Below are positions 1 to 64,000 of a stretch of 64,000 nt of DNA, one piece after another. Within the stretch, counting starts at the first letter, position 1. The number at the start of each line of letters is the position of its first letter. The translations under genes were made by a program, and so were the position numbers. The stretch covers positions 2,315,525-2,379,524 of the forward strand of contig CAIIXF020000004.1 of NCBI GenBank assembly GCA_903813345.2. Reading direction: 5' to 3'. The notes under the pieces were generated by a model. It saw only the letters and a list, made by a program, of their open reading frames with translations, was not told the origin of the DNA and ran no database searches. This DNA comes from Owenia fusiformis (taxonomy: Eukaryota; Annelida; Polychaeta; Sabellida; Oweniidae).

Positions 1-540
1 AATCTGAATCTGCAAATCAAATTTCGATCCGACTTCCGGTTCGGAAGTTATGACATTTTGAAAGCTCAGAAATCGCTAAATTTGGTGCCCCATGTTATGT
101 CAATGGGAAAAAAGATTTTTTTGAAGTGTAAAATACGAGATATAGACTAAGTACAGCTTAAAATAATGAAAGCCTATGTAAGAAGGGGACCTCGAAGGCT
201 ACCTAACTTCAAAATTTGGACACCAAAATCCCTAGGTCAAAATCTAGGTCAAATTCATAGTTTTTCCTTATTTTTGCGATTCGGACACTATATTTAAATG
301 ATTTGCTTCAAAATTTTGTATACAGGTAGGAAAGAGTGTGCTAATAGTGTTAGCTTTTTGCCGTCAGAAAGTATTTCGACCCACTTTTGAGATATGGTGT
401 CCGAAAAGTAGGTCAAAATAAAAAGTTCTCAAAATTTAACATATGAGTTAGGAATTAAGAGAAGAATTTTCTCAGGAATCCGAGTCTGCAAACCAAATTT
501 CGATCCGACTTCCGGTTCAAAAGTTATGGCGTTTTGAAAT
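1..540. repeat. Tandem pair of a ~476-bp unit
   Basis: The first ~60 bases recur with few changes starting near 477 (both contain atttcgatccgacttccggt followed by a ttatg..gttttgaaa tract). The unit is therefore a direct repeat of about 476 bp, probably the edge of a longer array that continues to the left of the window. No coding potential was seen. The second copy runs on into the element at 477-890. Confidence 0.6.
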
Positions 541-890
541 TTCGAGAAAAATCGATCTGATCGTATCCTGATAGAAAGTCAAGAGTAGAGAAGAAAATAT
601 TGAAAAATGCATCCATCCTTCCTTTGTGATCCTATCGTATCCTTCTTATCTACCTTTCCTTCGTATCCTCTCCTTCCTATTCTATTCCTTCTTCCTATTC
701 TATTCTATCATTCTTTCCTATTCTATCCTATCGTCCCTTCCTATTCTAGCCTATCCTTCCTTCCTTTTTCATCCATCCATCTTTTTCTGGATGACTCAGC
801 TTATTTTGGATGACTCGGCTTATTTTGGATGACTCGGCTAAAAAAAAGTCTAGATCTGGAGTCTGAAATTGAACTTCGTTCAATTTCCAA
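477..890 (+). repeat. Dispersed repeat family E2, copy 1
   Basis: The stretch from the atttcgatccgacttccggt motif, through atcctgatagaaagtcaaga, a CCTAT/CCTTC-rich low-complexity tract (610-780) and three 19-bp copies of ggatgactcggcttatttt (786-840), recurs in inverted orientation at about 58531-58780. The low-complexity tract is far longer in this copy. It is non-coding. The overlapping Ser/Phe/Leu-rich ORFs here are translations of the pyrimidine tract. Confidence 0.6.
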
Positions 891-997
891 AGTCTAGTTA
901 TACATGTGTTCATCACTATTATGCACAATGGTTTTGTTGTCCAATAAAGATTTTATCTTTAATTTTATCTTTATCTTTAATTTTTATCATAATTTAT

Positions 998-1350
998 TCG
1001 AACATGACTGTATTTACGCTTCCTATAAACTGTAAACAAAGTCAATGCTTCAGCTGGGTTATATTCGAGATCAATAACCCATGTGTAATGTGTGACGTCA
1101 TAACGGTGGGTCGTAGTAATGGCGGACCATGATGAATATTCGAAACAATTTGGTGAGTTTTCATGTTCGAATCGTAATATAGACCTCACAGCAGGGGTAA
1201 TATCGTCGAATACACCCCTTGGGACTAGGCACAAAAGCTTTCGAACCCCTCACTCCCTTCGGTCGTTCGGGGTACAGAAAACGTTTGTGCCTAGCCCTGC
1301 GGGTTGTATTTGACGATATAACCCCTGCTTTTCGGTCTATATTTCTTAAA
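998..1350 (+). mobile_element. Foldback MITE family R1, copy 1
   Basis: A ~350-bp segment starting attcgaacatgactgtattt recurs in the same orientation at 55874-56236. Its right half (about 1181-1333) is a long imperfect hairpin: cagcaggggtaatatcgtcg is mirrored by cgatataacccctgc, and taggcacaaaagctttcgaa by cgtttgtgcctag, around a cccttcggtcgttcgggg centre. A non-autonomous foldback element is the simplest explanation. Confidence 0.65.
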
Positions 1351-2481
1351 TATTGCATTCTAAGATCTGGTCTTGGACCAATGACATTTACTTTTTCATC
1401 AAAATTCTTTATCTGATTATCCTTATTAAGAATATGTTTAATTTTTTGAATTCCCTTCTTAACCCATTCATTAAAAAATAGAACATTTCTACCATATCTT
1501 AAACTGTTATTGTTCCATATAATATCATTACTGAACATCTTTATTCTTCAACCATTGTTTTACAAGTTGTACATAAAAATATGGTATGGTTTCTTGATTT
1601 TTTTTCGTGATTTTTATCATTTTGGTTCGATGTTTACTCCAGTCGTCTCATCATTTCATATACGTACAGTTTGCATAATGTGAAAAATAATTTTCAAATT
1701 ACTTATTGATGAATCATTGAATATCTCAATATCCACTCATTGATATCATCCATGACAAACCATTCGCTGCGCTAACTTGTAGAGATGGACGATATCCACT
1801 CATGGATAAAATTAATATCCCTCAAAAATTATAGGATATCCTACCTGTAAAAAGCATTTTAGGTATCGTTTAAAGTTACACCTTGTTACATTACAAATAA
1901 ATGAAGGATTAGAATCATTAACGCAGGTATATGTCATCGCGCCTAATTAAAATGACGATGACTATTTCGAATACATTTTCACAGGATGGCAATTTCTAAT
2001 TTGGTCAACGACTAGGATCAGCTCGTTTATACAAGAAATTTTAAAATAATCACACAATTACTTTACTTACTCAAAAGCTGAGTATTCAAAGATGAAATTA
2101 ACAAGCACATGCAATAACACTCGTCAATCGAGCTTCAGCACGAGATTCGACGGAAGCCTGTTTTGATCCAATATGAAGTTTTGCCAATACAGAACACCCA
2201 GAATGACCATATTAAAGATTAAAATATTAATGAGTGTTGATGAATGTGGGCAAAATGTTGGGATTATAATTGGAATAGGCCTAGTTATTTCTAATTTAAA
2301 TCTCTAGAAGGCTATAGCTCCGAAACATTGACAATATCGTGATCATAAAAATTAGCCATCATTTATAATTTCCCCGAGGAAAACGGATCTACCCCTTCAT
2401 AATGCAATCCGCAAATTATCAAGGAATTGACTTATACTAAACCAAGTACTGTTGCATTAGGTACTAAATGTATCATTACAG
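1351..2481. other. Non-coding AT-rich spacer
   Basis: Nothing recognisable was found. ATATCC and GATATCC motifs recur around 1720-1850. No ORF with protein-like composition is present. The spacer ends at the polypyrimidine-poor acceptor of the first supported exon of locus A. Confidence 0.4.
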
Positions 2482-2544
2482 AATCGACATTTCCCACTGC
2501 TGCCCCACTTGTTGAAACAACATCCGGAGAATGCCAACTTAAAG
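2482..2544 (+). CDS. Locus A, candidate exon: Ser/Thr-rich linker
   Basis: A 63-nt exon candidate bounded by tcattacag and aaag|gtatgt. It is phase 1 at both ends and reads (E)STFPTAAPLVETTSGECQLK in the open frame. The short Ser/Thr/Pro composition resembles the stalk exon of locus B (30261-30341), which has the same phases. It would link a signal or membrane anchor, not found in this window, to the hevein-like exon at 3589-3750, and the phases are compatible. The splice sites are read by eye and no transcript evidence is available. Confidence 0.4.
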
Positions 2545-2826
2545 GTATGTTAGATCATCCAATCATAGTTTCTCTGAGAAATACGAGGCTTTTTAGGGGT
2601 ATCTCCGATGCATATAAAATCAAGTATTGCTGCAATCAGATCATAGATGATGGATGTTTTTAAATGGCTTGATTTTTGAACATGCACGTTTGTACAATAT
2701 ATTATATATATAGATCAATACACAAGTTATCAATATGAATGTTTACAGACTTTTGGATTTTTGGTCCGTCCGTAACATTATAGTCTGTAGTAAGATATGT
2801 AACATATTCCACTTGTGATTCTGAAT

Positions 2827-3470
2827 GGTAAAGATTAAAAGGTGGATTGGATCGAGTGGATTGGATTCATGTAAAAGGTGGATTGGATCGGGATTCTTCA
2901 AAATATGGATTTTCCTTAAAAAAATTACATTGATCTCCCATCAGACGATTAATGCTCTCCTCACTTCCTCAATGTCAAATAATAGAAATTATATTATTTT
3001 GCTAGTGTAGGCTGGAAAGGTGATCTGATACACACTCTTATTCATTCGAAGGGTAATTTTAGACATTTCACAAATCATAAGGCAGACTTTTGAAGTCGAA
3101 GATCCATATCATCTGCTTTCAACTCAAACAGAACATGGCAGAACTGTCTTGGGAACACCCACACGTCAATTTGAATGACAGCTCTTATCTACAGATCTCT
3201 GTTTTTATTATGTCTTTCTAATGTTGATTTACAAGGGAGAGCAGTTGAATACTTTAGAGTTTAGAGTAGCTATCAACTAATTGAAGATGTATTTGTCATT
3301 GCTTTGTCGATTCCTTAAAGGGACCCATGTAATCACAAAATACTTTAGGCTGGAGGAAATTGCTTAGAGGGAGATCAACTAAAAAATCCATATTTTGAAG
3401 ATTCCCGATCCAATCCACCTTTTACATGAATCCAATCCACTCGATCCTATCCACCTTTTAATCTCTACCT
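2827..3470 (+). mobile_element. MITE family E1, copy 1 (inverted-repeat element)
   Basis: The ends are inverted repeats of each other. The left end contains ggtaaagattaaaaggtgga then ttggatcgagtggattggat; the right end is its complement, closing with ccaccttttaatctctacc. The arms also share the ggatcgggattcttcaaaat block, giving about 115 bp per arm. A second copy lies at 57853-58511 with its interior inverted relative to this one. No transposase is present, so it is non-autonomous. It sits between two candidate exons of locus A, that is, in an intron. Confidence 0.7.
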
Positions 3471-3588
3471 TATGAATTCGTCATTTGAAGAATAATATAA
3501 GAAATAAAGATAAATATAAATTGATGATCCTGCTTAATTGTTATTCAGATGTCTTTTTAAGCTCAAAATCCTTCAATGGTGTCTACAG

Positions 3589-3750
3589 ATGGTAGATGTG
3601 GACCACAATTCAACAACCTTGAATGTCCCATTGATTGCCCTATATTGGACTGGACATTCTTGACACCGTGCTGTAGTACTGTTGGATGGTGTGGCAAGAC
3701 CGATACCCATTGCAATGGCATAGATTACAGAGAAAGGTACCCACCTACAG
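3589..3750 (+). CDS. Locus A, candidate exon: hevein-like (ChtBD1-type) Cys-rich domain
   Basis: A 162-nt exon (54 codons, phase 1 at both ends) between tgtctacag and cctacag|gtatga. The peptide starts GRCGPQFNN. It then shows a CPIDCP pair, the hallmark CCSTVGWCG and a further Cys, giving seven cysteines in about 40 residues. The CCSxxGWCG core with upstream C-x8-C spacing is that of hevein/type-1 chitin-binding modules, which bind chitin or GlcNAc outside the cell. The symmetric phase is typical of a shuffled extracellular domain. Next to the PAN-like and VHL-beta-like exons it suggests a secreted or membrane recognition protein. Assignment to one transcript with the later exons is inference. 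Confidence 0.55.
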
Positions 3751-4497
3751 GTATGATTACAGTGATCTGTGAGTGTATATTTCAATAGATTCAATAGATT
3801 CGTATTGTATGAGTTTATTAAAGCTGGCGATTTCACGATAAACCATTTGAGTTACTATATAATATTTCTCATCAAAAGTAGTGGTTATGTGTGATGTGTC
3901 TGATACATTTATATAAAATGAAGATTTGAGGGGTTCACAAATATTGGGACAATTTGAAAAAAGTAGATTTGATTGATTCAAATATAATTTTACATTTTCA
4001 GAATAACATGGTTAATGGGTATCATAAATTATATATCCATCCGAGCAGAAAGTCCTTTCCTCTGAAATGTCTTCGCACCAAATGCACCCTCCTTCGGACG
4101 CCTATAAAAAGGACTAAATTGTAAACTGAACTTAATCTTATATTGAGATTCTTGGCTATTACATAATACGAGTTTAACCATTCAGCAATTAGAATACGCT
4201 AAACCACAAACAGCCATAATCAGGAAAATTATTAATCCAAGTTCACAAGCACCATGGTTTGATAAGGTTTTGCAATATTTCGATTCATTATGTAAATCTT
4301 TTTAACGCTAAAATATTACAAAAATGGCATTTAACATAAAATAAACTACTTATTTCCACCAAGATTGCAATCCTAAATTATATAATTCCGTAACAGCATT
4401 TCGTGATACATGTAAGGGACCCTTCGAGATCGAGCCACACAAAGTCTAATTCAATGTATCGTTCTTGTTCATGTTATCGTTTGTGAAAAGTAATATA
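3751..4497. other. Non-coding, presumed intron of locus A
   Basis: AT-rich sequence without an ORF of protein-like character. Nothing else was recognised up to the TIR element that begins at 4498. Confidence 0.4.
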
Positions 4498-5678
4498 CAG
4501 TGTGTCTAAAAAAACGCAACGAACAAAAACATTGCAAAATCACGAAAGCAGTGAAAATTACATCAATTCAATTGTTTTACTATCACGCCATGTGTCTCCC
4601 CTTTTCAATGATATGTTATTTATCCATATGTGACCATGGACCATTGAATAATCATTCATTTTGCACAATGGTTCAATATCTGCTCTGGACCAAGTTTTAG
4701 ACATTTCACACTACGACAGAGAATCACCATTGAGGTTGCTGCTCTCTGCCAGAACCCACAAATGATTCAAAAAGATGTGCGTGCAATGAAGAGAGGAGCC
4801 AATATCTGTATACAGAGAAATGATGGGCATGGGATGTAATCTTTCATGAGTAATCTTTCATAAGATGACAGACAATGGAGAGGTTAAGCTAACGATGTTT
4901 TTCACAACGTAACCGTGAACGCAAAGTACAAAAATTAACAAAGGAATGTATCGAGCGCTCATAGTTTTATGCGCGCTTAGTCTACTTCAGATACTCTTCA
5001 GCTTCATAGTTTCGGGTTTAGAACGGGAGATTTTGAAATTTGACGTTGGGTCAACGGGAATCATTTTACTCGTGTCTATTGAACACTTTGCTGTCAATTT
5101 TGATTTCGATGCACAGTTGAATTCTTGCTGAACACGATGATGTATGTCATGCATGATTTAGCGCCAAAAATCTTACGAAACGAGCTCGTTTAAAATATGT
5201 ACTAGAAAACCAGCTATAAAACTGCATCAATGACATACGCTGTACTATAGAATCATTACACGCTATGGTGTAGTCTAAACAAACACTGGATTTGAACGGC
5301 TATTTATTTGAGAAGGCTACATGAATTTGTATATGGTCGAGTGGTACGTACAGGTTCAGTTTCGATTATATATGCAAAGCTTAACCTCTCAAATGACAGT
5401 GGCTTAACTGTTTTAATAATGCCACTTTTTTGCAAGTGTGACATGTTGTTAACTGAACTATCATGGATACTGATGAGTACATAACGTAAAATCTTTTTCC
5501 TAAGTAGAACTAAGTCTGAAATTTATGTTATGTGAATCTTGTGACCAAATGTAAAAATAATTAAGATATCTGCTATATTAAGAAATTATTCAAGAAATGG
5601 AGGGTTGCATTTTTTGGGTCACCCTATACTAAAGAAGTTATTTCATTTTTGGAGGGTTGTGTTTTTTCGGTCACCCTG
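4498..5678. mobile_element. Tc1/mariner-like non-autonomous element
   Basis: The left end (ta)cagtgtgtctaaaaaaacg and the right end (...gttttttcggtcaccctg(ta)) form an imperfect terminal inverted repeat beginning CAG.GTG and flanked by TA on both sides, the target preference of Tc1/mariner elements. A second right-type end (ggagggttgcattttttggg tcaccctata) lies 50 bp inside at about 5600-5629, suggesting end duplication. No transposase ORF remains in the 1.2 kb. Confidence 0.5.
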
Positions 5679-8600
5679 TAGACCGGCGACGTGAGAAACA
5701 TTTCAATTAGGTTTATACTGACAGTAACAAGAAAAATATGCTGCATATTTGTATTGTATTTTGAAAATATAAAGTACATTGATCATATTTTACTCTGCCG
5801 TTAAATGTTCTGCACATCGTACACGCCCTCCAAATAAAATTGATCCCCTGAATTCTTCCATTTACTTTGCGAACTGAATCATCTGGATGATGCATAATGA
5901 TTTTCAGTTCTATGGTGTAATTAGGTTAGTACTCTGGACTTATGTTGACTAGTACTCAGAGAGTTGATTCACCTTGTTATAGCATGGCGGTACAGTATGT
6001 CAAGGCGATTTGCAATTTTGCGGTAACGATCACAAAAGATGGCGGATGGAAAAGACAGCATGTCCCCTGCCTGTAGGCAAGATTCACTGGTAAGATGTCC
6101 TTTTAAACAACTTCCATTCGGTGACGTATATATGGATGGTTATAAAGACGAAGTTAAATCTGCCGTGTGGTCTACAAGAAACAGAATATAAGCTGTAAAC
6201 TTACTGGCTGAGGTATTTTTAGTCCATTCTCTCGTTTCCTCAGTATATGTGCCTCAGACCCACTCAAAATACTGACTGTAAGTAAACTGTGTATAAAGAA
6301 GCCATAAAACGACAAATCCAGAACAGGAATGTGATCTATATTGTTAATAATAAGGTTTCAATCGCAAGTTCGTTAGACGATTACGCATGGATTGCATGAT
6401 TTTTTATGGACGGTAACGTATTGTATTAGCTGTACATTAGATAAAGCGGACGGTTACGTGAATGTACACCTGTCAAGTCAAGTTTGCTAGTTCTGATAGC
6501 CTCTTTCTATGTTATTGTAATAACGGGTAAACGGAATATTGAATTGCCTATATTTGTTTCAGGACTCAAATCAAATCCTGTTGAAAATTATATAGCAACA
6601 TTTCAATTTTGGATCACAAGCGGTATGATTAAATGAATCGGGGTTTCATATTTGAACGAGATACGCGTAACCGTCCATCAATTTTTTGTGTTACCGCAAA
6701 TTAAAAATACATTATTATGGCTTGAGTAGAACATATTAGGTGGTTTTTAATGCCTAATTGACTTTGAATGATCGTATGTAAGTTACACCTATATGCACCA
6801 AGGATGCCCTAACGAGAAAAAGAAACAAATTACTAGATTTTATGTAGTTTTGAATTTCAAACTCGACAGGTTTTCGCTTATTTCATGTCATCCCCGCCGG
6901 GCATCAATTTGCAAAGACTACGTTCAAATTATACATTACCGAATGCCCCACCGAATTCAGCGCTTGCATAAATGCTTCCATTGATAGACAGTAGTAGGAA
7001 ACAATGCACAACCCTTAGCTTTCTGTTTCATCACGGCCACTTTATTGGATAAATCAGAGAACGTACAGTATAGTCCAACCTCGTTTTCAGAGGTGGCGTA
7101 ACCGTCATGAAATTTACTAGAGTAATACTAACTCGATAAAAGGCCTATGCTGGCTTGAACTGTCTGTGGTTCTAGCCAGGATAACTATACCAGTATCTAC
7201 AATATTTTCTTAAAATTAACGTCTACAGTACAGACTTCCGGTTGTACGACGTGTTGAGAATGGGGCGATATTAATTATAATTTGTTTAAAAAAATACAAT
7301 CATACAATAGCTTGAGTATTTAGTTTTCTGTAACTATATTCATATTATATAAAAATCAATTTGCAGCTTTTGCTTCCCTTTCAATACATTACATGTTAAG
7401 CTCTGTCAAAGGACAGCGAGTTGTTTGTATAATGAATCAGGGTAGTTTTTCATGCATTTCGCTCGAATTTTATACAATACACTTTAAAACATTTAATTGA
7501 CTATAAGATTGCACCATATAATCCCAAAAATATTTCTCATTTTCGAAGATTATCTGTGGATTATCTCTGGATTAAAGGTACATTGTAACATACATGAACA
7601 GCCGACAAAATGTTTTTTTAAAACCTTCTCTGATGATCCTATTTTCGAACTATGCCTGCAGATCCATTTAAAGTCGTCTATTGTACCTTGAAAGCCATAT
7701 TTAGACTGAGGATTGAAAGGTGTAGATGTAGATGTAAATGTGTTCACGACAACCTTCAGCACATCTTTATTACGACAGACCGGAAGTGCATTTTCGAGTT
7801 GAGCAAATGGTGATAATGTTGTTTTTGAAGCGGGGAATTCAAAACATTACAAAAAGAAATCATAGTAAGCATTTAAAGATCATTAAGAAGCATTTAAAAT
7901 CGAATCCACGGCAAAATCTGAAATAATTGAAATATTCCACACGGACTTCAGAGAAACACTTCCGGTTTCATAATCCATGATTCTAAAGGACGAGTGTCTT
8001 AAAGACCCTATATTAGCCCCCAAGATATTTAGAAAAAATTGTGCAGGATATCAAAGAAGAGACTTTGTTTGATAACCAGATCCAACAATTTGGTCATTCT
8101 GACATTTATATTTCAAAATATAGGTCATTCTATTAACGTGTATAAAATGACCATTTCAGGGAAAAATCACTTTCCACATCATTATTGTCAATGTTTCTAT
8201 TCATTATCAAAGTAATCATTATTTTTAGTCATTTAAGACTTTTTAATTGATCCTGTTGCTATAATCTTACATAATAGTGACAAAGCATATTGAGCAACAT
8301 TCGAAAACATATAAAATATAACAAATCAAAAATACAAACAAAATGTTGAATAGTGATCTTCTTTATACTTCATTTAGAACAATTGTCTACAAAAAAAGTT
8401 TGCGAAACTATGTCAGAAAAGAATATTGAGTTCTTTTAATTTACATCACAATGAGAAAGAACAAGGGGCAATATTTAAAAACACATGAAGTAATTAACAA
8501 GTCAAAAATGCATATCAATCAATTATATATTGAGATCATTTGCACATGCAGTTTGTAGCAGTAAAATACTGAATTTATTATTTCACATCACAGTGAGGAA

Positions 8601-8734
8601 GCACAAAGAGCAACATTTGAAAACACATGGACTTTACATAACTGTTGATGAGCACATTCATGTGTTTGTTCATTATAATAAGAGATTCTCTGAGCTATCA
8701 TCATCTCCTTTAGATGACAACATTTCATACAATA
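5679..8734. other. Non-coding, presumed intron of locus A
   Basis: No supported gene. Between 5990 and 7100 a motif resembling GGTAACG/CGTTACC recurs in both orientations (near 6012, 6411, 6449, 6664 and 7088), possibly as remnants of an old DNA transposon. The remainder is AT-rich and unremarkable. Confidence 0.35.
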
Positions 8735-8935
8735 TATCTTTTGATTTTAAAATGTCAAACTTGGTGCATTTCTTTTTGCTTTTATACCCATTGTGCCTAC
8801 AACCCTACTCCCAACAAGGCATGTACAACACCATCCAGTGATTGCATCAATACTATTACATACATCTGGATCTGGGTTATACTCCACCCATGTATAATGA
8901 GATTTAGAGGACACAGACCGATTACTGGACTTTTA
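8735..8935 (-). pseudogene. Degenerate SWIM-type zinc-finger fragment from a transposon-like ORF
   Basis: Read on the minus strand, one frame gives WVEYNPDPDVCNSIDAITGW followed by CCTCLVGSRVVGTMG. That order, a Trp-rich lead-in then CxC and an arginine-rich G-xR-xVG loop, recalls the SWIM finger of transposon-associated proteins common in invertebrate genomes. The histidine half of the finger is lost and stop codons surround it, so it is a dead scrap. The assignment rests on motif memory only and is weak. The overlapping plus-strand ORF is its shadow. Confidence 0.3.
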
Positions 8936-10292
8936 CGCAAATTAGGCCATATGTATCTTTTTTAACAATGATGGTCTATTTCCCATCTACTTGAAGATGG
9001 TCATCTGTGCATCGTTTAAATTGGTTGGCTTGATCTCAAGAGAGTCTACTATGATTTAGATGAAATCCTCTTGTCTCCATACAGGGGGTACTGGGAGAGT
9101 TCCCTTTGCTTTGGGCATTTTATTAGCAAATGTCGTTTTTCCGCCTACTGATTGTGACTTACAGTATATTTCTTCTGTACAATAAAGTTGAGCTGGATTT
9201 CTAAATATGAACATTGGTATGATCAGTCAGTGAACTGTGATTATATAAAAAAAATTATTAATACACAAAACATCAAGATTAAATGATTGTACGACAATCA
9301 TCTCATATGAATGTATTGAAAGGAATTGTATGTTATTATGTTGCTTAGAGCCATGGTAAAGATATATGCTTCTCAAGAAGTCATGCTCCAGTGCAAGCAT
9401 ACATATTAGTTCATGAAAATATCATATGAATAAAGAAAATATACTCGAATATATAAAACACAACTGTCACAATCATTCTAGGGATTTTCAAAATGGCCGA
9501 CATCATTTTATTTCATGCTGAAAATTGCAGAAAAGTTCCATTTTTGTACAACGCTTGGTCCTTACCTAGATTTTTACATATCTCAAGAAGTACCTAAGAA
9601 GTACACTATTCCCTCGATACATATAACTTTCTAGGTAAGAACCAAGCGTTATATGAACAAAGCAAGAGTTTATCATGACCTTCCTTTATCTAAAAAGAAG
9701 TAGGTCAACACAATTGCAAACATAACTAATCCCTACTCAATAGCTATTGAAATATGACTATTTATATATACAGAATATTAATCCAATGTGTGTATAGAGT
9801 GACACAATCAAACAATGGGACATCTGCCAAGTTGGGTTTATACATTCTGGAGACATTTTCCGAGACTGACAAAAAATTCACATTTTCACAGGAAGTGATA
9901 CATACCTCCCAAATCAACCAAAATATACTTATATAAGTAATCTTGAATGCTTTTTATTGCTATTTCTTGAAAATATACATATTTATCTACAATTTGATCT
10001 TACATATCAAGGATATTAATGACATTGAATTTTTCAAAAAATGTTAAGTGACCCCAGGGGTGTCTATAGCCATTCGTTCTTTTTTCGATAACTGAAATAT
10101 GATATAGTATGTATACTGTTGATTGTTAAATTACAAAATAGGTAGAGTAAAGAATATGTTAAAGTCATTTGATCTTGTCCCAGAAGCAATATTTTGTTAT
10201 TTTTATCGCCTGGAATTCCTTTAACACTCAGATATTGTTATTTTTCAAACTTCAGATGGCTGGGAATCATTATTACGGTCGCTTTTAAATAG
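8936..10292. other. Non-coding, contains one short hairpin
   Basis: No gene was seen. At 9550-9650 an inverted repeat pairs aacgcttggtccttacctag with ctaggtaagaaccaagcgtt around a ~55-base loop, probably a tiny MITE. The rest is AT-rich. Confidence 0.4.
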
Positions 10293-10294
10293 TA

Positions 10295-11728
10295 CAGGGT
10301 GGGCCAAAAAAACCACCCTCTAGCCAATATTCCTGATAAAATTCATTTTTTAACATGTACACCAAAAATGATACATCATTTTAAAGATAATTTAATTTGC
10401 AACAAAGTGATATATAATAGAACAATTTTCAACAACCCTGGCTCGAGATATAATCATTTATGTGACATGGGGGTAAAAAACACCTTTTCAATTTTCATCG
10501 ATTTTGCAAACAATAGCCTATTTCTACCAAATTTTACTGTTCAATTAAAAATTGCAACATTGTCATGAATCTTTCATAATTGGATATTATGTATTGTTTT
10601 CATTCAGTTTTTGAACCATGCATGCTTAATAAACATGTGTTTGCTTATAAAACAAATTCATTTCTTCTTCAGTATGTCCAAATATGGCTCAATAGACCCA
10701 CCCCCGGACTCACCTTCTGATCGGAATTATTCGCTAAAGACACGAAAACCATTGGTATAATTGATGGATCTCTGTGGAAGTACCATCAAACTCCTAATTA
10801 TTCATTCTTTCAGTTTGTCTACATCCCTGATAGGCTAGTGATCCTCATAGACCAACTGTTCTAAATACCCCAAGTACTATACATGTAATCAACAGGATAG
10901 ACTCTATATATCAGTAAGTAAGAATATGGACATTTGCGATAAAAGGCTACTCAAACCGAGATGACATTTTTCTGAATGGTAGTGGTGTCCACTCAGTGTT
11001 TCCCAAAAAGGAAAGACCGTACAGGCCCTGTTTTTATTGAACCAGGAGCAAAAATATACTCTGAATGTTAATGACATGAGGTGTTAAAAAGGACTCCTCA
11101 AGGATAATTTCATTTTCTGATAGGAAAGTGCTTCATCACACAGGTCCAATGCTACCCTGGAGTTTTTGGAGATTTGGAGGGATGTAGAGGAACTAAAAGA
11201 AAGAATAACTAGCAGTTGAATGGTACTTCAGAATACATCCATCAATAATGCCATCAACCAATGGCTTCCGCGTCTTAAGCGAATAATCTGATCAGAGGGT
11301 GGGCACGGGGGTGGGTCTATTGAGCCATATTTGGACAGATTGAAGAAGAAATGAATTTGTTTTAATAGCATACACATGTTTATTGAGCATGCATGGTTCA
11401 AAAACTGAATGAAAACAATATATGATATCCAATCATGAAAGACTCATGACAATGTTGCAATTTTTAACTGGACAGTAAAATTTGGTAGAAATAGGCTATT
11501 GTTCGCAAAATCGATGAAAATTGAAAAGGTGTTTTTTGACCCCCATGTCACATAATTGGTTATATCGATATTTCTATATGGGGTGGCTGAAAATGGTGCT
11601 ATTATATATCATTTTGTTGCAAATTAAATTATCTTTAAAATGATATATCATTGTTGGTGTTCATGATAAAAAATAAATATTTATCAGAAATAATGACTAT
11701 GGGGGGTGGGCTTTTTTGGCCCACCCTG
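10295..11728. mobile_element. Tc1/mariner-like TIR element, 1434 bp, TA-flanked
   Basis: The ends cagggtgggccaaaaaaacc and ggcttttttggcccaccctg are inverted repeats, each flanked by TA. Arm similarity continues for about 270 bp inward (for example aaattaaattatctttaaaa on the right pairs with ttttaaagataatttaattt on the left). A second, inner inverted pair (tatggctcaatagacccacc at 10684 and ggtgggtctattgagccata near 11310) shows a nested palindromic build. The 600-bp core has no intact ORF. Confidence 0.65.
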
Positions 11729-12210
11729 TATTAATGCTGTTTTAAATTGGTTTCACGTATGCGAATAATTTTCCAAATTGTGTAAATGGTACCCCTTCCT
11801 TAATTCATAGAATTTTCTCTTTGATGAATTTTCTATAGTAATCCAATGGTAAAGTTTCAAGCAGATTTTGAGATAACAGGAAAGTTAATCATTAATACAC
11901 ACCTTATTGGGTTGTTTTGGCTTATATTACACAATTTGAGGGCTTGAGCGTCAACACGTCGACATCATGTGTAGAAGTGTGGTTCTTGTGTTTATTCATT
12001 TATCGATTCTATGATATGTATCAGTTACTGTATATTGGAAACTCCGATTCGATGATCGAATTATGATGTTTCATCCCTGGTTACCAACGATGCATTTCTT
12101 TGAGGAGTAAGAGAGAGAGGGAGACAAAGAACGGATTAACAGTATGGTTAAATCCACGCATCTCTTCAGGCAAATGTTCTATTTGATCAGTGTGTGCTTT
12201 GGAAATGCAG

Positions 12211-12453
12211 TTATAATTAAACAAAATAAATACACCAAACTTGCTAATACAGAGGGGAATGGTAATATCACAAAGACTATTAGTGTTAGCACTGCGAGTT
12301 CGTGTGCTCGACAGTGTATGTTGAACGACAGCCTTTGCGAATCATATAATCTTCGAAGAGTGGAAGGCAGTAATGTTAAAATTTGCGAGTTAATCGAAAC
12401 GGATATCGGCCAGCCTGTTTCTAATTCTCACAGCGATCATTATCGTCAACATG
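12211..12453 (+). CDS. Locus A, candidate exon: PAN/apple-like domain (optional start at 12144)
   Basis: The open frame runs from an ATG at 12144 to a donor, caacatg|gtgaga, at 12453. Residues about 45-85 contain SCARQCMLNDSLCESYNLRR and then a CELIE, the C-x3-C...C-x-S-[FY]-N...C pattern of PAN/apple domains, which are extracellular protein- or carbohydrate-binding modules. Two starts are possible. An ATG giving a hydrophobic leader (MFYLISVCFGNA) would act as a signal peptide. Alternatively, an acceptor aaatgcag|tt at 12210/12211 makes a phase 1-1 exon of 81 codons. The second fits the phases of every neighbouring candidate exon. Which is used cannot be decided from sequence. Confidence 0.5.
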
Positions 12454-13343
12454 GTGAGATTTTTATACTGCTTTAGTCAGTTCGTATTGCATATATAGGG
12501 CGGGTAATAAAACATGGGACATTTTGTCTCATTTGTAACTGTATTTAAAATCAAATAGATAAACCATGTGGTATATACCAAAAGACGGGAAATTTGATTA
12601 GCTTTGATAAAATATGATATCATTTCTATAATAATTCAGAAATTCATGACATTTTTATTGTAACACAATGATCCAGACACCAGTAAGTAGTTACCAGTTT
12701 CACCACCAAGTCCCTAATTCGAGGTAAGGCAAATGTAAGGTAGCTGACACGATGGTCTTCATTGCGTATGGACTACGGACACCATACACCAAATAAGTTC
12801 AGGGGATAAAGATATTTTTTGGAAAGTAAGATTTCTCACATTCCGCCAAAAGTTTTTAAAATAATATAATTAGTCTAACTTTCTTTGCACAGCATCCATT
12901 ATCCGACCATAGTCTCTCTAAGGTCATTTAACAGCAGTTGTCTGTTTTACTTGCTTATGGTCAATTCAAATGTTATCTGCAAGATATATTTTATTGTTTT
13001 GTTCTATACAAAGAATATATAGTGATTTTTGAGAATCCGCATTGAACTATACATTAATCAACCTAGTCATTACGCAGCCTTAAACTATTCATTACGTCAT
13101 CTGAACAATAGATATGTAGTGTGTAGCAGTGTATTTACTTTTCTCGTAAACTCTAGATCCTGTTTTTTACCATTGACTTTTAGTGACATGGATATGTCCC
13201 TTAATCTTTTATTTTGACTTACTTAAATTGAGAATTCTCTGTTGATCCATCGAGTTAAGGGACCTAGCCTGTCTTTCTAGAAAGGTAAGATAATTCTGTT
13301 TATCCCTTGTTGCAGGAATTGTATTAAAACCTTTAGAAGATTT
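12454..13343. other. Non-coding, presumed intron of locus A
   Basis: No exon was identified. The segment near 13325-13343 (attgtattaaaacctttaga) resembles the locus B intron just after 30341, so it marks where the paralogous intron begins. A paralogue of the 30261 stalk exon was looked for directly upstream and not found in an open phase-1 frame. Confidence 0.35.
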
Positions 13344-13775
13344 GCTACGTAGCTCTATAAATCAATTTCTTGTTGCATCTCTTTCTAATTTCATTTTGTA
13401 ATTCGGCCTCTTTCATTTCCTCCAATTCAAGCCCTTTGCACCTAATAGGATCAATAGGATCAACATGCTGGGCTGGCTCAATGGTAAGCTTGAATGCTTC
13501 CTCGGGCAGAGTTTCTTATGGTAGCATGTATTGTACTAGAAGGCTTTTTATTGTACCTTTTTCGTATGAAGTTTTGACTGCTAGGCCAACATGTTTTACA
13601 AGTTCCAGAAGATCAGTTTTCTTTAAATTATCAAATTCCTCCACAGATGGTGTTTTTAAAAATGCGCCATCCTCAAAAATCATATTTGATTGATTGCAGT
13701 CTTTACAATGTATACGCAAGTATTATTATTAAAAACGAATATTTCCTAGCTTTACCGATTAACTCAAATAAAAAA
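13344..13775 (-). pseudogene. Retroelement gag-like (SAP-like) fragment, broken
   Basis: The minus strand reads NMIFEDGAFLKTPSVEEFDN then LKKTDLLELVKHVGLAVKTS, an LxxL.K..LL.LAK..GL.VK type helical motif like that at the N-terminus of gag-like ORFs of invertebrate LTR or DIRS-type elements. The same frame continues past an in-frame TAA (13516-13518) with a Glu-rich region containing EEMKEAELQNEIRKRCN. Comparison with the equivalent locus B intron, where this block is absent, shows it to be an insertion. No pol domain follows, so it is a dead fragment. Confidence 0.4.
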
Positions 13776-13843
13776 AGAAATTGTGATAAAGAAACACCCC
13801 AACATCCCAAAATACTAAAATGTCGATATTTGATGATTTCTAG

Positions 13844-13902
13844 GTCGATGTAGCGGTTTAATTGACACTAGATCTATATCAGGCGGTATAGCAGTCATGA
13901 CG
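13844..13902 (+). CDS. Locus A, penultimate exon: Cys-Ser-Gly linker
   Basis: A 59-nt exon bounded by gatgatttctag and gacg|gtatgt, entering in phase 1 and leaving in phase 0. It reads RCSGLIDTRSISGGIAVMT. It aligns codon for codon with the locus B exon at 30449-30507, NCSGPGDTRSTDGGLDVTT, and the flanking intron bases are similar too. It therefore precedes the VHL-beta-like exon at 18911, from which it is now separated by a LINE. Conservation of CSG...DTRS in both copies supports selection. Confidence 0.7.
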
Positions 13903-14185
13903 GTATGTAGGCTTAAAAACATGCATGAATTAAGAGCTTAATTCTGAACATAAAAACCTGAAAAAATAAAATAATGAAAAAGAAATTTGCCATGGTCTTG
14001 TGCATTATTTCATTTCATTATATATTTATTCAATTCAAAAGTATACAGAAGCAACAGTAGTGCTGCCTAGCGCATTTTGCGTCATAGGCTAGCATTTCAG
14101 GTTATACATAAAACAAAAATAAGAGAAGGCGAGTGAGTAAGTGCCAGTAAGCTTAAATGCCAACAGTAAAATAGGAAGAAATGAA

Positions 14186-14779
14186 TTAAGTAATACTAGA
14201 AACGAATTCAACAAACTTTTCTTTTAATTTAGAATCATTTTCAAGTGAAAGGGAATTTTGAAAAAATAGAGATTCAATTTTTTCTTGTCCATTGAGTGGG
14301 GTCCACAGGTTGTGCTGTTCGAGGGATTCTTCAAGTTGTGTTCTTTGAGTAGAATGGCGCTTGCAATGCAGAATTAAGTGTTTTTGGGTTGCACTCTTAC
14401 CACAGACACATAGGTTAGATGTGTTAAGAAAATTATGAGCAAACTTTTGTGATTCAAAATAAAGTCCACATCTAATTCTGTTTAGGATAATTTCTTGTTT
14501 TCGAGACAAATTTAGTTTTGATGTTGTATTGAAGTCAGTGAATTTAAAAGTTTTGTTTTTGATTTTACTTTTGAACATTGAGATGGTGGGAATAGATCTA
14601 TCTTCTGGGGATAACCTATTCCATTCAGAAATTAATCGCAAAACTGGTGCTTTATTAAGTCGAGAGCTTGATTTTGCCGGTATTTGGAAAGTCTATGGGT
14701 TCTAAGAGCCCTTCTTTGCTCAGATTTATAACGGTCAAAAAGTTCAATGATATAATCGGGTGCCATGTTTTTACAAATC
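14186..14779 (-). pseudogene. LINE C-terminal region with C-x-C...H...C motif
   Basis: Two minus-strand frames (14632-14779 and 14186-14641, offset by a frameshift near 14640) carry the part of the polyprotein after the RT. The first has ICKNMAPDYIIELFDRYKSE followed by a basic segment. The second has an IRCGLYFES stretch, then NLCVCGKSATQKHLILHC (CxC-x7-H-x3-C), the zinc-knuckle-like motif usual at the C-terminus of CR1-type LINEs. The stop at 14186 is followed by a short 3' UTR and the ATGAA-rich tail. Confidence 0.75.
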
Positions 14780-14783
14780 TTAA

Positions 14784-15588
14784 AGTCCCCGTCTAAAGTT
14801 TGAAAATATTTTTTTATCATTCATTTACTATTTGTCAGGGCTTAAAAAGTGATTTTAGAGATTTTTGAACAATAAATATTTTTGAAAAAAAAGTTGTGAG
14901 CATTTCATTTCTCAAATATTCAAATTTCCCGCCATTTTTCAAAAAAAGTTGAAATTTCTTAATCATCAAATATTTCTTAATGCATTTCAAAAAATATTAT
15001 CTTTTTAACACCAATGCAAAGGTTGAACAAAGGACACACTATTTCAATAATAAAATGCCATATTTAATGGGCCACTTTGATGTTTTAGCATATCAAAAAT
15101 ATTTTGAGACATTAGTGATGTCACTAAGGTACCAAAAACTTTTTGAAAAAAATTTTTTTTTCGATGTCAATCTTTTCTAAATGTGTTAGACTTTCATAAA
15201 AAACCAATGTTGATTGTCTAACCAGGTTAAAAGGAAAAATAAATTATGTTTTAGATATCATTGTACCATTGGTTTCTATGAGAACTAAAATTTTGAAATG
15301 CATTTTTCTCAGAACCATTTTCATGCACTGATAAGTTCATTTCTCGCTTATTTATGAACCGATTTTCACTGATGGATGAATGCTATGCATTGGTATGAAT
15401 TGTGGCTAATTAGAAGATATGAGTGACCTCTAAAAGTTGGTTTTAAATAAATTCACAAATTTTGGAACAAAAAGTCTATCAAAAAACACTTTTTGAAATT
15501 TAAAAAAAAAGTTTCACATATCATACTTTGATAACATTGGGTAAGACTACAATTTAAGCCAAAGTGGTTTAAACTTTATATGGGGCCT
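14784..15588. mobile_element. TTAA-flanked MITE nested in the LINE
   Basis: An 805-bp block interrupts the LINE reading frame between the MFK and ICKN codons. Its ends, agtccccgtctaaagttt (left) and the complement of aggccccatataaagttt (right), match at 15 of 18 positions. Perfect TTAA lies at 14780-14783 and 15589-15592. TTAA duplication is used by piggyBac- and Kolobok-type elements, and I do not choose between them. No transposase is present. Removing the block restores the LINE context, so this insertion is younger than the LINE. Confidence 0.8.
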
Positions 15589-15591
15589 TTA

Positions 15592-16361
15592 AACATGATA
15601 ATGCGATCTTTATCTCTTCTTCTGGATTCAAGTGGCTTCCACTTTAGACAATTAAGAGTTTTTATAGTATTTGAGCCATGTAGAGCCCCTGAGCAGCTGA
15701 GTGCTGCTTTATAATGCAGTCTGTCTAGTTTTATCAGATTTTGAGCTGTGCTAGAGCCATAAATTGAACTACAGTAATCTAAGTGTGGTAAAATAAAGGA
15801 ATTTTATATAAGTTCAAGGTGCTTTGACTTTAATTTGTAGGAAAGGGATTTCAGCGGGTTGAGCTGTTTTTGCACCTTGCTGGCAAGTTCATTTATGTGT
15901 ATGTCAAATTTTAAGCGATGGTCAAAAATGAATCCCAAGTGTTTATGGGAAGTTTTGTATGGAATTTTATCTCCTTCAAAATAAAGCGGACTTATGTCAA
16001 AATTATCTATATTTTTAGGTTGGAATATCATATGGGCACTTTTTGATGCCTTAAATTTCATGTGCCATTTGGTAGACCATTGTTCACTTTTGTTCAAATC
16101 ATGCTGCAGGTCAAAAGTTTGGTTACCATCAATATTAAAAGAAGCATGGGCTGACGTGTCATCAGCATAGATGAAGCATTCTGATCTTAGATCATCAGGA
16201 AGATCGTTTATGTAGATAAGGAAGAGGAGTGGCCCAAGGACGGATCCCTGAGGCACTCCTGTGTTGATATATCCGGAGTTAGACAAGGCAGATTTTACAC
16301 CATCTACTGTTACGCAGATTTTCCTTTCTGAGAGATATGATTTGAGGAGTGATAAGGTCAT
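15592..16361 (-). pseudogene. LINE reverse transcriptase, palm/thumb part (YADD)
   Basis: The minus-strand frame contains the RT block GVPQGSVLGPLLFLIYINDL and then CFIYADDTSAHASF, with the catalytic YADD intact. W.MKFKASKSAHMIF, HLGFIFDHRLKFD and a KVQKQLN stretch follow, all as expected for Jockey/CR1-type RTs. After HLELI a TAA nonsense codon interrupts the frame, but the same frame goes on with NSFILPHLDYCSSIYGSS to the nested MITE at 15588. Confidence 0.85.
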
Positions 16362-16379
16362 ACCAGAGATTCCATAGGA

Positions 16380-16796
16380 TTAAAGTTTATGGAGGAGCAA
16401 CACATGCGGAACAGAGTCAAAAGCAGAGCTGATATCAAGGAAACAGGCATTTACACATTTCCCTTTTTCAAATTCATTAAAAATAAAATCAGTGATAGCC
16501 GTAATTTGGAGTTCGGTATTGTGACCAGCTAGGAATCCGGATTGTTTTGCAAAAAGTAATTTATTTGTAAAGATGTGTTCAGTGATTTGTGAATGCACAA
16601 CTGTCTCAAAGATCTTTGAAAGTCCTTGAAGTAGAGTTATGGGCCTATAATTTTCGATTGCTGTTCTCTCATTTTTTTTGTAAATTGGTATGGTGTTGCC
16701 TTCCTTCCATATAGCCGGAAATTTTCCAAACTTGAAGATCAAATTAAATAGGTCAGCAAGCTTAACTGATAATGATGGAGAGGCTAGTTTGATCAT
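16380..16796 (-). pseudogene. LINE reverse transcriptase, finger part
   Basis: The minus-strand frame has FPAIWKEGNTIPIYKK, then NYRPITLLQGLSKIFE, the QSGFLAGHNTELQ block, and FLDISSAFDSVPH. The last is RT block A, with the catalytic aspartate in the LDxxxAFD pattern. It is separated from the downstream half by a one-base-type frame change near 16370. Residues needed for polymerase chemistry are present in both halves. Confidence 0.85.
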
Positions 16797-17512
16797 TTCA
16801 TTAGTGATATTGTCTAAGCCAGCTGCTTTGTTCTTTTTTAATGATTTTATAATTAGGGCAACATCTTCCGGTAATGTATATAGGTTGTCAATTTTGATTT
16901 GAGTTCTTCTATTGAAATGCGAAGTGGATGGTCAAAATTATGGTCAGTATGGTATTTTGATGTGAAAAATGATAGAAACAGGTTCGCTTTTTCAAGGCTT
17001 GTAGTGGCAAGGAGATTCCCAAATTTCAAAGAGGGGAAACCACTGTAATATTTTCTATTTAAAAGTTTTTGAATTATTGCCCAGTATTTGTTGCTTCCAT
17101 TATTTTCCGTCTCAAGGTTGTCAAATATTTTGGAATGATAGTTTTCTTTCGCTTCCGTGATTTTTTCTTTCACTTGCTGAGCTAGGATTTTATAGTTGTC
17201 ATGGTCAATCTGTTTATTCGAATTTTTGAACTTTTCATAGAATTGTGATTTTTTTCTAATCAAGTGTTTGATGTTATTGTTTATCCATGGTTGATCTTTA
17301 GAACTGAAGGTAGTTATTTTATTTGGGATGTTTTGTTCGAAAATGTTGAATATATCGCTAGTAAATGTTTCAGTTAATTTATCAATATTCTTACATTCAC
17401 TATATCTTTGTTCAATGTTGATGTCAAAAATTTGGCTGTTTATCTCCTCTATGTCAGATTGGTCAAATTTCCAAAGACGTTTTTGATATTTTGAGGTTCC
17501 TACAATTTTCAT
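16797..17512 (-). pseudogene. LINE linker between endonuclease and RT
   Basis: The 219-residue minus-strand frame begins MKIVGTSKYQKRLWKFDQSD, has an Ile/Asn-rich helical stretch, and includes KDQPWINNNIKHLIRKKSQF (the W.....I..LI..R...Y pattern common after the endonuclease in Jockey/CR1 LINEs) and NKYWAIIQKLLN. It is out of frame with the endonuclease ORF upstream and the RT downstream, so at least two indels have occurred. Confidence 0.75.
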
Positions 17513-17524
17513 TGGAAATGTTAG

Positions 17525-18697
17525 TTACAATGTCGAGTGGTCAGTGCAGCCTATTGGATGTGTAACTTTAGTTTCTCTTAAAAGGTCTGGTGAATTGGTA
17601 ATGGCTAGGTCAATACATGATCGTGATTGGTTGGTTATTCTTGTGGCTTCATGAATAATTTGGACAAGGTTACTTTCAATTAAAATTTCATCTAGTCTTT
17701 CCCCATTTAAATCAGTAAGCCCATCAGACCACCATTTTTTGTTCTTGGAGTTAAAATCTCCATTTATAAGTAAGTAATCGTTCTGACTTTTAGAGGCTTC
17801 CTTAAAAGTGTGTGCAGCATTTTCAAAAAATAGTTTTTCTTGGTTTCTATCTATATTGGGAGATTTATAGTAAATCCCATACAAAATTTTAGTGTTTTTG
17901 TATTTTATCTCTGCACAGATACAGTCTGTAGTATCTAAGTCAGGTCTTAGTTTTAATAATAATTCCCTTCTCACATAAATTAATAATCCCCTGTTGTTTG
18001 GGTTGTATAATGGGGGGTGAAAATCATCACCAAGAGAAAATCTTTGGTCAATCACATCAAATGTATACTTTCCAGCTTCACAAATGCCTACAATACTAAT
18101 ATTCTCTGATACAACTCTGTTTCTTAAAGTTTCAAACCTAGCGCCATTTGATGCTCCGATACTGTTGATATTTGAGAAAAGGAATTTAACATCATGTATC
18201 TTTTCTATGGGACCTGGATTTTTTTCTACTGTTCCTATGGTTACGAGCAGAAAACTTAGATCTGGTTCACTCAAGCGGTGAAAGATCTCTAGGGAGATAA
18301 TTAGTGATATAGTCAATTTAATGTGACATGTGACCTCTTTAAATTTCATTTTTGGATTTAGAGTGTCCAGAAAAATGGATATGATGTTTATTATTATAAA
18401 CATGAGCAACACTATGCTATGTGACCATACAACAAAAATTAGGCACCAGTGCAGTAAGGTTGTTGCTATTGTGTTCAGTTCTGAAACACAAATGGAGTCA
18501 AAATCCATCATGCTGTAGATCAAGCATAAAATGTAAAGAGTAAATATAACTCTTTCCCAATTTGTGGTAAGAGTTAAAAACCTTTCAAACCTTTTCCAAC
18601 TGTGAGTATGATGGTATTCAGTGCCAGCTTTCGAAGAATTAAAAAGACCTATTCTGCAGCGCCATGTTTGGAGGTCAATACTGCCTACGTTATCCCC
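17525..18697 (-). pseudogene. LINE N-terminal region with 2A-like motif and APE endonuclease
   Basis: The minus-strand frame begins with a region carrying QTWRCRIGLFNSSKAG and several hydrophobic stretches, then LLVTIGTVEKNPGP at about residues 152-165. The last is a 2A-like ribosome-skipping motif, with Thr where canonical 2A has Asp. The endonuclease follows at once: FLFSNINSIGA, a VGICEAGKY segment with the catalytic Glu, ILYGIYYKSPN, INGDFNSKNKKWW and, at the end, GCTDHSTL. No ATG precedes the WRC motif in frame (a stop lies just upstream), so the true start is lost. 2A in APE-type LINEs of marine invertebrates is established; activity of this variant is not known. Confidence 0.8.
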
Positions 18698-18910
18698 CAC
18701 TCACCCTCGAACAACACAACCCCTGGCAACCCACAGTCAGGACTGAAAACAAGAAAAGCAAAATGATTCGTACAGTGAATGTTTTTGAGGAAATCAACAT
18801 ATCTTGTGCATATTAATATTATCTCCAGAAGTCCCTTTAATTGGTTATTCTAGTTTAGAGCCCCGACCCCGACATTTTGCATGTTGATGCCTTGTTTGTT
18901 TATTTGACAG

Positions 18911-19135
18911 ACGTTCAAGAATACACTTCCCCGAACTGTCCTATTGATGTGGATCGATTATAACGGAACTGTTGATCCGAGTATAAGTTGGCAATTGGCT
19001 CCGGGTGAAACCATCTTGCTTAACACAAACACAGTCCATCCATTCGTCGCCAAGATTGACGGATCCAATGAGTGGGTACGAATCGGAGGGCAGTGCAAAT
19101 ACTACCCGCAAGCAGGAAATGTCGACATTGCTTGA
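18911..19135 (+). CDS. Locus A, last exon: VHL-beta-like domain
   Basis: A 225-nt phase-0 exon after tatttgacag, ending in TGA. It starts TFKNTLPRTVLLMWIDYNG and continues through WQLAPGETILLNTNTVHPFV and EWVRIGGQCKYYP to the C-terminal VDIA. The pattern PR.VL..W.[DN][YF].G...L.PG.....T..H....[FK]D is that of the beta domain of the von Hippel-Lindau protein. In VHL it is an intracellular hydroxyproline-reading fold, whereas here the surrounding modules look extracellular. It is about 85% identical to the locus B exon at 30966-31190. Function unknown. Confidence 0.75.
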   Translation, partial: TFKNTLPRTVLLMWIDYNGTVDPSISWQLAPGETILLNTNTVHPFVAKIDGSNEWVRIGGQCKYYPQAGNVDIA

Positions 19136-19256
19136 TAAACTCAATGGCTTGAACTTTACATATTATCAACTAAGATGATATTTCGGACGGTTAATATCAT
19201 GCAATGGAGGACTTTACCATTTTTTGAGCAGAGTTTTTTATAAATTATAAATAACA

Positions 19257-19262
19257 AATAAA
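19257..19262 (+). promoter_or_regulatory. Candidate polyadenylation signal, locus A
   Basis: AATAAA about 120 bases after the stop codon. The surrounding 3' flank is duplicated in locus B (about 31340-31460), where the equivalent position reads atcaaacaaacactg, so the signal is not conserved between the copies. Confidence 0.35.
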
Positions 19263-19719
19263 CACTGATTTACATGTAAGTATTTTGTCTGAAATAAGAA
19301 AAAATATGAATAACGTACTTTGTCATTGCAATTGTCTATACTTGTTGAAGGCATTTACATATGGATTGGATCAAATGGATTTGTTTAATGTTATATTTGG
19401 ATTGGATCAGGAATTCACAGAATATGATAGAATAACATTTATTATCATTAAATCCTTAATATTGACGTCTTTGGTCACCATTTTTAAAGAATATTAATTA
19501 AACTGAATTAGATTAATTTTTCAATTTGTAAAATTACTACTCCAAATCAAAATGCATGGCATAACCTTAATGTGGTTTATTTTTATATTTATTTTGCATC
19601 CAAAGCCATGTACATGGGGAAACAAAAATGCCAACCTCTGACATTTCTCTCAATCATGACAAACTATTTTTATAGAAACAGTGTTCAATGCATGAAACAG
19701 TGGTGTCACGCAAATATAT

Positions 19720-20255
19720 TAGCTGACATGTCACTCAAATTCATTAGGTGACATTTCACTCAAATACATTAGGTGAAATTTCACTCAAACACATTACCTG
19801 ATATGTCACTCAAAAACATTAACTGACATGTCACTCAAATATATAAGCGGACATGTCACTCAAATACACTAGCTGGAATGTCATTAAAATACATGAGATG
19901 ACATGTCACTTCCATATATTAGCTGATATGTCACTCAATCAGCTAACATGTGACTCAAAAACATTAACTGACATGTCAATCAAATACACTAGCTGACATG
20001 TCACGCAAATACATTAGCTGACATGAGACGCAAATATATTAACTAACACGTCACTCAAATACATAAGCTGACATGCCACGCAAAAACATTAGCTGACATG
20101 AGACGCAAATATATTAACTGACATGTCACTCAAATACATTAGCTGACATGCCACGCAAAACATTAGCTGACATGAGACGCAAATATATTAACTGACATGT
20201 CACTCAAATACATTAGCTGACATGCCACGCAAATATATTAGCTGATATGCCAATC
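19720..20255 (+). repeat. 25-bp minisatellite array
   Basis: About twenty tandem copies of a unit approximating agctgacatgtcactcaaat acatt. Variant units (catgagacgcaaat, catgccacgcaaa) alternate regularly near the right end, producing a higher-order repeat of about 75 bp. There is no coding frame. Confidence 0.85.
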
Positions 20256-21166
20256 AAATATGCAATGGGATCTTCTTGTCCTGTGATCTCTCTTATAGGC
20301 AGTTTGTCTTTATATGAGATTTGAGAGGACATCATATCTGATCGGAAGGATATTTTCACAGTATTTTATGTATAGTGTATTCTCGAACGAGTCTCTTGTA
20401 TTTTTGTAATAGCTTCCTTTTTAGTCTTTTTAGTAGTCTTTCTTTTTTAACAGCGCATTTATTAAAGTTTTGTCAAAATCTGGAGGCGGTGTACATGTCA
20501 TTATTTGAGGAGCTTAAGGTAGAATCATGGGCATATTATCTTCATATCTGGCAAGTTTTGCGGACTTCCTCTTGTAAAGGGAGAGGGAGTGTTGCTTATG
20601 TTTTCTGAAAATACAAGCTTGGATACACTCAGTTGAATTTTGGGAAATTTGGGAAATACATGTGAATGTAGGCGCGCAGTTTGACATGAAAAATGTTTAA
20701 ATCACGTTGATGGCGTATTGTTTTGAACACAAACTTTGCTCCTTTATATTCTAGCATACACAGATACAATGGCTGGATGAATGCCAAATGACGATAAAAA
20801 GACACAATGATTAATATCTATTATTAAGCTACAGTACTCATTATGGTGTCATTTTTTCATGGATTAAGTCTAGTTTCTACTCTGAAAAATGAAGAATGTA
20901 AGTATAATACCTTCCAAAAAATTTAATGATTTATGGGTTCCAGTTTTTTGTCACCTAGATGTATGCTATATTTTTTGCCACCTTGAGATCATGGTCATTA
21001 TGGAATCATTGTTGACGCTCGTCGTATATATATAAGAAGGGTGTAACCCAAGCAGGTTCAAGGCTTATTTTGCATGGTAACTTTGTTAAATCAATCGATT
21101 ATACAATAGCACGTCTTTAATAATTAATTGTTTGCGTTCGATTTTTGTATTGCAAAAACACTAGAT
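20256..21166. other. Non-coding spacer
   Basis: No gene or repeat recognised. A plus-strand ORF at 20375-20608 has no recognisable motif and no splice context, so it is not annotated. Confidence 0.35.
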
Positions 21167-23422
21167 CAGTGGCGTAGGAACAATGTACGCCAAAACGCCA
21201 ATGCGTAGTGTTGAAAAGCTAGAATAAAGAAGCTTATTAATTTCCCTATGTTCTTTAGTCATATTTCCTCATTGTTAATAAATTGCCAAGTTTGTGATCT
21301 CGAGCACACTAAAGACATGTTTTTGGACACCATTATGTTCCATCTTTTCAATAGTAAGCCTACTCTTTGCAAGTTTTTTGTGCCTCTGTTATTTTCTAGC
21401 TTCGGCCACAGATAAATGGCACTTTTTGGCGTAAGAATCAACGGGTGATTGGGGGTAGAGGGGCAAAGCTATGACAGTCGGATGTTTAAGCCAATAAAAA
21501 TGAAATTCGTTAAATATTGATAGTCACATTGTTTCTAATAGTGTAGAAAATGCATTTTAATCATTATGTGTTTGGTAGATAGTACTCATTTAACAGATTG
21601 AATTCTCTTTCCAACATGCTTTATTTCATGAAAATCGATTTTAGTTAATTTTTGTCCATGTTCCGTAATGCTTATGTAAACTGTGGTACCAGAATTATAA
21701 TCATAAACCTCTCCCAAAATAAGATGTAGTTTTTTTATTTTCCCCTACCCCCGATTTTTCAATTTCACCAATTCAATTTATATTCCGTTGCTATTTGGTT
21801 GCTAGCGAAAAGCAAGGACCGAATTTATATTGAAACAATAATAAGTCAGCATTTATCTATTATCTTACTAAATCACTAATTGTTATTGTTATTTGTAGTA
21901 CTTCTTAAAATATAATGTTAAGACAAAAACAAGTTGAACTTGAACTTGTTATTTATTCAGTTACGCGTTCCACTGATTTTAATGAGTTTTCGTGATGCCT
22001 GCTAAATTCGAAAGTACATAACTTCAGTTCTAGGAAAGCAATTACCCTAATTCACGCCCGGTGATCGTGAATATGGGACGGAGGGGGGGGGGAGCAGGCA
22101 ATTTCTGCTAGGAAATTCAACAAATCTGGAAGATTTATTTTTTCAAGAAAAAGTTTACTATTGAATTGCTAAATAGATAGGCGCACGGTATGGTAGAATA
22201 TGTTAGATCAACGTTTTTGCTATAAATCAAGCAACAATGGTCTGGACGACCTGTAATAAATACTTGTAAGTGATGTTATCATAACTAAATTAATGTCATT
22301 GCTGAATTTATAAAATAAGTTTCCATATGTGAAATAAAAAATAATCGAAAATAATGAATTTGGGACGGAGGGGGGGGAGGGGACGGAGGGGGGGGGGGAG
22401 CAATATGTATATAAGACATGATTAGAGATGTTTCGCGACTTTAAGTCCTTTTACTCCAAATGTCCCCATTTTTCAGTCTCCAGGGGTATATCATCCAGTT
22501 TCTTACTAAGTTAATGAGTTCATTTTTCAAATACAAGAATTCGTGTGAAGTTGTTTCACTTTATAGAATTATTACTCCCCCCCCTCAGTCCCCTCCCCCC
22601 TCCGTCCCATTTTAATTATTTTCGATTATTTTTTATTTTACGTATGGAAACTTATTTTATAAATTCAGCAATGACATTAATTTAGTTATGATAACATCAC
22701 TTACAAGTATTTATTACAGGTCGTGTAGTCCATTGTTGCTTGATTTATAGCAAAAACGTTGATTTGTGCCTGTTGATGGCCTTGCGCCTTTTTTAATAGA
22801 TCTCATACCTTAGATGCGTATCGTTTCAGAAAAAATCCCAGAAAACCTAACATATTCTACCATACCGTGCGCCTATCCATTTAGCAATTCAATAGTAAAC
22901 TTTTTCTTGAAAAAATAAATCTTCCAGATTTGTTGAATTTCCTAGCAGAAATTGCCTGCTCCCCTCCCCCTCCGTCCCATATTCACGATCACCGGGCGTG
23001 TAATTGTTATTTCATCTGAAAGATAATAGACTATTATTTTAGGAAATAAACTATTTAGGCACATTTAATTCTTTTGAAAGGAAATTAACAATTTACCACA
23101 AAATATCACATTGACCTTTGTTGAGGGGGGTTTGCGAATTAGTGTTATAAAAAAGGTTAGAGTTAGTTGTATCATTGATCACGGACATGTTTCTATTGAT
23201 CATACTATTTTCTTTAATCTGTATTGTCGAGATTTAAAAGATTGGCTTTCCATGGTGATTTTATATGATGAAAAACATTCGAACATTTTAAGCACATTAG
23301 AAAGGTATTACCATAAAAATCACGTTTTACGAACATAAAATAGGCGTTTTGATATCAAAGATTTGACACAATTTTTTCATATTTTTGGCGTAGTGTTGAA
23401 TTTACACCTTCCTACGCCCCTG
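21167..23422. mobile_element. TIR element with cagtggcgtaggaa ends, 2256 bp
   Basis: The left end cagtggcgtaggaacaatgt and the complement of the right end (cttcctacgcccctg) form an inverted repeat. The neighbouring acgcc..tagtgttgaa and ttcaaca..acgcc blocks extend it to about 50 bp per arm. CAG(T/G)GGCG ends recall hAT-type elements, but the flanks (cactagat and atgtaatt) give no clear 8-bp duplication. It contains the complete foldback element at 22053-23000. No transposase ORF was seen. Confidence 0.55.
22053..23000. mobile_element. Large foldback DNA element, 948 bp, 5-bp TAATT target duplication
   Basis: Two long arms (22053-about 22400 and about 22575-23000) are near-perfect inverted copies, starting cacgcccggtgatcgtgaat and ending with its complement. 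TAATT lies at 22048-22052 and 23001-23005. The right arm has an extra ~90-bp block (about 22765-22850) absent from the left. Each arm holds two gggacggagggggg tracts. CAC termini and a 5-bp duplication are compatible with Transib- or CACTA-like elements; I do not assign a family. Confidence 0.8.
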
Positions 23423-26400
23423 ATGTAATTGTTAGAGAAGTCTTCGATTTGGAATGATGAACAGCGTCGAATTGATAAACAATCGACATTGGTTAACGAA
23501 GTGATGATTCAGACTTCAATAGTAACTAGTAGTGGCCCAATAGTGGGTGAGTTTACAAATTTATACTGACCAATTTATGTTGCTGACATGCAATTACAAG
23601 GGGTTACACAAGGTGTCACAGATTATTTTGTGACACAGCAAAATCAGGTATATTTTTCGCTTTTCAATCCGACTTGATGAACTACCATACCCATACCAGC
23701 TGTCTAATATACCATTTTATGTCATTTCTGAATAGTTGAGAGGCTAGAGCATCCAGAAAATATATAGTTTCATGACATGAGCTCTCTGATGCTCTAAAGG
23801 ATTCTATATCAATAAACACATTTTATTTTATTGGTTTTGATCATTTAAGGGTTAATGGCATCTTCATCCTTATTGTGCTCAAATGTCAAGGTCTTCAAAG
23901 GAACTAATCAATGTAAATCGATAGTCTTCAGTAAAGGAATAAATTCCTAGAATATAACCTAACAATAGGTGGCGATAACACCCCTACTGTGACAGAACTG
24001 GAGCATCTGTGTATCCCCTTATCACTGACGAACAACCAGATTTTTGATGATAGATTAGTTTAGGCCATAAGAAGTACCTTTAGATTATTTGTTTTGCGTC
24101 CCCTTGCTTGATGATTTTGAGTAAATCAGAAAAAAACAAACACATTCAAATAGCAATCACAAGGGTCTGAATGTACCATCGCATTTGATTCAATCAGAAT
24201 CAGACGAAATGGCGGATAATTTGATGTGCGTCAAAATTGACAGTTTATTGATACTTTGGCATGCATTATGTATTTTCGTATTTTTACCCTTGAATAATAG
24301 CTATGTTTAAATATATTGTATATCTAAATGTATAGATATGTGTTTGTAATCGCTGCAACTTGATGTCATCCCTTTTTATGCCTATAAAATGTCCATTTCT
24401 CACCAAACAAGTTTTTGCTTTTTCTTGAGTTTGTATTTGTTATCATCACGGTACCCTTGCATGATATGGATTTTGCCAGGACGCAAAACAAAGAATCTAC
24501 TTCTTATGGCCTTACCATATTCTATGACCACTGTTGAATTGTGGCCAGGCTCGATACATTATATTGTAGTATACTTGTGCAAAATAGCAGAGCCTCTTGG
24601 TGCGCTCATTCGAGAATTTTAAATTACCTCTTCTACACTAATGTTCCAAAATACCGTTGGAAAGCTAAGAATCTAGCCTCCATTCGAATTTTGATTGAAT
24701 GCAAAATTAGGCCTAGATATTAATCCTTTCATTACCAAGGGGTGAAATTAAGAAATCAATCATGCTTTTTCAATCAAAAAATATTTTTATAAATTTTGGG
24801 TGCGGCAACGGTGACCGCAAGAATGAAATAAGTTATGACTCAGAGTCATAATTTGTACAGTGACTCTATGGCCTGTAAAATGGATACGCCGTACGGAAAC
24901 CACAAGGCGACCATAGTTATGCCTTAGCTATAATTGATCTACGGCAACCGTGCGGCGGTCGTATCATCACAAAATCTAGAGAAACAACGTAGGGATTTCC
25001 TATATCGATTCTGTGAAGTTATGACCGCATTACGGCCCTCGTGGCGCAAAAATGACTGAGACTTACAGATGTTGGGGAACTATGAACTATGGTCCACGTG
25101 CGGTCACTGTGGAGCAAATGTGACAGAGGCTTCAAATAAGTCCTTTCGTCACCAAGGGTAAATTGAGTAAAGTAGATTTTTTTTGTATAGCATTATAATT
25201 TGATGAGTTTTGATATATTAATGTAAAGTTGTAATTTGTAAAAGCAAATTGTGATAAACCCAAATTTCTGTTTCATTATTGTACTCTCGAAATTGTCAGA
25301 AAATTCAAAATTGCAAAAAATTATTTTCATTATTTTTTACTTTGTGTGCAATATAATTCGTGTAATATTAATTCTGTGTAAAATAAAGGAAATTATAACC
25401 TCTAGTACGAGTATTTGTTATATGTGACATTTTCATTATTACCACCTTGCCGGGTCAGTTCTAGGGGATTTAGGTATGAGTACCGTAATCAAACACCAAA
25501 TTTGAAAATTCAGAACAATACTAGTACTTTGCACATATGGCGTTCGTGATCAACTATAAAACGCTTACCCCCAATAGTGTTATATATCAAAATGTACCTG
25601 TTCATATAGGGGTTCGATTGATCTACATCAAATTATAGGGAGTCAGGTTACTTTCTGAGATATCAGCGTCCATTTATTGCAACTCGCGTTTGCTACCATT
25701 TCCTCAATTCTGAGATGACGGGCAAACGCGTAGTAAACATGCTCACGTCGGAACTATTTCTGACCTACATCGCTATTTTCGTAATTCAAATGAAAGTTGA
25801 ACTCCTCCTCTTTATTTTGATACCAAATAGTGGCATACTAAGTACCCTAGAAGCCAACTATGGCGTTATTTAGAACAAAACCACAACTTTTTAAATGTTT
25901 TAAATAAAATACCTTTTGACGAATGGATATGGAACCTCATACCTTTAGTGCTAGTTTAGAAGGCATTCATTTTACTATGGATATAGTCCTGAGTAAGGAC
26001 ATTAGCGATTAGTGATTTGGTTTTCTGAATAAAACGTCATTTTCTCCTTCCCTACCCCATTGGAGCGCCATCTAGCGTTTGAGGAGTGAATCGGGAATAA
26101 ATATTTATAGGGTAGGTCCTCATTTATCTGAAAACATGTCAGAGTTCAGTGGGAAATCTCATTTTAAGCTGGCGGCGGAGTGATTTTGACCTTGGTGATT
26201 TTACCAGAATTCTCTGAGAAATCTGACGATAGAGGGGGTTAGTGTCTTCAAGTTTATTTATTTCAAAAATTCGGTGGACAACCCATGGTAAGATTGTTAT
26301 AGCAGGCTAGGCGAGTCTCTCCCGAACACTGTGGTATGTTGCACTAGGCTTGGATACTAATCGTTAATAAGATAGAGGGTAAAATGTTATAATGGCCACC

Positions 26401-26666
26401 TATGGGAAACTCTACTGTGATCTTCAACCTATATCGACCTGAGCAATATGTGACGTCATAGTGGCGGTCAATACTGCCGGTGATATATGTTGAAAAACCC
26501 CAATTTATCGATCCTAGCAGATATTGACCAAAATCCAAGAGTCGATGAAGCTACATCGGACGGAAATCTCATGCCAAAACGTTGCAATTTTTGGGATGTT
26601 TGGGCCTTTTATGAGCCCATTTGCTTGGCCTATTACTTGACATTATGTAAGTTCTAGCAAATAAAT
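23423..26666. other. Non-coding spacer between loci A and B
   Basis: No gene recognised. GC-richer patches (24790-25140) carry loose repeats of gcggtcac/cggcaaccgt-like motifs. A plus-strand ORF at 24389-24622 has no homologue that I recognise. Confidence 0.3.
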
Positions 26667-27813
26667 CGTCCCATTATTTCCACATTGTTATAACTCACTT
26701 TTTACAGGTTTTGAGATAAGTATACTTTCTTTCTCAATTCTTCATGAGGAATTCATTTCTGAGGTCCATTTCAATGGATCTCATCTTTTGGAGATATCCA
26801 GTGCCACATTGTTATAAGTGCAAAATGAGGGAAAAAATGTAGGCCCATCTTGTCATATCTGTTTGGGTAGGCAGCAGAGCCAATCAGATACATAATTTTG
26901 ATCATGTGACCAATAGTTATGACAATGTGGAAATAATGGGATGATCTCTTACGAGTATACATTGCAGGTAATTAACAGAGGAGATCATAAATCATGACAC
27001 CATACATGTAGTACAAACAAAAGAAAGCAGATTATTTGCAACATAAAAAGTTCATTCAGTGAACTTAATCAATTACCGACCCTGTTATAGCCTTTTTACC
27101 TTTGTCATGTACCTTTTAAAGATCTGGTGGATTATCCAAAATATTTACAATTTTTCGCAGTTAAGTTGTGTTGTTATGACAACCACTTGACCAATCATGA
27201 TCAAACTTGGCATAGCAACTCATTATATATAGATACATAATCCCTAAAAATATGAATGTGATTGAAGGTATATAGCAGAAATTATTGATGATTATCATTG
27301 CATAGTACCCCCTCATAAAAGTAGCCAATGGGGTATAAATGGCAATAATTCACAGATGCTGAAAAACTAGACCCTATTATTTTCAAAATCAATGGGAAAC
27401 GATATATTTCACATAATTAACATAATTAGAAAAATGCAATCCTGTAAGCAAAAACATGGACCAAGCTCATCCAGTACCGTATCAGTCAAAATGGAACACA
27501 AGTCATATTCTTAATAATTAGATAGGCAGAATAATGGTATATGAGACAATAACAAAATGGAAGTAAATAAAAATCAGTTTTCAGGGTTATTTTGATATTT
27601 CAAAAACAAGAAAACATAAAAAAGATGTGTTTTAGTTATTGTTAATCAGTGAATTTTGCTCTGCAAGGCCTATATATATACATGATTACCTATACGAAAA
27701 AATAAGTTTTTAAAAACTTTACCACTCAAAAGTTATGAAGACCTAAACTTCAACCTCTGATTTCTCAATATCAGCGAAAATGCAATTGTAACAATGTGGA
27801 AATAATAGGACGA
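26667..27813. mobile_element. TIR element with cgtcccattatttccacatt ends
   Basis: cgtcccattatttccacatt gttata at 26667-26692 reappears as its complement at 26917-26946 (gacaatgtggaaataatggg) and again at 27788-27813 (acaatgtggaaataatagga cg). The outermost pair defines a 1.15-kb non-autonomous element. The middle copy suggests either a nested 280-bp element sharing the left end or an internal end duplication. No ORF with transposase features was found. Confidence 0.5.
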
Positions 27814-27917
27814 AATGTCTTTTTTGGTGAGATTTGACCAAAGCTTACATCCAAATAGCATGGCAGGTAATATTATGTTGATCCAGATTCTTAATGAAGT
27901 AAGAGGATTTGCATCCT

Positions 27918-28260
27918 TTACAATACGGACATATGCAATCGAGTGATACGAATTTTTGGCTTTTTTGCATCATTAACTACCATGTCTTTGCATTTAAAAT
28001 CTCTTCTCAAAGCGTTACCTACGTATTGCTGAGTATTTGCGTTAGGAATAATATCACTGCCTATGAAGTAGCACGCTTGATTTCTGGCTTTCGATGTCCC
28101 AATGAATGTGACCACGGCGCTTTTGCCGTCTTCCCCAGCATGGTGCAGTAATCTCCACTTACTGCTATATTCATATACAATGTTTAGTAGGGTCTGTAGG
28201 TCTGCAGGGGAAGACGCCAAATTCAATCGATTAAAAATGTATTTGTTATTAGAATGCGTG
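27918..28260 (-). pseudogene. LINE reverse-transcriptase fragment
   Basis: The minus-strand frame reads FNRLNLASSPADLQTLLNIV then YEYSSKWRLLHHAGEDGKSA and, later, IGSDIIPNANTQQYVGNALR. DLQ.LLD.V..YS.KWR followed by a (Y/H)K(Y/H)LG-like block is the region just after the YADD box in CR1/Jockey-type RTs. Only about 110 residues remain, without catalytic boxes. It lies 650 bp upstream of locus B. Confidence 0.6.
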
Positions 28261-28903
28261 CGAATGTGATACTAATGTATACTTCTACTTTGGTAAAGCC
28301 TTAGACCGTAGTTTGGGACCAAAACTTTCAAAGGCGCCAGAATAACTTAGTCAGTAGAACGGTAAGTCAAAAATGCTCCATACTACAAAAAGTCTGCAGC
28401 ATTTCAGAAGTTGATGGTTTCGCCATAATGAATCTTATTTTGTGTTTAAATTGCTTTGTAGCTTTTTAGTCAAAATAACAAAGTTGATCCGTGTGCTAAG
28501 AACAATATAGTTGTCCGACTGACATTTTATGACATCTATAATATTGCAAAAACTTTCTAAAATATTTACATCTACATTTTTACATCTAAAAAACATGTGT
28601 CATATTTGAAAACAAAATACGTGACAGATAATTATCGCCGCTGCTAATTTGCTACGCGAACTGTGTTGCGATAGCTTTATTATTGCAACTGAAAACGTGC
28701 CTGGCACTAGACTCCAGTAATAACACAACAATTTATCCTTGATACATTTAAGAAGAAATTCTGCGATGCTTTTGCCATATGAGATCGGATTACTGAACTT
28801 TGTTCTAAGAAATATCATGTTTCGACTAAAAAAAACAGGATGCAATATACTTCCCACTCTGTAGCTTATATGGAACACGGACACATATAACTCGGCAGTT
28901 CAG

Positions 28904-29111
28904 ATGGATGAAGATGGTTTAGTGCCTTCTGGGATGAAGTTCATGAAAACCCAAGATGGTTATTACATGGATGCATTGGATGGTACCACAACGCCCGGGA
29001 GGCAGTGCACGGGTAAATTAAAGGTGTTGATTATGGTAGCAGCGCTTATGGTGTTAGTACTGATGGGGGTATCTGTACTAATTGGAATGGCTATAGGAGG
29101 CTTCTTTAAAG
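28904..29111 (+). CDS. Locus B, exon 1: cytoplasmic tail and membrane anchor
   Basis: Starts at ATG 28904 (gttcagATGG) and ends at a donor, tttaaag|gtacca, in phase 1 after 69 codons. Residues 1-40 are hydrophilic (MDEDGLVPSG ... PGRQCTGKLK). Residues 41-66 are a long hydrophobic helix (VLIMVAALMVLVLMGVSVLI...). With no cleavable leader and basic residues before the helix, a type II (N-in) membrane protein is predicted. Phase 1 matches the next exon. Intron 1 contains a LINE fragment. An upstream 5' UTR exon cannot be excluded, because cag precedes the ATG. Confidence 0.65.
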
Positions 29112-29218
29112 GTACCATTTAAAACAATCTACTTCTCATTTCTGACTTTGTGCTTAAACTTTGCCTTTGATATCGTGATGAGCACCAACTCCTGTTTGTA
29201 CCCTAGGGGAGATACTGT

Positions 29219-30070
29219 AAGTATTGTATTGTATTGTATTTATTATTTATTATAGTGTCACGCCATAAAATATTACATAGTACTAAAACGATATTAAAAA
29301 CATTGGCCCTGCCGATGTCGGCATATGAGACACTTAACAACAATTCGATTAATAAGTTAATATAAGAATGTTCGACGTTTCATACAAAGTTTAATTACAG
29401 TCTTTGCTAGGGAACGTTGCAACAATTCACAATTCATAAGTAAGCAATACTGTCCTAGACTAGTGGTATCAAAGTCATTCCCTATTAGCGACCTGGCCTT
29501 ATGCAAAAGCTCTCTCCTCTCAGTCTCATAAAGGTGACATTCTATAACAAAATGAATTTCTGTTTCCACGGCGTTGCCACAGAGACATAGTCGCTCATTA
29601 AGTGGAATGTTGGTATATCTCCCAGTCTCTAATTTGAGTGGCAACGTTTCGCTTCTAAGTTGGGCAATAGCACGCCTCTGAAAGCGAGTGAGGTTCGCAT
29701 TAACATAGTATTCCGGACCAATGGCGTGTGTCTTATGTAATCGATATGTTCTAACTTTATTACCATTAACATTGCGTCCGTCATTCCACATCTGACGATG
29801 CCAAAGCTGATCACAGTTAAATAAAATATCGTGCAAATCACGAAGTTCTTTTCTGATGTCAGGGATTTCGTCTCGTGTTATAAGATGATCAAAATCAAGA
29901 GTCTTAATGAGTTTAATTGTTTTTGCTTCCCAGGTCCGAGCTCGACGCATTGACCAAATATGTATATGTTTCATGTTTCTAGAAGTATCGACATTTTGCA
30001 TACGACTAGTTCTCAACACGTCCTTTCCCGTTCTAAGTGGGACTCTGCTATTGAAAATTTTAGTCAGATT
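29219..30070 (-). mobile_element. 5'-truncated CR1-type LINE fragment
   Basis: The minus-strand frame (29357-30019, extended open to about 30068) carries LTRFQRRAIAQLRSETLPLK, then ETGRYTNIPLNERLCLCGNA and ETEIHFVIECHLYETERREL. The last two hold a CxC-x7-H-x4-C motif, the C-terminal part of LINE polyproteins. The element ends after a short 3' UTR in a (TACAA)n-like tail, seen on the plus strand as attgtattgtattgtattta at about 29222-29241. It sits in intron 1 of locus B, antisense to it. It belongs to a different subfamily from the LINE in locus A. Confidence 0.8.
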
Positions 30071-30260
30071 TTATGAGTTAAACAGCAGATGAAGAGATCC
30101 AAGCTCACTGTAGAAATACTAGATTCCACATGATCAAAGGTCACTAGATGCAAGTACTTAAACTAGATCAACGTGACCTTAGCCAGGAAAGACAAATAAC
30201 TAAGAGTACATTATTGGCTTCTGGTCTGCAACATACTGATAGTGGCCTAACTCATTGTAG

Positions 30261-30341
30261 ATTCGACCACTGGACAACCACTTGCTGACACAACAGCGGT
30301 CGTTTCAAATTGCACATCGGCAACTGAATTCCAGAACGAAG
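30261..30341 (+). CDS. Locus B, exon 2: stalk
   Basis: An 81-nt, phase 1-1 exon between ctcattgtag and cgaag|gtcagt. It reads (D)STTGQPLADTTAVVSNCTSATE then FQNE. It is Thr/Ser-rich with an N-glycosylation sequon (NCTS), as expected for an extracellular stalk. Its composition parallels the locus A exon at 2482-2544. Confidence 0.65.
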
Positions 30342-30448
30342 GTCAGTTTTAATATTTTTTACAAAACCTTTAGAAAATTGTAAAGTAATACAATATTGAT
30401 TGACTAATAACTTTTTAAATTAAAATGTCAATATTTAATGATTTCTAG

Positions 30449-30507
30449 ATAACTGTAGCGGTCCAGGCGACACTAGGTCAACAGATGGAGGACTAGATGT
30501 AACGACG
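30449..30507 (+). CDS. Locus B, exon 3: Cys-Ser-Gly linker
   Basis: A 59-nt exon (phase 1 in, 0 out) between atgatttctag and aacgacg|gtatgt, reading NCSGPGDTRSTDGGLDVTT. It adds a second NxS sequon (NCSG) and aligns without gaps with the locus A exon at 13844-13902. The intron starts and acceptor regions of both copies are also alike. Confidence 0.75.
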
Positions 30508-30965
30508 GTATGTGTGCTTAAAACAAACATGAATTAAGGAAGAAGTTCATGTCTATCGATTTTTTTTCTACAATTCAGATTTTCTTGAACAAAATCTAGG
30601 TGAAAGATATACTAATGTAGATAAGAAAATGAGAAAGATTGACTGTTCATCAGTTAATTCTAAAAAATAGTTTTTTAACAGTGCTCTCTTGAATTGGAAC
30701 TGATTCTTACATTTTTTTAAATCCCATAATTCAGATTTGCTTAAAAAATTGGGATCTTTCTATGGAGCTGTCATAGTCTTGTGTGTATTAATATTAACTC
30801 CAGTAACTGCCCATTTGACTGGTAATTTTAGTTTAGAGCCCTCACTTTAAACCTAATTCCCGGGACCTAATTGTACGCTCTGGTAATTTATTCTGTAAGG
30901 GGGCTCTGAACTAATAATCAATTCCATTGTCTTTCAACCAGTGATGTGATTACTTTATTCGACAG

Positions 30966-31190
30966 GTGTTCAAAGATACACTTCCCCGAACTGTCCTACT
31001 GATGTGGATCGATTATAACGGAACTGCTGACCCGAGTAAGGGTTGGCAGTTGGCTCCGGGTGGCAGTTTGAGGCTTAAAACAAACACAGTCCATCCATTC
31101 GTGGCCAAGATCGATGGCACCGACGAGTGGGTAAGAATAGGAGGGCAGTGTAAATACTACCCACAAGCAGAACATGTTGACATTGCTTGA
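30966..31190 (+). CDS. Locus B, exon 4: VHL-beta-like domain
   Basis: A 225-nt phase-0 exon from tattcgacag to TGA. It reads VFKDTLPRTVLLMWIDYNG, GWQLAPGGSLRLKTNTVHPF, DEWVRIGGQCKYYP and ends VDIA. Hallmarks of the VHL beta domain are visible: the PR.VL..W opening strand, the DYNG turn, L.PG, and T..HPF.AK.D. Together the four exons encode 190 residues: tail, membrane helix, stalk with sequons, and this domain. The domain would face outside the cell, unlike VHL itself. The substrate is unknown. Confidence 0.8.
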   Translation: MFKDTLPRTVLLMWIDYNGTADPSKGWQLAPGGSLRLKTNTVHPFVAKIDGTDEWVRIGGQCKYYPQAEHVDIA

Positions 31191-31225
31191 AAACATAGGA
31201 AAAGGTCGATAGAAACATTTTTTTA

Positions 31226-31231
31226 AATAAA
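31226..31231 (+). promoter_or_regulatory. Candidate polyadenylation signal, locus B
   Basis: AATAAA 36 bases after the stop codon, in tttaaataaagatgg. It is the nearest such signal, and its use is unproven. Confidence 0.4.
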
Positions 31232-32849
31232 GATGGCATAGTAATCGATCTGTGTTGATTTATAAATATACTGGATTCTGTTGGTGCTGCCATCTTTGTA
31301 TCGGCCCAGAACCTTTGCTTGTAAAGCTCAATGCCCGATCGGAATTTGCATATTGCCAACTAAGATGATATTTAAGACGGTTTATAGCATCCTACGAAGG
31401 ACTTTTATCTTTAAGAGAGCAGACATTTCTATGAATTATTATAATATCAAACAAACACTGATTTCCATGTAAGTGTTAGTCCGAAATAAGAAAAAGTATG
31501 TTGTCATTTTCTATTCTTTTAGAAGGCATTAACATATGGATTGGATCGAATGGATTGGTTTAATATAAAATATGGATTGGATCAGAAATTCACAGAATAT
31601 TACATAATACATTTTTTATCATTGATCTTTAAATCTTTATGTCTATGGTCACCATTTTTACATTTATTTTTCAATTAGTAATTTACTAGTTAAAATTGAA
31701 ATGTAAAGACTATCTTGAGTGTGGATTCATTCCTTTCCGAGATATTGCTTTTGCATCCGGATCAATGTACATGGTGAAACAAAAATGTTACCCTCTGATA
31801 TTTTTCTCAATTGTGATGAACTTGGCAAATCAATATTTCAAGTATCATGTTTCAACTCATAAATGGGAAACGTTTACAGGCATTTCAAAACTAGGTGACC
31901 TTGAATTTGAATTTATGAGGATTACAAAATGCCGCGACCCTATTTAAAGAGCATTTAAGGTCATTAATTTGGAGTAAAAATGAACTTTAATTTTGGCAAA
32001 ATACTAGATTTTGAAATGCCTGTAACCCCTTCCCGTTTGTGAGTTAAACCATGAGCTTTAAAATCTTTATAACACATACTACGCGGACGTTTTTGACGTT
32101 TTGCCTGCTTAGAGAGTCCCATACATTCGGGACACCCTGTAAAATAGAATATGTTATATGTATGATTTTTCTCCCTAAGTTATTTTATATTGATTTCCAG
32201 ATGTAAACATGCAAGTCGTACATAGTGGTTGTATTATTCGTTGTTTGTCTTTTTGAAAGATAAAAATATAATATTATACTGTAAACATAATATAGACAAA
32301 CGAGCTAGATGCTCAAGAAGGAATTTTCAAGATGGCTGTTGAATTTTAAAATGGCTGCCATTTTTTGTTAAAAACGATATCTTTGATAACTCAACTATCA
32401 GTGGATGGATTTGGTTCAAGTGTATGCTGATGCCTAAGGACAAAGGAAATCTGGTCGAGGGGAAATTTTCAAGACGACAGTAGACATTGTGAATAGAAGG
32501 TGGTGACGACCACTGCCTTGTGTTGGGAGATAAAATCTTCAACTGGGAATGTTAAGACAATGTGAATAGCCCAGCGTTATAATATTCATGGGTTGATGAA
32601 TATCCACGAATAGTGCAAATTATTATTCTCCTATTGCTCACCTTTTTATTAATCAAATAATCATGAAATATTCATGTGTTGCATTCATGAATAGGTCATG
32701 CATAGAAAATTGATGAATATTTAATGAACGTTCCATTTGTATTTGACGCATTTTTGATGAATATATCATGAATGGTATTCATTGTTCATGCAATGAATAT
32801 TTTTGAACAATTCAAGTAATGCATGAATAATTCACAATCCTTTCGCTGG
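31232..32849. other. Duplicated 3' flank of locus B, then non-coding sequence
   Basis: 31340-31830 is the second copy of the locus A 3' flank. Beyond it no gene was recognised. A solitary copy of the 72-bp unit described next lies at about 32490-32560, and a cluster of tgaatatt/catgaat palindromic words at 32580-32820 separates it from the main array. Confidence 0.5.
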
Positions 32850-33860
32850 GGTGAAGAAGGTGGTGACGATCACTTACTTGAGTTGGGAAAATAATTTTCA
32901 CCTGGGAATGTAAAGACAATGTGAATAGAAGGTGGTGACGATCACTCACTTGAGTTGGGAGAACAACTTTCACCTGGGAATGTAAAGACAATGTGAATAG
33001 AATGTGGTGACGATCACTCACTTGTGTTGGGAGAACAATCTTCACCTAAGAATGTAAAGACAATGTGAATAGAAGGTGGTGACGATCATTCACTTGTGTT
33101 GGGAAAACAATCTTCACCTAAGAATGTAAAGACAATGTGAATAAAAGGTGGTGACGATCACTCACTTGTGTTGGAAGTACAATCTTCACCTAAGAATGTA
33201 AAGACAATGTGAATAGAAGGTGGTGACGATCATTCACTTGTGTTGGAAGAACAATCTTCACCTAAGAATGTAAAGACAATGTGAATAGAAGGTGGTGACG
33301 ATCACTCACTTGTGTTGGAAGAACAATCTTCACCTGAGAATGTAAAGACAATGTGAATAGAAAGTGGTGACGATCATTCACTTGTGTTGGGAGAATAATC
33401 TTCACCTGAGAATGCAAAGACAATGTGAATGGAAGGTGGTGACGATCACTCACTTGTGTTGGGAGAATAATCTTCACCTGAGAATGCAAAGACAAGGTGA
33501 ATGGAAGGTGGTGACGATCACTCACTTGTGTTGGGAGAATAATCTTCACCTGAGAATGTAAAGACAATGTGAATAGAAGGTAGTGACGATCACTTACTTG
33601 TGTTTGGAGAATAATCTTCACCTGGGAATGTAAGGACAATGTGAATAGAAGGTGCTGACGATCACTCACTTGTGTTGGGAGAATAATCTTCACCTAAGAA
33701 TGTAAAGACAATGTGAATAGAAGGTGGTGACGATCACTCACTTGTGTTGGGAGAACAATCTTTACCTGAGAATGTAAAGACAATGTGAATAGAAGGTGGT
33801 GACGATTACTCACTTGTGTTGGGAGAATAATTTTCAACTGAGAATGAAAATACGATTTGA
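32850..33860. repeat. 72-bp tandem array, about 14 copies
   Basis: The unit contains ggtggtgacgatcactcact, tgtgttgggagaataatctt and cacctgagaatgtaaagaca atgtgaatagaa. The period is exactly 72 bp over most of the array (markers near 32933, 33005, 33077, 33293, 33365, 33437 and 33725). As 72 is divisible by three, both strands show repetitive open frames (24-residue periods). These are artefacts of the period, not evidence of a gene. Confidence 0.9.
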
Positions 33861-35499
33861 CTCATATGATGGAGGCCAACATTGAAGACATTATTTTGTT
33901 ACAAGATAGATACAAGAGCGATTGCAAAGCAGGCTCTGAATTCATAGGTAGAATTTCACTTCTTTAGAATCACTTGCGCAACATGCCAGATTTCTTGCCT
34001 GTAAGATAATAGTGATATGATAAAAAATATATTATGCCATATGGTATAGCATAGAGATTGTGTGCAACCTCAACACTCTAACTTGGTATCTGCAGTTTAC
34101 ATGCACCCCGGTGTTTTTTGTTGTCCCCGATATAAACTTTCAATATCAATCATATAAACTGTTACTTACCTTTGCGAATGTTTTCTGGCTTTCATATTTG
34201 AGATAAATATAAAATATAATATGATAAAAATAAAATATTATAAAATATGTTCATAAAATATGAACAGAATCGCCGCACTTCTTTTCGAGCTATAGTAAAA
34301 AAAAGTAAAAGTGGCGGCCATTTTTCTAAATGTGTGTCCTCAACCATGAGTGTCATTAAAGGGTGTGCCATACTTATAATATTCACATACCAAATTTGAA
34401 CAAAATCGCTCCACTACTTTTCGAGTTATAGTAAAAAATCTTAAAATGGCGGTCATTTTTCAAAATGGACACCTTCGACAAAAAGTGCCATTAGACAGTG
34501 TGCCATGCTTATAGTATTCACATACCAACTATAACCAAGTAAGAAACGTTAAAATAGTCCTCCATCTAGGAGATATATACACCAGGTAATGTTACTAAAA
34601 TTAAAAAAATATGAAAAAATATGGTCACCTGTCCTCTAGATTCAATTTCTGAATGAATCGTAGCATAATGTACAGATTATTTGATATCATGCTATTCTTG
34701 AAACATTTATACGCAAAAATAACTGGGTCGCTCACCTCTTATGCCTATATGTGTTCAGTAATCATCAATTCTCGTGAGTAAAATTTCTCCAGGCCATTGA
34801 AAGGTCCGCTCCGTAAATTGACAATTTCTACTGCGCATTGGTGTCATGGGTTGTGAAACACTGGACGAAATGGTTTGGTAAATTTCAAGCTAGTTGATTG
34901 GTCGAAAAAATCACGCGCCTTTGCGTGATTTGCTTTATTCTCGCGAGATAAATTTCTATTTTGAACAACCATTATGATTTGGTGCATTATCTGACCAATA
35001 AAGTAGATTTGGAGGTATGAATATTTTTTTTTATTTTTCTGTTTAGTGTTTTCTTCAGGCCCTATGTGTCTCAGGATATTTGTTTAACGAAAACTAGACA
35101 AATAATTTATTTTAAAAATACATATTTTTTATTTTGGATGGAAGCTGCGTAACCTGAGAAATAATATAAGTATAATATATGGAGGACTTCCCATAACCGT
35201 GGTGACAGGGGGTCTCTACTCAGTTATAAACTATTGGACAGAAGTAAAGACATATCAAAAGATAAGATACCTCTTAAAATACGAAACTAAAAGGTAAAAA
35301 AATATCTAAACATAAAACAAAGACAATGTATTATCCCCAATGTCCATTTGTCATTACAAACCTAAATCATGTTCACAGTCTAGTAAGGCCTAACAATAAA
35401 AAGAAAATCTGAAAGTGCCACAGTACGTTATTTGTACGTTCTTAACCACTTATCTCTTACTAATTTGATCATTATTAAAGTATTAATTTTCAACACTAC
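33861..35499. other. Non-coding; ~250-bp tandem pair near 34240-34520
   Basis: A unit with cgagctatagtaaaaaa...., aatggcggtcatttttcaaa and gtgtgccatacttataatat tcacatacca occurs twice in tandem. No coding frame is supported in the rest of the interval. Confidence 0.45.
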
Positions 35500-37190
35500 A
35501 CTCCCATACCTGCCAACCTCTCAGAGAAAAAAAACAGGAGTTTTTTTTAAAAAAAACAGGAGAATCCAGGAGATATTTTGCAAAAAACAGGAGAAAAACA
35601 GGGGACGTTTACTGAAAAAACAGGAGAAAACAGGAGACTTCTTTTAAAAAACAGGAGAAAACAGGAGGTTTCTTTTAGAAAACAAGTTACCATCTAAAAA
35701 CAGGAGAAAACAGGAGATTTTCAGTCTAAACAGGAGATTTTCTTTAAAAACAGGAGAAAACAGGAGGTTTCTTTTAGAAAACAAGTTACCATCTAAAAAC
35801 AGGAGAAAACAATAGACTTTCAGTCTAAACAGGAGATTTTCTTTAAAAAACAGGAGAAAACAGGAGACTTCTTTTAAAAAACAGGAGAAAACGGGAGGTT
35901 TCTTTTAGAAAAAAAGTTACCATCTAAAAAACAGGAGAAAACAGGAGATTTTCAGTCTAAACAGGAGATTTTCTTTAAAAAACAGGAGAAAACAGGAGAC
36001 TTCTTTTAAAAAACAGGAGAAACGGGAGGTTTCTTTTAGAAAACAAGTTACCATCTAAAAAACAGGAGAAAACAGGAGATTTTCAGTCTAAACAGGAGAT
36101 TTTCTTTAAAAACAGGAGAAAACAATTTATTTTAAAAGCATGAGAAAACAGATTATCTTTAAAAACAGTAGAAAACAGAAAACTTCAAAGAAAACACATT
36201 GTTCTTATAAAAAATACTCTATTTATGGCCAGAAATGGTGAAAGATATGATGGTCCAAAATCACTTGCAATACCGGGTTGCAATCTATAGGCCTACTGCA
36301 CATGGCCGTCTAGGTCCAGGATCAAGGAGGGATTGGCTCCCAGAATGCAACATCGATACTCTGTCGATATTCTTGATGTCATGATTGCAAAATTCTAATT
36401 CAAACAGCCGCTATTTTATTCACTTCAACATTTGTATATAGTTAATTTTGGGTCTTATTTTCAAACGAAAATGCAGTTTGAATTCGAATTTTGTAGTCAC
36501 GACATAGGGAGTATCGGTATCGAAGTTGCATCCTGGGAGCCAATCCAAAAAAGCTTACCGTAAATGTGACTGATAAATCTCAATCTTTGACAAACTTCAA
36601 TGGTAAAATCATTCAAACTTATTCAACATGATTTCTCTTAATGAATATACATGCTTAATCTTGGTAGGCTTACGCAATCGTGCATAAATAGACAAAATTA
36701 TTCTTACCCCGTTTCACGGACATACTTGCGCAGATTCTTATCGCCTCCACTCAGATTATCTACGTAATACGCATGCGCTAGGATCGTAATAAAGGATGGA
36801 TTCGCTCTTACTGATTAAAATTGTTGCGCGTGCGCTGATTTCCTTGTTGTTGATTGGACATTTATATTAGATTAACTTTGTTTTTCATGATTAGATGTCG
36901 CTGGAGTTAATTGACTTATATGTAAGATACTGGAGACGATCGATGAGTACTCGAATTCAAGTTTAAAATCGGGAGGTAGGAGGAAAAAACGGGAGGACAC
37001 AGACAAAATCGGGGGATTTTTACCTAAAACATGCGAAGTTATTTGTAGAAATCGGGAGAAAAAATCGGGAGATGATGAAAAATTACAAAATTAGAAAATC
37101 GGGAGATGGCAAAATTGCGCAGGAGATGGGTTAAAAAAACAGGAATCTCCCGATTTAAATCGGGAGTTGGCAACTGTGCACTCCATAGTT
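35500..37190. mobile_element. Candidate TIR element built from CAGGAG and CGGGAG minisatellites
   Basis: The left edge reads cactcccatacctgccaacc tctcagag. The complement of the right edge reads ggagtgcacagttgccaact cccg. The two share the ..TGCCAAC.TC core. Just inside the left edge lies a 660-bp minisatellite (35520-36180) of aaaacaggagaaaacaggag and ttcttttagaaaacaagtta blocks. Inside the right edge (36960-37160) lies a related aaatcgggagatgg-type array. The middle is ordinary non-coding DNA. I infer one element with repetitive subterminal regions. Confidence 0.4.
35520..36180. repeat. aaaacaggag minisatellite with ~120-bp higher-order unit
   Basis: The short module acaggagaaa repeats dozens of times, organised into larger blocks in which ttcttttagaaaacaagtta ccatct and ttttcagtctaaacaggaga recur at regular distance four to five times. 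The strand is strongly purine-biased. There is no gene. Confidence 0.85.
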
Positions 37191-37555
37191 TCTCATCTGT
37201 ATTGAGATTCTGACATTGCACTTAATATGCCAATATCAATATTTTATCTACACTATCTGATTATTATCAACAAAACTGAAACTGAAGTAAATAGAATAAG
37301 GGGATTCCTCTTTTAAAATACTGTCATGCAAGGTGCCTTTCTTATTTGAATTTCAACTTCGTATAAAAAAGTAGTGCTTTTCTGAGAATAATTGATCTAC
37401 ATCTTATTATTTCAAACATCACATTTGTTAACATTATCTTACTTATATTTGCTATATTGTAAAATCATTAAATCAAGATCAAATTCATAAAAACCGGAAC
37501 TTTACAAAAAGATACGAAAATAATAGCAGGCTCTGAATCTTAATCACTTCCTAGA
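37191..37555. other. Non-coding spacer
   Basis: AT-rich, no gene or repeat recognised. Confidence 0.35.
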
Positions 37556-37698
37556 AGGAGACACACAACCATTAGATCCTTCCGCCGAGTGGGAAGACGA
37601 ATAGATGGCATTATAAAAACAAAAATATAGTCCAATTATTGTAATTACATTAGCATCACCAGTGGTTGGATTTTGGTAAGTACATGAATGAAAAAGTG

Positions 37699-39660
37699 GG
37701 AGGAGCCAGAGTCTAACCCTAACCCCTAACCCTAACCCCTTACCCCAACATTACCCCTAACCCTAACTATAGCCTAACCCTAAGCCAGAGCCTAACCCTA
37801 ACCTCTAACTCTAACCTCAACACTACAACTAACCCTAACTATAGCCTAACCCTAAGCTAGAGCCTAAGCCTAACCCCAACACTACCCCTAACCCTAACTA
37901 TAGCCTTACCCTAAGCCAGGGCCTAACCCTAGCCCCAACACTACCCTTAGCCCTAACTAAAGCCTAACCCTAAGCCCAAGCCTAACCCTAACCCCTAATC
38001 CTAACCTTGACTTAACCCTAAGTAATCAAATACAGTGTTCAGAATGATCATTTATCAATTGGGAGACCTATAATTGGAAATGTGTGTTGTTTTGGTTTTC
38101 TTTGATGAATATTCCCCAGGGTAGAACAACAACTGGAGAAAATGACCAATTTTTCTGTATCCTCCATACTAAATATTTCTCTGTAAACATTCAGAAGCAA
38201 TAATAATGATTACAATTAGTTTATGTAATTGATAACACATGAATTGTTCTATCATTTGACAAAGTTTAATGTCACGATGGTCTGTACTATTTCCCAAAAG
38301 TGTCGAATAAGCATTTTTTCGCAAAAATCTACCCCGTGTTATTAAATATGCGCATAAATAAGAGATATTAATTGCCTATTTCTTTAAATTACAAAAACTT
38401 ATTCTAGGCAAAATGTGCTTTCCAGATATAGCTCATTCAGCTCTGTACTACCTCCCCATCTCAAACTAGACACCTCCCAACACATCTAGCCATGGGTTCC
38501 AATTTTAGTCAATATCCCAGGAAAACATCTAATTGCAGAAAGGGGATGGGTAACTTTAATCATTCATATATCTGGAAAAAATAGTCGAATCTGCTTGCGG
38601 TTTGTATTATTTTAGTAGACAATAACTTGGGGTTACATTTTGGAGGAAATTACAATTGTAACTTAAAGGATGGGTCACTACTATCGCCCATTCTGGAGTA
38701 CCAATTTTTTTTTAATTTGGTCATATTTCTCAACTATTTCCAGTTTTTATTGGGACTTTCATTAATTTCATCTCTCTCAATGCGTTTGACAAAGTTTCAT
38801 GTCACTATGGTCCATGCTTTTCCCAAAAAAGTGCTGAATAAGCATTTTTTCGCAAAAATTTACCCCGTGTTATTCAAATATGTGCATAAATTAGAGAAAT
38901 TTATTGATTATTTTTCTAAATCACAAAAATTGATTCTAGGCAAAATGTGCTATCCAGATTGGCTCAATCAGCTCTGTAATACCTCCCCAGCTCAAACTAA
39001 ACATCTCCCAACACATCCGTCATAGGCTCCAACCAGGAGTCAACTTTTTGTTACTTTTGGTCATATTTCTCTACTGTTTCCATGATTTTTATTGGAATTT
39101 TCACAAATTTTGCTCTAGAAGGCTAAATCATTGGCCATGACCTAACCCTATACCCCAACAATATCTCTAACCCTAACTATAGCCTAACCCTAAGCCAGAG
39201 CCTAACTCGAACCCTTAACCTGAACCCCAACACTACCCCTAACCCTAACTATAGCCTAACCCTAAGCCAGAGCCTAACCCTAACCCCTAACCCTAACCCT
39301 AACCCCAACACTATTCCTAACCCTAACTACAGCCTAACCCTAAGCCAGAGTCTAACCCTAACCCCTTACCCCAACATTACCCCTAACCCTAACTATAGCC
39401 TAACCCTAAGCCAGAGCCTAACCCTAACCTCTAACTCTAACCTCAACACTACAACTAACCCTAACTATAGCCTAACCCTAAGCTAGAGCCTAAGCCTAAC
39501 CCCAACACTACCCCTAACCCTAACTATAGCCTTACCCTAAGCCAGGGCCTAACCCTAGCCCCAACACTACCCTTAGCCCTAACTAAAGCCTAACCCTAAG
39601 CCCAAGCCTAACCCTAACCCCTAATCCTAACCTTGACTTAACCCTAAGTAATCAAATACA
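37699..39660. repeat. CCCTAA-derived interstitial arrays and ~1-kb satellite unit
   Basis: Two blocks (about 37711-38030 and about 39140-39650) consist of ccctaa-like words in a longer register (accctaactatagcctaacc ctaagccagagcctaac). They resemble the vertebrate/invertebrate telomere hexamer TTAGGG but are degenerate and bounded by other DNA. Between them is a unique-looking ~650-bp spacer that includes a divergent version (about 38790-39030) of the sequence at 38265-38510, so the whole is a satellite with a ~1-kb unit. Confidence 0.75.
37736..38683 (+). repeat. 948-bp segment duplicated at 39362-40309, copy 1
   Basis: Offset to the second copy is 1626 at both the left and right ends, so there is no net length change. 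I saw no base difference in the portions compared by eye. Left of 37736 the copies differ by one 12-bp CCCTAA-type indel. Confidence 0.85.
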
Positions 39661-40309
39661 GTGTTCAGAATGATCATTTATCAATTGGGAGACCTATAAT
39701 TGGAAATGTGTGTTGTTTTGGTTTTCTTTGATGAATATTCCCCAGGGTAGAACAACAACTGGAGAAAATGACCAATTTTTCTGTATCCTCCATACTAAAT
39801 ATTTCTCTGTAAACATTCAGAAGCAATAATAATGATTACAATTAGTTTATGTAATTGATAACACATGAATTGTTCTATCATTTGACAAAGTTTAATGTCA
39901 CGATGGTCTGTACTATTTCCCAAAAGTGTCGAATAAGCATTTTTTCGCAAAAATCTACCCCGTGTTATTAAATATGCGCATAAATAAGAGATATTAATTG
40001 CCTATTTCTTTAAATTACAAAAACTTATTCTAGGCAAAATGTGCTTTCCAGATATAGCTCATTCAGCTCTGTACTACCTCCCCATCTCAAACTAGACACC
40101 TCCCAACACATCTAGCCATGGGTTCCAATTTTAGTCAATATCCCAGGAAAACATCTAATTGCAGAAAGGGGATGGGTAACTTTAATCATTCATATATCTG
40201 GAAAAAATAGTCGAATCTGCTTGCGGTTTGTATTATTTTAGTAGACAATAACTTGGGGTTACATTTTGGAGGAAATTACAATTGTAACTTAAAGGATGGG
40301 TCACTACTA
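39362..40309 (+). repeat. 948-bp segment, copy 2
   Basis: Second copy of 37736-38683. It is followed directly by a copy of the 143 bp that precede the array at 37556-37698. Confidence 0.85.
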
Positions 40310-40451
40310 GGAGACACACAACCATTAGATCCTTCCGCCGAGTGGGAAGACGAATAGATGGCATTATAAAAACAAAAATATAGTCCAATTATTGTAATTA
40401 CATTAGCATCACCAGTGGTTGGATTTTGGTAAGTACATGAATGAAAAAGTG
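40309..40451 (+). repeat. 143-bp flank repeat (copy of 37556-37698)
   Basis: aggagacacacaaccattag through gaatgaaaaagtg is the same in both places, with a constant offset of 2753. The array is thus bracketed by direct repeats of its own flank, consistent with unequal crossing-over or an assembly join. Confidence 0.85.
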
Positions 40452-40794
40452 TATGTGTGGACCAACTCTGAGACATGATTTGATGTGATTAAGGTGCATT
40501 TTCTTTAAAAAATTTGACCTTTTTGACCTGCCTCCATCTGTCAAAATCAGAATGACATTTTTTGACATTTTCTATAGATGGCGTCTTCAACAGGTGAGAT
40601 CTTTTGATTTTCGTGGGGAGTTTTGATTCAAACTTTTTTGACTGACAGAGGACATACTGGGATATGATGCAATGATAGCAAAACATGTCCACAAATCTTA
40701 GTTTTCTCTTGAAGACAGATCGTTTGTATGGGAATACGCATGTTATAACAATTAGTTGGGTTAACCCGAAGTGAAACCAAATTATATCACTAGA
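40452..40794. other. Non-coding spacer
   Basis: A minus-strand ORF at 40489-40692 contains a LLKTPSIENV phrase loosely like the gag-like fragment at 13344-13775, but it is too short to support. Nothing else was seen. Confidence 0.3.
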
Positions 40795-41193
40795 GGCAAT
40801 CTGCGCGAGATTCCATTTTTTGGTTCGGTTTTTAGCGCATGCGCATTAAATCCAGCAATTTTATTGGTTCAAATTATTGTAACGCATGCGCAATTAACAA
40901 CTTATAAGAACATTTAATTTTAGATAGATGTCACTTACGTTCATTATTTCACAGCAGTCCCTACCCATGATGCACCGTATAGCGCGGGAATAATTTTGTT
41001 TAGTGTCAAAACAAGTATACATCCAAAACAAATGTAATGACATAAGAATATTAAACTGCCCCTGATTTGTAGAAGTGTGTTGTACAAACTTAAACCAAAC
41101 CGATGGCAGAAAAGCACTTTGAATCATGGGAATGAAGTACTTCCTTTAATGAAAAACCGAACCAAGTAAAAACCGAATCTCGCGCAGATTGCC
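40795..41193. mobile_element. 399-bp MITE, ggcaatctgcgcgagattc ends
   Basis: The left end ggcaatctgcgcgagattcc then ttttttggttcggttttt is the inverse of the right end (gaaaaaccgaaccaagtaaa aaccgaatctcgcgcagatt gcc). The arms are about 40 bp. The short GC-containing core holds gcatgcgca palindromes. No perfect target duplication was found. Confidence 0.7.
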
Positions 41194-41389
41194 ACGACTC
41201 AAGTAAATCCTGAATTTCCTCCAAGAGAAAATATGGAACTACTAAATGAGATAGACCTTTTTATGCTACAAAATACACAGATATCATACTTTAGATTCAG
41301 AATGAACCTAGGGAATCTGCAGATCTAAGTAAGAGTTATTTTAGTAAACCTGGTAAGTAGTAAGAGGTCAATGGTAACTCCAGGAAATG

Positions 41390-41825
41390 CGGATATTCCA
41401 AGAAAATGGCTGCCTTTTTAATTTTCCAAAGGACGATTCTCGGTTTGGAGAACAGTCTCCTGGGCTAATAATTTTTTTCATGAAAAATATAGAAATATTA
41501 CCCAAATTAAACTATGAATATTCAAAAGAGGACATTTACATCTAAAAGATGTAAAAATAACAAATTGGTCTGAAGCAGGGATAATGCTAAATTAGACTGA
41601 TTCAATAAAATACAAGTCTTGATTTTGGGGAAAGAAGTTCATCAGTGTACTGCGCTAATATTTTTTTGCGAAAAATCTAAAAATATTACCCAAATTAAAT
41701 TATGACTATTCAAAAGAAAACATTCAAATCTATATTATGTAAAAAAAATCAAATTTGTCCGAAACAGGGATAATGCTAATTTAGATTGAAGAACTTCGTT
41801 CTCCAAACCGAGAATCGTCCTTTCC
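41390..41825. repeat. Inverted repeat enclosing a tandem pair
   Basis: aaaggacgattctcggtttg gagaac at about 41430-41455 is mirrored by gttctccaaaccgagaatcg tcctttcc at 41798-41825. Inside, a ~185-bp block (ctaata..ttttttt..gaaaaat...acccaaattaaa...acagggataatgctaa) occurs twice in tandem (about 41465 and 41650). Likely a small non-autonomous element. Confidence 0.55.
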
Positions 41826-42343
41826 CCAAGTTTCTCAACAACACTGGACTACCATCGACCTCTTACTTGATATATCAAAGGAGACAATGTAGTGGAAAAC
41901 ACACACATCCCTTCATACTTTATTTTGTACCAGAAGATAACATTTACATGTATAGAAATCTAGAGAAATGTAGAGACCCACTCATTGTAACATATTAAGC
42001 TATTGCTCAGTAAGCGTATATTCACACTAGAATGTATCGGTTAAATAGTAAGACAGGCAAAAGTGCAGTCAGCTGATTTGAGGAAAGTGATGTCAATTTC
42101 ACTTCAGAGTCAATAAAAACATGCAGTTGTTCTATGTCAGAGTATCCATTTCATCTTGCCTTTTAAAAGTTGAAACGTTCAAGTTGAAAAGTTGAACCCT
42201 TTCCCGGGTTCGTCATATTTTCACAGTGGCGTAGCCAGCAAATGGTGACTAGGGATTCGATTTTCTATGTATTCACAAATCTTCCCCTTCATCGGTGTAC
42301 CTCACAAAAAAGCATTTTTTGTATTTGTCATACATACAATGTA
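41826..42343. other. Non-coding spacer
   Basis: No gene recognised. Confidence 0.3.
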
Positions 42344-42380
42344 CACCCCTCCAAAAGTTTGGCAACAATTTGATTTTCTA
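42344..42380 (+). repeat. Solo Tc1-like left end
   Basis: TA-cacccctccaaaagtttggc aac matches the left end of the element beginning at 43300 in the same orientation. It is probably a remnant or duplicated end of the same family. Confidence 0.45.
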
Positions 42381-42616
42381 CGTTAAAATAGTTTTTGGTG
42401 AATCTTTTACTGAAAAGATATTGAAATCTGGTAGCAAAATCATACATTTAAATTTTACTGCACTTGTTTAATTGTTCAATGGAATCCAAATCAAGGGTTA
42501 GCATACATTGAGCCAACTTTTGTTAAGGGAAAATTATAACAAATCTCTAAGGAACATGTTTTTGACGAGCTACCATTGATAAATCGTCATTCCCAATTCA
42601 TGCTTTAGAGTTCATT

Positions 42617-42780
42617 TTTTTTTCAATTTCAATTTATTTATAATTCCTAGGTATTGATATAATTACAAAAGTATGCCTTTGTTAACTTAATAACATTAGC
42701 GGCATAGTAAATATTAAAATATAACACAGGAATTTACACAATACAAAAACTACGTAGTAAGTTCAGTCTGTATGTATGCT
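42617..42780 (-). mobile_element. 5'-truncated LINE 3' end with 16-bp target duplication
   Basis: tgctttagagttcatt occurs at 42601-42616 and again at 42781-42796, bracketing 164 bp. On the minus strand the insert ends aaataaattgaaattg followed by a poly(A) run, the hallmark of target-primed reverse transcription. It has no coding sequence, and the source family is not identified in the window. Confidence 0.8.
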
Positions 42781-43299
42781 TGCTTTAGAGTTCATTCAAA
42801 GATATTCAGACACATGCTATTTTCCCACACTTTTAGATGATTTTTGAAAAGAATCCAAATCAAAAGAATTTGATTTATATTTCATTTTGTAAGACCTCAT
42901 GAACTTACAGTTATTTACTGAAAACTTGTATATTCATAGCAAATATTTTTGAAGAATGTAATACTTATTTAATCATGGCGCACAATAAAAGTCGTAATGG
43001 CTGCACGAATACTCTCAATTGGTACTGACGATAAAAGTGACAGATGACAAATATTATTGTATTACATATTATGAAATGAAACATTCTATCACCGTTCCGC
43101 TGTTTTTATCATTAATGACGAGAATCATGAATGTTCTGAGAAATGAAAACATTTTAGATGAACTTGTGAAACATTATAGACTTTGATTTGTTTTTGAGAA
43201 ATTAAAGTTTTATTATTTTATTCAAGAATGCTGCCAAATCTTTTTAGACACACGATTTGAAACTTGTGGTAGGCCAATCCTCTGTCTTTCTGGCAAGTA

Positions 43300-45153
43300 C
43301 ACTCCCCTCCAAAAGTTTGGCAACCTAAGCTCCCTGCCTCCTCTTTATATTTGAATTTTTATTTACATAACCTGTGGGGAAAATACTTATAATATTGATT
43401 AAAATGTAATTTGATTTCACTTCCAATGCCTCCAAATTTTCCCATTTTTTTACCTCTTTTGTTGAATTTTTTAATCCGCTGGTGATTATCAGTGGATCAG
43501 TTTTTTAGAAAATAAAAAGTGATTATCAGGAAGCAATGCATATTGGTACACCATGTGATTTTTTAATATTTTTTATTATGAACTTTTTCCCTTAACTGTA
43601 TGGCATTATTTTTGCTTCTTTATTCATTAAATTCAAATATATTCGATATATGAAATATTAATATTCGCTAAATCATTTTCCATTCGGTAAAAATGTTACA
43701 GCAAATTAAGTTTTCAAACTAGCCAATCATTTAATACCATGAGCATTAAATTACATATTTCATTCGCTAAATGATATGTTTTTTTGCGTAAATTGTTAAG
43801 GTATTTCTTAAGAGTAACACATTATATGCACAATATTGAATTTCTATTTGAACCCTACCAAAATAAGTTTGCCTATATTTACCGAATGGATTATTTTTCT
43901 ATGACATAGTTAATGCATTTTACCGAAAGCTAATTTGCTATTTACCGAATGCAATAAAGTAATATTCGATAACTTTCGTTGTTGTTCGATATTTTGTCAC
44001 GTGACCTCGAGATTTGCAAAATGGCCGCGCAGCTATTCTACATCGTTCAAATATATCACGTGACTGAAAGTCTCGTAAAGTATCGAAAAATAATGAAATT
44101 TATCGAATGTGGCATTCGGTATTTACCGAATATAAATAATTTAAATACCGAATGTACAAATAATTAATTGAATTATACGTGCGTTAAGGATACGCTGCAT
44201 CACACAAATACATGTACACTGTGTATAAATATCAAATGTGAATGCCAACACAAAGAACAAGTGAAACTATTTAGCGAATATAAATTGTATAGATTATTAC
44301 ATTCGATAAAATAAAAAACATTCGATAGATTTGGTAAAGGTTTGGTAAATTGTTTGTTTTATTTGGTATTCATGGAATATTTAATGTACCGAATAAAGAA
44401 GCAGTTTAAACACCATATAACACTGAGAATGTAATACTCATTTGAAATAATAAATCTAGACTTATTTGATATAATCCTCCTTACGCCTTTGCTTTCCTCA
44501 GCAAAAGATGACTGCATCTGACCTTTTTATTGGACAGAACTTTCCACTGCACGTAATGTGTGTACCTTTTACACTTGTATCTAGTAACACAGACATACTC
44601 ACCTAATTGCCTCCCTTAATCCATTTATTTGCTAAACATATTATAATTAATGTCATAAACGCGATCCACTAAAGTTTGATATTCTTGAAAATAGAGTAAA
44701 TACTTAATACACTGAAACAGCAACATTTTAATCATGAACGTGCATCTGAAAAAGCAAAACTGATTTTTTTCGCAATCGATTTATTTTTCCTTAAAAAGTG
44801 ATGGATAATAAATACCCATTCGATCAAATACTTGTGTTTATAAATGATACATATGCTTTTAATAATAACTCATTTCAAAATGTTTCTATTATTTAATATT
44901 TGCTTTTGAGGACTTGTCAGACCCGGGGACTTAGCAAGAATTTTTTTGTTTGAAATAAAACAAAACGGAGGGGCACAGATTTGAAAGAAAATGTGTTTTC
45001 ATCAGTATTAAGACAATTTGTTTACTTCACTGTAGATGGAGCAGCTTTTTATTGATATTTTTTCTTTGCATAATGTCATAATGCTCCGGGGTCTTCCCAA
45101 AATTAAACAATCCCACCCCGTGCCTGAGGTTGCCAATCTTTTGGAGAGAAGTG
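43300..45153. mobile_element. Tc1/mariner-type element, 1.85 kb, no transposase
   Basis: The ends (ta)cactcccctccaaaagtttg gcaac and the complement of gttgccaatcttttggagag aagtg(ta) are inverted repeats flanked by TA. CTCCAAAAGTTTGG is a familiar type of Tc1-like TIR. The inside is very AT-rich and full of attcggtaa/ttaccgaat words (43620-44400) in both orientations. No D,D34E-type ORF was seen. Confidence 0.6.
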
Positions 45154-46580
45154 TAAATTTACTATTTTTATCTACTATATAGTCATATAAATTGAATATA
45201 TGTTATTGGTTATTGCAATGAATTTTCCACAAATATCTTTTGGGGGGAATCCCGACCGGGGGTTCGTCCGAACCCATCGAACCCCCGGTCCCTACGGCTA
45301 TGTTTCATTTTGTAATATACGTCATCTCGTTACTTAGACTATATCACTTTTAATTGAAAAATGTCTTGTATAAATTTAGAGGATTTTACAAGTTCTTTGG
45401 AGAACAATTTAGGATCATCAAGCTAGGGCACATCTTGGCTGGTAAATGATGGGAACCTGAACAATTTGATTCAGATAAAAGTATTGTAAACGACTTTCAG
45501 TGTTCCATAGATGGAAAGGAAATTTTAGAATTTTCAAGTTTCCATAAGAGGACAAATGGCCGTCAGTAGTCCAATAAAAACTTCATGTTAGACATTGATT
45601 ATTTCTATAGTCTGCTTATTTGATCGAAACCAAACATGCACAGAAGCTGTTATGGGTTTGAAATAGATACAGAATTACAAGATGCTCAATTAAAATGAGA
45701 TAATACGGAACAAACACAACTAATTTAGGTAAGCGTCAGTTTTGACTTTTATGTTATATCATTTCTATTTTGGGAGGGGGATGTTAGACATTGTTTCTTT
45801 TCACGTTAGATCATGGTTTTTGGATATATAGGGTCTCCTTTTCTAATGACAGATTTACACTTACAGTTTGCTTTTCTTGTTGGGTTTCCTTAAAGGTTTT
45901 AGTCACCCATCCCTTTTGGCATTTGTGCTTATATATTGGTATCTAATTTTGCTACTGAAATAATCGTTAGAAATCTATAGGCCTTATATGAAGGAAGAGA
46001 TTTAAAGATGATTTGTAGTAAGATTGGAATCAGTTTAACTATATAATTCGGATTGCTTAATGTTGTTTTAACCAAGTGCCGGTCATATATTGTTTTAAAA
46101 GGAATCAACGGGAAATAATATGCGAGCTTTAGCAGGTCACCTTGTTCCACCCTTGAGAATAACAACACCTCCATCTGTCCATATGTTAAGAAAATGTTTA
46201 TGTTTCACCTGACTGCAGATATTTGCTACTTTCGAGATTTGCTTTTTTATTTAACTAGAAATGTTAACCACATTATGAATGATAGGGCTATAAAAGTAAT
46301 AGTTACGTCATCATTTATTGAGCAGCTCTATATATCCACAAGTGTGATATTTTTACGTATAGACAACGATTTAAAAGAATATCACACCTATGGATGTAAA
46401 GAACTGCACAATAAATGATCATGTAATCAAACGCTTCAAAGTTATACGTTGTACAGGAATAATACAAATGCTATAAGTGAGTTGCGAATTCTCTCTACTA
46501 GCTAATCCATGTGAGCTTATTATAGAAATAATTACTTCATTATCCTTATGTTGTTATTTCTTTGATAAAGGTGATCAAAA
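45154..46580. other. Non-coding, upstream of locus C
   Basis: No gene recognised. The promoter of locus C should lie near the 3' end of this interval, but no clear TATA or initiator could be chosen. Confidence 0.3.
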
Positions 46581-47244
46581 ATGGGCACTAGCATTGACCA
46601 ATGGCGATGTGCCATTGGCAGATTCCACCCATGTAGACAGCCCAACAGATCCGACAATACAGAAAGGAGGGCAGAAAGAGAGTATCATAAAGCTCTACAT
46701 AAGAATAAAGGCCATCAAAACAGTGCTAGTCATGAGAGTAAAATTCAACAAAGGCAACACCTGTACTATAGTGCCCAAAAGAATACAATCACGCCAAATG
46801 ACCATGTGGACAATTTGAAACGAAAAGCACAAGAGCTTGCAAAACAATGCAATGAATGGTTTGAAGTGGTAAGAAAAGGCTACACTGATACAACGGCTAC
46901 ACATGAACAAAATGCATCCGTGGACAGCACTGGGGCAGCATTTCAAGAAGAGAAAAGCCAAGGTGTGATTACTAGTGTTCAAAAAGGAACTTCCGGTCAA
47001 AATAACTCACTGAGTTACAATGGATGCATAGTGCAAGAAGGTCAAACTGCCAATCAAGAAGAGCGGGACCAAGGACATCAATATGAATTAAACAAAAATA
47101 ACGCTGATTTTGTGAAAATACGGATGAATCAGCATTGGGTTGAGTCATTACAGAAACTGCCCCAGCTATTGATAATCATCATGCTCTTACTGATAGTTGG
47201 TGGAATTGAAGTCAACCCTGGGCCTCAAACACATGGTATTAAAG
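46581..47244 (+). CDS. Locus C, exon 1: N-terminal region ending in hydrophobic segment and 2A-like motif
   Basis: Starts at ATG 46581 in a good context (aaaaATGGG) and ends at attaaag|gtaacc in phase 1 after 221 codons. The opening MGTSIDQWRCAIGRF is followed by a Gln/Asn/His-rich, mostly disordered-looking region (about 20-185), then LLIIIMLLLIVGGIEVNPGP (about 195-214). NPGP marks a 2A-like ribosome-skipping site; the canonical Asp two residues before Glu is Gly here. In sea urchins such N-terminal hydrophobic-2A segments precede NLR proteins and can act as signal sequences (established). Here skipping would free the NTase-TPR protein. The QWRC.IG.F motif is shared with the LINE at 14006-18801. 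Confidence 0.65.
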
Positions 47245-47723
47245 GTAACCAGAATGAATAACACTATATCTTGTATAATGCATTTAGTATTCTAAGAAAC
47301 AAGCTGTAATTGTTTTTGTACAGTGCAACATAAATTGGCAACATAAATTCAAATGCACTCATTACAATTTATTTTACACTAGACAAATTTAGTGCCATAT
47401 CGACATCACAATGATTTAGCAGTAATGATGTGTTGAAAAATGCTACCTGGTTATTCGGCTTTGATGTATACCACACACCCACTTCATAAGCCTTGTTAGC
47501 CTCAAAGGTACAAACATTGTAACATGAAAACACCTCAGGTTTTGAATACTAGTATTTACTTTAGAGTTATTTGAATAAGAAATTTTCCTCAGTGAACATA
47601 TTCGAAAATTGTGCATTTAAAATCAATATCTACTATTTTTACAATGCCTTGCTCTTATAGATGATAATTGCATGTAACAGTTCAATTTCATTGTTATTAT
47701 AGCAGTAAAACATTATGTTTTAG
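47245..47723. other. Intron 1 of locus C
   Basis: GT-AG intron (gtaacc ... tgttttag), AT-rich, with nothing else recognised. Confidence 0.55.
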
Positions 47724-47816
47724 CTGAGTCCATTTCTGAAGGCCATCCCTCTGAACCTGATGTAGTAAAGGACATGGAGCAACATCCTGAAGCACCACAA
47801 CTAGATGATACAAAAG
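47724..47816 (+). CDS. Locus C, exon 2: acidic linker
   Basis: A 93-nt, phase 1-1 exon between ttatgttttag and acaaaag|gtttgg. It reads (A)ESISEGHPSEPDVVKDMEQH then PEAPQLDDTK, an acidic low-complexity linker. Its length and phases keep the frame from exon 1 to the large exon. It has no domain of its own. The donor (gtttgg) is weak. Confidence 0.5.
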
Positions 47817-48288
47817 GTTTGGGGAGTTTACACATTTACACACCTAATGTTATAAGTGTCACGATTCGATTTATTCCGTACTTAGTCATGTAAATGACAT
47901 GCAGAATATGAATGATATCTGAAGTGAGCAGGTGATACGAGGAGCGATCCATATACTGTATTCTGATAAAAATGCTCTCATTTTGTGATTTTTTTCACAT
48001 ATCTCTCTCATCTTGTCAGAACATATAGATTATACAATCATACATACGATGCTAAAATATTATAGCTATTATAGTACATCTTAAATTAATTTAGTGATAA
48101 GGTTGCCATGGTAACTGTATTAAGGGTAGGCAGATCAATTAAATTATAACCGATAAAATATCATATAATAACTTGTTATTTTAATTATTTTGAAGCATGT
48201 GGAAATCATACATTTTTCTAAAAAAGTTTATAATTGTTGCTCGTTGTTTATTGCTTAACAAATGATATCCGTCGGTAAACAGGATTTT

Positions 48289-48367
48289 GTTTACCACCTA
48301 TACATCGGTTTACCACCTGTACATCGGTTTACCACCTATACATCGGTTTACCACCTATACATCGGTT
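48289..48367. repeat. 19-bp tandem repeat, four copies
   Basis: tttaccacctatacatcgg is repeated four times with single-base variants. Confidence 0.85.
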
Positions 48368-48789
48368 TGAAGACTTGGTCAACAGCTTTTGATTCACATA
48401 AGTTTTAATTTAGTCAATAACTCAGATCCGATAGTTTCACCACCATTCATTCGGGTCAGATAGCATCGTGGCAGGTATAGTAGAAAGTTCCCTTCAACTT
48501 GAATATTCATCAGTTCTAATGGGTCAATAAAACCTTGTGTATCTAATAGTTATGCAGCTTAAAATGTGTAGTAAAAGAATATAGTATCTGCTAATACAAG
48601 AAAATGTATTTCACTTTTTGATTTAATAATGTGGGCTCTATAGGGAATCTCCCCGAACTAGAAGTCACATTTTCAAAAAAGTTCAATTTTCAAATTTTCG
48701 AAACTGATATTTCTAGATGTTCTTTACATGTAGAGTTCAAACATGACGTCACTTTAACTGAATTTTGAATATTTAATGACGTAAATCAA

Positions 48790-48960
48790 AATTATTTTAT
48801 TTTTTTTATTTTCTTATTATTATTTTTTATTTTTTTATTTCAAAGAATAAGCATGTTAAAGCAATTGCAAAAAACAATTACAATACAGTTACATGGTAAA
48901 CATACATTTTACAATTTTAGAATACAGTATTGGTTAAACATTAGTCTTTAAGAGATGTTA
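48790..48960 (-). mobile_element. Possible LINE 3' tail
   Basis: On the minus strand a ~110-bp segment with acatgcttattctttgaaat runs into a long (A/T)-rich AATAAA-like tail. It resembles the 3' ends of the other LINE fragments in the window, but no target duplication was found. Confidence 0.35.
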
Positions 48961-48976
48961 TACCATTGGCAGTTTT

Positions 48977-50155
48977 TAGCTCACATGGTGAGCTTTTGCA
49001 ATCACTCACTTGTCCGTCTGTCTGTGCGTGCGTGCGTGCGTCCGTCCGTCCGTCAACAATAGTGGCACGTTTTAAAACCTCTGTCGATAGGATTCCCGTT
49101 TTAAGTTATTTGTGTTCAACATCAATACAGAAAACTCCCCTCTGACTCCTGGTTCAAAAGCTCGCCTAATTTCAAGATGGCCGCCATTTTTGTCACGCGA
49201 GATTCATTTTTGACCCATTTCCTAGCTTTATAAATAATGTCAGGTGTCCTGCATTGTTAAAATCCATGTCAATGTGAAGAGTAGTTATAATGAAATAATT
49301 TTGTTACAAAAAATCAGCAAAAAATTATATCCGTTTTTTTATTTTCAGCCATTTTAGTTAACATTGATTTGTCCATCTGACTCGCGAAGTCCACTTTTCC
49401 GTCAACAATAGTGGCACTTTTTAAAACCTCTGTCGATAAGATTCCCGTTTTAAGTTATTTCTGTTCAACATCAATACAGAAAACTCCCCAATGACTCCTG
49501 GTTCAAAAGCTCGCCTATTTTCAAAATGGCCGCCATTTTTGTCTCGCGAAATTCACTTTTGACCCATTTCCTAGCTTTACAAATAATTTCAGGTGTCCTG
49601 CATTGTAAAAATCCATGTCAATGTAAAGAGTAGTTGTATGAAATAATTTTGTTACAAAAAATCAGCAAAAAATTATATCCATTTTTTTATTTTCAGCCAT
49701 TTTATTTAACATTGATTTGACCATCTGTCCCGCGATATCCACTTTTGAACCATTTGCCTTAAAACCTCTGTCGATAGGATTCCTTTGTTAACTTTGATTT
49801 ATCCATCTGTCTCTCAGTCAGTCCAAAATAGTGGCAAATTTTAAAACCTCTGTCTGTCGACACTTGTTGATAGGATTCCCGTTTTAAAATATTTTTGTTC
49901 AACATCAATAAAGAAAAAAAAACTGTGACTCATGCTTCAAAATCTCGCCTATTTTCAAAATGGCCACCTTTTTGGGGTCGGGAAATTCACTTTTGGCCCA
50001 TTTCCTAGATTTACAAATAAGTTCAGGTGTCCTGCATTGTAAAAAGCCATGTCTTTGTAAAGAATAGTTGTATGAAATAATTTTGTTCCAAAAAATCGGC
50101 AAAAAATTATATCAGTTTTTTTATTTTCACTTTTGAGCAACACCATGTGAGCCCA
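48977..50155 (+). mobile_element. TAGCTCACATGG-ended repetitive element with internal ~350-420-bp tandem units
   Basis: The left end is tagctcacatggtgagcttt then a gtccgtctgtctgtgcgtgc/gtccgtcc microsatellite. The right end contains accatgtgagc. In between, a unit (atagtggca..ttttaaaacc, ctctgtcgataggattcccg, caaaatggccgccatttttg, tttcctagctttacaaata) is present three times, the last copy shorter and more divergent. A solo end of the same family lies at 61900-61995 in the opposite orientation. It sits in intron 2 of locus C. Confidence 0.65.
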
Positions 50156-50791
50156 GTACTCACGGTACTAATTTTTATTTTATTTAAAGGAAAAAATCAT
50201 CAGTATCATTTGTTTAATTTTGCTTCCATATATTTTATTATGGACAAACGGGTTGGCAGAGGCGATAAGTGGAAAATCAAAATTATTAATACTCGCTTCT
50301 AGTCTATTGGCTGGTTTCATGTAAAATCATACAACATGGGTGACAAGAGGAGGAAAACCTCAGTGCTTTCAATTGAAGATATGGATCTTCTCGGAATTAC
50401 CATGGAGTATCCCCCCTCTTATTGGTACTTGGTGACTATTGGTCATAGGAATATTTGATCATATTTGATTCCACAATCAATAGTTGATGACTGTCACGTT
50501 TTTCCATCATTATCAACCATCGTTTAATCCAATAGTATTGAATAATGTATTTTTAATATTACTTTTCATTTTATGCTCATTCTATAGAAATAAATAAAAA
50601 ATATAGGTCCAGTTAGGGTCCGAGTTGACTAGGGTGAGAGTTATCAACGGTCCCAGATGACTAGGATCTGAGTTGTCTAGAAGGCTTTACAACTGCATCC
50701 AACAACCAATTCTACGTTAAATTTTGCTTACATGTCCAAATACTCCAAATACCTGTCGAATCTTTGTATGAAGATATCACATGTTTTGCAG

Positions 50792-52310
50792 AAGTTAAAG
50801 CAGTTGAGATACCAAAAGAATTAGAACAGATGTACAATCTCGGGAAGAAAATTAGCGATTGTGACCAGACAACACAAATGAGAGAGCAAGCAGGCTACAT
50901 GTGTGAGCTTGGATCCTTGTACACAGCGCTGGCACAAGAAACATCTGAGGGTTGGGATTTCATCTATGCGACAGCTCTCTACAATGCAGCATTACAGCGT
51001 ATTAAACAATCCGAAATCAACAGTTCGAAAGAAGAGGTATTGCCTTGCTTTAAACATATTGATGCTGACTATATTGTAGAAAAATTGCAAGAAATAGAAA
51101 CACATTTTCTAGAATCAGTCTCAAAGGTAAACCCAGAGTCAACAATATGTTGCACTAAAAGATACAAAAAGGGTCTGGAGGAACTGAGAACATATTCAAA
51201 TGAAACCATCGATAATATACATCTTAATGATATGCAAATTGATGGCATAACCTTTGATATGAGTGATGAGAGTATAAATAGGACAATTGAGAACAGCAAG
51301 ATGTATTATGAAAAGCTGGCAGATGAGATTGTTAAATTTCATCAGCTAGTAATAGGTGACTGTATTTCAGTCTTAGGGGTCCCTAAGGTTAATAGGTATG
51401 CATTCATAGGTCTTGGTTCACTCGCTAGAAAGGAAGTCACAGCTTGGTCAGATCTCGAGTCAGCAATAATATATGATCCCTCAGGAAAAAAACCCTCAGA
51501 ATGTGAAGCACTGAAGCAAGAATTTAGAGTCTTGGTTCATTACTTCCATATGAAAGTAATCAATTTGGGCGAAACTAAAATCAATGTATTGGATATTCCA
51601 GTCCTTGCTGATTTCAACAAACAACTCCCGAAAGGTTTTAAAGACAATGACTTTTTTGATGAAGTAACACCGCAGGGAATCTGTTTCGATGGAACATTGC
51701 CAAAGGCAAGTAAACATCCCTTAGGTAGAAGGTCTACTACAATTCCTCATGTAAAGCCTGTCAGTTTTGAGTTGATACAGCCAATTGATGACATGGTTAA
51801 TTGCCAAAATGAAGAAACATCAAAAAGAGAAGGTTATAATCTGAGCGATGTTCTTATGACAACAACGTTCCTCTCTGGTGATATTTCATTATGGGAAGAT
51901 TACGATAAGAAGGTTCATGAGAAACTTGAAAGCACGGGTAAGAAGCGCGGACAAGCCACAATGATTAATGACTTGAAAAACTATCAAATTAAACCCCTTT
52001 TACCAGAATCATTTCAGAAACCAGTAAAGGCCAAACATGACCTCTACAGATTCGCAACAATTTCCATCAACACTCTTAAATTATTACATAACTGTAAATC
52101 ATTCAACCCTATAGATGTCTTAGAGGAATTATGCCTCAAAAACATACTGTGTGAAGGTGCAAAGAAAGATTTACAGCTCATGGTATGTTTAGCTGTTAAT
52201 ATGAGGCATCTAGTATACAGCAGGTATGACCAACAGAAGGAGTTCATTTCCTTTATCGTCCCTTCTCAAGAACAAGGCAAGGTCGACTGGTCAGCCTTCA
52301 GAGTTAGTTT
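50792..52310 (+). CDS. Locus C, exon 3 part 1: pol-beta-type nucleotidyltransferase domain
   Basis: The open frame enters after acatgttttgcag in phase 1 (acceptor at 50791/50792) and runs to the frame break near 52310. An N-terminal helical region (GWDFIYATALYNAALQRI) is followed by YAFIGLGSLARKEVTAWSDL and ESAIIYDP, the hG[GS]...Dh[DE]h nucleotidyltransferase signature, with Gly-Ser and an Asp-x-Glu pair positioned as in the PII-uridylyltransferase/DUF294-like N-terminal domain. A helical C-terminal section continues to WSAFRVS. Animal proteins joining this domain to TPRs are often labelled TPR28- or nephrocystin-3-like. Catalytic residues appear intact. The nucleotide and target are unknown. 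Confidence 0.75.
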
Positions 52311-55156
52311 CTGTAAGAGACTTCACTGCTATATACAGGTTTTATGCAACACTCCTCCCTTGGTCAGACTTTCTAGAAGAACATTCACATGATATTACCT
52401 CATGTTCACATGCAACAAGATATATTGATAGCAGTGACAATGTTAAAGGTAAACTTCATAGTGAAATGTATTTCTTTGAAAATGCACTTAAAACATTTGA
52501 AAAGGAAGAATCGAGGCTTGAATCAATGGATAAAATGCAATACAGCAAAGAATTAGTTGATGTAAAAGTCGAACTAGCAAAATTACATTTGGCACAAGGA
52601 CACCACGATGATTCAATAAAATATCTAAATGAAAGCTTAAAATTAAATGAAGCAAAACCTGGACTCATAGCTATATATTTAACCTGTAATATATTGAAGA
52701 TCCTTGGTGATGCCTATCATGGAAAAGGTGAACATGAAAATGCCATCAAAAACTACAAGCAGAGTCTGATAAGAAGTAAACTGATATCTGGAAATCAACC
52801 AGATGAAAGGGTATCAGCTCGACTGGGCAACATTGGTAGTGTTTACAACAGCACTGGTCAATATGATGAGGCTTTAACTTACCTTAACCAGAGTCTGGTC
52901 ATGCTAAAGCTGATATATAAAGATCAACCACATGCAGGTATAGCATCCTTACTTGGCAATATTGGTTTTGCTTACAACCGCAAAGGTCAATATGATGAGG
53001 CTATTAAATACATTGAGCAGAGTCTGACCATGCGAAAGCTGATATATAAAGATCAACCACACCCTGACATAGCATCCTCATTGGGCAACATTGGTAGTGC
53101 TTACCTTAGCAAATGTCAATATGATAAGGTTATTAAATACATGAAGCAGAGTCTGACCATGCTAAAGCAGATATATAAAGATCAACCACACCCTGATATA
53201 GCATCCTCGCTTGGCAACATTGGTAGTGCTTACGGCAGGAAAGGTCAATATGATGAGGCTATCAAATACCTGGAGCAGAGTTTAATCATGCTAAAGAAGA
53301 TATATAAAGATCAACCACACCCTGACATAGCATCCTCAATGTGCAACATTGGAAGTGCTTACGACAGCAAATGTAAATCTGATGAGGCTATTAAATACCT
53401 TGAGCAGAGTCTGATCATGCGAAAGCTTATATATAAAGATCAACCACACCCTGATAAAGCAACCTCACTGGACAGCATTGGCAGAGCTTACAACAGCAAA
53501 GGTCAATATGGTGAGGCTATTAAATATCTGGAGCAGAGTCTGACAATGCGAAAGCTAATATTTAAAGATCAACCACACCACCCGGGAATAGCATCCTCAC
53601 TGGGAAACATAGGAATTGCCTACGGCGGCAAAGGTCAATATGATGAGGCTATTAAATACCTGGAGCAGAGTATGATCATGCTAAAGAAGATATATAAAGA
53701 TCAAAAACACCCTGATATAGCATACTCACTTGGCAACATTGGTAGTGCTTATTGCAGCAAAGGTCAATATGAAGAGGCTGTTAAATACCTTGAGCAGGGT
53801 CTGGTCATGCTAAAGAAGATATATAAAGATCAACCACACCCTGACATAGCATCCTCACTTGGCAACATTGGAAGTGCTTACGACAGCAAAGGCCAATATG
53901 ATGAGGCTATAAAATACCTTGAGCAGAGTCTGATCATGCTAAAGAAGATATATAAAAATCAACCACACCCTGACATAGCATCCTCACTGGAAAAGATTGG
54001 AAGTGCTTACGACAGCAAATGTAAATCTGATGAGGCTATTAAATACCCTGAGCAGAGTCTGATCATGCGAAAGCTTATATATAAAGACCAACCACACCCT
54101 GACATAGCAACCTTACAGGGTAAAATTGGATTTGCTTACAACAGCAAAGGTCAATATGATGAGGCTATTAGATACCTTGAGCAGAGTCTGATCGTGCTAA
54201 AGAAGATATATAAAGATCAACCACACGCTCATATAGCATCATCACTTAACAACATTGGTAATGCTTACGACCGTAAAGGTCAATATGATGAGGCTATTAA
54301 ATACCTGGAGCAGAGTTTAATCATCCTAAAGAAGATATATAAAGATCAACCACACCCTGACATAGCAACCTCACTGGGTAAAATTGGTGTTGTTTACAAC
54401 AGCAAAGGTCAATATGATGAGGCTATTAAAAACCTGGAGCAGAGTCTGACTATGCGAAAGCTGATATATAAAGATCAACCACACCCTGGCATAGCAACCT
54501 CGCTGGGTAACATTGGTTTTGCTTACAACAGCAAAGGTCAATATGATGAGGCTATTAAATACCTGGAGCAGAGTCTGACGATGGAAAAGAAGATATATAA
54601 AGATCAAACACACCCTGATATAGCATCCTCACTGGGCAACATTGGTAGTGCTTACCTTAGCAAAGGTCATTATGATGAGGCTATTAAATACCTGGAGCAG
54701 AGTCTGACAATTCGAAAACTGATATATAAGGATCAACCACATCCAGATATAGCTAATTCTCTTACCAACATTGGAGGTGCCTTTGCAGAGAAATGCCAGT
54801 TCAGGAAAGCTATAAAATACTACAAGCAGGCCCTGGGTGTGTTGCATGTGGTGTTTAAAGATCAACCACACCCTGATATAGCAGACTTAATGAAAAACAT
54901 GGGTAATGTTTATGCCAGCGTCGGTGAAAACAAGGAAGCTATAAACTTCTATGAGCAATCTTTGGCTATGGACAGACAGATGAAAGGCCACGAGATCAAT
55001 CTGACGGTATCAAGGCTACTAATAGATATTGGTTTTGCATGTCAGCGCTCCAGGCAGAGAACAAAGGCCATTGCATATCTCACAGAGGCTTTTTCAAACC
55101 TTGATTTCATAAGTTACCGATATAAACTGAGTAAAAGTAAAGCAATGCAGAAATGA
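52310..55156 (+). CDS. Locus C, exon 3 part 2: TPR array, about 19 repeats
   Basis: From the frame break near 52310 the second frame is open to TGA 55156. It starts VRDFTAIYRFYATLLPWSDF, then has a helical region and about 19 tetratricopeptide repeats of 42 residues (consensus LGNIGSAYxSKGQYDEAIKY LEQSLxMxKxIYKDQPHPDI). This is the kinesin-light-chain/NPHP3 TPR subtype used for protein binding. Units are very alike in DNA as well (126-bp period), pointing to recent expansion. Two units carry the same odd DSKCKSDEAIKY variant five repeats apart, one unit has an extra His (QPHHPG), and one has a Pro in helix B (KYPEQSL). The last three units are diverged and probably cap the solenoid. No obvious C-terminal domain follows. 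Confidence 0.85.
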   Translation, partial: SVRDFTAIYRFYATLLPWSDFLEEHSHDITSCSHATRYIDSSDNVKGKLHSEMYFFENALKTFEKEESRLESMDKMQYSKELVDVKVELAKLHLAQGHHDDSIKYLNESLKLNEAKPGLIAIYLTCNILKILGDAYHGKGEHENAIKNYKQSLIRSKLISGNQPDERVSARLGNIGSVYNSTGQYDEALTYLNQSLVMLKLIYKDQPHAGIASLLGNIGFAYNRKGQYDEAIKYIEQSLTMRKLIYKDQPHPDIASSLGNIGSAYLSKCQYDKVIKYMKQSLTMLKQIYKDQPHPDIASSLGNIGSAYGRKGQYDEAIKYLEQSLIMLKKIYKDQPHPDIASSMCNIGSAYDSKCKSDEAIKYLEQSLIMRKLIYKDQPHPDKATSLDSIGRAYNSKGQYGEAIKYLEQSLTMRKLIFKDQPHHPGIASSLGNIGIAYGGKGQYDEAIKYLEQSMIMLKKIYKDQKHPDIAYSLGNIGSAYCSKGQYEEAVKYLEQGLVMLKKIYKDQPHPDIASSLGNIGSAYDSKGQYDEAIKYLEQSLIMLKKIYKNQPHPDIASSLEKIGSAYDSKCKSDEAIKYPEQSLIMRKLIYKDQPHPDIATLQGKIGFAYNSKGQYDEAIRYLEQSLIVLKKIYKDQPHAHIASSLNNIGNAYDRKGQYDEAIKYLEQSLIILKKIYKDQPHPDIATSLGKIGVVYNSKGQYDEAIKNLEQSLTMRKLIYKDQPHPGIATSLGNIGFAYNSKGQYDEAIKYLEQSLTMEKKIYKDQTHPDIASSLGNIGSAYLSKGHYDEAIKYLEQSLTIRKLIYKDQPHPDIANSLTNIGGAFAEKCQFRKAIKYYKQALGVLHVVFKDQPHPDIADLMKNMGNVYASVGENKEAINFYEQSLAMDRQMKGHEINLTVSRLLIDIGFACQRSRQRTKAIAYLTEAFSNLDFISYRYKLSKSKAMQK

Positions 55157-55873
55157 ATTGAAAAGTGCAACATAAAATTGTTTAGACAAGCACGAATTTG
55201 TGCATAAGACTGCGATCAATCTGTCTAACATAACATGAAATATACATGACCTTATCATCAAAAGTTGACAAGGTGACCAGTATGCCTATTTATCAGTCTA
55301 GTTATCAGGCCTTCTTTCTTCCTGGGATTATTTTTGGATGAACTGAGATTGAACCAAGTAATATAAGTTGTTCCCTACAAATATTACAGAATGAGAAGCA
55401 TGTGGGTGGATCATTTGATTACATAGCCAAAATATAGTTTTAACTACGGTTTTGTACGTTACCGTAAAATATGGTGTTGTACACAGTACTGTATACTGAA
55501 ACACAGTATGGTCCCATGAACACTGTACAAACCCATACTTGAGAGGTACCACGCAGTTACCATGCTCTAAGAGTGTCACGCGGTACCGTGATTTCAGACT
55601 GCGGATCGAGGATGTAGGTGATCAGTATACCTATACACTTGCTGGACTGTATGCTTACATTATTTTCGAATCACCTAAACTGAGCTAAGTTGTTCTCTAC
55701 ACACAATAGAGAAAGAGAAAAATACATATAGGTAGATAACATTATTGAATTATTATTGAGTTATTGAATGATTTGAAGTGCAATACAGGATATAGTCTGC
55801 TCGAGAAATGCTGTATTGGAAGAAGACGAAGTCGAGAGTCAATACAGAATATCGAGAGCGGAATATATCCTGC
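55157..55873. other. 3' flank of locus C and spacer
   Basis: No consensus AATAAA immediately after the stop. acataaaattg at 55168 is a weak candidate. The ttgaagtgcaatacaggata...gaatatcgagagcgg segment (55775-55870) contains short inverted tgtattgga/tcaatacag words and may belong to the R1 element that follows. Confidence 0.35.
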
Positions 55874-56236
55874 ATTCGAACATGACTGTATTCACGGTTT
55901 CTATAAACAGTAAACAAAGTCAACATTTCACCCGGGGTATATTCGGGAACAATACCCCTAGTAATACGAGTAATGTGTGACGTCATTACCGTGGGCAGTA
56001 GTAATGGCGGACCATAATGAATATTCGAAGCATTTTGGGAAGTTTTCCTGTTCGAATCGTAATATAGACCTCAGGGCAGGGGTAATATCGTCGAATATAC
56101 CCCTTAGGGCCAGGCACAAAAGCTTTCAAACCCCTCACACCCTTCGGTCGTTCGGGGTACGGAACACGTTTGTGCCTAGCCCTGTGGGGTGTATTCGATT
56201 ATATTACCCCTGCTCCTCAGTCTATATTTCTTAAAG
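55874..56236 (+). mobile_element. Foldback MITE family R1, copy 2
   Basis: Copy of 998-1350 in the same orientation, starting attcgaacatgactgtattc and ending in tatatttctta. It has the same internal hairpin around cccttcggtcgttcggggta. Confidence 0.65.
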
Positions 56237-57852
56237 GAACAAAATGCGTAAATGAAGTCTCACATTTGATCTTCATAATATTTCCAATGAATGGATTAAT
56301 AAGTACCTGATCTTTCATTTGACACCAAAACAGCTCAAATAGATCACATAAGAGTTGACACTTGATCTTGAAAAAATATTTTTGAGATACAATTTATATA
56401 TTTCATGTTTTAGCAATGCCATTGAAAGATGGCATTGTTGTTTGCATTCATTATCCATTCATTTTTGATAGGATTTTCAACCATACGCCATCTTTTAATT
56501 CAAGGGTTATTTTTAACATACAGTTTGTGAAAAGTGGTAATTCACTTATTTTGATTTCTGAACTTCAAATGCTGTTTTCTATGCAAGTAATTTTTTTTCA
56601 CTTCAGTATTGACTCAAATTAAAGATTTATCATATTTGATTGAGTGTGTGAGTAATGTCTCAAATTATATTTTGTCCTTTTTCCTTCATTGACTGACCAA
56701 TCGTTTTTTTCCTAGCTGGATTTAGTTTTTAAACCTTCTTTGCAATGATCTAGAATTTATTTGTTTTCTTTCCATCATTTGTTTACTTCCGGTTTGCTGT
56801 TGAATAAATATTTCTTGTAAACATTGACGTATGCACATCATAATAGTTGTTAGTTCAAAATGCAACCCGGACAATAGCAAATGTTTATGATTATAACTAT
56901 TACATACGATGCAGATCATGATTTACCCACTAGTTTCCCAATTTATAACTGCCTGTCGTCCTGCCGATAATATGTGAAACTTTTAAAAGATAATAGTTTG
57001 CACGTCAATTGCCGTGCAAAATATTGCACGTCACTTGACGGACATGACGGCAATTGCCGTTATTATCTATTGACATGCGCACTTATGCTTCATAATTTCA
57101 TGTCAATTGTCGTGGAACATGACAATTACCGTACTTCACGTTAAATGGGGTTATCGTCTCCACTGTTCTTTCTTTCATTATTCTTGAATCAACCGAAATT
57201 GAATAAAGTTTGTTGACAAGTTTAGATGTAAACCATACATATATACATCTTAAACAGTAGAATACAGTCCATGGTGACATGATAGCTATTAAAAATATAA
57301 AAACATGATATAGCCATGTTTTATAGCATATTTTATAGCATTCCTGAGTGAAATGACTATGGTAAAAAATATGTAAATATAGGGTCAATTAGTGGAAAGC
57401 AATTCAGGCCTAATGGCCTGATAATGATTTTGATATATTTGTTATTAACCCAATAAGCTCAAAATCTACAAAATTAATGCGAATGGAAGAATTTCTTTGT
57501 TTTAAAATTATTTAAAAATAATACCATATAGTTCATGTTCTGCATACTTATTTGGTTGTCTTCTCCATCAATAATCAAATTCTAAATGTAGAAGACAATG
57601 TGTACACGATCTTCTTATATGATACATCAGTGCCTTAATTGTATGCATATTTGTAAAATAATATTTCTAAATGAGACTTTAGCAGTCAAATAAATGGTCT
57701 AAACAGAGAGAGGACATGTATCACTTTTCCCATCTTGTGGGAAATTATCAATTAATTGATTAATTGTAATTAGGGAATATTAAATACTTGTGGAGGTTAA
57801 TTGAGACAGCACATTTTCACAAATATGTAGTAAGTTGTAAAATAAAATTTAG
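56237..57852. other. Non-coding spacer
   Basis: No gene recognised. At 56985-57140 a cluster of caattgccgt/acggcaattg words (gcacgtcaattgccgtgcaa, acatgacggcaattgccgtt) forms short overlapping palindromes. Confidence 0.35.
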
Positions 57853-58511
57853 GGTAGAGATTAAAAGGTGGATTGGATCGAGTGGATTGGATTGGATTGG
57901 ATTCATGTAAAAGGTGGATTGGATCGGGAATCTTCAAAATGTGGAATTTCTTATAAAAAAAATTCTGTTGATCTCCCTCTAAACAATTTCCCTCTACAGT
58001 ATTACAGATCCCTTTTGAGAAATTAGAACAAAGCAATGACAAATACATACTCCAATTAGTTCATGGACACTCTTAAGTATTTAACCGCTTTCCCTTGTAA
58101 ATCAACTTTTGTAAGACATAGATCTTTAGAAAAAGAAAACCTTTCATTCAAATTGATGTGTGAATGTTCACAAAACATTTCTGGTATGTTCAGTTTGGAT
58201 TGAAAACAGATGATATGGATCTTCAAACCAGTCTGCCTTATAATTTATGAAATGTCTCAAATTACACTTGGAATGAATAAGATCGTGTATCAGAGAGCGG
58301 GTACCAGGTCATCCTTCTAGCCCACCCAAGCAAAATAATATAATATAACATCTATTATTTGACATTGTGCAAGTGAAGAGAGCACCAATCTTCCTAAAGG
58401 GAGATCAATAGAATTTTTTAAAGGAAAATCCATATTTTGAAGATAGCCAATCCAATCCACATTTTACACGAATCCAATCTACTCGATCCAATCCACCTTT
58501 TAATCTTTACC
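57853..58511 (-). mobile_element. MITE family E1, copy 2
   Basis: Inverted-repeat element matching 2827-3470. Left end ggtagagattaaaaggtgga; right end ...ccaccttttaatctttacc. The interior (cattcaaattgatgtg, gatgatatggatcttcaa, gccttataatttatgaaatg) is the reverse complement of copy 1. The left TIR has gained an extra ggattggatt step. Confidence 0.7.
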
Positions 58512-58530
58512 CCAAGAAAAGTAGAAACTG

Positions 58531-58780
58531 GAAATTGAACTAGTTCGATTTTAGACTCCAGATGTAGACTTTTTCTAAGCCGAGTCATCCACAATAAGCC
58601 GAGTCATAGGATAGGAAGGATGGATGGAAGGATGGATTTTTCAATATTTTCTTCGCTACTCTTGACTTTCTATCAGGATACCATAATGTTGATTTTCGAA
58701 ATTTCAAAATGGCGTAGAAGCTAAACCGGAAGTTGGATTTCAATTCGGTTTTTAGATTCGGAATCCTGAGAAAATTCAAT
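58531..58780 (-). repeat. Dispersed repeat family E2, copy 2
   Basis: Reverse-complement match to 477-890: aagccgagtcatcc units (two here, three there), cttgactttctatcaggata and a ggaagttggatttcaattcg segment. It abuts MITE E1 copy 2. Confidence 0.6.
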
Positions 58781-58829
58781 CATGATAAACCATGATATCT
58801 CATTTCTTCTCAGCCCTGAGATGCAATGT

Positions 58830-61440
58830 TATAATGAGCTTGATTTGGCGATCAAAGAGTATCCCAGTATGGCAAGTGATTTTAGACGGTCATATCTTTC
58901 ACCATGAGTACTTTCTAGGCATCCGGTAAATACAGTGGTATTTATTAAAACAATATGTTTTCTTTCAAGTGAAGTCCCCATGATGATAAAAATATCAATC
59001 CAACAATTCGAAGTATTATTAATCCGACGTCAACAATTTTTTCAAAATGCTGAACTTATTTGCTCAGAAGAGGATATTCTTTTTCTGATTTTTATTGCAT
59101 AAACACAGGCTGGTATCGAAAGATTTGTCCGCTGTGACGGAGCATGCTATTTTTCATAAAAACACTAAGAATGCTTCACGATTTATTTTTTAACTCATAT
59201 GTTTCGTTATATCAAAGATAATTACTTACTCCATGCAATGGATATATCATTTGCGTGTAACCTTCACTTCTATGGAATTTATTTTGTATCAAAATTGGAC
59301 ATTACATGATCTATGGGAAAAATCGAACTATATGATGCGATACTCGAACTATATGATTCGAAACTCGCATCACACTATGCGAAATACGCATCATTGTATG
59401 CGAAACTCGCATCATCGTATGCCATTTTCAATCCATGTTATACCAACAGTTAATTTTCTTACATAACTTATTTTCATTCACACACGCACTGGTTGTATCA
59501 AGTGTCACACAAAGAGTTAGCGCTAACTCCAATCACTTTCCAAAAATCCAAAAGCAATGTTGAAATGTCACACGGATTGTGTTATAAGTGGCATGGGATA
59601 CTGAAAGAATTACACATGGATCAAAGTAAATTTCGAATGAACGTGTCAATTTTACACACGCATTGAGTTCAAACTCGCATAGGATGGTTCCCGCTCGCAT
59701 AGGCTGTCACAAACAAGTTGCACTTCACACAGGGTGCGAGATTTGAAATCACGTGACATTTGCATCCTGGTTTCTACAATACACCGCCCTCCGTTGAAAT
59801 GTTATAAAATGTAAATTTCAAATTAAAAATATATAATTTAGCTTAGCTAGGGAGACGTACACGTGGCCATTTATTGAGAAACTACAAACTAGATATTTTT
59901 ATCTTTTTGCCGCGCTGATGTGTTATTTCGTTCAGTGCAAAAGTAACGCGAGATTTAGAAGAAAATCTCGAACATCTCTAGAAAGCAATTTATGTTACAT
60001 CAAGATGTGTGATCGGTACATCAAGGTGTGTGGTCGGCATATAATGGTTTGTGAAGTGCAAAACGTTTGTGCGAGCCGCATAAGCGTTTGTTCGACTTGT
60101 GTACCCTGTTTGATGTCATTTTTAAACAATGCATACACAAATACGCATGTACAAGTGTGATTTTACAAACATAGAGTGTGCAAACTCGAACAAACCGTGT
60201 ATGAAATCACACGGATTGTGTATGTATTCTGCTAAACGCTATTCTATGTGTTAGAGATATCACATAAATATAATATGTCCAATTTTGATACAGTTTTAAC
60301 ACCATACACTTCTGTTTGAAGTCCAATAACGCTAGGAGTAAAATCTATTGAAAACGGCGCCAGAGTATCAAACTCTAAAATGTACCATTTCTTTTTTTAA
60401 CTTTTTAATGACATGATATAGTGACACGATAATATTAACATATGTTTTAAGCATAACTCTGAATGTATTAATGAGATATTAATGCATTGGGTCTTTTTAA
60501 TTCTTTTAATAAAAAATAATATTAATATTTTTTGTCCGCTGTGACGGAGCATTTTCACAGTTCACATTTGCCACTGCTCCGTCACAGCGGACAAAAAAAT
60601 TAAACATTATTTTTTATAAAAGAATTAAAAAGACCAAATACATCAACATCTCATTAATACCTTCATAGTTATGCTGAAACCATGTGTAAATATTATCGTG
60701 GCACTATATCGTGTCATTAGAAAGTTGAACAAGAAATGGTACATTTTGAAGTATGATACTCCGGCGCCATTTTCAATAGCTTTTCTTCCCAGCGTAATTG
60801 GACTTCAAACAGAAGTGAAAGTTACCCGCAAATGATATATCAATTGCATGGAGTAAGTAATTTTGTATGGCATAACGAAACATATGAGTTAAAAAATAAA
60901 TCGTGCATCATTCTTAGTGTTTTTACGAAAAATAGCATGCTCCGTCACAGCGGACAAATATTTCGATACCAGCCTGTGATAAAAGATTATTCAACAAGGG
61001 GTCTAAAACATCTTCAAAAGTAGAATGGTTTGAAAGACTAGATTTGAAGATATCAATTTTCGATGACCAAAATCCTGCTGAAAACAATGGATAGCATGAG
61101 TTTTCCCTATGGGAAAATAAAATGGGAAAAGTGGTTTTTAACTTTATCGCATTCAATTTAAATATTAATATATTTAAATTGAGAAAAACAAGTTAATAAG
61201 CCTTACATTTTTAAAAAAGTGACAAGGTGGGGTCCTAATCCATAATTTTTCAGAGAGTTGGATTGATATTTTACTATCATGGAGACTTCACTTGAAAGAA
61301 AACATGTTGTTTTAATAAAACCATTGTATCATGGGCTTTCAATATTGATTGCCCATGATTGTATTTATACCCAGAAAGTACCAATGGTGAAAGTTATGAC
61401 TGTCTAAATTCACTTGCCATACTGCACATGGACCTTACAT
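58830..61440. mobile_element. Compound palindromic (foldback-within-foldback) element
   Basis: Outer arms 58850-59275 and about 60800-61430 are inverted copies (cagtatggcaagtgaat, ttttctttcaagtgaagtc, ccgctgtgacggagcatgct, cttactccatgcaatgg...). Between them, 60305-60815 is a second palindrome with ~240-bp arms around a 25-base centre flanked by tgtccgctgtgacggagca and its complement. The unpaired part (59300-60270) holds short repeats (ctcgcatca, tgcgaaa, gtgtgtggtcgg). No transposase was recognised. Confidence 0.65.
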
Positions 61441-61889
61441 TTTCCTCATATGGAATGAAGGACGAAGTCAAAAACACTTTGATAGTTATAAACAACCTTT
61501 AACAGAATTCAGTTTTTGAGGGAAAATTGGTCAATGTCGTCATAATTGATATGCAAATGTGCTATTTATGCATGATGTCAAATCAATTTTATTCCACATC
61601 GTTTGATACCAATTATGTTAAGATAGTTTGGGAAACAAGAAATCTACAATACAAAATGCATAAGGCTTATGTACTTATTAAAACATTGAAAACTTGGCGT
61701 GGCCTGTGTGTCCCGTTTTTAATAGCAACTGACGCATATTTGGAACAAATCGATATCAGATCATTAATCTAGATCTATCGTCATACAGTGTACCTCTCAA
61801 GACTTTAAACTCCTCTAGATAAAGCCTTTTGGAGGACTTCCTCCTCGCCTATAAGTAACTTAAACCTGGAATTGTACCGACGGAGATTT
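61441..61889. other. Non-coding spacer
   Basis: The plus-strand ORF at 61527-61772 has no recognisable motif. Confidence 0.3.
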
Positions 61890-61995
61890 TAAAACGTTCC
61901 ACTAAATTTGAGACAGACAGAATGACAGACAGACGACGGACGGGCAGACAATCGGACAAGTAAGTGATTACAACAGCTCATCATGTGAGCTAAAA
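61890..61995 (-). mobile_element. Solo end of the TAGCTCACATG element family
   Basis: Read on the minus strand: ttagctcacatgatgagctg ... cacttacttgtccgattgtc tgcccgtccgtcgtctgtct. This corresponds to the left 100 bp of the element at 48977-50155. Confidence 0.6.
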
Positions 61996-63191
61996 AAGAC
62001 AACATTATATTCCAGAGATTAGTTATTACACATCGTTTTGATTTCATCCAGCGTTTTATTTCATAACATCGTTGTATCATGATTAATCGATCGATTCACA
62101 TGTACATACAGCAGAAAAAGCAATTTAAAATTGAACAAATAACATTATAATATCAATAGCAGTACAAATGAAATAAGCATTACATTACTGCAATATCAAT
62201 AGGCTCATATGAATGTTTAGTTGAACATTTTTATAAAAATTTGCATGTGAACGTGTAATATTATGAGCCTCTCGGGATAATGTCCCTCCTCCTAATGACA
62301 TTATTTTTTCTTATATCTCTATACTAAACTGGGCGACTAAACGAAGGAAAGACTAATCCTACAGGGCGATAATTCAACACGTTCAGGTACACGTTTTCTT
62401 AAATACCTGTATATAACATCGAGGACTATTATAGATAGCAGATTACCAAGAACATAATCTATTGAGGCTAGAACTTCAAATCTCTACTGGCGGGCCCAAA
62501 AACTTGTATGGCCTCAATTAGTTGGCTTTTGTGGGTATTACTTGGCTGTTTGGGTTTTTTAGGCCAAATTGTCAAGAAATGGGCCTCAAATTTTAAAATT
62601 TGGGCCCAACTTTTTGATTTAGTGGCCCAACGATCTTTTTCACCCCTTGTAAGCTTCTGGATCCGCCAGTCTATCCCATTGGTTTGTGTGCAAATATTGA
62701 CTTATTTTATCAAATTGATATGAGTTTTGTCGTACTATTAAACGACTTACATGGCAAAAGATTCAATATAATTTGAGTTGTTAGCAATAACTTTACGTCT
62801 GATGTTTTTATGGAACCCACTTTTACCGCCATCTATCTTTAGTCCTCATAGTATCTAGCAGTTTTAGATCATCTAGTCACAGAGACGGTTATTTAAGAGT
62901 ACTAAATGATACACAATTGTGAGTTTCCATAGACTACAGGTTAAAATAATATGAGTTTAAAACTTTAATATGAACATCCTTTCTCCAATCATCATATGAA
63001 AATACATATTTTAATTGTCACAACAAGTTTTTTTCATTTTCACGGTAAATGAATCTAAATTCAAAGTTTCATCCCATTATGTATTGAACTAATTTAATTA
63101 ACAGTTTACTTTGGGTTTTACATATATCTTTAGATACACAGATATGTCTAACATTTTTGTTACACAGTATTACTATAAATTTTACATACAA
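61996..63191. other. Non-coding spacer
   Basis: No gene recognised. 62490-62660 contains tggcgggcccaaaaacttgt and a ...gcttctggatccgccagtc end that look like the edges of a small repeat (ggcggg/ccgcc), but I could not define it. Confidence 0.3.
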
Positions 63192-63627
63192 CTCTATAAA
63201 GTCTGTTGACCCGCAGGTCACATTCGAATTATACACCAGGTTATGGACCAAAAATAACCAAGATCAAAGCAACTGGTACATGTTGTACTAGATCTGCTCT
63301 CTATAAGGCTATGTTCAACCCTGATTTGGCATTTATCTATAAAGTCTGTTGACCTGCAGGTCACATTCGAATTATACACCAGGTTATGGACCAAAAATAA
63401 CCAAGATCAAAGCAACTGGTACATGTTTTACTAGATCTGCTCTCTATAAGGCTATGTTCAACCCTGATTTGGCATTTATCTATAAAGTCTGTTGACCTGC
63501 AGGTCACGACATTCGAATTATAGACCAGGTTATGGACCAAAAATAGCCAAGATCAAAGTAACAGGTACATGTTGTACTAGATCTGCTCTCTATAAGGCTA
63601 TGTTCAACCCTGATTTGGCATTTATTA
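63192..63627. repeat. 143-bp tandem repeat, three copies
   Basis: Units begin ctataaagtctgttgacctg caggtcac and end accctgatttggcatttat. Starts near 63195, 63338 and 63481 give a period of 143 bp. The third copy has a 3-bp insertion and ends at ttgg catttatt. Copies differ by only a few bases. Confidence 0.9.
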
Positions 63628-64000
63628 AATCTTTACCTGATCAAAGTCAATGAATTTTCAATAATATGATGCCCCCACATTTTATGATAGAGTCCACAAC
63701 TGAAGAATAAGTAGTACACTGCAGTTACTATTACATAGTTTTTCATTTTTCTTTGATATACATGTAAAGATTTTCCTTTCTACACATGAGTCCCAAAAGT
63801 AAAATCAAGAGTTCAAAAATGTTGAAAATTAAGCACTTAACATGCACACACTTCTGCATACTACAAAGCAGTTGTTTACTGAGCATTATAGTAAAACATA
63901 TTTCCTCCATGAGTTCACCACTACATGTACACAATTTTGAGAATAAACATTAAGCGATTAAGTACTTTCAATCCTTACAAGTTGTAGTAAATATATTAAT
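63628..64000. other. Non-coding end of window
   Basis: No gene recognised. Confidence 0.3.

What the first reader, a model, noticed from the sequence alone, without database searches (positions are those of the whole stretch)
46581..55156. A 2A-like ribosome-skipping/signal segment placed in front of a nucleotidyltransferase-TPR protein
Exon 1 ends LLIIIMLLLIVGGIEVNPGP and is phase-compatible, through a 31-codon exon, with an NTase + ~19-TPR exon. 2A-like motifs in cellular genes are known mainly at the N-termini of sea urchin NLRs, where they can switch between signal-peptide and skipping behaviour. A 2A-controlled pol-beta NTase with a TPR ligand-binding array would be a new architecture, plausibly a sensor made in two locations. 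Seen: motif, exon phases, NTase signature, TPRs. Inferred: that the three exons form one mRNA and that the 2A works.
Basis: partly seen in the sequence, partly recalled or inferred. Interest (0 to 1): 0.9.

Follow-up and report, generated by a model that had tools for sequence, protein, structure and literature searches.

The report
Retrotransposon-like 2A leader on gene family
An invertebrate genome carries about 65 closely related genes for large enzyme-plus-repeat proteins, and most of them begin with a short leader, resembling the start of a jumping gene, that carries a virus-type signal for making two proteins from one message; the copy first spotted is a damaged member of this family.

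Summary
The 2A motif (GIEVNPGP, 47202-47225), phase-1 exons, DUF294 nucleotidyltransferase and TPRs are real, but NTase and TPRs are not one reading frame: four extra bases near 52281 separate them, an OTU domain present in the three closest sister loci is reduced to a relic, and the exon-2 donor is weak. The window copy is probably decaying. The larger finding: in this genome 41 of 65 close NTase genes have a same-strand 2A motif within 20 kb upstream (random placement: mean 0.2). The leader exon, MG-x5-WR-x2-IG-x-F ... [GA]G[VI]ExNPGP, has a phase-1 best donor in 49 of 50 copies tested; in five C8 genes only a 220-312 bp intron separates it from the NTase exon. A transmembrane-like stretch is missing in 18 of 48 distinct leaders, so skipping rather than membrane anchoring looks like the conserved feature. 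Non-LTR retrotransposons here begin with the same motif at the same spacing and carry a 2A before their endonuclease, suggesting domestication. The OTU-DUF294-TPR core matches the NEX2 family of Neochlamydia. Cellular 2A leaders are known from sea urchin NLRs, so this is a new variant. Skipping, splicing and function are untested.

The parts
46581..47244 (+). Exon 1, leader exon (221 codons + 1 base), phase-1 donor AAG|GTAACC
   Evidence: Open from ATG; copies 78, 70 and 65% identical at C4:1203006, C5:9465892, C4:13943968; NG86 dN/dS 0.35-0.52 over six pairs
46581..46625 (+). Start motif MGTSIDQWRCAIGRF (MG-x5-WR-x2-IG-x-F), shared with retrotransposon ORFs
   Evidence: profile comparison E 5e-9 over 17 columns
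47157..47201 (+). Hydrophobic run before the 2A core
   Evidence: 19-residue hydropathy maximum 2.43 in the window leader
47202..47225 (+). 2A core GIEVNPG/P; skipping would fall between codons 47220-47222 and 47223-47225
   Evidence: Sequence; fits (D/G/C/N)(V/I)ExNPGP of PMC12846837
47447..47521 (+). Relic of the OTU domain (about 25 codons, 60% identical to the end of OTU exon 2 of L012), in intron 1
   Evidence: tblastn E 1.6e-5 in a small local search
47724..47816 (+). Exon 2, 31-codon linker exon; weak donor AAG|GTTTGG
   Evidence: Matched in L009 (65%) and L012 (59%); donors compared
50792..52392 (+). Exon 3, first part: DUF294 nucleotidyltransferase, ending out of frame at the stop 52390-52392
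   Evidence: Pfam PF03445; GLGSLAR(K/M)E..(A/V)WSDLESAI in all six aligned copies; dN/dS against four sister sequences 0.15-0.27
52281..52285 (+). Four extra bases relative to sister sequences: frameshift between NTase and TPRs (placement within the run is approximate)
52214..55156 (+). Exon 3, second part: TPR frame, no internal stop; main array 52822-54753
14186..18700 (-). Non-LTR retrotransposon remnant with the same start motif (GSIDLQTWRCRIGLF) and a 2A (TVEKNPGP, 18210-18229) before an endonuclease domain; not part of the gene, but the related element
   Evidence: Frames; Exo_endo_phos_2 E 1.1e-11; motif and 2A 152 residues apart

Best explanation
The window holds a probably decaying member of a family of about 65 close genes built as 2A leader exon - (OTU) - DUF294 nucleotidyltransferase - TPR array. 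Shown by sequence: the recurrent leader exon with its 2A core, its linkage to the NTase, its phase, and purifying selection. Inferred: the leader is spliced in phase 1 to the downstream exons; during translation the ribosome skips the Gly-Pro bond at NPG/P, releasing a leader of about 50-215 residues and then making a separate cytosolic (OTU-)NTase-TPR protein that begins with proline. In the 30 of 48 distinct leaders with a transmembrane-like stretch, unskipped product would be membrane-bound or ER-directed. Inferred: the leader exon came from the 5' end of a non-LTR retrotransposon of the kind that still carries the same start motif and a 2A. Inferred from family knowledge only: the NTase nucleotidylates proteins chosen by the variable TPR array, plausibly in defence.
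For: Linkage: 41 of 65 close NTase genes have a same-strand 2A within 20 kb upstream; random placement gives mean 0.21, maximum 3 in 2000; 0 of 21 distant NTase hits and 0 in both opposite-strand controls. Phase: 49 of 50 leaders have a phase-1 best donor. Five C8 genes: introns of 220-312 bp, phase-1 at both ends, spliced frame open to the end of the sequence held. Leader dN/dS 0.35-0.52; NTase 0.14-0.27 in nine of ten pairs. Core p11 = G/A and p12 = G in 48 of 48 distinct leaders, positions that were not in the search pattern. 18 of 48 leaders are not transmembrane-like, 16 of these with two or more charged residues in the 15 before the core, yet keep the 2A. Core within the range measured active for viral sequences (PMC12846837; PMC6249498). 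Retroelement link. NEX2 homology.
Against: No transcript or translation data. 24 of 65 genes have no 2A match within 20 kb and 17 no leader match within 40 kb; for 9 of these 17 I read 2.4-2.5 kb upstream and saw no leader. Most leaders were found through the 2A pattern, so conservation of p13-p19 is partly built in. Some members have altered cores (MDPGP, GVQLNPGP). The window copy and its close sisters are often broken: L009 frameshifted, one L011 copy with a stop in the TPRs, the other ending at 583 codons. The leader's middle part is weakly constrained (dN/dS 0.41-1.0). Motif 5 of PMC12846837, the context most like these leaders, was not among those assayed there.
Confidence: 0.7

Rival explanations
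1. The leader is a signal anchor or signal peptide that places the NTase-TPR protein on or across a membrane; the NPGP motif is a remnant and does not skip.
For: 30 of 48 distinct leaders, the window's among them, have a transmembrane-like stretch. Sea urchin NLR 2A leaders work as signal sequences when skipping is abolished (PMC4981915).
Against: 18 of 48 leaders lack such a stretch but keep [GA]G[VI]ExNPGP; p11-p12 conservation was not selected for by the search.
Confidence: 0.15
2. The leader exon is a retrotransposon fragment or a small separate gene and is not spliced to the NTase.
For: The start motif and 2A occur in retroelements in the same genome. Introns of several kb separate leader and NTase in the window and elsewhere.
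Against: Recurrence beside the NTase (41 of 65), phase-1 donors (49 of 50), short introns in C8, conserved linker exon 2, no endonuclease frame after the leader in the six fuller loci.
Confidence: 0.04
3. The window copy is simply a pseudogene; the architecture matters only in other members.
For: Frameshift, OTU relic, weak exon-2 donor.
Against: Frame beyond the break has no stop to 55156 and dN/dS 0.27-0.52 against three sisters, so the break is recent, polymorphic or an assembly error; exon 1 is intact. This rival concerns the copy, not the family, and is compatible with the best explanation.
Confidence: 0.6
4. The flow was the other way: the retrotransposons captured a host leader with its 2A.
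For: The shared motif gives no direction by itself.
Against: Retroelement starts are more varied (MG, MP, GS) and 7 of 8 have D at p12, while host leaders look like one derived set (mostly QWR, p12 = G in 48 of 48). This is not a phylogenetic test.
Confidence: 0.2

Closest known systems
Sea urchin NLR 2A leaders (SpNLR2A; Roulston et al. 2016, PMC4981915: abstract, introduction, first part of Results and Discussion read)
   Same: 2A at the N-terminal end of members of a large host family with repeat domains; leader hydrophobic in many; 85 of 241 NLRs reported to hold 2A-like sequences; one leader shown to skip and to act as signal sequence
   Different: Here the protein is (OTU-)NTase-TPR, not NACHT-LRR; leaders are 54-215 residues in the 48 compared, not 26; they start MG-x5-WR-x2-IG-x-F; p12 is G; 18 of 48 are not transmembrane-like
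2A in APE-type non-LTR retrotransposons (Odon et al. 2013; not held, known from citations in PMC4981915 and PMC12846837)
   Same: 2A ahead of the endonuclease; elements here share the leader's start motif
   Different: The host gene has no endonuclease or reverse transcriptase; p12 is G, not D
NEX2 family of Neochlamydia (PMC4209131, section 8 and passages read)
   Same: OTU (in ten NEX2 members) - DUF294 - TPR order; plasmid pS13 protein matches the window NTase over 98% at 29% identity
   Different: F-box at the N-terminus in the bacterium, 2A leader in the animal; bacterial genes have no introns
GlnE/GlnD/DUF294-type nucleotidyltransferases
   Same: DUF294 Pfam hit over cut-off; weak GlnE/GlnD hits far under their cut-offs
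   Different: TPR array and 2A leader; substrate unknown

Membership tests
2A/StopGo element | Core (D/G/C/N)(V/I)ExNPGP | tested here: met
   GIEVNPGP in the window; 44 of 48 distinct leaders keep E at p14 and N at p16 (one D at p16, two Q and one H at p14)
2A/StopGo element | Two products made from one frame by ribosome skipping | not testable with these tools
   Needs a translation assay
2A/StopGo element | Permissive upstream context | tested here: inconclusive
   L-rich run ending (A/G)G at p11-p12 resembles motif 5 of PMC12846837, which was not assayed there
Sea urchin type dual-targeting 2A leader | Leader also acts as signal sequence | tested here: inconclusive
   Hydropathy only: 30 of 48 distinct leaders transmembrane-like, 18 not
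Sea urchin NLR | NACHT and LRR domains | tested here: not met
   Pfam shows DUF294 and TPR families only in the parts listed
NEX2 (Neochlamydia) family | OTU - DUF294 - TPR core | tested here: met
   L012, L009, L010/L011, L014; the window keeps DUF294 and TPRs, OTU only as relic
NEX2 (Neochlamydia) family | N-terminal F-box in most members | tested here: not met
   No Pfam hit at E 0.1 in the window leader; the bacterial protein has one
Pol-beta-type NTase (DUF294) | GS motif and paired acidic residues | tested here: met
   GLGSLAR(K/M)E...WSDLE in all six aligned copies; activity not testable here

The most novel reading that the evidence does not exclude
A retrotransposon's 5' leader, start motif and 2A recoding site included, was domesticated as a first exon and spread by duplication over a large family of chlamydia-like OTU-NTase-TPR genes, so that an animal frees each of many putative sensor/effector enzymes from its leader by programmed ribosome skipping, with natural core variants (GVH, GVQ, MDPGP) tuning free against leader-bound forms.
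Probability: 0.45. Interest if true: 0.9.

Novelty: new variant of a known kind. Interest (0 to 1): 0.78.

Why it matters
Natural 2A use in cellular genes is described as rare (PMC12846837), and the authors who characterised the sea urchin NLR leaders called speculation about origins fruitless (PMC4981915). Here one genome holds retrotransposons and a large host family that share both a 2A and a start motif, so the origin becomes testable. The natural series of leaders, with intact, altered and possibly dead cores on similar genes, lets one ask what skipping does for a cell. The core protein is homologous to a family of a bacterial symbiont, a candidate for gene exchange between chlamydiae and an animal.

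Tried and rejected
Chance: rejected (163 pattern matches against 8 reversed; 41 of 65 against 0.21). Separate retroelement fragment: rejected. N-myristoylation of the nearly invariant MG: the PROSITE position-6 rule (recalled) is met by 6 of 48 distinct leaders, so not adopted. An intron hiding the frameshift: none plausible by eye in the sequence (the GT...AG stretch there is about 20 bases and does not restore the frame). Prokaryote genome scan with the NTase alignment: one hit, L092, which lies in what I read as a BipA-like GTPase ORF; rejected. Viral contigs: 34 stretches matched a pattern, none confirmed (patterns narrow). PDB by sequence: one hit at E 0.8, unrelated. AlphaFold on the window NTase alone: mean pLDDT 37.3, discarded. 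OTU against plasmids: one weak hit, Legionella lytica plasmid, E 3e-5, not opened. Species: 12 large contigs and 498 Mb made me think of Owenia fusiformis from memory; not verified, not used.

Literature: ten searches ran. In the rows listed I saw no title or abstract start on a 2A-NTase-TPR or 2A-OTU cellular gene. Rao et al. 2025 (eukaryotic and viral 2A survey; seen only as a reference entry) and Odon et al. 2013 are not held and may include this family, so I do not claim it is absent from print.

Dropped or partial: L079 (found by the start motif, GVQLNPGP), L070 and L071 (C11) were left out. L035 (start codon lost) is missing from the 50 but is among the 51. Of 104 start-motif hits only the 100 listed were used. 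Of 118 unlinked 2A hits, 20 were fetched, and L015 had been.
Full report
What the window shows. Exon 1 (46581-47244) is open from ATG and ends in a hydrophobic run and GGIEVNPGP/QTHGIK. With exon 2 (47724-47816) and exon 3 (from 50792) it makes a phase-1 chain, AAG|GTAACC, AAG|GTTTGG, GCAG|AA. Exon 3 codes for a DUF294 nucleotidyltransferase (Pfam E 3.5e-6) and then TPRs, 15.0 copies of a 129-bp unit in the main array. But the NTase frame stops at 52390-52392 and the TPRs are in another frame. Against four sister sequences (L009, two in L011, L012) the window has four extra bases at about 52281-52285 (L009 lacks six more nearby). The frame beyond has no stop up to 55156, and dN/dS is 0.27-0.52 against three sisters, so the break is recent, polymorphic or an assembly error.

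One of many. In the window's own genome (498 Mb, 525 contigs) the leader protein has 8 matches, four of them over the whole query, the window's included. The NTase has 89, of which 68 are at least 43% identical, 65 genes after merging pieces. Of 66 of those close hits, 58 lie in open frames of 850 residues or more (lengths). The DNA pattern for [VIM]ExNPGP has 163 matches against 8 for its reversed control (full lists). A same-strand match lies within 20 kb upstream of 43 of 68 close hits, of 0 of 21 distant ones, and in neither opposite-strand control; within 70 kb, 48 of 68. As genes: 41 of 65, against mean 0.21 and maximum 3 in 2000 random placements. Against: 24 of 65 have none within 20 kb, 17 have no leader match of either pattern within 40 kb, and in 9 of these 17 I read 2.4-2.5 kb upstream without finding one.

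The leader exon. Of the 45 linked leaders, 43 fit MG-x5-WR-x2-IG-x-F ... [GA]G[VI]ExNPGP exactly; L023 ends the start motif in L, and L035 has lost its start codon. The best donor after the 2A is phase 1 in 49 of 50 leaders; the exception, L021, has a phase-1 donor second. In five C8 genes the intron to the NTase exon is 220-312 bp with phase-1 ends and the spliced frame is open to the end of the sequence held; the donor of L038 is weak. Leader dN/dS among the window and three sisters is 0.35-0.52 over the whole exon, 0.41-1.0 in its middle part; NTase 0.14-0.27 in nine of ten pairs, 0.49 in the tandem pair of L011. In 48 distinct leaders (51 loci) p12 is G in 48, p11 G in 36 and A in 12; p14 is E in 45, Q in 2, H in 1; p16 is N in 47, D in 1. 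47 of the 51 match the 2A pattern used to find most of them, so conservation of p13-p19 is partly built in; p11 and p12 are not. Start-motif hits without a pattern match had cores GIEMDPGP, GVQLNPGP (three) and GVHLNPGP (L075-L079).

Would it skip? PMC12846837 (opening part, sections 9 and 10, and passages read) widens the core to (D/G/C/N)(V/I)ExNPGP, finds p12 = G about as common as D in viral ORFs, and measured about 90% or more activity for rare variants including p12 = T and p14 = H. Its motif 5 ends (A/G/S)G at p12, as these leaders do, but was not among the four motifs assayed. PMC6249498 (passages) reports skipping by GxExNPGP of DHAV-1. So most cores here lie in the active range; that is inference from motif. 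A transmembrane-like stretch (19-residue mean hydropathy at least 1.6) is present in 30 and absent in 18 of 48 distinct leaders; 16 of the 18 have two or more charged residues in the 15 before the core. This favours skipping over anchoring as the shared function but does not prove it.

OTU and decay. The three closest sister loci (L009, L010, L012) and the more distant L014 carry OTU exons between leader and NTase; the 10-kb L013 does not. Joined from L012, the exons hit Pfam OTU at 2.9e-11. Genome-wide the OTU query has 37 exon matches, several with stops. The window keeps a relic of about 25 codons, and its exon-2 donor is weak where two sisters have GTAAGG and GTGAGC. The close clade is often broken: L009 is frameshifted in its NTase, one L011 copy has a TAA in the TPRs, the other ends at 583 codons. 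Members with only 262-396 bp from 2A to the NTase match (C8) have no room for OTU, so a form without OTU exists.

Retrotransposon link. Of 20 unlinked 2A stretches fetched (of 118), I read 12 as retroelement ORFs, 3 as leader-like (L058, L070, L071) and 5 as short or unassigned (Pfam was run only on the window's own element, Exo_endo_phos_2 E 1.1e-11). Of 13 retroelement stretches (12 and the window's), 9 hold x7-WR-x2-[IV]G-x-F, and in 8 of these a 2A follows in frame, its core 141-154 residues after the motif's first residue. The motif occurs 72 times in the 299,800 bases then held (chosen and partly overlapping sequence) and 0 times in five shuffles. Host and retroelement leader profiles align with probability 95.9, E 5e-9 over 17 columns at the start. 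In 7 of the 8 retroelement cores p12 is D, in the window's it is T. I infer one domestication; direction is not tested by phylogeny.

Core homologues. Of 72,556 plasmid records only Neochlamydia sp. S13 pS13 matched the NTase at E 0.01 or less (98% covered, 29.2% identity, E 3e-28, 11 places). The protein scanned has an F-box-like domain, DUF294 and many TPRs, and a SidM_N match under its cut-off (E 2.9e-5). PMC4209131 (section 8 and passages) describes NEX2: 50 proteins, C-terminal TPRs, F-box in the majority, DUF294 in most, OTU in ten. The animal family has the same core with the 2A leader instead. Chlamydial chromosomes were not searched, so transfer and its direction stay open.

Mechanism. 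Most likely phase-1 splicing, translation of the leader, skipping at NPG/P, leader release and synthesis of a cytosolic (OTU-)NTase-TPR protein. The NTase class includes protein-modifying enzymes (GlnE- and DrrA-type, PMC3710099, passages), so protein nucleotidylation with TPR-based target choice is plausible. A role in defence is suggested only by copy number, repeat variation and the sea urchin parallel.

Limits. No transcript, no assay, no species name, no relatives: all evidence is from one genome. Rao et al. 2025 could not be read and may already list such genes.

Noticed in passing
L036, L038, L040 / G000:C8:34264376-34264561, 34412072-34413819, 34589411-34589763: Start-motif copies are repeated in tandem (two, five and two matches) ahead of single C8 members, as if the leader exon had been duplicated in place.
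   Followed up: no
L070 (C11:27982085-27983385) and L082: A leader-like exon with two tandem 2A cores (GIEKNPGP RVIETD GIEKNPGP); a TPR frame but no NTase frame of note in the 8.6 kb fetched downstream.
   Followed up: partly
L015 / L080 (C11:35430000-35447900): Leader exon with 2A, then OTU exons about 14 kb on, with retroelement pieces between; no NTase match nearby.
   Followed up: partly
L010/L011 (C5:9465000-9484999): One leader and one OTU unit followed by two tandem NTase exons, the second copy with a TAA inside its TPR frame.
   Followed up: partly
window 33262-33693 (-) and 39127-39486 (+): Open frames made of short tandem peptide repeats, probably satellite-like DNA.
   Followed up: no
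L060 (C2:34589328-34590628): A retroelement-like ORF in which the 2A (DIELNPGP) is followed by what looks like a PHD-type zinc finger before the endonuclease-like part (my reading, no Pfam run).
   Followed up: no
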